Source: a virus. Taken from it: a stretch of DNA of 30,276 bases. This document shows, one piece after another, positions 1-30,276 of this stretch. Numbering within the stretch: position 1 is the stretch's first letter; each line of letters opens with the position of its first letter. The notes below the pieces were generated by a model. The model was given only the letters and a program-made list of their open reading frames with translations. It had not been told where the DNA came from and ran no database searches. The position numbers and the translations under genes are program-made. Where the stretch lies: IMG/VR virus record IMGVR_UViG_3300027140_000013, positions 1 to 30,276 of that record. The stretch is one strand, 5' to 3'.

Positions 1-74
1 TTGTCAGCGATTTTTGGAGCAGATTCAGATTCTAGAATCGGTGCCCATTTTTTTAGTAAATCTTGACGATTCAT
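1..74 (-). CDS. 23: Major capsid protein gp23, N-terminal fragment
   Basis: Only the first 24 codons lie in the window; the gene continues past its left edge. The peptide begins MNRQDLLKKWAPILESES. It matches the N-terminus of T4-like gp23 in pattern: a short lead, then a Leu-Leu-Lys/Asn-Lys-Trp-x-Pro helix followed by an acidic stretch. In T4 this N-terminal segment is removed by the gp21 protease during head maturation. A purine-rich ribosome site (AAAAAAGGAAAA) lies about 7 bases before the ATG. The gene directly follows the scaffold gene, as gene 23 follows gene 22 in T4, so position and sequence agree. Cleavage site and fold cannot be judged from this fragment. Confidence 0.85.
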   Translation of the reverse strand, partial: MNRQDLLKKWAPILESESAPKIAD

Positions 75-97
75 TTTATTTTCCTTTTTTGAAATGA

Positions 98-1090
98 TTA
101 CTTGCGATAGTTGAGTGCGGATAGATACTTTGCCATTGTAGGATCAATTTTCTTTTCCTCAGTCAAAGTTTCCACTGGCTCATCAGTTACCACGGATGTT
201 ACTTCCGCTTGTTGCTTGGTAGTGAAATAATTCTCACGAATAGTCTGTACTTTTGTTTTAAAAGTGTCAGAATCTTCATAAGAAAGTTCTTCTGCTAAAC
301 CTTTTAGTTTTTCTACTTCAGTATCAGTTAAACCTTCGCATGCAGTTTCAACGATTTCATTACGCTTTAGTTCGCCGATTGTTTTATTCAATTCAACGTT
401 AGTCGCAACTTGCTCGTTTAGTTTTGCTTCGAGTTCTTCAACTTTACTTTCCATTGAACCTAATACATCGAACTTCTCTTCTGGAATATCGATATAGTGT
501 TCTTCGAAAAGACCTTTTAGTCCAGCAACAAATCCTTCAAGGATTTCGGACTTCATACCATGCTCAAGGGCTATTTCATTCTGTGCAATCCACTGCTCGA
601 CAACGTAGTCGAGATATCCATCAACCTTTTCAACAAGACCCTCTGCAATTTCTGCTACTTCTTCTTCGAGTTTAGTAGCGTATTCTTCTTCGATGCGAGC
701 TACTTCTGCTTTTACACGAGTAGTAACTGCTGCTTCATAAATGGTAGTAGCTTTAGTACGGAACTCTTCAGAGAGTTCTTCACCATTCATAAGTGCATCA
801 ATATCTTCTTTTACACCTTTGATTGGAAGATGGCTGGCTTCAGCTGCTTCTTCATCTTGGTTTACTTTGTTCTTTGTCTTTGAAGTACCACCCTCAGCTG
901 CTTTCTCTTTATCAACGTTATTTCTAGCGTTGTCTGGATTGGCAGGAGGAGTAGTTGGCTTAACTGCTTCTTCAGCAACAGCTTCAACTTCCTCTTCTAC
1001 TACAGTTTCTTGATTGTCAGCAACTTGTTGCTCGAGAGCAGCAGCTTTTGACTCAGCAAGAATTTCAGCGATTTTTTGTTCGATTGACAT
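98..1090 (-). CDS. 22: Prohead core scaffolding protein (gp22-like)
   Basis: This 330-residue protein is highly acidic and rich in Glu, Lys and Ala. It has a Glu-rich N-terminal helix (residues about 30-45), a Pro/Asn-rich linker (45-60), then long predicted coiled-coil stretches (about 105-160 and 205-250). This composition and its place between the protease gene and gp23 fit T4 gp22, the main internal scaffold that the prohead shell assembles around and that gp21 later degrades. T4 gp22 is shorter (about 270 residues). The extra length here is the low-complexity N-terminal third. The start follows an AGGAG ribosome site. AATAAATA and GATAAATA boxes 33-47 bases upstream probably drive high late expression. 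Identification rests more on synteny and composition than on individual residues. Confidence 0.8.
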   Translation of the reverse strand: MSIEQKIAEILAESKAAALEQQVADNQETVVEEEVEAVAEEAVKPTTPPANPDNARNNVDKEKAAEGGTSKTKNKVNQDEEAAEASHLPIKGVKEDIDALMNGEELSEEFRTKATTIYEAAVTTRVKAEVARIEEEYATKLEEEVAEIAEGLVEKVDGYLDYVVEQWIAQNEIALEHGMKSEILEGFVAGLKGLFEEHYIDIPEEKFDVLGSMESKVEELEAKLNEQVATNVELNKTIGELKRNEIVETACEGLTDTEVEKLKGLAEELSYEDSDTFKTKVQTIRENYFTTKQQAEVTSVVTDEPVETLTEEKKIDPTMAKYLSALNYRK

Positions 1091-1122
1091 CGTTTTCTCC
1101 TAACTGGATAGTTCTATGTAAT

Positions 1123-1137
1123 TATTTATTATTTATC
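1123..1137 (-). promoter_or_regulatory. Late promoter boxes before gp22
   Basis: On the minus strand two overlapping octamers, GATAAATA and AATAAATA, lie 33-47 bases before the gp22 start and overlap the stop codon of the protease gene. They match the T4-type late promoter TATAAATA except for the first base. The abundant scaffold and capsid proteins downstream would suit a dedicated late promoter. Confidence 0.5.
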
Positions 1138-1786
1138 TGATTTTAGTCAGAAAATCTTGGAAAGCACGTAGCTTGGCTTCCTCTAGATTACGGGACGAAG
1201 TTTTTCTAATAAAAGATTTAACTTCATCAATCTGCTTTTCCACAAACTTTCCATCAACGAATACCCACTCTCTGCTTTCCATAATACCACGGACGAAAGC
1301 ATCTGGAGCGGATGGGTCAGCAACGATGTCTGCTGCAGTAGACAGCATAAAGTCATCCTGAACCACTTGAACACCCTCTTTGTTCATTTGTAGAGAACCA
1401 AGTGCTCTTGAAGATACTCCTAAGTTTGCACCACCATCTAAAAGACCTCTGGCGATTTGACCCATTGGAGTTTCTAAAATCTTTGCTTTACCGATATAGT
1501 TCGTACCTTCTTTGCGTAAGTCAACAATTAAATGTGATACACGATCTAAATTAATAGATGGTGAATCTGGATGACCTAGTTCGCCATATGCACGATTTTG
1601 TTTAACGCATTGCTCCATATAACGAGCAACTTCTTTATCCATAATCTGTTCTGGATAAGTGCGATTATTACGGTTTGTTAAATCTGATTGAAGGAAAACA
1701 CCTTCAATATAATATTGTTTACCTTTACCGAGTTTGCTCTCAGTAATGACATTAACGGATTCTGTAACTTCTCTAATAAGTTTCAT
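1133..1786 (-). CDS. 21: Prohead core protein protease gp21
   Basis: This 217-residue protein is close in length to T4 gp21 (212). It is the serine protease that matures the prohead by cutting scaffold, core proteins and the gp23 N-terminus. The N-terminal part carries the family motif with Asn-Arg-Asn-Asn-Arg-x-Tyr-Pro (residues about 38-45). The likely catalytic His is in GELGHP (His72), and the likely nucleophile lies in GVSSRA (Ser125 or Ser126), in the spacing known for herpesvirus-like assembly proteases. A C-terminal region rich in Lys and Glu (about 183-217) may be the self-cleaved tail. The ribosome site AGGAAG sits just before the ATG, and only one base separates the gene from its upstream neighbour. 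Identity is strong from motifs and synteny. Confidence 0.93.
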   Translation of the reverse strand: MKLIREVTESVNVITESKLGKGKQYYIEGVFLQSDLTNRNNRTYPEQIMDKEVARYMEQCVKQNRAYGELGHPDSPSINLDRVSHLIVDLRKEGTNYIGKAKILETPMGQIARGLLDGGANLGVSSRALGSLQMNKEGVQVVQDDFMLSTAADIVADPSAPDAFVRGIMESREWVFVDGKFVEKQIDEVKSFIRKTSSRNLEEAKLRAFQDFLTKIR

Positions 1787-1787
1787 T

Positions 1788-2216
1788 TTAGCTTCCTACT
1801 ACTGTTGGGTTATCGTAAGAACCGAATGTTGCAGTTTCAACTTCAGTAGACCAACCAGCAACTTTACGAAGCACGATCCAACCAGTTACATCTTTTGCTA
1901 CGCTATTAATAATAGAAATATCAGATGTATCATCATTATTAACTGGAATACCTAATGAATTAAACTCTACATTAAGATCGTTCTCTGGTGATGTTGCAAT
2001 TACCATTTTGGCATTTCTAGAAATAATAATTTTAGAACCCAACTCACCAGTGCAGATAAATTTAACGATATCAACTTTTGGTGCATCAGCATTTCTTGCT
2101 TGAGCAGGAGCAGTTAAGTTAGATAGAGTGATAGTGCCAGTCTCTGCAGCAGAAGACGCAAAGTGAATTACAGTCTCCTGATTTGTATTTTTGACAGTTG
2201 TTAGCGTCATTGCCAT
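1788..2216 (-). CDS. Unknown protein between prohead core and protease genes
   Basis: I do not recognise this 142-residue protein. It is rich in Thr, Val, Ile and Asn and alternates short hydrophobic strands with polar turns, which suggests a small all-beta fold. It has no cysteine-rich motif, signal peptide or membrane segment. It sits between the gp68-like and gp21 genes with gaps of 1-3 bases, in a place where T4 has no gene. It is therefore probably a late virion protein such as a head decoration or core component, but this is only context. An AAGGAAT ribosome site precedes the first of two closely spaced ATG codons; the second Met at residue 3 could also be used. Confidence 0.75.
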   Translation of the reverse strand: MAMTLTTVKNTNQETVIHFASSAAETGTITLSNLTAPAQARNADAPKVDIVKFICTGELGSKIIISRNAKMVIATSPENDLNVEFNSLGIPVNNDDTSDISIINSVAKDVTGWIVLRKVAGWSTEVETATFGSYDNPTVVGS

Positions 2217-2219
2217 TTC

Positions 2220-2765
2220 TTATTCCTTAATCTTATTAACTACGTTAAAGAAGTTGTCTTTGCTTTCACGCATATACTCAACAACATCTTTATGGTTTGC
2301 CAATAAATTATTTAGTTGTTCTTGAGTTTGTTCATCAATAGCAACGATGCTACCATCTTGCAATTCATAATGAATTTTATTTTCAATAATAGAATCTAAT
2401 TTATTGAGTTTTCTAATTTCTTGAACAACAATATCTACTGTAAACATTTTTGAGGAAGCCAGTTCGAGGTATGATTCTATTAAAGTATCTGTAACTTTAA
2501 TATCATAATGTTCTTTAATAATGTTTGCGACAGTATGTTCAGATATTTCTTTATATGCTTGTTTTGAAACTTGTTCTTCTAACTTTTGAGAAATATAATT
2601 TTGTTTAATGTATTGTCTGGCTTCTTCAACTGTATTAAATTTAGTTTCAACATTATCAATTAAAACTTTACCTGTATCTAATTTTTCAATTAGATGTTGA
2701 TAAGATCTGATACTTTCTACTACACCAGAAGGTTTGATCTTATTTGTAAAGTCAGTATAATACAT
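2220..2765 (-). CDS. 68: Prohead core protein, probably gp68-like
   Basis: This 181-residue, mostly helical protein has many charged residues (Lys, Glu, Asp, Gln). It lies between the gp67-like and gp21-side genes, where T4 carries gene 68, a minor prohead core protein that helps set head length. An N-terminal segment around residues 33-55 (VLIDNVETKFNTVEEARQYI) looks like a compact strand-helix element; the rest is predicted coiled helix. No catalytic motif is visible. It lies 5 bases after the preceding gene. The name is given by position and composition only; T4 gp68 is about 141 residues, so this one is longer. An unrelated core protein in the same slot is possible. Confidence 0.6.
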   Translation of the reverse strand: MYYTDFTNKIKPSGVVESIRSYQHLIEKLDTGKVLIDNVETKFNTVEEARQYIKQNYISQKLEEQVSKQAYKEISEHTVANIIKEHYDIKVTDTLIESYLELASSKMFTVDIVVQEIRKLNKLDSIIENKIHYELQDGSIVAIDEQTQEQLNNLLANHKDVVEYMRESKDNFFNVVNKIKE

Positions 2766-2770
2766 TAATA

Positions 2771-3199
2771 TTATCCTGCGATAGCCTTGTGAGTTGCAAT
2801 ACGACCCTTCGCATAAGCATCTTTAACTGCTGGTACAACTTGACGAATGGCACCTGCTGTTCTAGCTACGCCACCGATAGCTGCTCCAACTGCTTTACCA
2901 GCAAGTTTAGCAGTACCTTTAACTACTTTACCAACAAATTTACCAAGACCTTCGTCTAACACGAATGCTTGTTTTTCTTCTTCTGTAAGAGCATCATACT
3001 CTTCTTGAGTTAATTGAACTTCTTCGTAAACAAGTTCTTCTTCTTCTGTTTGATTAAACAAAGATTGAGCAACATCCATACGCATATTATCTAACTTAGC
3101 GGAAATCTTTTCTGCCATAGTAGCATTAAATGCTTGTTCTGTTTGCACTGCGTTTCCTGTGGCGATTGCCGAAACCAAATCTCTAACTGAATTACTCAT
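2771..3199 (-). CDS. 67: Prohead core protein, gp67-like N-terminus with basic Gly/Ala tail
   Basis: The first 47 residues follow the pattern of T4 gp67 (PIP): a short helix with Ile-x-x-Gly-Asn, then x-x-Ala-x-x-Ala-Phe-x-x-x-Met-Ala-x-Lys, then Met-x-x-Asp-Val-Ala-x-x-Leu-Phe. An acidic stretch follows (about 50-83), as in T4. Unlike T4 gp67, which ends in an acidic tail and is about 80 residues long, this 142-residue protein continues into a basic, Gly/Ala-rich segment (about 84-142) with repeated GK/GKVV/AGKAVG motifs that looks amphipathic. The gene lies directly after the portal gene, as in T4. A GGAG ribosome site precedes the ATG. The gp67 relation is likely; the role of the tail is unknown. 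Confidence 0.7.
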   Translation of the reverse strand: MSNSVRDLVSAIATGNAVQTEQAFNATMAEKISAKLDNMRMDVAQSLFNQTEEEELVYEEVQLTQEEYDALTEEEKQAFVLDEGLGKFVGKVVKGTAKLAGKAVGAAIGGVARTAGAIRQVVPAVKDAYAKGRIATHKAIAG

Positions 3200-3211
3200 G
3201 GTGTATCTCCT

Positions 3212-4786
3212 TTATTTTTTATCTTGATTAGGCGATTCTTCGTTTCCGCCAAAACCATTATCTGCTAAATGTTGTTGCTGGGCTACCTGAGTGACTGCAG
3301 ATAATCTTCCTTGTTCATCAGCTAACTGCATTTGTTGAACTTTATCTTCAGCCATTTCTTTATCCATAATTTCAATTTCTTCATCAGTTTGCATCAACAG
3401 ATTCTTACGAATCCATGCGCTAGAATAAAAACGACCAATATATGGCTCAACTTGCTGCAGTGCTGTAACTCTCTGCATTAACAACTCATTATCTTTTAAT
3501 TCAGTGAAATGATTATCTGCTTGATAATCATATTGTATTGCTTGTTCAATTGCAGTCCATTCTTCATCACGAATAATACCTTTGGCAATTAATTGAACAC
3601 GCAATGCACCACTAAACAATCCAGAAAACTTTTTACGTAGACGAGCAATAAATTTATTAAACTTAATCTCATCACGAGAAATCTCAGTACTTCTACCAAG
3701 AGAGAAACCAGTAGCTGGTTGTAATCTTGATAATGGCACATTCAATGCCTGATATAATTTAGTTTGGAAATATTGAATATCAGCAATATCTCCCAAATTC
3801 TGCCCACCTGGAAGAGTTGTAATTTCAGTTCCTTTACCACCTTCACGACGTGGCATCCAGAAATCTTCCATCATACTCAAATGACGACGATCGTCACGAG
3901 TCTCTCCAGTTGTCGCATCATAAACAATTTTATTTCTAAACTTGTTCATAATATCATTGACGTATTGTTCTGCTTTTAATTTCGGCAGATTACCAACGTC
4001 AACATAAAATACTCTACGCTCAGGTGCACGTGAAATGCGGTAGATAACTACTGCATCTTCAATCATCTTTAACTGGTTGGTTGGCTTAATCGCTTTATGC
4101 AAATAAGACATCATCATGCCAGTATTCTGATCCACCATTCCCGAAGGGGTGTAGATAATTGAATCTAACGAGAGCTTAATTCCTTGCGTAGTATTCTCTT
4201 GAATACCTTTATCATTATACAGATAAAATTCTTCGCTCTTAACTACAACATCAACACCTTGTGGTGTTCTTTTCTTTTCAACCTTTTTAATCTTGCGAAT
4301 CTTACGAGGATCCACAAAACGCAATTCTTGAATGCCCAACTTAGGTTGGTTCATATCAATTAAAATATTGTAATAAATTCTTCCATCAATATACCACTGA
4401 CGGAAAATGTCATGACCCTTGTCATCAAAATTTAATAAACGAAGGACTTCATCAAACTCTGTTCTAATCTTACCTTTAATTCCGTCAGACAATTTAACTT
4501 TGTCTAAGTTAATTTTAACAGCTTGATCATCAGGTTCAGCGATAATCGCTTCGTTTACAATATCTTCAATAGCAGCATCACAGTCAGCATATAAAGAAGT
4601 ATCTCTATAACGACGAATAAGATCGTTCTCATTTTTAACGATGGTATCCATATCCATAACCATTCCATAATAGGAAGTGGCATTCGTGGATACAACTGTT
4701 GATCCATCATCAGAGATCGGAGTTACAACTGCTCCGATCTCTTTGTCTGTCTGCTTACGCTTTATCTCAAATCCAAAAATTTGCAT
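3212..4786 (-). CDS. 20: Portal vertex protein gp20
   Basis: This 524-residue protein has the same length as T4 gp20. Twelve copies form the portal ring through which DNA is packaged and on which the head is initiated. Family features seen include an N-terminal IFGFEIKRK, the clamp/wing segments with YCD/DAAIEDIVNEAI around residues 67-80, RFVDPRKIRKI (about 176-186), and PSGMVDQNTG followed by SYLHKAIKP (about 214-234). The conserved segment RRVFYVDVGNLPK is followed by TGETRDDRRHLSMMEDFWMPRREGGKGTEI in continuation, and the crown region contains LNVPLSRL. The extreme C-terminus is Gln-rich. The ribosome site is weak (AGGG, about 13 bases upstream), so translation may depend on the abundant upstream tube message. 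Confidence 0.96.
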   Translation of the reverse strand: MQIFGFEIKRKQTDKEIGAVVTPISDDGSTVVSTNATSYYGMVMDMDTIVKNENDLIRRYRDTSLYADCDAAIEDIVNEAIIAEPDDQAVKINLDKVKLSDGIKGKIRTEFDEVLRLLNFDDKGHDIFRQWYIDGRIYYNILIDMNQPKLGIQELRFVDPRKIRKIKKVEKKRTPQGVDVVVKSEEFYLYNDKGIQENTTQGIKLSLDSIIYTPSGMVDQNTGMMMSYLHKAIKPTNQLKMIEDAVVIYRISRAPERRVFYVDVGNLPKLKAEQYVNDIMNKFRNKIVYDATTGETRDDRRHLSMMEDFWMPRREGGKGTEITTLPGGQNLGDIADIQYFQTKLYQALNVPLSRLQPATGFSLGRSTEISRDEIKFNKFIARLRKKFSGLFSGALRVQLIAKGIIRDEEWTAIEQAIQYDYQADNHFTELKDNELLMQRVTALQQVEPYIGRFYSSAWIRKNLLMQTDEEIEIMDKEMAEDKVQQMQLADEQGRLSAVTQVAQQQHLADNGFGGNEESPNQDKK

Positions 4787-4811
4787 AATTTAAAAAACCC
4801 TAATTATAAAG

Positions 4812-5405
4812 TTAAATTGGTAGTGGGAAACTACCGATTGGTGTATCAACGGAAACATTAAGATTGATTCCACCACCCTCAGTTGCATTAGAAGTAAAGT
4901 AATTGAATTGGAATTCTACATCAAATTGTTCGATCTGGTTTTGTTGATCATAGTCTAATGCGATTGGTCCAATGTTTGTTGGGAATGCATCTACAAATTT
5001 GTATGACTTGATGATTGCGCCAGAGCGATCTAGTTGATGCACTTGTAAGTCTACTTGATAGTCACGTGGGTTTGTTCTACCATCAGTTGAACTATAACTT
5101 TGAATACCAGCTTGCCATTGTTCCATAGCATTACGGATATTGAAAGTAGTATCGTTGTAAATTGATACAGTCCATGGAGCAAAGTTACGCTCGCCTGCGA
5201 AGTTTACTGGACGACCTTTATAAAGAACTTGAATGTTCTCGATAGTGGAAGCTGGTAACTGTGCAGACTTACACAAGAACTGAGCACGTTGACCAGCTAC
5301 GACACCTAGTGGTACGTAGCTTGGGAATACTAATTCAACACGGAATTGATTTGGGCGAGCACCGCCACCAATCATTTGCGCTTTGAAGTCGCTAATATTT
5401 GCCAT
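4812..5405 (-). CDS. 19: Tail tube protein gp19
   Basis: This 197-residue protein is the tail tube subunit, somewhat longer than T4 gp19 (163). It begins with the typical tube opening: short helix, ARPNQFRVELVFP, and further in the conserved CKSAQLPASTIENI strand-turn. The segment NFAGERNFAPWTVSIYND and the C-terminal IDLQV/EFQFNYF region match the tube fold of T4-like phages, in which stacked hexamers form the channel for DNA. The gene sits between sheath and portal as in T4. An AAAGGAG ribosome site lies before the ATG, with an ACTAAATA box 24 bases upstream. Confidence 0.93.
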   Translation of the reverse strand: MANISDFKAQMIGGGARPNQFRVELVFPSYVPLGVVAGQRAQFLCKSAQLPASTIENIQVLYKGRPVNFAGERNFAPWTVSIYNDTTFNIRNAMEQWQAGIQSYSSTDGRTNPRDYQVDLQVHQLDRSGAIIKSYKFVDAFPTNIGPIALDYDQQNQIEQFDVEFQFNYFTSNATEGGGINLNVSVDTPIGSFPLPI

Positions 5406-5428
5406 TTAAATCTCCTTTGTTCTTTCTT

Positions 5429-5436
5429 TATTTAGT
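5429..5436 (-). promoter_or_regulatory. Late promoter box before the tail tube gene
   Basis: The minus strand reads ACTAAATA four bases after the sheath stop codon and 24 bases before the tube start. It differs from TATAAATA only in the first two positions. A separate promoter for the tube, needed in large amounts, is plausible. Confidence 0.45.
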
Positions 5437-5439
5437 CTC

Positions 5440-7599
5440 TTAGCCACCGATCTCGCTGAAATTAATTCCAGAACGAGCAGCAACGAAGTTAAGAGTAATA
5501 AAGTTAATTGAACGTGCTGGCTTGATAAAGATATCAGCAACGAATTCGTTACGGTCAATAACTTCGCCAGTATTGTTAGAGTCATCACACTTAACAACGA
5601 AGTCAGTAATACCACGACGACCTTGAACGTCACGTAGGAATGGTTCAACTAAGTTCTTAAACTGAGCACGAGTGAATCCATCGTTGAATTCAAACAACTG
5701 ATACTTAGCAGCAGTTGCAATGGCTTTCTCAAGAACAATAAACAGACGACGCACGTTAATGCGATCGAATGCAGATGGCTTAGCCAATAATGTCTTATCG
5801 CCAAACAATACAGTACCATCTCCTGGGAAAGTAACAACTGGGTTTACGCCATTCTTGTATAGGTTGTCACGATCTGTTTTGTCTAAACTAATTGCTAGCT
5901 TAACTACGTTCTTAACTTGACCACGATTCAAACCACCTGGAGACCACCATGCATCGTTAGTGTAGTCAGTACGTGCGCACAATCCAGCGATATCGCCGTT
6001 TAGTGGAACATAACGATACTTGTCGTTGTAACGATCATATTGATACTTATAGCCAGAATCTAAAGCTGCATAAGAAGTAGTTGTCAATGCATTGCGATAT
6101 GCAATGATTTTAGTTACGGCAGTTCCTTGGCTATTTGCGCTAGTGATGATAGAACCATCAGTATCTTCTGGAGAGAAGAATGCCATACAATCTCTTCTAG
6201 TTTCTACAATATCAATGATAGCATTGGCAACCGCAACAGAACATTTACCTGCTGGAATTAATGAGATGTCATAAGTTGCATCATCAGAGAAAATAGTCCA
6301 TGCAGTGATACGTTGACCATCAGTTGCAGTGAAATCATCAAGACCACCTGATAGAGAACGAGTTACAGATGCAGAGTTAGCGAATGATGTTCCTGCTACA
6401 TCATTACCCCAGTTAGTTCCAGTAGCTGGATGATCCATCCACCAGATATACTGTGAGCGAGAATTGATTACGTCTTTGTAGTAGTTATTAGTTCCGTCAA
6501 ATTTCTTTGCGTCACCAGCTTTTGAAACATAAGAATATTTTTCTAGAATAGTTCCTGGAACACCAGTCCACAAACCATCCTCATCGATAACGATTAAATG
6601 TAGTTCATCATTTGAACCACCTACGCTTGCTGCAGCATCAGAAGTTCCTGGAGCTGTATCAAATTCATCTTTGTATGCCCATGTAGAAAAACTTGATGCG
6701 TCAGCTAAAGAAACTAATAAAGAGTTACCCAATGTTCCTGGATATTTTGCAGCGAATTCGCCAACAACACCAGCACCATTTACAAAAGATGTTAGGTAAT
6801 CGTTTTCGTTATTAATTTTAACGCCACCAGTTGCAACAACTGCAGTTCCAGAAGCACCAGTACCACCGCCACCAGTTAGTGTAACTGTTGGAGCAGAAGT
6901 ATATCCAGATCCGCCATTGGTAACTGTAATGCTAGCAACTGTTGTACTAGAAAGAGTGATCGCACCAGCAGTTGCGCCAGTACCAGTACCAGTAATAACT
7001 GCAGTTGGAGCAGTTGTATAACCAGATCCACCGCTAGTGATTGTGATGCCAGTAACAGCACCATCAGTAACTTGAACAGTACCAGTCGCAGCAGTACCAC
7101 CAGCTGGAGCAGTGAAAGTTATAGTAGGTGTTCCAGTGTAACCAGTACCACCAGCAGAAACTGCAGCGGAAGTAATAGAACTACCAGCCATATTGGCTAC
7201 TGCAGTGGCTTGCACACCACCAGCAATTTGTGGTGCGCTAAGTGTTACAACTGGAGCAGAAGTATAACCTGATCCAGCAGCACTTCTGGTAATTGCAGTT
7301 ACAGTACCAGATGGACTAGAAACAGCATTACGGTGATTGATTGTATCAACACGAACGACCAATAAATTGTTTGTATATGATAAGAAGTTTGCTGCTGTGA
7401 AAAAAGATGCTGCACTATCGGCAACAGGTTTTCCGAAACGACGAACAAGTTCGGTTTCAGATGAAATGGTTACAGGTTGAAGAACTGGACCCCACTGGAA
7501 CACTCCAGCAAAAGCACCAGCAGAAGTCGAAACTGCTGGTACAATAGAGGTAAAGTCTTTTTCTACAACTGCAACGCCAGGACTAAGTTGAAAAGGCAT
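5440..7599 (-). CDS. 18: Tail sheath protein gp18 with inserted Gly-Tyr-Thr repeats
   Basis: This 719-residue sheath subunit contracts around the tube to drive it through the host envelope. The N-terminus (LSPGVAVVEKDFTSIVP, then GAFAGVFQWGP) and the C-terminal quarter (FPGDGTVLFGDKTL, RRLFIVLEKAI, FVADIFIKPARSINFITLNF) are typical of T4-like sheaths. Between them, residues about 108-262 hold four tandem units of roughly 40 residues with a core G-S/T-G-Y-T-x-x-P-T, rich in Gly, Ala and Thr. These probably form a surface domain on the sheath and are absent from T4 gp18. The start follows AAGGAG. An AATAAATA box lies 63 bases upstream in the longest leader of the core block. Confidence 0.96.
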   Translation of the reverse strand: MPFQLSPGVAVVEKDFTSIVPAVSTSAGAFAGVFQWGPVLQPVTISSETELVRRFGKPVADSAASFFTAANFLSYTNNLLVVRVDTINHRNAVSSPSGTVTAITRSAAGSGYTSAPVVTLSAPQIAGGVQATAVANMAGSSITSAAVSAGGTGYTGTPTITFTAPAGGTAATGTVQVTDGAVTGITITSGGSGYTTAPTAVITGTGTGATAGAITLSSTTVASITVTNGGSGYTSAPTVTLTGGGGTGASGTAVVATGGVKINNENDYLTSFVNGAGVVGEFAAKYPGTLGNSLLVSLADASSFSTWAYKDEFDTAPGTSDAAASVGGSNDELHLIVIDEDGLWTGVPGTILEKYSYVSKAGDAKKFDGTNNYYKDVINSRSQYIWWMDHPATGTNWGNDVAGTSFANSASVTRSLSGGLDDFTATDGQRITAWTIFSDDATYDISLIPAGKCSVAVANAIIDIVETRRDCMAFFSPEDTDGSIITSANSQGTAVTKIIAYRNALTTTSYAALDSGYKYQYDRYNDKYRYVPLNGDIAGLCARTDYTNDAWWSPGGLNRGQVKNVVKLAISLDKTDRDNLYKNGVNPVVTFPGDGTVLFGDKTLLAKPSAFDRINVRRLFIVLEKAIATAAKYQLFEFNDGFTRAQFKNLVEPFLRDVQGRRGITDFVVKCDDSNNTGEVIDRNEFVADIFIKPARSINFITLNFVAARSGINFSEIGG
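6814..7278 (-). repeat. Four Gly-Tyr-Thr repeats in the sheath gene
   Basis: Four units of about 40 codons, with GYT cores at residues 111, 153, 193 and 232, carry the pattern GSGYT-x-APTVT followed by a Gly/Thr/Ala-rich turn. The neck protein gene (10119-10337) has two related units. The nucleotide repeats are imperfect, so the similarity is mainly at protein level. Confidence 0.85.
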
Positions 7600-7661
7600 T
7601 GTAATTCTCCTTATTACATGTTATTCTGTTTTGCTTCGAGGAGCACTTGAAAGCACTAATT

Positions 7662-7669
7662 TATTTATT
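7662..7669 (-). promoter_or_regulatory. Late promoter box before the sheath gene
   Basis: The minus strand reads AATAAATA, 63 bases before the sheath start and 12 bases after the terminase stop codon. The rest of this 82-base gap holds a direct repeat of AAGTGCT (about 7640-7656) and the ribosome site AAGGAG; I see no other element. Confidence 0.5.
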
Positions 7670-7681
7670 GAAACCGCAATT

Positions 7682-9262
7682 TCAAAAGTTCAGTAGTGGT
7701 TTCTCTCTTGTATCCCCATTGTCAAAAAAACCAAATGGGGTAAGTTCTTCTTCCATCGCTTTAATCTTTTTCTCATACATAATTTGTCTTAGGTTTACAT
7801 TATTTAGGTCTTTGAAATAACTCGTAGAAGTTAGCCAAGAAAACAGAACCAAAGACATAACCATATCATCATGATATCCCTCATCTGCTTCATATGAATT
7901 GCGTTTTTCAATAAAAGTTGAAATTTCTGATATAATATCTGCGTCTTGTATAATTAACTTATTTTCTTCAACCAACGCTTTGAAATTATGACAACCAGTT
8001 CTTTTAACCTTTTTATCAGTATTTACGCCAAGTTGGGTCTGACCACCACCGAAACCACCAGTAACAGTTTGGAACCCTGTACTTCTATTCACAAAAACTA
8101 GATTTTCATATTCTAATTCATGATGCAAAATGTATGGAACTTGCTCGCTTGAATTGGTTTCCACCAAAACAAACGCTTGATTAAATTGTGTAGCCACGTG
8201 ATAAATTACACTAGGATACATCAATGGACTAATATCATTTTTTCGATATTTACCGACAAGTCTGTATGGGACTTCTGTAATATCGACAATAGTGAAAGCA
8301 GAATAATCTCCACCAACACCTTTCGCTGTATCCGCCACCAACACATAAGTGTGGTTTTCTTGCGGATTTTCATATAGATCTAAACCATCTTTGCTGAATA
8401 CTGGGACTGCAACTGACATCTTTGCAATAACATCAGCATTGACTAAAGTTAAACTAGAACCTAAGAACTTACATAAAACCTCTTGGTTATATTTTAACTC
8501 ACCGAGCATGGCTTTCTGCTCAGCTGCCCATTTCTCATCACGTCCTGGAATTTTCCAATATGGAATGAATAATGGAACAAAACCATTTCTACCATTTTCA
8601 GCATCATTCCAGAATTTCCAGAAGTGATTATAACCGAGTGGCGTAGAACTTAAAAGAATCTTTGTTGTTTCACCAGCAGAAATAGTTGGGTAAACTGACG
8701 TAAAAAATTCTTCAGCAACTGTATTTGGGATAATCGCAGTTTCGTCAACATATAGTAAGTTAACAGATTTACCACGAATACCTGAAGCTGACGTTGCAGC
8801 AGTAAATACTTTACTACCATTCTCCAATTCAATGTCACCCTTATTCCAAGTGGTAACACCTTGTTGCAACCAAAGTGGCAATCCTTCATACATCAACTGA
8901 TAGCGAGATAAAACTTCTCGAGCTGCAGTTGCTTTATTTGCAAGAATAGCAACAGTCTTATTATCTTGAAACAGAGTATACCAAAGGATATATGCAGCGG
9001 AAGTAGTAGTCTTCCCCTGCTGGCGACCCTCCATAAGAATCACTCTTCGATTCTCATGAATAACTTTAACTTTGTCTTTTTGGCAATCGTATAATTTAAA
9101 AGGAATCAACCCTTTATCAAGAGAAACAATCTGACAATATGTTTCTATAAAATAGATTGGATCATCACGACATTTTAAATACTCTTGAACATTCTCTGGT
9201 GTGAACTGAACTGTTACACCAGCAGCTTTTAAATTCGCATTAGCATTATAAATTTTAACCAT
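7682..9262 (-). CDS. 17: Terminase large subunit gp17 (packaging ATPase and nuclease)
   Basis: This 526-residue protein packages and cuts the concatemeric genome. The ATPase half has a Walker A GRQQGKTT (residues 79-86), a Walker B LLYVDE (169-174, catalytic Glu174) and the coupling motif LLSSTPLG (202-209). The RNase H-like nuclease half carries the expected acidic residues: Asp310 in LVADTAKG, with Asp318 nearby in GGDYSA, Glu367 in VLVETNSS, and Asp464/Asp465 in GYHDDM. It is shorter than T4 gp17 (610), mainly at the N-terminus. The gene begins two bases after the tail completion gene. T4 has the small terminase gene 16 in that spot; it is absent here. Confidence 0.97.
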   Translation of the reverse strand: MVKIYNANANLKAAGVTVQFTPENVQEYLKCRDDPIYFIETYCQIVSLDKGLIPFKLYDCQKDKVKVIHENRRVILMEGRQQGKTTTSAAYILWYTLFQDNKTVAILANKATAAREVLSRYQLMYEGLPLWLQQGVTTWNKGDIELENGSKVFTAATSASGIRGKSVNLLYVDETAIIPNTVAEEFFTSVYPTISAGETTKILLSSTPLGYNHFWKFWNDAENGRNGFVPLFIPYWKIPGRDEKWAAEQKAMLGELKYNQEVLCKFLGSSLTLVNADVIAKMSVAVPVFSKDGLDLYENPQENHTYVLVADTAKGVGGDYSAFTIVDITEVPYRLVGKYRKNDISPLMYPSVIYHVATQFNQAFVLVETNSSEQVPYILHHELEYENLVFVNRSTGFQTVTGGFGGGQTQLGVNTDKKVKRTGCHNFKALVEENKLIIQDADIISEISTFIEKRNSYEADEGYHDDMVMSLVLFSWLTSTSYFKDLNNVNLRQIMYEKKIKAMEEELTPFGFFDNGDTREKPLLNF

Positions 9263-9264
9263 AT

Positions 9265-10011
9265 TTAAAAATTATCTTCCCAATTCTCTTGGGAAATTGT
9301 TGCAGTTGCAGGATCACCCTCAGCAACATAAACTCTATTTGGGTTACTAAAGTTTTCATTCTGACCAACATTGGCATTAACTTGAGTAATAACTCCTTGT
9401 CCAGAAACTGGTCCAAACAAGCTAGTTTTCAATGTAAAGTTTAAAGTATGTGTAACGAAGCGACGAGTCTGAAAGTCGCCATCGTAATCATCTTGAACAG
9501 AAACACTATTTAAGATAATAGGAACATCTAAAACAATATTCATATCCTGAACAGTTTTAACTGCAAGTGTATATTCAGGTGTAAATGTTGGAAGGATCTG
9601 TTCAATTATTTGCAATCCATCTTCCTGAGTTTTAGTTAATACATATAAAGATATATCGATATTATATGGCACAGGGGTATAAACATAACTCATAGAATCT
9701 AATGCTGAACCACATGTAATTTTTTGCATGCGGTTAATTTTTCTTGTGGCATCGTATGTATAACCAGTAATCTCAAAAGACATACGTGGTAAAGTTGTAT
9801 ATGTATTATTCTTTAACTCTGGGTCTTGTTCAATTCTTACCAGCCACTTTTCTTTTGGCGCATAAGCCAATGGAACTTGAACACGTTGAACTGTTGTTCC
9901 TGTTACAGAATCGCCTTCTTTGCGATCAATATAAATGTCGCTGAATAAACGACCAAACGCTACAATGCTTTTGCGAATAATTCCGTGATAGTAAACTTGA
10001 TTATTTAACAT
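9265..10011 (-). CDS. 15: Tail completion and sheath stabilising protein gp15
   Basis: This 248-residue protein caps the tail and joins it to the head in T4-like phages. The N-terminus matches the family: YYHGIIRKSIVAFGRLFSDI, followed by VQRVQVPLAYAPKEKWLVRI, equivalent to the T4 stretch ending in VPITYASKEH. The central part includes LPRMSFEITGYTYDATRKIN, and the C-terminal RRFVTHTLNFTLKTSLFGP is also characteristic. T4 gp15 is 272 residues. Its start overlaps the stop region of the neck gene by one base, and it is followed closely by the terminase gene, so the neck proteins and terminase are probably translated from one message. Confidence 0.92.
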   Translation of the reverse strand: MLNNQVYYHGIIRKSIVAFGRLFSDIYIDRKEGDSVTGTTVQRVQVPLAYAPKEKWLVRIEQDPELKNNTYTTLPRMSFEITGYTYDATRKINRMQKITCGSALDSMSYVYTPVPYNIDISLYVLTKTQEDGLQIIEQILPTFTPEYTLAVKTVQDMNIVLDVPIILNSVSVQDDYDGDFQTRRFVTHTLNFTLKTSLFGPVSGQGVITQVNANVGQNENFSNPNRVYVAEGDPATATISQENWEDNF

Positions 10012-10928
10012 TATACACCCACATCACCGAAAGGATTATTTTCTGAAAATAAGATATCTGTAGCTTCTTCTTTAAAGGTGTTATTGTCGCCAAAAGAATC
10101 GGGTTTATCAATATCAGCTTCAATTACAGCAGTTGCTGCAGCATTACTTCCGCCACCTCCAGTAAATGCTATTGCAGGTGGTATTTGATATCCAGTTCCA
10201 CCATTGGTTACGTCTACACGAATAACTTTATTTGCAGTAGAACCACTACCCAGAACAGCAGTTGCTGTTGCACCAGTACCAGTTCCAGAAGTAATTACAA
10301 CAGTTGGAGCTGTTGTATATCCAGATCCTTGGGTTGTTACTTCTATAGATTTAACATATCCAAACGCACTTCTTGTGGTATTCGTACTGAATGTTTTTAA
10401 TGATTCAAATGTATCTACAGCTGCAAGACCAGTATCAATACGCTCAGAGCTGTATTGGAACAATTCAACTTGTAGTTTATATACATATAACTTACCAAGC
10501 TGATAAAATGGATCTTGGTGTTGAACGAACTTAACTTCGAACAATCCCTTTGATAATGGGAAATAAATTAAATCACCCTCGCATGGACGATTGGGAAGAA
10601 TAGTTGCACCATAGCGACCAATAAATTGTTCCCAACGACGTCTTGCAACTACAAGAGTTGCAGACTGTTCCATCATTAAACCAAACTTCTGAATGAACGC
10701 ACCTTGCCCAGCAAAGTTATCTACGTTTTCAAAATACATTTCAACTGGAAATGCACTTTTAAATTCTGATAGGCGATCTTCGCCCAGCACATCATCTTTT
10801 GAAACTAAAGTTCTTGGAATATAAAAAACCTCTTGACCATAAATGCGCAGAGACTCAATGATCAGATCTTCTACTAGATGCTGCTCATTCTTAGTTCCAT
10901 GAGAAAAATAAACATTAGTTGTAGTCAT
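10011..10928 (-). CDS. 14: Neck protein gp14 with a C-terminal Gly-Tyr repeat insert
   Basis: This 305-residue protein belongs to the neck complex that closes the packaged head. It matches T4 gp14 in order: an opening helix EDLIIESLRIYGQEVFYIPR, then GEDRLSEFKSAFPVEMY, NVDNFAGQGAFIQKFGL, and CEGDLIYFPLSKGLFEVKFV. T4 gp14 is 256 residues. The extra length comes from two G-S/T-G-Y repeat units at residues about 198-270, very like those in the sheath. The C-terminal tail (KPDSFGDNN, ENNPFGD) is typical of marine members as I recall them. It overlaps the gp15 start by one base and follows gp13 by one base. Confidence 0.93.
   Translation of the reverse strand: MTTTNVYFSHGTKNEQHLVEDLIIESLRIYGQEVFYIPRTLVSKDDVLGEDRLSEFKSAFPVEMYFENVDNFAGQGAFIQKFGLMMEQSATLVVARRRWEQFIGRYGATILPNRPCEGDLIYFPLSKGLFEVKFVQHQDPFYQLGKLYVYKLQVELFQYSSERIDTGLAAVDTFESLKTFSTNTTRSAFGYVKSIEVTTQGSGYTTAPTVVITSGTGTGATATAVLGSGSTANKVIRVDVTNGGTGYQIPPAIAFTGGGGSNAAATAVIEADIDKPDSFGDNNTFKEEATDILFSENNPFGDVGV
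10119..10337 (-). repeat. Two Gly-Tyr repeats in the neck protein gene
   Basis: Two units with cores GSGYTTAPTVVIT and GGTGYQIPPAIAFT, each followed by a Gly/Ala/Thr-rich loop, resemble the four units in the tail sheath. They fall near the end of an otherwise normal gp14. Confidence 0.8.
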
Positions 10929-10929
10929 G

Positions 10930-11670
10930 TTATCCTAGGAAAAACTCGAGCGGAGCAGATTTATTTTGCAATTCATCTTCTAACTCTTTAATTTCTCCTA
11001 CTGCTTCGTCATACAATTTATCGCCATCCAAAGTAACACCACCTGGAAGCTGAATTCCTGAAAACTTTTTAATGTTTGTTGCCCATTGTTTTTTAAATAG
11101 AGCAGTAACATATTTTTTTAACCACGATTCGTTCCATGCTTTAGAGAACTCAGTTGGGTCTAAAGCACGATATGCTTCGCAAACAATAATTCCACCCTCA
11201 ACTACATCAGTACCCCATTTTAAATCTATGTGTAATCTATTTTGAAGACGATTAAATCTATACATCTGTGGACCATTTAATTCCATATCCAACAATGCAA
11301 TGTGCGACATTACAGTTTTGTAATAGATTATAGATGTTGATGTCAGATCGTAAAGATCGTGTAAACGAAGTTGATATTGAATATCAAAAAGACTTTTAGA
11401 TGAGGATGTCTGTGATACAGGAACTACACGTGTAATCCCATATACTGCATCTGCAATAGGAATATACTTATTTGTAATATCAGCTGCTGTGACAGTATGC
11501 TTTAGATATACTCGTTCAATACCATCGTAGTGATATTGCTTCCAATATTCTAACGCTTCATCGATGCGATCTTCTAACTGATCGTCATCTACGTTGATCT
11601 CTAATACTGGAGCACCTAATGCTCTTAAACAGTATTCTCTCAACCCCTGTCTAGAAGTTACTACTGCCAT
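10930..11670 (-). CDS. 13: Neck protein gp13
   Basis: This 246-residue protein is the second neck component, binding between the portal and gp14. The family N-terminus is clear: LREYCLRALGAPVLEINVDDDQLEDRIDEALEYW continues into a conserved YHYDGIERVYLKH segment. The middle part (RLHDLYDLTS, MELNGPQMYRFNRLQNRLHI, DLKWGTDVVEGG) and the C-terminal GIQLPGGVTLDGDKLYDEA are also typical. T4 gp13 is 309 residues, so this is a compact version. It is tightly linked to gp14 (one base apart) and to the fibre gene upstream (one base apart), placing the neck genes at the end of the adhesion-block message. Confidence 0.93.
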   Translation of the reverse strand: MAVVTSRQGLREYCLRALGAPVLEINVDDDQLEDRIDEALEYWKQYHYDGIERVYLKHTVTAADITNKYIPIADAVYGITRVVPVSQTSSSKSLFDIQYQLRLHDLYDLTSTSIIYYKTVMSHIALLDMELNGPQMYRFNRLQNRLHIDLKWGTDVVEGGIIVCEAYRALDPTEFSKAWNESWLKKYVTALFKKQWATNIKKFSGIQLPGGVTLDGDKLYDEAVGEIKELEDELQNKSAPLEFFLG

Positions 11671-11671
11671 T

Positions 11672-13447
11672 TTACTCTCCTAGTTTGGCTTTTAGTGCAT
11701 TAACCTCTGCAGAAAGTTCTTGAACTGCCTTAATTAAAACAGAAACCATTTGCGAATAATTAACAGTTTTGTATCCATCGCTTTCGCCAACAAACTCAGG
11801 TAGAATTGCTTCCACTTCTTGTGCAATTAAACCAACTTCATGATTATCATTTCTGTCATATTGAACAGAACGTAATTGCAAAACTTTATCTAAACCATAT
11901 GAAGAATCTTCAATGTTAGACTTTAATCTTGCGTCAGAAGAAGTTTGGAAAGAACCACCAGTAATTTGTCCTGAAGCTGTAAATGAGCTTGTAGTGCTAA
12001 CCGCATCTGTAAACGTTCCAGTTGTATGAGATGCTGGACCACCAGAAATACCACTGGAAGAAGTGATCAATCCTGATACGCTTAATGTTGAACTTAAAGT
12101 TGTTGCGCCAGTTACGCCTAGAGTGCCACCAATAGTAGAGTTTCCAGTACCAATAATTCCACCAAGACGTAGATTATCATATGTTGCACCAGTGAAGTCA
12201 TATACGTTTCCTGGAGCAGCTGTAGTGTTGGAGAACAATCTCCACTCACCAGAAGATGCTTGTTTAACTAAACCTGTTTTTTTGCTTCCACTAGAAACAT
12301 AAGCACCAATAATACCGATGTCGATTGAGTTTCCAGCATTATCAGAAGCAAGATATAATTGTGGAGTTGTAACAGTCAGTGATTGACTGTTTGTAGTTGT
12401 TGTAGTACCAGAAACAGATAAGTTACCTGAAACAGTTAAATTTCCACCTACGTTAGCTGCGCCAGCTATACCAACACCACCATCAACGACTAAAGCACCT
12501 GTTGTTGTAGAACTTGATGCTGTTGTAAGTTTAACATTAAGAGAAGTTCTATTCCATTTACCTGCATATACAGATCCGTTTGTGCCAGCATTTTGCACGT
12601 AGAAATCTAAATCTCCGTTAGCTGCACCCGCAGAAGTTTCTGCAAGAATATAGGTGTATGCATTAACTGATTTAACACCACCAAGTGACGACCAAGCACC
12701 AGAAGAATATCCCTCGAATGTAGATTGAGTAGAGTTATAACGAATCATACCGACTGCTGGAGAAGCAGGTCTCTGAACAGTAGTACCAACTGGAATTGTC
12801 CAGTGGCTAGTTCCAGTTGCAGCAATAATGTCAAGACCAGCTAAGGAAGTAGAAGAACTACCAAGAGAAATAACAGTAGAACCAACTGTAACGTCAGCAG
12901 TCGCCCATCCTGGAGCATAACCAGCACCATTCGACTTCAAGAATGTTCCTGATGCGCCAGCAGTAATGAATGTAGTTAAAGAAGAGTCTTGCTGAATAAC
13001 TAACTGTCCTGCAGAACCACCAGCCACGTTAGTGGCATATGTAGCATTAACAGCAGTACCTGTTTGTAGACCAGTTGAGTTAATCCAAGATGGACCAGCA
13101 GAACCACCTGAAATAAGAACTTGTCCAGAAGTTCCTGCAGCAGATAAATTAATACCTGTAGCAGTACCATAGGCAACAGCACCAGCGACAGGTGTAATGG
13201 CAGTATTAGTTCCGCCATATTGCAATGACACTGGACTACCATTCCAAACAGAACCAGTACTGTGGGTTTTATTCAGAACTGTCTGCGTTGCATTTGTAGT
13301 TAACGCAATAGAACCACCACCAGCAGTTACGCCATCGTGGATTCTAAGTGTTTTAACTTCAGTATCATAGGTCAACTCGCCTACTGCGCCAGTGAACGCA
13401 TTATTCTGAGTGGTAGTACCTCGTCTAAATTGTACTTGTGTTGCCAT
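11672..13447 (-). CDS. Tail fibre protein with self-cleaving S74 chaperone domain
   Basis: This is a 591-residue fibre. Residues 1-50 (QVQFRRGTTTQNNAFTGAVG, then TLRIHDGVTAGG) form an attachment-type N-terminal domain like that of phage tropism-determinant proteins. The middle is Gly/Ser/Thr-rich beta repeat, including a module FEGYSSGAWSSLGGVKSV followed by TGALVVDGGVGIAG that also occurs in the 869-residue fibre. The C-terminal 88 residues are a peptidase S74 domain: SDARLK gives the expected Ser504 and Lys509 pair, followed by GLIAQEVEAILPEFV and a final coiled coil. In this family the domain helps the trimer fold and then cuts itself off between Ser and Asp. Receptor unknown. Confidence 0.9.
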   Translation of the reverse strand: MATQVQFRRGTTTQNNAFTGAVGELTYDTEVKTLRIHDGVTAGGGSIALTTNATQTVLNKTHSTGSVWNGSPVSLQYGGTNTAITPVAGAVAYGTATGINLSAAGTSGQVLISGGSAGPSWINSTGLQTGTAVNATYATNVAGGSAGQLVIQQDSSLTTFITAGASGTFLKSNGAGYAPGWATADVTVGSTVISLGSSSTSLAGLDIIAATGTSHWTIPVGTTVQRPASPAVGMIRYNSTQSTFEGYSSGAWSSLGGVKSVNAYTYILAETSAGAANGDLDFYVQNAGTNGSVYAGKWNRTSLNVKLTTASSSTTTGALVVDGGVGIAGAANVGGNLTVSGNLSVSGTTTTTNSQSLTVTTPQLYLASDNAGNSIDIGIIGAYVSSGSKKTGLVKQASSGEWRLFSNTTAAPGNVYDFTGATYDNLRLGGIIGTGNSTIGGTLGVTGATTLSSTLSVSGLITSSSGISGGPASHTTGTFTDAVSTTSSFTASGQITGGSFQTSSDARLKSNIEDSSYGLDKVLQLRSVQYDRNDNHEVGLIAQEVEAILPEFVGESDGYKTVNYSQMVSVLIKAVQELSAEVNALKAKLGE

Positions 13448-13470
13448 AGTTTTCCTCTAATTTTTATCTT

Positions 13471-13478
13471 ATATTTAG
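13471..13478 (-). promoter_or_regulatory. Late promoter box before the S74 fibre gene
   Basis: The minus strand reads CCTAAATA, which includes the stop codon of the upstream 953-residue gene, 24 bases before the fibre start. It fits the N[A/C]TAAATA pattern seen in other gaps but is one of the weaker matches to TATAAATA. Confidence 0.35.
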
Positions 13479-16336
13479 GCTTGGGCTTCTGTCCAGAATA
13501 AGTTTACGTTCACTTTAGCATTACCACTACCTAAGTTTTTAACTACAACGGCTAAAACGTCTGGACCATCAGGATAGTTACTATAACCACCAATAGCCGA
13601 ATTTGATAGTTCTTTTAGTTTTGTTAAGTCAATCTCAGCAAATCCTCCTGGAGGTCCAAGAGTTGCGAAAATCTGTTCTCCTGGAGTTGCTTCAGTAGTA
13701 GTGCTTGTAGAGATCTGAGCAAAAGAAGGTTGTGAACCTAAAGCTGCTTGGTTTACGTTTTCCCACGAAAGAGTAGATGCATCAATATTACCTGGATTTA
13801 ACATACCAATTAACTGAACAGATTGGTCTGTTGTAATCTGTAATTTTTCCAACAATAATTGTGAACGATTAATCAAATCTCTATCTCCGAAGTCAGCAGC
13901 AATGGAGTTTGAAACTGATGGAGCCAATCTAATAAAGAATACAGTTTTTGCAGCACCTGCGTTAATTGTATTGGATAAAGAAGCGTAGTTAAAATAGTAT
14001 CCACGATCAGTATCAAAATTACCGTCCATAATATATGAAGAACCCCAGTGGTTAATTAATGGTGAGCAAGTTACACTCATTAATCCAACACCCTGTTGTC
14101 CATTTCCTTCACTATGAGCAAAAGCTGGTCTTCCTGTAAATGTTCTATTTAAACCACCAACGAATTGAGTGATGCTTGAACCTCTAGTACATCCAGTTAA
14201 TGTATTTCCTGTTTTACCAGTGTATTGAATTAACTCTCCTTCTAGGTTAAGTACTCCACCAGTAGCTGGGTACCTAGATGCGTCTTTAACTGTAATGGTT
14301 GTTTGAGTTGCGTCTACATTTTCAGTTAACGTAGACGCAGCGATTTCATTAATAACTTGATAACGAATAGTTGAGTTACCAGTACGCATGTACGCTTCAT
14401 CATTAACGTTATTCTGTTTCATTCTATGTACAGGAATCATGTTACCATCAGATCCACGAATCATCCAATCAATAAAACCAGCACCATACCAAGAGAATTG
14501 AATACCGATCATCTGCATTTTACCTAGATTAATCTTATATCCAGATTCTCCAGTTCCATCTATCTTATCAATATTAAATTGAGATTGAGGGACACGTGTA
14601 TCTCTAATTACCGTATATTTTACTTTACCTGACGGATTAATGCCACGATATGGAGGATTAATAGTTAATGCTGTATCGCTACTAATAGATGCAACTTTAT
14701 ATGTCATACCACGAATAATAATATTACTACCCGCACGTAACTGTTGAGTGAAACGACTATTCGTGCCAGTAACTGATTGAGATCCTGGAGTACAAGCAAC
14801 ATATCCTGATAATTGATATGTACCTGAACGCTTACCTACAGCAAGTTCTTGTCCATCAAATTCCCAGAAAACTCCGTTTTGGTCATCGAATGGACCGCAA
14901 CGAACAGTGGATCCATGCCAGCCTACAACTGTTACACGTGGCAAGTCAGTTAAAACTGCTGTGGCAGATTCCAATGTATTAGAAGCTGAGTATGTAAATG
15001 TTTGTTCGTTAACAACGGAAGTAATACCGTATGTTCCATTATAACCTCCAGTAATAACACCTGCAATAGTAACAGTTGCACCAACTTGACATCCATGGTT
15101 AGTTTCGCACGTTACTGTAACAACAGATCCTGGAACTGTACCATTAGCTGAGATTTGATCTAAGTTATGTACTGGGCAGAATAAAACACCAGAAGTGAAC
15201 ATAACACCTTTACCTGATTGGTAACGGATATATTTTTTAGTTTGACGAATAGCAGATGCGCCATTTGATGGACTAAATGGTCCAAGAATAATACCTCCAT
15301 CAAATGGACGATGGATAGAAATAGCGTCTGAACGAACGAAAACTTTTCCATTCAATCCTGTATTAGAAACTGATCCGCCAACTCGAGCAGTATATGTAAA
15401 CGTAGTTGGGTTAACAATAGTTTCTAAGAAAAAGTTTCCTGAAATTAAATTATGATTAGTTCCATTGGAAGTATTAATTACAGTAATTGGAGATCCTGGA
15501 ACCAGACCATGGTTGGCTGATAATGTTACAGTAATCTTCGATGGGTTAACACCATCACTGACAATACTCGTCACTGGCATTTGTGCACCAGCATAGAAAC
15601 CACCACGACGACCATAAGTCGCACTACCGAACATAGTTTGTCCGTTAGTCCCAACAATACCCTTAGCATAATATGTAAATGTTGTAGAGTTTGGAACACT
15701 GGCAACGATAAACGCACCTTCTGCTCGTGCATAGTTTAATACAACAGAAAGACCATGAAGAATAACTGGATCGCCAACTAAGAGACCATGTGGTGCTGTA
15801 GTTGTTACGGTAATAATCGAAGGAGTTGCTCCGTCAGTAGTTACGTTAGAAATAAACAAGTCAAGTCCAGGTTTTTCAAAGATACCTGGAATATTTCTAA
15901 TAGAAGAATAGTTCTGCCACTTTGTAGTTTGTAGACCATACTCAAAGTCAGCGTCAATCATCGCCTGAGGGTTTGCAATACGGATACGTTCAATAGCATC
16001 TGTACCGAATGCATATGGTCGAATGATAGTACCTTGATAACTAGGAGCGTCAGTGTAGATTGCCAAAGAATGTGTAGATAACATCTCTGATGTATCTTTT
16101 GTCAAAGTAATGGTAGTTACTCCATCATAAGCAGTATTGAATGTATCAGCATCATCAGCATTAAATGATATGGTTGCACTGCGTGTAGGATCTCCTAACG
16201 CATAGATGTTTTCTTGTGTACTTTTATTTGTAATAACCAATAGTTGATTTAAGTCAACTTTTCCAGGAATCTTAATTGTTCCTTGGTTAACTCCACCTGG
16301 AGTAAAAATATATTTTTCTGCTAATGCACGAGCCAT
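13475..16336 (-). CDS. Large virion structural protein with HGL repeats
   Basis: I recognise this 953-residue protein only as a type common next to fibre genes in marine T4-like phages; its exact place in the virion is not known to me. The opening (residues 1-60) is TPGGVNQGTIKIPG with LLVITNKSTQENIYALGD. Three units at about 163-225, 257-317 and 392-452 share a core NHGL/PHGLxxGxPV with a TFTYxA ending. A segment DDQNGVFWEFDGQ follows (about 484-497), then TGTNSRFTQQLRAG and a DASRYPATGG/GCTRG motif (about 689-720), both familiar from phage structural proteins. It lies between two fibre genes and probably belongs to the baseplate rim or a fibre attachment site. Confidence 0.75.
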   Translation of the reverse strand: MARALAEKYIFTPGGVNQGTIKIPGKVDLNQLLVITNKSTQENIYALGDPTRSATISFNADDADTFNTAYDGVTTITLTKDTSEMLSTHSLAIYTDAPSYQGTIIRPYAFGTDAIERIRIANPQAMIDADFEYGLQTTKWQNYSSIRNIPGIFEKPGLDLFISNVTTDGATPSIITVTTTAPHGLLVGDPVILHGLSVVLNYARAEGAFIVASVPNSTTFTYYAKGIVGTNGQTMFGSATYGRRGGFYAGAQMPVTSIVSDGVNPSKITVTLSANHGLVPGSPITVINTSNGTNHNLISGNFFLETIVNPTTFTYTARVGGSVSNTGLNGKVFVRSDAISIHRPFDGGIILGPFSPSNGASAIRQTKKYIRYQSGKGVMFTSGVLFCPVHNLDQISANGTVPGSVVTVTCETNHGCQVGATVTIAGVITGGYNGTYGITSVVNEQTFTYSASNTLESATAVLTDLPRVTVVGWHGSTVRCGPFDDQNGVFWEFDGQELAVGKRSGTYQLSGYVACTPGSQSVTGTNSRFTQQLRAGSNIIIRGMTYKVASISSDTALTINPPYRGINPSGKVKYTVIRDTRVPQSQFNIDKIDGTGESGYKINLGKMQMIGIQFSWYGAGFIDWMIRGSDGNMIPVHRMKQNNVNDEAYMRTGNSTIRYQVINEIAASTLTENVDATQTTITVKDASRYPATGGVLNLEGELIQYTGKTGNTLTGCTRGSSITQFVGGLNRTFTGRPAFAHSEGNGQQGVGLMSVTCSPLINHWGSSYIMDGNFDTDRGYYFNYASLSNTINAGAAKTVFFIRLAPSVSNSIAADFGDRDLINRSQLLLEKLQITTDQSVQLIGMLNPGNIDASTLSWENVNQAALGSQPSFAQISTSTTTEATPGEQIFATLGPPGGFAEIDLTKLKELSNSAIGGYSNYPDGPDVLAVVVKNLGSGNAKVNVNLFWTEAQA
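14981..15850 (-). repeat. Three HGL-type protein repeats
   Basis: Three units of about 60 residues carry a threonine-rich strand, a His-Gly-Leu (or His-Gly-Cys) turn, a Gly-x-x-Val/Ile strand and a closing Thr-Phe-Thr-Tyr strand. The spacing is irregular because a non-repeat segment separates the second and third units. Confidence 0.65.
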
Positions 16337-16346
16337 AGTTTATCCT

Positions 16347-19300
16347 TTAGAATCCAAAAATAATAGAGTAAGCAATATAATCTGATTTAACAGATTGATC
16401 CAAGTTATTCAATGACACAATACCATCCAATCGTAGTTGTCCCATATCATAAACAAAAAACGCAAGCTGAGTAACAAGTCCAAGATCTTCAGTAATACCG
16501 ATACTTGAATCGCTAACTTCTCCCAAATCACTCATTGCTTGAGGAGCAAAAACAGCAGAAGCTACAGCAACGTCATTGTTAGCATTGACCCACTGGGATC
16601 CATTAAACTTAAGAACCTGCTGTGCTTGCGGAGAATTAATTACAACGTCATCAAGACCATCTAATGTAACTGTTGGAGCAGGTACATTAATAACACCAGT
16701 AGATGAATTGTATGTTGCTCCACCACTGACACTAATAGCAGCTCTTGCTCTAGCGTCTGTAAAGTATTTATTCGTTCCTTCAGAGAGGTCTGAAGTAGAT
16801 TTTGATCCTAAACGATTATCAAATGCAGTATTAGCTCTAGTGGTAGTGAAATAAAGGTTAGTAGAACCTTCTGTAACACTATCTGTAGTTGGATTACTAT
16901 AACTAATTACACCAGTAGTTGAGTTATAAGATAAGTTGCCACTGGCACTAATAGCACTTCTTGCTCTCGCATTAGTGAAATAAAGATTAGTTCCTTCAGC
17001 TAAGTTTGTAGTTGACTTAGTTCCAAGCCAAGTATTTGCTGTAGAAGTAAAATCTGCAGTATTTAATTTGGTACCAACTAAAGTAGTTAGCGTAGAAGCA
17101 TAGTTTGGATCGTTGCCAATTGCTGTCGCTAACTCTTGTAAAGTATCTAATGTAGCAGGAGTAGAACCTACTAAGTCTGCTACCTTTGTATTAACATAAG
17201 TTTGTGTTGCGATAGTGGATGTATCTACAGCAATCGCACCAGTGCCACTGTTATATGAAATACCAGTTCCAGCTGAATGAGCAGCTCTTGCACGAGCATC
17301 TGTATAATAAAGATTGCTTCCCTCAGCAATATCTGAAGTAGTAGCTTGTGCACCTACTGTAGCACGACCTTTAGTATCAACAGTAATCTTGGTGTAAGTT
17401 CCAGCACCGATACCAGTTGCTGCCAGAGTCGCATTAGTTATATCTGCGCCAGTGGTTCCAGATAATGTTAAATCGCCACCAGTAACAGCAATAGAACTTG
17501 AAGGAATGAATACTGCAGTTGTAGAAACACCAGTTACCAAACCTTTAGCATTTACAGTGATAGTTGGAATCGCTGTTGAAGAACCAAATGTTCCTACATT
17601 TGAGTTTACTGTTGCTAAAGTGACGTTAGTTGTCGAACCTGTTGTGCCAGTTCCAGAAACATCACCACTTAAAGTAATTGCACCAGAAATTGATGCGGTA
17701 GAAGCAACAGTGATTCTACCTTTAGCATCTACAGTCAATACAGGAACTGCGGTAGAAGAACCATAAGTTCCTGCAGTAACGCCAGATGCTGATAGTGTTA
17801 AAGCAGAAGATCCTGCACTTGAAGTTGCATCTCCAGTGAATGCTGGTAATCTTCCAGCTGCCAATGTTCCTGAAGAAATATTTGATGCATTTGTTGTATC
17901 AGTTGTAGCGGAAGCAGCGAGACCTGCAATCTTAGATGATGCGATTGCTGCAGTTGCACTAATGTCATCATTAACAATAGTGCCATTGGCAATCATTGCT
18001 GATGTAACAGTTCCTGTATCGCCAGTTGTGACGATAGTACCATCTACGTTTGGTGCTGTTAATACTCGTGTAGTACCAGATGTAATACCTGATACTTGAA
18101 TTTGCATCTTTTTAGTTGCATCTGTTTCATCAACAAAATATGTTGTGCTATCAGATAAGGACTTATTTGATAAAGTCTGTGTTCCAGTTAAAGTAACAAC
18201 AGTTGAATCAATACCGATAGTTACTGCAGATGATCCATTATAAGATGTTCCTGTTAATCCAGTTCCAATAGTTAATGCGTTTGTAGCAGTTGCTGTAACA
18301 GTGGTAGATCCACCAAGAGATACTGTTTGACCATTAATTGTTACAGAACTATTTGATAGTTTTGCGTTGGCGATTGAACCAGCCAACATTGCATTGGTTA
18401 CAGTTCCTGTGTCACCTGTTGTAACAACAGTACCAGTAGTAGCTGGTAGAGTGATGGTTGTTGCGCCAGCTGCTGCAGGAACTTGAACAGTAACAGTTCC
18501 TGATGTAGAACCATTCAGTAGTAAAGTTTTTCCTGCTGCTAAAGCTAAGTGTTCAGATGAAGTCCAAGCTGCACTTGCCGATACCCAGTTAAATGTTTTG
18601 TCAGTAGTACCTTTAAGAGTAATACCACCACCATCAGCAGTAGCATTAGAAGGACTTGCAACAGAACCCAATTCAATATTTTTATCGTCTACTGTTAGTG
18701 TAGTAGAGTTAACAGTAGTAGTCGTTCCGTTAACAGTTAAATCGCCACTTACAGTTAAACTTCCAGCAGTTATTGCTCCTGTTGACGTGATAGCAGCAAA
18801 TACTGGAGAAGAAGTAGTAGAAATATCTTGTGCAGTGGAAATTACACCAGTAGTATTACTGTATGTAATTCCAGTTCCTGCTGAAACTGAAGCACGTGCA
18901 CGAGAAGTAGTGAAATATAGATTTGACGAACCTTCAGTTAAATTATCTGTAGTCTTTGCGCCAAGAGCAGCATCAAATCTATTTTGAGTATAGTAAAGAT
19001 TTGTTCCTTCTGCCAAATTAGTTGTTGACTTGGCAGCAAAAGCAGAATCAAATCTGGCTTGAGTGTAATATAGATTACCACTCTCTGCAATATCTGCAGT
19101 AGTAGCATTTGAAGCTGCAGTTACAAGACCCTTACCGTTTACTGTTAGTTTGGTGAATGTTCCTACATTTGAATTAACTGTAGCAAGAGTTAGTGTTGTA
19201 GTTGTTCCAGTTGTTCCAGAACCAGAAACATCCCCAGTAAATGTTAAAGCACCTGAGATTGCAGCAGTACCTGCTAAAGTTACACGACCATATGTATCGA

Positions 19301-19670
19301 TGGTTAAAACAGGAACTGCTGTTGAAGAACCATAAGAACCAGCAGTTACGCCAGAAGCTGCTAGAGAAACTGTAGATGCAGATGAACCATTATAAGCAGC
19401 ACCAGTTAAACCAGTGCCGATAGTTAATGTTGCTAAGTTTGAGCCAAGAGCAACACCAGAAATTGTTGAGTTCGCTAGCTTAGAGTTGGCGATTGCGCCA
19501 GAAGCTACGTTACTGAAATTTACTTTTGCTAATTCATGGCCACCAGGACTGGTGCCATCATGCATATGTAAAGAGTTATTTGTGGTATTGACTGTTACTT
19601 CACCAAGGACACCTGTGAATGTACTATGTTGGCTATGTGTACCACGTCTTAATTGTATTTGGAGTGCCAT
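16347..19670 (-). CDS. Long tail fibre with repeated NLYYT motifs
   Basis: This is the largest protein of the window, 1107 residues. Its N-terminus (LQIQLRRGTHSQHSTFTGVLG, HMHDGTSPGGHEL) is related to that of the S74 fibre at 11672-13447, suggesting the same docking partner. The body is Ser/Thr/Gly-rich with two families of repeats: NLYY/FTxxRxxxA preceded by SD/TTxxLxEG, seen seven times, and VTAGSYGSSTAVPVLTID with GRVT, seen several times. Such repeats build long trimeric fibre shafts. The last 60 residues differ (QLAFFVYDMGQLRLDG, YIAYSIIFGF) and are likely the tip. No S74 domain or collagen-like repeat is present. The start has an AAAGGTAAAG ribosome site. Confidence 0.88.
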   Translation of the reverse strand: MALQIQLRRGTHSQHSTFTGVLGEVTVNTTNNSLHMHDGTSPGGHELAKVNFSNVASGAIANSKLANSTISGVALGSNLATLTIGTGLTGAAYNGSSASTVSLAASGVTAGSYGSSTAVPVLTIDTYGRVTLAGTAAISGALTFTGDVSGSGTTGTTTTLTLATVNSNVGTFTKLTVNGKGLVTAASNATTADIAESGNLYYTQARFDSAFAAKSTTNLAEGTNLYYTQNRFDAALGAKTTDNLTEGSSNLYFTTSRARASVSAGTGITYSNTTGVISTAQDISTTSSPVFAAITSTGAITAGSLTVSGDLTVNGTTTTVNSTTLTVDDKNIELGSVASPSNATADGGGITLKGTTDKTFNWVSASAAWTSSEHLALAAGKTLLLNGSTSGTVTVQVPAAAGATTITLPATTGTVVTTGDTGTVTNAMLAGSIANAKLSNSSVTINGQTVSLGGSTTVTATATNALTIGTGLTGTSYNGSSAVTIGIDSTVVTLTGTQTLSNKSLSDSTTYFVDETDATKKMQIQVSGITSGTTRVLTAPNVDGTIVTTGDTGTVTSAMIANGTIVNDDISATAAIASSKIAGLAASATTDTTNASNISSGTLAAGRLPAFTGDATSSAGSSALTLSASGVTAGTYGSSTAVPVLTVDAKGRITVASTASISGAITLSGDVSGTGTTGSTTNVTLATVNSNVGTFGSSTAIPTITVNAKGLVTGVSTTAVFIPSSSIAVTGGDLTLSGTTGADITNATLAATGIGAGTYTKITVDTKGRATVGAQATTSDIAEGSNLYYTDARARAAHSAGTGISYNSGTGAIAVDTSTIATQTYVNTKVADLVGSTPATLDTLQELATAIGNDPNYASTLTTLVGTKLNTADFTSTANTWLGTKSTTNLAEGTNLYFTNARARSAISASGNLSYNSTTGVISYSNPTTDSVTEGSTNLYFTTTRANTAFDNRLGSKSTSDLSEGTNKYFTDARARAAISVSGGATYNSSTGVINVPAPTVTLDGLDDVVINSPQAQQVLKFNGSQWVNANNDVAVASAVFAPQAMSDLGEVSDSSIGITEDLGLVTQLAFFVYDMGQLRLDGIVSLNNLDQSVKSDYIAYSIIFGF

Positions 19671-19680
19671 TCTTTACCTT

Positions 19681-20355
19681 TTACGCTATAGTTCCCGCAT
19701 CTACCATTGCAGACATATTTATAGACTCTGTAATTAATCCTGCATCAACAACTGGAAACCCACCACTACCAGCAACAGCTGCCCAAGATAGTACCGATCC
19801 ATCGGTTGTTAAATATTTTCCTGCATTCCCAGTTTGAGATGGTAATGTGGTTCCCTGCGACCCACCTGTTAAAAGGTTTGATCCAACTCCACCGACTGCA
19901 GCAGATAAATCAATAAATGCACCACGATTTGATCCACCACTTTCAAAAATACGAACCTTATTTTGCCACACGTCAATTGTGACACTTGTGGAAATTGTTG
20001 TATTCGTTGCAGGTTTGTTTAGGGTAATCTCACCACCCTCGTCACCCGAGGAGAAATTGCTTACTAAGTTTTGCCCTGCTGTAACATTACCTGTAGCGGA
20101 TAAAGATGTAAATGCGCCAGTTGATGGAGTAGTACCACCAATTGGCGTATTATTAACTGTGCTATCAGTTAGTGTTTTGTTTGTTAAGGTATCTGTGGCA
20201 GAAGATGCACCAAACAACTGTATTACGTTTGATGAATCTTTGAAATACAGTTTCCCATCGGCGTAGTTAAGTGCTAACTCGCCATAATCTAAATCTGCAG
20301 ATTGTGGGATCTTTCCTAGTACGGAAGACTTTTTTAACTTAACCGTATTGGCCAT
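19681..20355 (-). CDS. Short fibre-like protein
   Basis: This 224-residue protein begins VKLKKSSVLGKIPQSADL, then GELALNYADGKLYFKDSS. This is the second kind of N-terminal domain in the fibre block, shared with the 869-residue fibre. A short shaft follows (TDTLTNKTLTDSTVNNTPIG, TGAFTSLSATGNVTAGQNL), then a small globular part (residues about 118-160) and a tip with GNAGKYLTTDGSVLSWA, a motif found near the ends of many phage fibres. It could be a short adhesin or an adaptor carrying a longer fibre. It ends 10 bases before the long fibre gene starts, and its ribosome site is AAGGTAAAT. Confidence 0.8.
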   Translation of the reverse strand: MANTVKLKKSSVLGKIPQSADLDYGELALNYADGKLYFKDSSNVIQLFGASSATDTLTNKTLTDSTVNNTPIGGTTPSTGAFTSLSATGNVTAGQNLVSNFSSGDEGGEITLNKPATNTTISTSVTIDVWQNKVRIFESGGSNRGAFIDLSAAVGGVGSNLLTGGSQGTTLPSQTGNAGKYLTTDGSVLSWAAVAGSGGFPVVDAGLITESINMSAMVDAGTIA

Positions 20356-20389
20356 TATTTACCTTAAAAAAGGACAACTCAATTTTGAA

Positions 20390-20409
20390 AGAGGGATAAA
20401 AATCCCTCT
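20390..20409 (-). terminator. Hairpin between two fibre genes
   Basis: AGAGGGAT and ATCCCTCT form a perfect 8-base-pair stem with a four-base loop. On the minus strand it is followed by only three T residues before mixed sequence, so it is a modest intrinsic terminator or a 5' mRNA hairpin. It lies just downstream of an ACTAAATA box. Confidence 0.55.
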
Positions 20410-20420
20410 GTTCTTTATGC

Positions 20421-20428
20421 TATTTAGT
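20421..20428 (-). promoter_or_regulatory. Late promoter box before the short fibre-like gene
   Basis: The minus strand reads ACTAAATA, with its TAA being the stop codon of the 869-residue fibre gene. It lies 66 bases before the next start, with the AGAGGGAT hairpin in between, so a transcript from it would carry the hairpin near its 5' end. Confidence 0.4.
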
Positions 20429-23033
20429 ATGTTCCGCCATCTACGTCGCCGTAGACTAAAGTAGTTCCATTTGACTGTAGAACTTTACCTGAAACACCAA
20501 CACTTAATTTACTTAGAGTAGAAGCACCAGAAGCAACCAACAAATCACCAACAGAGTAACTTGATACGCCAGTACCACCATACCCTGCACCAATAGTAGT
20601 TCCATTCCAAACACCAGTGGTAATAGTACCTAAAGTTGTAATAGAAGATTGACCAATATAAGTTGATGCGATGTCAATACTATCAGCATTGACAGTAATT
20701 CTGTTTGCAGTTCCAACTACATCAACAACACCACCAGTGAATGTTAAACCAGCACCAGCAACAGTAGAAGCTAGAGTTACAGTGTCTGCAACGATTGCGA
20801 TACCAGTTCCAACTTGTACGTCAAATTGGTTACCATTCTTGATAAGACCAGCACCAGCAGCAATATTGTTGGTGATTGAGAATAAACCGAATGTTAATGG
20901 AGAAGTTCCAACTGTTAGTGTTCCAGTTGAAGTTAATACCCATCCAGTTGCTGCTTGAGTATTACCTTCTTCAACGAAAGTAAATAAACCAGAAGTAACT
21001 TCAGCGTTTGCGTCTGCATCTGATGCACGAGACCAAGATCCGTTCGCAACAACGTAAATACCGTTTTGAGAAGCAGTAGTTTGGTCTTTAACAAGAACAC
21101 GATCACCAGAAACAACAGCGATTCCATCAATCGTCTGAGTTCCAGAAAGAGTAATATTTCCTGTAGTTGTTACACGAACTGACTGTTTAACATCAAGACC
21201 AGAACGAGCAGCATCAACATAGTTCTTAGTTGCAGCGTCTTGAGGGTTTACTGGATCAGCAAGACCAGTAATAGTATTACCACTCATTGCTAAGTTAGAA
21301 CTTAGCGTAGTAGCTCCAGATACAGTTAATGTGCCAGCAATCGCTGTATTACCTGATGTTGCAGCTACTGTAAACTTGTTTACGTTAATTGCTAAGTCGC
21401 CAGTTAAACCTAATGTACCAGCAATTTGAGCATTACCTGATGTAGCATTGACAGTAAACTTATTAGTACCAACGTCAAAGTTTCCTAGTGAAGAAACTGT
21501 GCTAGAGAAAGTAGCAGCACCAGTTACATCAAGAGTTGTAGAGAAATTACCTGCTGTAGCATTTAATGCAGCAAGATTGGATACTCCAGAAACACCAAGA
21601 GTTCCAGCAATCGCTGTATTACCTGATGTGGCAGCTACTGTAAACTTATTAGTTGCAATAGAGAAGTTGCCATCAACATTGGCAGTACTTGCGAAAGTGG
21701 CAGCACCAGTTACACCAAGAGTTGAACCTAATGTAGTCGCTCCAGTAACACCTAAAGTATTACTTAAGTTTGTAGCACCAGTTACGGCTAAAGTTCCTGC
21801 AACAGAAGTGTTTCCAGAAGCTGCAGTAACAGTAAACTTGTTTGTATTGACAGCGAAGTCGCCAGTAGATGATAGGGTGCTAGAGAAAGAACCAGTTGTA
21901 GCACTTAATGCTGCTAGAGTTGTAGCACCTGTTACACCGAATGTTCCACCAACAGTTGCGTTACCTGTTACAGAAGCAGAAGCAAGAGTCGATGCGCCAG
22001 CTGCTAAAGATCCATTAAGTGTTGTATTGCCAGTGACTACTAGAGTTCCACCAACAGAAGCATTGTTGCTAATAGTTGCTGATGAAAGAGTAGAAGCACC
22101 TGCAGATAATGTTCCAGTAATAGAAGTATTACCGTTTGCAGTATCAACTAAGAACTTGGTTACTGGTGTTGCAGCACCATCAGTGATGCGGAAGTATTCA
22201 GTTGCAGGAGTTGTTGAACCAGATAGAGTTAAACCTTGATTAAACTGTACGCTACCGATATTTAAGTCAGTACCAGCGATACTTAAATTTCCACCAATAT
22301 ACACATCGCCAGCAATACCAACACCACCATCAACAACTAATGCACCTGTAGCGGTGCTAGAAGAAGCAGTAGTCGCATTAATATTAACTGTTGCAATTTT
22401 AGATTCAATGTCTAGACTATCTGTGTCTAGAGCCATGGCAAGAGTGCCATCTGTATAGAATCTTAGAGTGTCATCAGAAGCACCTGGAGAAGATTCTGCA
22501 GTAATGTATGTTAATCCATCAACAGAACGAACACCACCTAGTGATGACCAGTTGGAACCTGAGTATCCTTCAAAAGAACTTTGATCTGTATTGAAACGAA
22601 TTGCACCAGCGTAAGCAGGAGTAGTTCTTTGTGCTGTAGTACCAGCAGGAATCATCATCTGGTTTGTACCAGCGATTCTTACGATTGCTGTAGAAGAGTT
22701 AGGAGCGATTGTAATATCGCCACTTACTGCACTAATTGTATTAGGTGCTACATCACCAAACGCTAAACCACCAACTAGGAATTTGTCAATCTTACCTGTG
22801 TTATCAAGAATAACTGCTTTACCACTTAGCGTTGACCAAGATCCTGCAGTTCCAGATAATAGGTCGGTGTAGAATTTACCACCGATGATTTGTTGAGGTG
22901 CACTGCCCGATACCTCAGTACCGAAACCAATGTATAATTTACCTGAGCCAGATGAGTAGGCTAACTCACCATCACCCAGTGTGGCTGGAGCGGAACTTCC
23001 ACTCGAACGCTTAATTCTGATTATTGATGCCAT
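20424..23033 (-). CDS. Tail fibre protein with TLxVTGATTL repeats
   Basis: This 869-residue fibre has the N-terminal domain type IIRIKRSSGSSAPATLGDGE with GKLYIGFG, shared with the 224-residue protein. Residues about 130-260 repeat a module of the S74 fibre (RFNTDQSSFEGYSGSNWSSL, TGALVVDGGVGIAG). The shaft then consists of many units of the type NKFTVxAxSGNTxIAGTL followed by xVTGATTL. Next comes a domain common in phage fibres (TKNYVDAARSGLDVKQSV, GDRVLVKDQTTASQNGIY, about 620-740), and the protein ends with GGTGVSSYSVGDLLVA and VLQSNGTTLVYGDVDGG. There is no S74 domain. The gene follows a small unknown gene by 14 bases. Confidence 0.88.
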   Translation of the reverse strand: MASIIRIKRSSGSSAPATLGDGELAYSSGSGKLYIGFGTEVSGSAPQQIIGGKFYTDLLSGTAGSWSTLSGKAVILDNTGKIDKFLVGGLAFGDVAPNTISAVSGDITIAPNSSTAIVRIAGTNQMMIPAGTTAQRTTPAYAGAIRFNTDQSSFEGYSGSNWSSLGGVRSVDGLTYITAESSPGASDDTLRFYTDGTLAMALDTDSLDIESKIATVNINATTASSSTATGALVVDGGVGIAGDVYIGGNLSIAGTDLNIGSVQFNQGLTLSGSTTPATEYFRITDGAATPVTKFLVDTANGNTSITGTLSAGASTLSSATISNNASVGGTLVVTGNTTLNGSLAAGASTLASASVTGNATVGGTFGVTGATTLAALSATTGSFSSTLSSTGDFAVNTNKFTVTAASGNTSVAGTLAVTGATNLSNTLGVTGATTLGSTLGVTGAATFASTANVDGNFSIATNKFTVAATSGNTAIAGTLGVSGVSNLAALNATAGNFSTTLDVTGAATFSSTVSSLGNFDVGTNKFTVNATSGNAQIAGTLGLTGDLAINVNKFTVAATSGNTAIAGTLTVSGATTLSSNLAMSGNTITGLADPVNPQDAATKNYVDAARSGLDVKQSVRVTTTGNITLSGTQTIDGIAVVSGDRVLVKDQTTASQNGIYVVANGSWSRASDADANAEVTSGLFTFVEEGNTQAATGWVLTSTGTLTVGTSPLTFGLFSITNNIAAGAGLIKNGNQFDVQVGTGIAIVADTVTLASTVAGAGLTFTGGVVDVVGTANRITVNADSIDIASTYIGQSSITTLGTITTGVWNGTTIGAGYGGTGVSSYSVGDLLVASGASTLSKLSVGVSGKVLQSNGTTLVYGDVDGGTY

Positions 23034-23047
23034 CTGTTATTCTCCAT

Positions 23048-23299
23048 TTAATAATAGCCACCTTCCATGTTTTGCGCATCTAAGGTAGTTGAGGCGGTCC
23101 ATTTTTGAGTTGCTTCTCTGTAAATCAATATTGACCCAGTTGTTTTTCCATTCGTTGTAACATCAACGTCTGCAATATTAGACATTGATTCTACTACAGC
23201 TGGGTTAGCCAAGTTGGTATTAGAAAGAACTATTGTTCCTTCTGATACTGCAACTTGTAACGATTCTTCGGGCTGAACTATTGCTACTGTATCTGCCAT
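23048..23299 (-). CDS. Small unknown protein at the head of the fibre block
   Basis: I do not recognise this 83-residue protein. It is Thr/Ala/Val-rich with a motif SNIADVDVTTNGKTTGSILI, then YREATQKWTASTTLDA, a pattern that often precedes or forms part of fibre shaft segments (a statement that a value exists, followed by a Trp-containing strand). It could be a small accessory fibre subunit. It starts two bases before the 110-residue gene ends and is followed directly by the 869-residue fibre, so the three genes form one translation unit. Confidence 0.7.
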   Translation of the reverse strand: MADTVAIVQPEESLQVAVSEGTIVLSNTNLANPAVVESMSNIADVDVTTNGKTTGSILIYREATQKWTASTTLDAQNMEGGYY

Positions 23300-23301
23300 T
23301 A

Positions 23302-23634
23302 TTATCTCGTTATTTCTGGGGTTACTGTTACGATTCCTTCTATGACCCTTGTTTTAGTTCCTGATGGTGATGTTATTTCTACGTCATACAGCCATCTCCC
23401 AGCTGGGATAGCTGAAGATTGTGCGTTGTTTAACTGAAGACGAACCTTGCCTTGCGCAGCGTCATAAAGTGATGTTGTAAAATTGTATACAGTGGAAGAT
23501 GAGTAAGATTTTCTCATCTGAGAAGCCACGCTATACCCAGTCAGATTCAATGGTTGTCCGTTAGTAGCAGCCACAGTAATAATTGTACTGTAGTCAGCTC
23601 CAGCGTCTACAAAAAGGTTGCTAACAGTTGCCAT
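23302..23634 (-). CDS. Baseplate-upper-protein-like small structural protein
   Basis: This 110-residue protein has the layout of the N-terminal domain seen in baseplate upper proteins of siphophages and in small proteins near marine myovirus fibres. A strand with GADYSTIITVAATNGQPLNL leads into TGYSVASQMRKSYSS, and later IPAGRWLYDVEITSPSGTK and a closing VIEGIVTVTPEITR. This suggests a small beta-sandwich used for docking between baseplate and fibre. It is the first gene of the leftward adhesion block. A GATAAATA box lies 31 bases upstream, and the ribosome site (AGGA) is weak. Confidence 0.65.
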   Translation of the reverse strand: MATVSNLFVDAGADYSTIITVAATNGQPLNLTGYSVASQMRKSYSSSTVYNFTTSLYDAAQGKVRLQLNNAQSSAIPAGRWLYDVEITSPSGTKTRVIEGIVTVTPEITR

Positions 23635-23664
23635 CCTAGGGATCCTAAATTGCTTTTCTTCAAT

Positions 23665-23672
23665 TATTTATC
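23665..23672 (-). promoter_or_regulatory. Late promoter box for the leftward fibre block
   Basis: The minus strand reads GATAAATA, 31 bases before the start of the 110-residue gene, within the only divergent gap of the window (23635-23750). It lies back to back with the plus-strand TATAAATA box. Confidence 0.5.
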
Positions 23673-23698
23673 ATATTTGGAAACGCTAAATACAGTTG

Positions 23699-23706
23699 TA
23701 TAAATA
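23699..23706 (+). promoter_or_regulatory. Perfect T4-type late promoter, plus strand
   Basis: TATAAATA matches the T4 late promoter consensus exactly and lies 45 bases before the ATG of the only plus-strand gene. The leader then carries the ribosome site TGGAGA. A further CTAAATA stands 16 bases upstream. Confidence 0.7.
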
Positions 23707-23750
23707 CTTTTTAGCTGCGAAGCGATTATTTTTTAACTCATGGAGATAAC

Positions 23751-24365
23751 ATGGAAACAACCCAAAACACCCCCGAAATTCAAGTCAATAAACTGGTAAC
23801 AGAATCTTTCGCAAAAGAATTATTCTCAACACAATTTCGGAGTTTTGACATAAATCCCACAATGATGGATGATTTGACCTTTAGCGATCAAGATTTTATT
23901 GACTTGGTCAATTCATGCTCAACAAATGTAACTACAGATTTAATGTTCACAGAAGATAACAAATATGTAGAAAAACTCAAAGAGATTGTCTATACTATTT
24001 GCCAAGATCTTCCAGAATTTAACAATGAGATGCAATATACACCTGTTATTATTGGATCCAATGCTCTATTCCAACAAAAATTAGAACACATTCCACTACA
24101 TTGTTACGAACACGTTCCTTTGGTATTTACGTTTGTTCTGCACACTGGCGAATATACACCACCAACATATTTCGCCGATCCTCGTGGTGGCGTAACTACA
24201 ACACGTCAATTGGCTGCACAGAATTTGGTTGCAACTTCATTTCAAATCAAAGGTAGATTTGGAGAAGTTTATGTAACTCCTGGACATTTGATGCGTTATA
24301 CAGAAACTAATCTAGACACCCAATCTTATGTCACTTTAAATATTAAGGTTGGTTTCGGACGTTAA
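23751..24365 (+). CDS. Unknown protein, possibly a 2OG-Fe(II) oxygenase-like fold without its iron ligands
   Basis: The layout of this 204-residue protein recalls small phage proteins annotated as 2-oxoglutarate/Fe(II) oxygenases. A helical N-terminal half is followed by a strand region LEHIPLHCYEHVPLVFTFVL, then a YFADPRGG turn, and near the end VYVTPGHLMRYTETN before a closing VTLNIKVGF strand. In true members a His-x-Asp pair and a distal His hold the iron. Here the distal position appears as Arg-Tyr-Thr-Glu-Thr and no clear pair is visible, so I doubt activity. It is the only plus-strand gene, with its own TATAAATA promoter, and it overlaps the end of the convergent PP-loop gene by 23 bases. 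A wholly different fold is possible. Confidence 0.8.
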   Translation: METTQNTPEIQVNKLVTESFAKELFSTQFRSFDINPTMMDDLTFSDQDFIDLVNSCSTNVTTDLMFTEDNKYVEKLKEIVYTICQDLPEFNNEMQYTPVIIGSNALFQQKLEHIPLHCYEHVPLVFTFVLHTGEYTPPTYFADPRGGVTTTRQLAAQNLVATSFQIKGRFGEVYVTPGHLMRYTETNLDTQSYVTLNIKVGFGR

Positions 24366-25422
24366 TTCTAGTTTGGTTTACAAAAGATGTGGGTGGTAAC
24401 TTAATCACACTATAATCTTCCAATAGAAGTAGCCATGTCGGATCGGGGTTTCCTAAATTGGAAACCCCTTTTGGTTTTTGCCAAGCATAATGGCTATCGC
24501 CACTCCACTCCTCGATTAACTCCCTCATAACCCAACGATGAGTCAATGGGTTTCCAACTTCTTTAGTGAATGGTTCTTTAGTTGTAATCACATAACGCTG
24601 AAAGTCGTCTGTATTAAAGAAGTGAAATTGATTGTCTTGCTGACTTGTACTAACTCTTGTTGCAAACTCAGCAGTATACCAATCCAAGTTAAAAATAAAC
24701 CACCAACGTAAATCTCTTAAGGTTTCAATTTTCTTTGGACTAGCATTAATGCATGGTAACATAAACTCATGCAATTCTGGATCGATGTACTTCGTATAGT
24801 CGTCCAATGGATCTGGTCCATTAAATTGATGATGAAAAAAGGATATGTTTGTTTTTACTGCAGGATTAACTGAGAAATTATCAGTTGGTCCAAATAGCTG
24901 ATTACCAAAGAACCCAGTAACAAATATCTCATTTTCTGAACAATCATCAAAATCTCTATTCGAAGAAACTTTAATTTTTAAATCTACACCTTTAGGGATA
25001 ATTCTTTTCTCTAAAAAATCCCCAGACTCTAGTATGGAAGTATATGTTCCATAAACAGCAATTTGTTTTGGATCGTTGGCAAAATGCAGTAACGCACAGA
25101 GAACTAAAGTGCTATCAATACCTCCACTCCAAACGACATTTATACGTTTACCCAATGATAAAAGTTGTTTACATCGTTCTTCTACACATTGAGCAAATGA
25201 CTTGTTAAAACCCTCTACACTCGGTATTTGCAATAGTCCAGGTTTAATGTTTAGGTAATGTGGAATAGATCCTGTTCTATCATAAACATTATTAAGATTC
25301 ATTTTATGTTTGTCATAAAAATAAAATAAATCTCTGTCTAAAAGATAACCATCTAAAATCTCAGGTTGCTGGTCAACAACTTGTTTAACGAATCCAACAT
25401 TGTAAAATAAAATTTGCTTCAT
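24343..25422 (-). CDS. Asparagine-synthetase-like PP-loop protein without glutaminase domain
   Basis: This 359-residue protein carries the ATP-pyrophosphatase PP-loop SGGIDST (residues 99-105) in VVWSGGIDSTLVLCALL. Further in, FVTGFFGNQLFG (167-178) stands in the place of the SGxGxDExFGG loop of asparagine synthetases. Enzymes of this family adenylate a carboxylate and pass it to an amine; relatives include AsnB and the lasso-peptide cyclases. The N-terminus starts MKQILFY, lacking the Cys2 nucleophile and glutaminase domain of AsnB, so ammonia from glutamine is not the obvious donor. A Trp-rich segment RWWFIFNLDW lies near residue 240. It is last in the island, after a terminator, with a TCTAAATA box upstream. 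Its substrate is unknown; a protein or peptide is my inference. Confidence 0.8.
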   Translation of the reverse strand: MKQILFYNVGFVKQVVDQQPEILDGYLLDRDLFYFYDKHKMNLNNVYDRTGSIPHYLNIKPGLLQIPSVEGFNKSFAQCVEERCKQLLSLGKRINVVWSGGIDSTLVLCALLHFANDPKQIAVYGTYTSILESGDFLEKRIIPKGVDLKIKVSSNRDFDDCSENEIFVTGFFGNQLFGPTDNFSVNPAVKTNISFFHHQFNGPDPLDDYTKYIDPELHEFMLPCINASPKKIETLRDLRWWFIFNLDWYTAEFATRVSTSQQDNQFHFFNTDDFQRYVITTKEPFTKEVGNPLTHRWVMRELIEEWSGDSHYAWQKPKGVSNLGNPDPTWLLLLEDYSVIKLPPTSFVNQTRINVRNQP

Positions 25423-25435
25423 ATAATCCCCAAAT

Positions 25436-25463
25436 GAAAAAGGGGATGCCTAAACATCCCCTT
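25436..25463 (-). terminator. Intrinsic terminator after the TRAP-binding-protein gene
   Basis: AGGGGATG and CATCCCCT make a perfect 8-base-pair GC-rich stem with a six-base loop. On the minus strand it is followed by TTTTTC, as expected for Rho-independent termination of the message coming from the TRAP-binding-protein gene. A TCTAAATA box lies just upstream, so the hairpin could also sit at the 5' end of the next message. Confidence 0.75.
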
Positions 25464-25471
25464 ACATAATG

Positions 25472-25479
25472 TATTTAGA
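25472..25479 (-). promoter_or_regulatory. Late promoter box before the PP-loop gene
   Basis: The minus strand reads TCTAAATA, five bases after the TRAP-binding-protein stop codon and 50 bases before the PP-loop start, with the strong hairpin in between. Confidence 0.4.
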
Positions 25480-25484
25480 CAGTA

Positions 25485-26432
25485 TTACTGTAGCTTGATT
25501 TTTTCTACTAGACCTGGAGTAAAGTAGTCAGCGTACATGTCATATACTTTAGCAGTAACTTGTTTAAATTTCTGTTCTTCTTTCTCAGACATCTTAACAA
25601 CCTTAACACCTTTTGCTTCGCACTCTGCAAGGATGTTTGGAATGTCAGCAACAGACTCACGACGCTCTTTACGTGCTGCATTAAATGCTGCAGTAGAGAT
25701 AATCTCTTTAGTTTCTGCGTCGAACTGAGCCATCCAGTCTTTATTAACGATAATAGAAGTTAAGAACAAGCTATGAGCAGTGTCGTTAACATACTTAAAT
25801 GCTTCGTTTTGCTGTAATGGGAAAATACGAACGTAAGTTGATTCACCTGCGTTAATAACACCCTCTTTAGCAGCTGAATTCATTTGCTCAAGTTCGATAC
25901 CTGGATAAGTGTTTGCACCAAGTAACTTGAAAGTATCGATTGCAACTGGAGAACGGCTAGTACGAACTTTCTTAAACTTCCATGCGTCTACGCTGTCAGC
26001 TTTAAAGTTTGCTGGAACAACACGATAACCACCAGAGTAAGTGAAAGACATAGCGTGAATGTTAGAATTCTTGCTTACATCAGCCAATAGTTGAGTTCCA
26101 ATTTCACCTTCTAAAACTGCGTCAGCGTGATCGTGGTCACGGAACAAGAATGGTAGATCTAATGCGTTTAGATCTTTGTTGTAGTCTGCCAACCAAGTAG
26201 TGTAAATGTGGCTCATTTCGATAGTGCCATCATTAATCATCTGCATTAAATCGTTCTTGCTAATTTTCTTGCCAGCGTTATATTTCTCAGCATAAGCAGT
26301 TAGAGAAAGAACTTCGATATCAAATTGACCATTAGTTTTCTCATTAACTTCTTTAGCGAACGACTCAGCTACCTTAAGAAATAGCCCGATTGGCTCGTGG
26401 GCGATAACCCATTTTACGTGCTTTTTACTCAT
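25485..26432 (-). CDS. TRAP transporter solute-binding protein (DctP family) without signal peptide
   Basis: This 315-residue protein covers the whole mature part of a TRAP-type (DctP/SiaP-like) substrate-binding protein. It shows VKWVIAHEPIGLFLKVAESF at the start (the family's KFAH...HxxxxxAxxFA strand-helix), LDLPFLFRDHDHADAVLEG (91-109) and FTYSGGYRVVP (130-140). The binding strand WKFKKVRTSRSPVAIDTFKL (151-170) is followed by LGANTYP and AAKEGVINAGE (187-197). Arg157 or Arg160 is the likely carboxylate-binding arginine of this family. Normal members are exported; here the mature domain starts at residue 5 with no signal peptide or lipobox, so the protein should stay in the cytoplasm or enter the virion. 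The ribosome site AAGGAG is strong. Membrane partners (DctQ/DctM) are not encoded here. Confidence 0.9.
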   Translation of the reverse strand: MSKKHVKWVIAHEPIGLFLKVAESFAKEVNEKTNGQFDIEVLSLTAYAEKYNAGKKISKNDLMQMINDGTIEMSHIYTTWLADYNKDLNALDLPFLFRDHDHADAVLEGEIGTQLLADVSKNSNIHAMSFTYSGGYRVVPANFKADSVDAWKFKKVRTSRSPVAIDTFKLLGANTYPGIELEQMNSAAKEGVINAGESTYVRIFPLQQNEAFKYVNDTAHSLFLTSIIVNKDWMAQFDAETKEIISTAAFNAARKERRESVADIPNILAECEAKGVKVVKMSEKEEQKFKQVTAKVYDMYADYFTPGLVEKIKLQ

Positions 26433-26445
26433 TTTTTGGTTCTCC

Positions 26446-26760
26446 TTACCTTTTAAGGTATTGTAAAAATTTTGCTTTGAATAGGTCTACCGACCAAGTC
26501 TCTATACCATTATTTATAGAATTCAGTATTACTGGAATCTTGTTATCAATAATCTGCTCTTTGTATTTATAAACAAATTGCAGTTGTTCTGGTGTTGCAA
26601 TTAGTTCAAATTCAGGAATTTGAATATTTACATTATTATTCTGGTATTCCTTGGTGTCTGAACAGTAATGGAAGATATTGGCTATTGTGTAGCCATTTCT
26701 ATATCTTCCATATCTTGGGAATTTATTCAGTTCCCAAATCATACAATCAAGAAACGCCAT
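26446..26760 (-). CDS. Small unknown protein between the radical SAM and TRAP-binding genes
   Basis: I do not recognise this 104-residue protein. It is rich in Asn, Ile, Tyr and Phe. It begins MAFLDCMIWELNKFPRYG and holds an aromatic, basic segment (YGRYRNGYTIANIFHY) and a closing basic helix with KAKFLQYLKR. It has two cysteines (Cys6 and Cys33) but no clear zinc site, no signal peptide and no membrane segment. Its ATG overlaps the stop codon of the radical SAM gene (TAATG), which suggests translational coupling. It could therefore be a helper for substrate binding, although it does not obviously look like the winged-helix recognition domain found in peptide-modifying systems. Confidence 0.75.
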   Translation of the reverse strand: MAFLDCMIWELNKFPRYGRYRNGYTIANIFHYCSDTKEYQNNNVNIQIPEFELIATPEQLQFVYKYKEQIIDNKIPVILNSINNGIETWSVDLFKAKFLQYLKR

Positions 26761-28232
26761 TATACTACTGGCATTGCTGGAACAGTAACCACAGGAATGT
26801 TCAGAGGTTTACGAACTTTCCATGATTTTTGAGTTCCGCTAGATTTGACGAAATTAATATCAATAACATCAAGTGTTTTAACATCATTAAATCTAATCTT
26901 ATCTCCTTCAATTCTCGTCAAAACTAATCCATCAGTCATAATGAATAGAGCACCTGCAAGAATAGCAAGATTATAATAGAATAAATTCTCACACGCTTGA
27001 GTCCAGTACTGATCTTCTAAGAATAAACAAGCACCCTGACACAGTTGAACTACTGGACAACTAGGACACTCTGCTCTGGTCGACCAGTGATAAGAATTGG
27101 TCAAACGAATATTATCAAAATCTTCAATATTACCAAGATTATGTTTAGTCAATGAAGAGGTGTTTTGGCAAGTAGTAACATTACCTTTCATATCGATGGC
27201 AATATTATCTTCTTTGTCCATACCGCACTTTTGACCAACTACTTCTGCTGGTCTCTGATAAACTAACGATTCAAAAAATCCAGTAATCTTTGTATTGACT
27301 GTCCAGCTAAACTGGTTTTGTCCTTGAATAGTTTCCCAGAATAAATTGTGTAGAATTTCTTTCTTCTCGTCTGGGGTTTGCAAAGAATGCGCCATTCCAG
27401 AATCATCATACGGTAACATTAATTCTTCAGTTGTAACTTGCAGTTCCATCTGAGAAATTTCAGTATATTCATATCCAAAATCTTTTCTGTTTAACTTGTC
27501 GCAAATAAAATCTCGAACAGCTGGTATTGATACATTCTCACGTGTCAATACACAGTTAAATGTAAATCTTCCCTGTCCCATAGTTTTTAATGCATATACT
27601 ACAGCATCTTTTGCTCTTGGTTCATCAAGTGGATCTGGTCCACGATTTTGAGCATGTAATGGTCCATCATGCGACATACCGATTGAAAATCCCATTCGAT
27701 TAAACCAATCAATCTTTTCTCTATCCAATAAAGAACCATTGGTTACCATCATAAACTGTGCATTGGGATAAACTTTTCTAACCTTTTCAGCTAAAGGTTT
27801 TAGGGTCTTCCAATATACCATTGGTTCACCACCCCAAAATTCAAGACGGAATCTATCATAAGTTCCGAACTGAAAATTTTCTTTCATTTTTCGAACTAGA
27901 TCTTCTGCGTCATCTGGTCCGCCTACTGGATCATGAGGTTGATGTGCTTGATTGCAGTAAGAGCAAGCATAATTACACTTAAGACCCATAGTAATCTTAA
28001 GTGTTGTTGGTTTTCTGGATTTTCTTCCGTGGAGTTCTGGATCGTGAGGGTTTGTTACTTTGGCAGGAGTCCAAACTTTTGCATTAATTTGGTACTCCAA
28101 ACCATTAGAAATGTGGCTCAGCGATGGTTTTTCTTTTGTTTCTTCCCAAAACATCTCAGATGTCATTGGGTCATAAACTAAAACCTGCTCAACATCATTG
28201 GCTCCTTTAAGAACCAGCTTATATAAACTCAT
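26760..28232 (-). CDS. Radical SAM/SPASM enzyme, probable peptide or protein maturase
   Basis: This 490-residue enzyme has all the key features of the family. The SAM-cluster motif CxxxCxxC is Cys86, Cys90, Cys93 in GLKCNYACSYC, and GGEP lies at 134-137. A C-terminal SPASM domain shows Cys336 and Cys355, then the classic C-x2-C-x5-C-x3-C (Cys389, 392, 398, 402) and a distal Cys414. This can hold two further iron-sulphur clusters, as in sulphatase-maturing enzymes and sactipeptide or ranthipeptide synthases. About 75 residues precede the core and about 75 follow SPASM; either may bind a substrate. A CATAAATA promoter lies 33 bases upstream. The Cys-Asn repeat protein two genes upstream is the best candidate substrate (inference). 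A sulphatase is not present nearby. Confidence 0.93.
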   Translation of the reverse strand: MSLYKLVLKGANDVEQVLVYDPMTSEMFWEETKEKPSLSHISNGLEYQINAKVWTPAKVTNPHDPELHGRKSRKPTTLKITMGLKCNYACSYCNQAHQPHDPVGGPDDAEDLVRKMKENFQFGTYDRFRLEFWGGEPMVYWKTLKPLAEKVRKVYPNAQFMMVTNGSLLDREKIDWFNRMGFSIGMSHDGPLHAQNRGPDPLDEPRAKDAVVYALKTMGQGRFTFNCVLTRENVSIPAVRDFICDKLNRKDFGYEYTEISQMELQVTTEELMLPYDDSGMAHSLQTPDEKKEILHNLFWETIQGQNQFSWTVNTKITGFFESLVYQRPAEVVGQKCGMDKEDNIAIDMKGNVTTCQNTSSLTKHNLGNIEDFDNIRLTNSYHWSTRAECPSCPVVQLCQGACLFLEDQYWTQACENLFYYNLAILAGALFIMTDGLVLTRIEGDKIRFNDVKTLDVIDINFVKSSGTQKSWKVRKPLNIPVVTVPAMPVV

Positions 28233-28264
28233 TGTAAATCCTTATAATCTATTAATAACAAATG

Positions 28265-28272
28265 TATTTATG
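28265..28272 (-). promoter_or_regulatory. Late promoter box before the radical SAM gene
   Basis: The minus strand reads CATAAATA, 33 bases before the radical SAM start, in a 44-base gap. It would start a transcript covering the radical SAM gene, the 104-residue gene and the TRAP-binding-protein gene, ending at the hairpin at 25436-25463. Confidence 0.6.
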
Positions 28273-28276
28273 GTAA

Positions 28277-29386
28277 TTAAATTAGTTCAATCCAAAGTTC
28301 TGAATAAGAATAGAAATCGCCAGCATTTAATTTTAATTTAATGAAGTCACCAGAAACTAAACCATTGGTAGATATTCTTACCGTATCAACACCATTTAAT
28401 GTAAGGTTTGAACCAGTTTTATCGTGTTGATCTTTATAAGCAATAATATTCTGATTGGTTTCTTCACCAGCAGCAAAGCGATCTTTATCGTAACCACCAG
28501 CTACTAATCTGGATTTGTTTGGAACACCATTAATGCATGTTATATCAAATGATATAGGAAGAGTTTTATCTGTATAAAATGTTCCGAATGCAGCTCTTAC
28601 AGTATAATAATCTGCTACTGGTAGATTAACTTTAAAGCGATTACCACCATTATTTGGTTGTAAAGGGTTAGCTGGATCATACGCACCAGGAGTTACTGTC
28701 ATTGGATATGTTGTAGCAGCTTTAGCTTCTTCTTTTGTATATGGTAAATTAGTAGAAATAATTTTTCCATTAGCATCCAAAAGTTCATAGTGAACAGCTG
28801 TATGTAAATTATAATATGTCCAAGATGTCGCACCAGCCTGATCTGTAGTTTCAGCTGAAGTTAAATCGCCTGTAAGAATAGTATCATTAATAGCTAATCC
28901 TTGCTCATCGACATAAACAGTCATTACTGACGCATCAAAATCTTGTGATGTTTTATAAAAATTATCGATGGTAAATAATGGAATTAAATTATTATTGTAA
29001 CGACGTTTAATAATTTTAGGAATTTCTCTATGAGTAAAACTTCCAGAAATAAAATTCTTAGTATAGTCTAAAGCATTGAATGGTCCAATAATTTCATTTT
29101 TTGTTACATCGTAATCAACTACCCAACGAATTGCTTCTTTAGTCTTAGGAAAATCTGCTGATGTGAAAGTTCTCTCTAATAAAGTCTCAAAATTAGCTTC
29201 CGTATGATTAATTCTAAGATCAATAGATTCAGTTGTTGGGACTTCTGGTAATACAATTTTCTCAACCAATACAGTAATTTCTTTATTCGCTGCGTTATAA
29301 CCCATAGTAGTTCTAACAGAAGTATTGATACCAATATCTTCAGAACCATCGATTCCAGTTACAGGAATTTTAAATAATTTATACAT
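28277..29386 (-). CDS. Unknown protein following the Cys-Asn repeat gene, possible virion adhesin part
   Basis: I do not recognise this 369-residue protein. It opens MYKLFKIPVTGIDGSEDIGI and is rich in Thr, Asn, Asp, Ile and Tyr, with many alternating strand patterns that suggest an all-beta fold. A stretch PGAYDPANPLQPNNGGNRFK (about 233-252) is Pro/Asn-rich and probably a loop. The C-terminus reads ISTNGLVSGDFIKLKLNAGD and ends in a Tyr/Trp-rich strand. It has a single cysteine (in DITCING), no signal peptide and no membrane segment. The gene begins 12 bases after the Cys-Asn repeat gene, with a ribosome site that overlaps that gene's stop codon, so the two products are probably made together. 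Confidence 0.8.
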   Translation of the reverse strand: MYKLFKIPVTGIDGSEDIGINTSVRTTMGYNAANKEITVLVEKIVLPEVPTTESIDLRINHTEANFETLLERTFTSADFPKTKEAIRWVVDYDVTKNEIIGPFNALDYTKNFISGSFTHREIPKIIKRRYNNNLIPLFTIDNFYKTSQDFDASVMTVYVDEQGLAINDTILTGDLTSAETTDQAGATSWTYYNLHTAVHYELLDANGKIISTNLPYTKEEAKAATTYPMTVTPGAYDPANPLQPNNGGNRFKVNLPVADYYTVRAAFGTFYTDKTLPISFDITCINGVPNKSRLVAGGYDKDRFAAGEETNQNIIAYKDQHDKTGSNLTLNGVDTVRISTNGLVSGDFIKLKLNAGDFYSYSELWIELI

Positions 29387-29397
29387 GTTTTTAATCC

Positions 29398-29766
29398 TTA
29401 GCAGTTACAGTTACAAGCACAGTTACAGTTACATGCGCAGTTACAGTTACAGTTTACACGCAAATATTTGAAATGACCCATTGACTGTTCTTGTGAGTCG
29501 TGACGAAGACCATCGTTGTATGAAGTGTTACGGAAGACGTTTAGTCTCCAGTCAGTAACGTGTACGTTAAACGCTAAATCGGCAGCGTCGCAGTTACCGC
29601 AGTTACAGTTACATGCTGAGTTACATGCGTTACATGCGCATGCCCAACCGCAGTTACCGTTACTATCGTTTACACCACGATTTCCTGTATCGCCCTGCCA
29701 TGTCCAAAACAAACCATTAAGGTCTGTTCCATTTGAAATTTTAAATCCTGTTGCACTTACTGGCAT
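29398..29766 (-). CDS. Cys-Asn repeat protein, candidate substrate of the radical SAM enzyme
   Basis: This 122-residue protein has 17 cysteines. Residues 1-38 form an ordinary N-terminal part (SATGFKISNGTDLNGLFWTW) of the kind seen in small phage structural proteins. Block one (39-59) holds eight Cys in spaced CxC and CxxC patterns (CACNACNS, ACNCNCGNC). A middle domain (60-104, VHVTDWRLNVFRN and GHFKYLRVN) has none. Block two (105-122) is strictly alternating: NCNCNCACNCNCACNCNC, nine Cys ending at the last residue. A GGAG ribosome site precedes the start, one base after the S74 fibre stop. Cys-Asn repeats with a nearby SPASM enzyme suggest thioether cross-linking. Metal or disulphide binding is the main alternative. 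I know of no described family with this exact layout. Confidence 0.9.
   Translation of the reverse strand: MPVSATGFKISNGTDLNGLFWTWQGDTGNRGVNDSNGNCGWACACNACNSACNCNCGNCDAADLAFNVHVTDWRLNVFRNTSYNDGLRHDSQEQSMGHFKYLRVNCNCNCACNCNCACNCNC
29401..29454 (-). repeat. Tandem Cys-Asn codon repeat, C-terminal block
   Basis: Three 18-base units, each encoding Asn-Cys-Asn-Cys-Asn/x-Cys with an Ala step, make an almost exact run of TGTAAC hexamers ending at the stop codon. Such a run can change in length by replication slippage. Confidence 0.9.
29590..29652 (-). repeat. Internal cysteine block of the Cys-Asn protein
   Basis: The 21 codons for residues 39-59 hold eight cysteines separated by Asn, Ala, Ser, Gly and Trp. 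At DNA level it shares the TGTAAC and TGTAACGCA units of the C-terminal block, so the two blocks may derive from one another. Confidence 0.75.
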
Positions 29767-29767
29767 A

Positions 29768-30276
29768 TTATTTCTCCAAGTTCTCTAGACGAGTAGTTAA
29801 TTCTTTAATTGTTTTTTGTTGTTCTTTGATAGCCTCAACCAATAGACCAACCATATTACCGTAGGCGATGGTTTTATAACCAGACATATCCTCACCAACA
29901 ACTTGAGGGATAACCTGCTCAACTTCTTGAGCAATTAACCCCAGTTCCGCTTTACCACCCTTAATATAGGCTACTCCACGCAAACTATTAACAATATCTA
30001 CAGCATTATTTAGGGTTTTAATATCTTCTTTTAGTCTTTGGTCTGAAGTTGTATTAACTTCAGTTGCATAAATGGCTTGGAAAGTATTACTTCCTGCAAA
30101 TACGTTATTTGCTGATAATTTTGCGATACCTGCACCAACTGAGATTGTTGGATTTCCAGCTACACCATCGCCATCTGCAACAACTATTTCTCCAGCTACA
30201 CCAGCAATACTTCTAGCAGCAGCTGATCCGTTTGCAGTTCTAGCATATATTCCGTTAGTTGTAATACCAGCGATAG
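29768..30276 (-). CDS. Tail fibre with S74 self-cleaving domain, C-terminal part
   Basis: The reading frame is open to the right edge of the window, so only about the last 168 residues are seen. The visible part has Gly/Ala/Asn-rich fibre sequence (ARTANGSAAARSIAGVAG, GNPTISVGAGIAKLSANN). A peptidase S74 domain follows: SDQRLK gives the catalytic Ser (codon at 30044-30046) and Lys, then GLIAQEVEQVIPQVVGED and a C-terminal coiled coil ending LTTRLENLEK. By family knowledge, the domain assists trimer folding and releases itself between Ser and Asp. The domain is related to, but clearly diverged from, that of the fibre at 11672-13447. Its stop is one base before the Cys-Asn repeat gene. Confidence 0.88.
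   Translation of the reverse strand, partial: IAGITTNGIYARTANGSAAARSIAGVAGEIVVADGDGVAGNPTISVGAGIAKLSANNVFAGSNTFQAIYATEVNTTSDQRLKEDIKTLNNAVDIVNSLRGVAYIKGGKAELGLIAQEVEQVIPQVVGEDMSGYKTIAYGNMVGLLVEAIKEQQKTIKELTTRLENLEK

Follow-up and report, generated by a model that had tools for sequence, protein, structure and literature searches.

The closest described counterparts of the system reported here are the ranthipeptide and SCIFF thioether maturases CteB/ScfB and PapB, in which a radical SAM core is combined with a seven-cysteine SPASM region and the Cys-rich substrate is encoded nearby. QhpD, which matures quinohemoprotein amine dehydrogenase, is a SPASM enzyme that cross-links the Cys-rich subunit of a protein complex instead of a secreted peptide, and its substrate has no repeated Cys-Asn run. 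The anaerobic sulfatase maturase anSME shares the SPASM fold and relies on a catalytic Asp and an extra SPASM Cys. Regular modification of every second residue of a peptide is known from the polytheonamide RiPPs made with PoyD, and PoyD-type epimerases carry only the radical SAM cluster and a donor Cys (PMC8326336). Finally, phage fibre C-termini that process themselves, through bacterial intein-like Hint domains or S74 chaperones, are a further point of comparison.

A phage locus with a radical SAM/SPASM enzyme

The window, a stretch of 30,276 nt from IMGVR_UViG_3300027140_000013, is a section of the structural module of a T4-like myophage (Table 1). Here the enzyme gene and a gene for a Cys-Asn protein share one minus-strand run with a single gene between them, and the stop codon of the S74 fibre gene adjoins the start of the Cys-Asn gene. 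The preliminary description of this DNA had reported a complete SPASM-type radical SAM enzyme with CxxxCxxC, GGEP and C-x2-C-x5-C-x3-C motifs, and a 122-residue protein with 17 cysteines in two blocks in the same run; the motifs and family matches confirm the former, and coordinates and sequence the latter. No Rfam elements were found in the window, and a promoter and terminator scan of it gave counts close to shuffled expectation.

Table 1. Features of the window, with coordinates, strand and basis of assignment.
Feature	Position	Strand	Basis or remark
Radical SAM/SPASM enzyme, 490 aa, PHROG 1802 family	26760..28232	-	Pfam, NCBIfam and PHROG matches
CxxxCxxC radical SAM cluster motif (residues 86-93)	27954..27977	-	Invariant in 51/51 non-redundant enzymes
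SPASM region, seven cysteines (residues 336-414)	26991..27227	-	Conservation in 51 enzymes; alignment to CteB and anSME
Protein with Cys-Asn tail, 122 aa including 17 Cys; presumed to be the substrate and a component of the tail tip	29398..29766	-	
C-terminal tail NCNCNCACNCNCACNCNC (residues 105-122), strictly alternating	29401..29454	-	pN/pS 0.058 against 0.377 in the protein's remainder
First Cys block NGNCGWACACNACNSACNCNCGNCD (residues 36-60)	29587..29661	-	pN/pS 0.162
369-aa protein between substrate and enzyme genes; probable Ig-like accessory relative	28277..29386	-	Weak match
104-aa protein immediately 3' of enzyme gene	26446..26760	-	Found only in the window's group, 6 loci
2OG-Fe(II) oxygenase, PHROG 81; may be a second enzyme acting on the tip	23751..24365	+	Opposite strand to enzyme
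PP-loop ATPase, asparagine-synthetase-like	24343..25422	-	Near enzyme in 7 non-redundant loci
S74-chaperone end of a tail fibre, truncated by window edge	29768..30274	-	
Terminator-like hairpin 3' of gene run; weak	25440..25463	-	Such sites about as frequent as shuffled expectation

The enzyme matches Pfam Radical_SAM (2.9e-10), the NCBIfam SPASM domain (36.6 bits, above the cutoff of 27) and PHROG 1802 (9e-64). Its CNYACSYC motif is followed by GGEP at residues 134-137 and by seven SPASM cysteines (C336, C355, C389, C392, C398, C402 and C414), with C-x2-C-x5-C-x3-C exact. All elements of the superfamily pattern, CxxxCxxC and C-x9-15-G-x4-C ... C-x2-C-x5-C-x3-C ... C, are present and conserved. 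Each of the ten cluster cysteines is kept in at least 50 of 51 non-redundant enzymes; six of the SPASM cysteines are invariant, C414 is found in 50/51, and D339 is invariant alongside them.

By alignment, the seven SPASM cysteines follow the pattern of CteB and not the eight of anSME. The closest fold in the PDB is likewise CteB (5why/5wgg), a thioether former, at a moderate TM of 0.55, with EpeE and SuiB also among the structural neighbours; the likeness in fold extends to enzymes of other chemistries. The highest-scoring NCBIfam equivalog is PapB, with a score (65 bits against a cutoff of 340) that leaves the phage family far outside it, and the models for the SCIFF maturase (47 against 425) and for QhpD, a cellular enzyme (56 against 453), are also among the matches. 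Unlike CteB/ScfB, PapB and most SPASM RiPP systems, the phage enzyme has no N-terminal winged-helix RRE: its first 60 residues are predicted with high confidence as three strands and coil, with no helices. It further differs from these maturases in being phage-encoded, and its presumed substrate is the C-terminus of a tail fibre, with no evident leader, instead of a short leader-core peptide.

Tail and enzyme are paired across genomes

When IMG/VR was scanned blind at the DNA level for codons of NCNCNCNC, this sequence was found as a protein C-terminus at 91 loci. The enzyme was present on 84 of the 91 records, the remaining seven all being fragments, and lay inside the fetched stretch in 52 of 55 tail loci with at least 4 kb downstream; near 27 non-tail pattern matches, no enzyme of comparable score was found. 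The opposite search, from the enzyme, covered 81 non-redundant loci with 3 kb or more of upstream sequence and yielded a tail in 73 of them, and distant IMG/VR homologues (34-37% identity) had tails wherever upstream sequence was available. Among opposite-strand ORFs there were no tails (0/2320).

The same association is seen in bacteria. Across 351 bacterial genomes only four genuine C-terminal tails matched the pattern, all of them beside the enzyme, and of the six genomes that encode the enzyme, four have a pattern tail and one more has a variant of it. In the eleven other pattern-matching bacterial genomes the matches were at no fibre C-terminus and were mostly microsatellites, and three phages related to Achromobacter phage JWF that lack the enzyme had no tails in the region read. 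The enzyme occurs without a recognised nearby Cys-Asn tail in a small cellular clade (L186, L189, L234) and in single loci (L228, L242, L285). Plasmids yielded no enzyme.

The preliminary description had paired the enzyme with the Cys-Asn protein on the strength of one locus, and would have given up the pairing if relatives mostly had the enzyme without that protein. This is not what is seen, because enzyme and tail occur together, in both directions of search, in almost every testable locus. The pairing thus stands; the recurring unit, however, is the C-terminal (Cys-Asn)n tail and not the 122-residue protein. Unrelated bodies bear the tail, including pairs whose enzymes are 66-86% identical and whose bodies have no detectable similarity, so that the tail is constant and the body variable across loci. 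Bodies and accessories vary while tail and enzyme remain together, and genetic pairing of the enzyme with a C-terminal tail is the general rule.

Selection on the tail was assessed with 20 homologues that are 55-96% identical to the window's Cys-Asn protein. The tail is not a product of chance, because it is kept in these homologues despite saturated synonymous sites (pS 0.9, pN 0.05, pN/pS 0.058), and in the first Cys block a four-residue piece is missing in some relatives. Across tails, Asn, Ala and Asp make up 94% of the residues that alternate with Cys (Asn alone, 73%), and the invariant residue is Cys, not its partner. Among 91 non-redundant tails without Hint, 49 form the exact C-terminus and 89 lie at most nine residues from the end. 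For the 122-residue protein itself, neither Pfam nor PHROGs nor NCBIfam gave a significant match, tblastn with the low-complexity filter on found no match in phages, and the AlphaFold model (pLDDT 45, pTM 0.26) is uninformative on the rod or knob shape that the preliminary description had suggested.

The first suggestion that the substrate belongs to the virion is well supported: most tail-bearing bodies are tail-fibre proteins inside the tail-gene cluster, the window's protein being assigned by position only; residence of the tail proteins in the virion is strongly implied. No virion proteomics was found in the literature searched, which included work on the JWF-related phage Lumi. In the fibres of phages JWF and 2-1 a Hint domain directly follows the Cys-Asn run, with YLVKPRQNCNCDCNCNCSC in the C-terminal run region of the JWF fibre. 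Most loci, the window included, have no Hint, and this self-processing domain may merely expose the tip.

An Ig-like accessory family is present in 64 of 90 non-redundant loci, in many of them between the tail and enzyme genes, and in Pfam it gives nothing beyond a single weak Ig-like (Big_1) match. The window's 369-residue protein is a probable relative, judged from a weak match (E 1e-4) over its final 38 residues. Oxygenase genes neighbour the enzyme gene in 38 of these 90 loci.

Proposed tip modification and its alternatives

We propose, with a probability of roughly 0.6, that these phages cross-link their own fibre tips by means of the radical SAM/SPASM enzyme, most likely through thioethers, as a virion-maturation system. 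The enzyme would act where a tail-fibre or tail-tip protein ends in Cys alternating with Asn, or sometimes with Ala or Asp, and would most likely link Cys sulfurs to carbons of the neighbouring Asn, Asp or Ala. The tip that contacts the host would thereby become stiff and resistant to redox change and to proteases. The Ig-like accessory probably presents this tip or forms part of it, the 2OG-Fe(II) oxygenase found at many loci probably hydroxylates it, and where Hint follows the run, self-cleavage would leave the run exposed as the new C-terminus. The genetic pairing, the place of the run, the selection on it and the intactness of the enzyme are established, whereas modification of the run by the enzyme, the thioether chemistry and the function of the tip are what we infer. 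A seven-cysteine SPASM pattern leaves a cluster site open for a substrate Cys in sacti- and ranthisynthases (PMC8326336), and in this pattern and in the best fold match the phage enzymes resemble thioether-forming maturases. D339 might serve as an eighth ligand that fills the open site. Several features count against the proposal: adjacent Cys and Asn are spaced more tightly than the native CX3D of PapA, the fold match to CteB is moderate, RRE and leader are lacking, some enzyme loci have no tail, and D339 is present.

The best surviving alternative, which we consider unlikely, is that the enzyme acts on the run by another radical reaction, such as alternating epimerisation as in PoyD or EpeE, C-C linkage or some other chemistry, with the cysteines free or in disulfides. 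The every-second-residue pattern recalls the 1,3 pattern of PoyD epimerisation (PMC8326336), and the structural neighbours EpeE and SuiB point the same way. RiPP epimerases, however, need a hydrogen-donor Cys that is conserved and lies outside the clusters (PMC8326336), and among the 51 non-redundant enzymes no Cys other than the ten cluster ligands is invariant; neither the lone radical SAM cluster nor the donor Cys of PoyD fits the phage enzyme. In addition, CteB, PapB and anSME rank above EpeE in sequence and fold, and it is Cys that is invariant in the tails.

Somewhat less probable again is a tip held by metal, Fe-S clusters or disulfides, with alternating cysteines on one strand face of a trimeric fibre, like the HxH iron sites of phage spikes, while the enzyme targets another product of the gene set, for instance the Ig-like protein. 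Metal binding would be in keeping with CxC repeats, and the accessory is common and often lies between both genes; it is not found, however, in about 30% of loci, whereas nearly every locus has the tail. Tail and enzyme also persist together as bodies and accessories change, and metal binding does not explain the 73% preference for Asn.

It is very improbable that the enzyme is a viperin-like antiviral protein or a sulfatase-maturing enzyme in an accidental neighbourhood, as might be supposed from the annotation of the JWF copy as a sulfatase maturase and from PADLOC pVip matches to the radical core. We reject both identities: the pVip match covers only about 115-150 residues of that core and not the full length, the position of the catalytic Asp that follows a SPASM Cys in anSME is Gln (Q356, 50/51) and the extra anSME Cys is absent, and co-occurrence contradicts an accidental linkage to the tail. 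The view of the tails as functionless low-complexity hexanucleotide repeats, suggested by perfect AACTGC microsatellites in bacterial genomes, has next to no probability and was rejected, as those microsatellites lack the enzyme and are not fibre C-termini, whereas genuine tails are linked to the enzyme and mix codons at pS 0.9 and pN 0.05.

Implications for phage fibres

We found no description of the tail-enzyme pairing in the literature searched, which is weak evidence since preprints and most subscription journals were outside its scope, and no maturation of a fibre tip in virion particles by a radical enzyme was found there. The wider reading, to which we give slightly better than even odds, is that unrelated fibres carry poly-thioether receptor-contact tips made by a widespread viral machinery, consisting of the radical SAM enzyme, often with an oxygenase and an Ig-like helper, and in some cases acting after Hint cleavage. 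The system is present in the cultured Achromobacter phage JWF and in prophages of cultured bacteria, for example Thalassobacter stenotrophicus CECT 5294 or a Limnohabitans strain.

If the proposed cross-linking is correct, phages finish a virion part by radical-enzyme chemistry, and the tip that contacts the host in many alpha- and betaproteobacterial phages would not be the polypeptide predicted from the gene, which would matter for engineering fibres and for predicting host range. PHROG 1802, a family with no assigned role, would gain one, and the C-terminal Cys-Asn run would be a leaderless tag for the enzymatic cross-linking of whole proteins.

The window and its right-hand gene run

The 30,276 bases of the IMG/VR window carry a T4-like myophage structural module with scaffold, portal, sheath, terminase, head-closure, baseplate and fibre genes, and a sheath comparison placed its sheath nearest to those of Pelagibacter, Methylophilales and DLP_6-type phages. 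A minus-strand run at the right end encodes, in order, an S74-chaperone fibre, a 122-aa Cys-Asn protein, a 369-aa protein, the radical SAM/SPASM enzyme, a 104-aa protein, a TRAP-type solute-binding protein and a PP-loop protein. The motifs and counts that the preliminary description gave for the enzyme and the 122-aa protein proved exact on re-reading. The solute-binding protein, without evident signal peptide, recurs in five or more non-redundant relatives; a PP-loop homologue adjoins the enzyme in L016 and lies near it in four further loci (L075, L088, L122, L243). The sheath has apparently inserted domains, common to other virion proteins.

Locations of features in the window and in collected viral or genomic loci (L numbers)
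Feature	Location	Strand	Remark
TRAP-type solute-binding protein (DctP, E 1e-43)	window 25485-26432	-	inside phage structural gene run
PP-loop, asparagine-synthetase-like protein	window 24343-25422	-	near enzyme
Tail sheath, enlarged to 719 aa	window 5440-7599		
Phage tail fibres with an intein-like Hint domain immediately behind the Cys-Asn run	L047 9760-11211; L048 3685-5127		
Same Hint-after-run arrangement in phage tail fibres	L191, L193, L194, L197, L214, L253, L267		
PP-loop homologue	L016 7598-8605		
Two fatty-acid-desaturase-like genes	L014 3134-4654		by eye
Variant tail	L244 2775-3818		

Co-occurrence of enzyme and Cys-Asn tail

IMG/VR was scanned for NCNCNCNC codons, blind to the enzyme, yielding at least 120 stretches; among the matches listed, the run lay within 20 residues of the ORF end in 91 loci. 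In these, a window-type enzyme was encoded on the same strand of the fetched stretch in 68 (phmmer E <1e-20), and an enzyme was found in 52 of the 55 with at least 4 kb downstream. Searching whole records added 16 enzymes (E <1e-29), and because the family search is unspecific at its default cutoff, where it matches all 14 control genomes, the count was restricted to strong, near full-length matches. The seven tail loci without an enzyme come from short records, in most of which the tail gene sits at a contig end. Among the 29 listed loci without such a C-terminal tail, two had the enzyme, both with a run followed by a further domain; the other 27 gave no more than weak, generic radical SAM hits, except for a few records (L058, L133) in which the run forms a tail with more sequence after it.

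Starting from the enzyme, homologues of 34-37% identity collected by protein sequence alone (L014-L022) had a Cys-Asn or Cys-Ala tail wherever upstream sequence was available (L018 is cut off), and a bacterial genome scan gave 80 loci. For 90 non-redundant enzymes, counting only loci where the upstream sequence reached 3 kb or more, a tail was present at 44 of 45 viral loci and at 29 of 36 genomic ones; at the sole viral exception (L060), the tail protein lies downstream. Around the same enzymes, none of 2320 opposite-strand ORFs had such a tail. As the viral loci were in part gathered by tail, the counts free of this bias are those from genomes and distant homologues. With an enzyme in a total of 84 of 91 tail loci among the matches listed, these counts bear out the pairing that the preliminary description had proposed to look for.

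In a sample of 351 genomes from one bacterial family, the enzyme (E <1e-60) was present in six and the tail pattern in 15. Four of the matches were real fibre C-termini, one followed by Hint, all in enzyme genomes; the remaining 11 genomes held mostly AACTGC-type repeats outside fibre genes. Of the two other enzyme genomes, one encodes a variant tail, NCDCNCNCNC; no tail was found in the other, which resembles a Variovorax singleton (L242).

Composition, constraint and carriers of the tail

Across 98 non-redundant tail proteins, runs span 3 to 11 units, and the residue preceding each of 551 cysteines is Asn in 400 cases, Ala in 73 and Asp in 46. The last Cys is the exact protein end in 49 of the 91 tails without Hint, and lies at most nine residues from it in 89. 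In the window's group, synonymous sites of the tail are saturated (pS 0.90) and pN is 0.05; outside the tail, pN/pS is 0.38. Units of Tyr-Cys or Gln-Cys occur in variant tails (YCSYCSYCTC, CQGCQTCQ; L244, L187, L132) and would widen the substrate pattern. At five loci (L091, L106, L113, L145, L162), three consecutive small Cys-Asn-ending proteins, mostly about 90-120 aa, lie upstream of one enzyme; three records (G002, G010, G015; loci L061, L104, L120) hold arrays of three phrog_1802-type enzymes and a 67-73 aa protein with an end like ...FYDDYSTACNCNCNCNC...

The tail-bearing bodies match PHROG tail fibres, with collagen repeats in 9 of 75, carbohydrate-binding modules in 4, Hint in 4 and a major tropism determinant N-terminus in 1. 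Loci with enzymes 66-86% identical can have bodies without detectable similarity, both tailed: the body changes and the tail is retained. A Hint domain starting CFPAGT directly follows the run in Achromobacter phages JWF and 2-1, in several alphaproteobacterial prophages and in Burkholderia paludis, and its self-cleavage would therefore make the run the C-terminus of the mature protein, exposing the tip. In three relatives of JWF that lack the enzyme (Lumi, Seuss and KS9), the region read contains no such run.

Enzyme family and chemistry

Among enzymes below 85% identity, C86, C90, C93, C336, C355, C389, C392, C398 and C402 (window numbering) are invariant, and C414 is present in 50 of 51; the N-terminus is not an RRE. 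The best PDB folds for the AlphaFold model (pLDDT 91) are, in order, CteB, the anaerobic sulfatase maturase anSME, TigE, ChlB and SuiB. CteB, which installs a thioether, shares the seven-Cys SPASM pattern of the phage family, whereas in the alignment anSME has one extra SPASM Cys and, where the family has Gln, its catalytic Asp. Sacti- and ranthisynthases have a cluster site open for substrate Cys, SuiB, PqqE and anSME have none, and epimerases require a donor Cys (review, PMC8326336); PapB tolerates a gap of zero to six residues from Cys to acceptor, with incomplete conversion at the extremes (PMC9413430). Given the CteB fold and seven-Cys pattern, the open-site and donor-Cys rules and the PapB spacing tolerance, thioether formation is favoured for the phage enzyme, short of proof.

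Proteins of an Ig-like family are encoded near the enzyme at 64 of 90 loci (the window copy is a weak match), and 2OG-Fe(II) oxygenases at 38 of them. The L014 desaturase-like genes, between fibre region and enzyme, possibly serve further oxidative tailoring. In a tree of 87 enzymes, tails occur on all main branches, and a well-supported trio of tailless cellular homologues (L186, L189, L234) is nested within. At L186 and L189 (Sulfuritalea, Sulfuricella), ABC exporter/HlyD-like genes or a large RTX-like protein adjoin the enzyme, with no recognised Cys-Asn tail. The nesting of the trio and these neighbours at two of its loci suggest a later shift to other substrates.

The enzyme superfamily is already known, and the literature searched contains no description of a viral system pairing a radical SAM/SPASM enzyme with C-terminal fibre runs.
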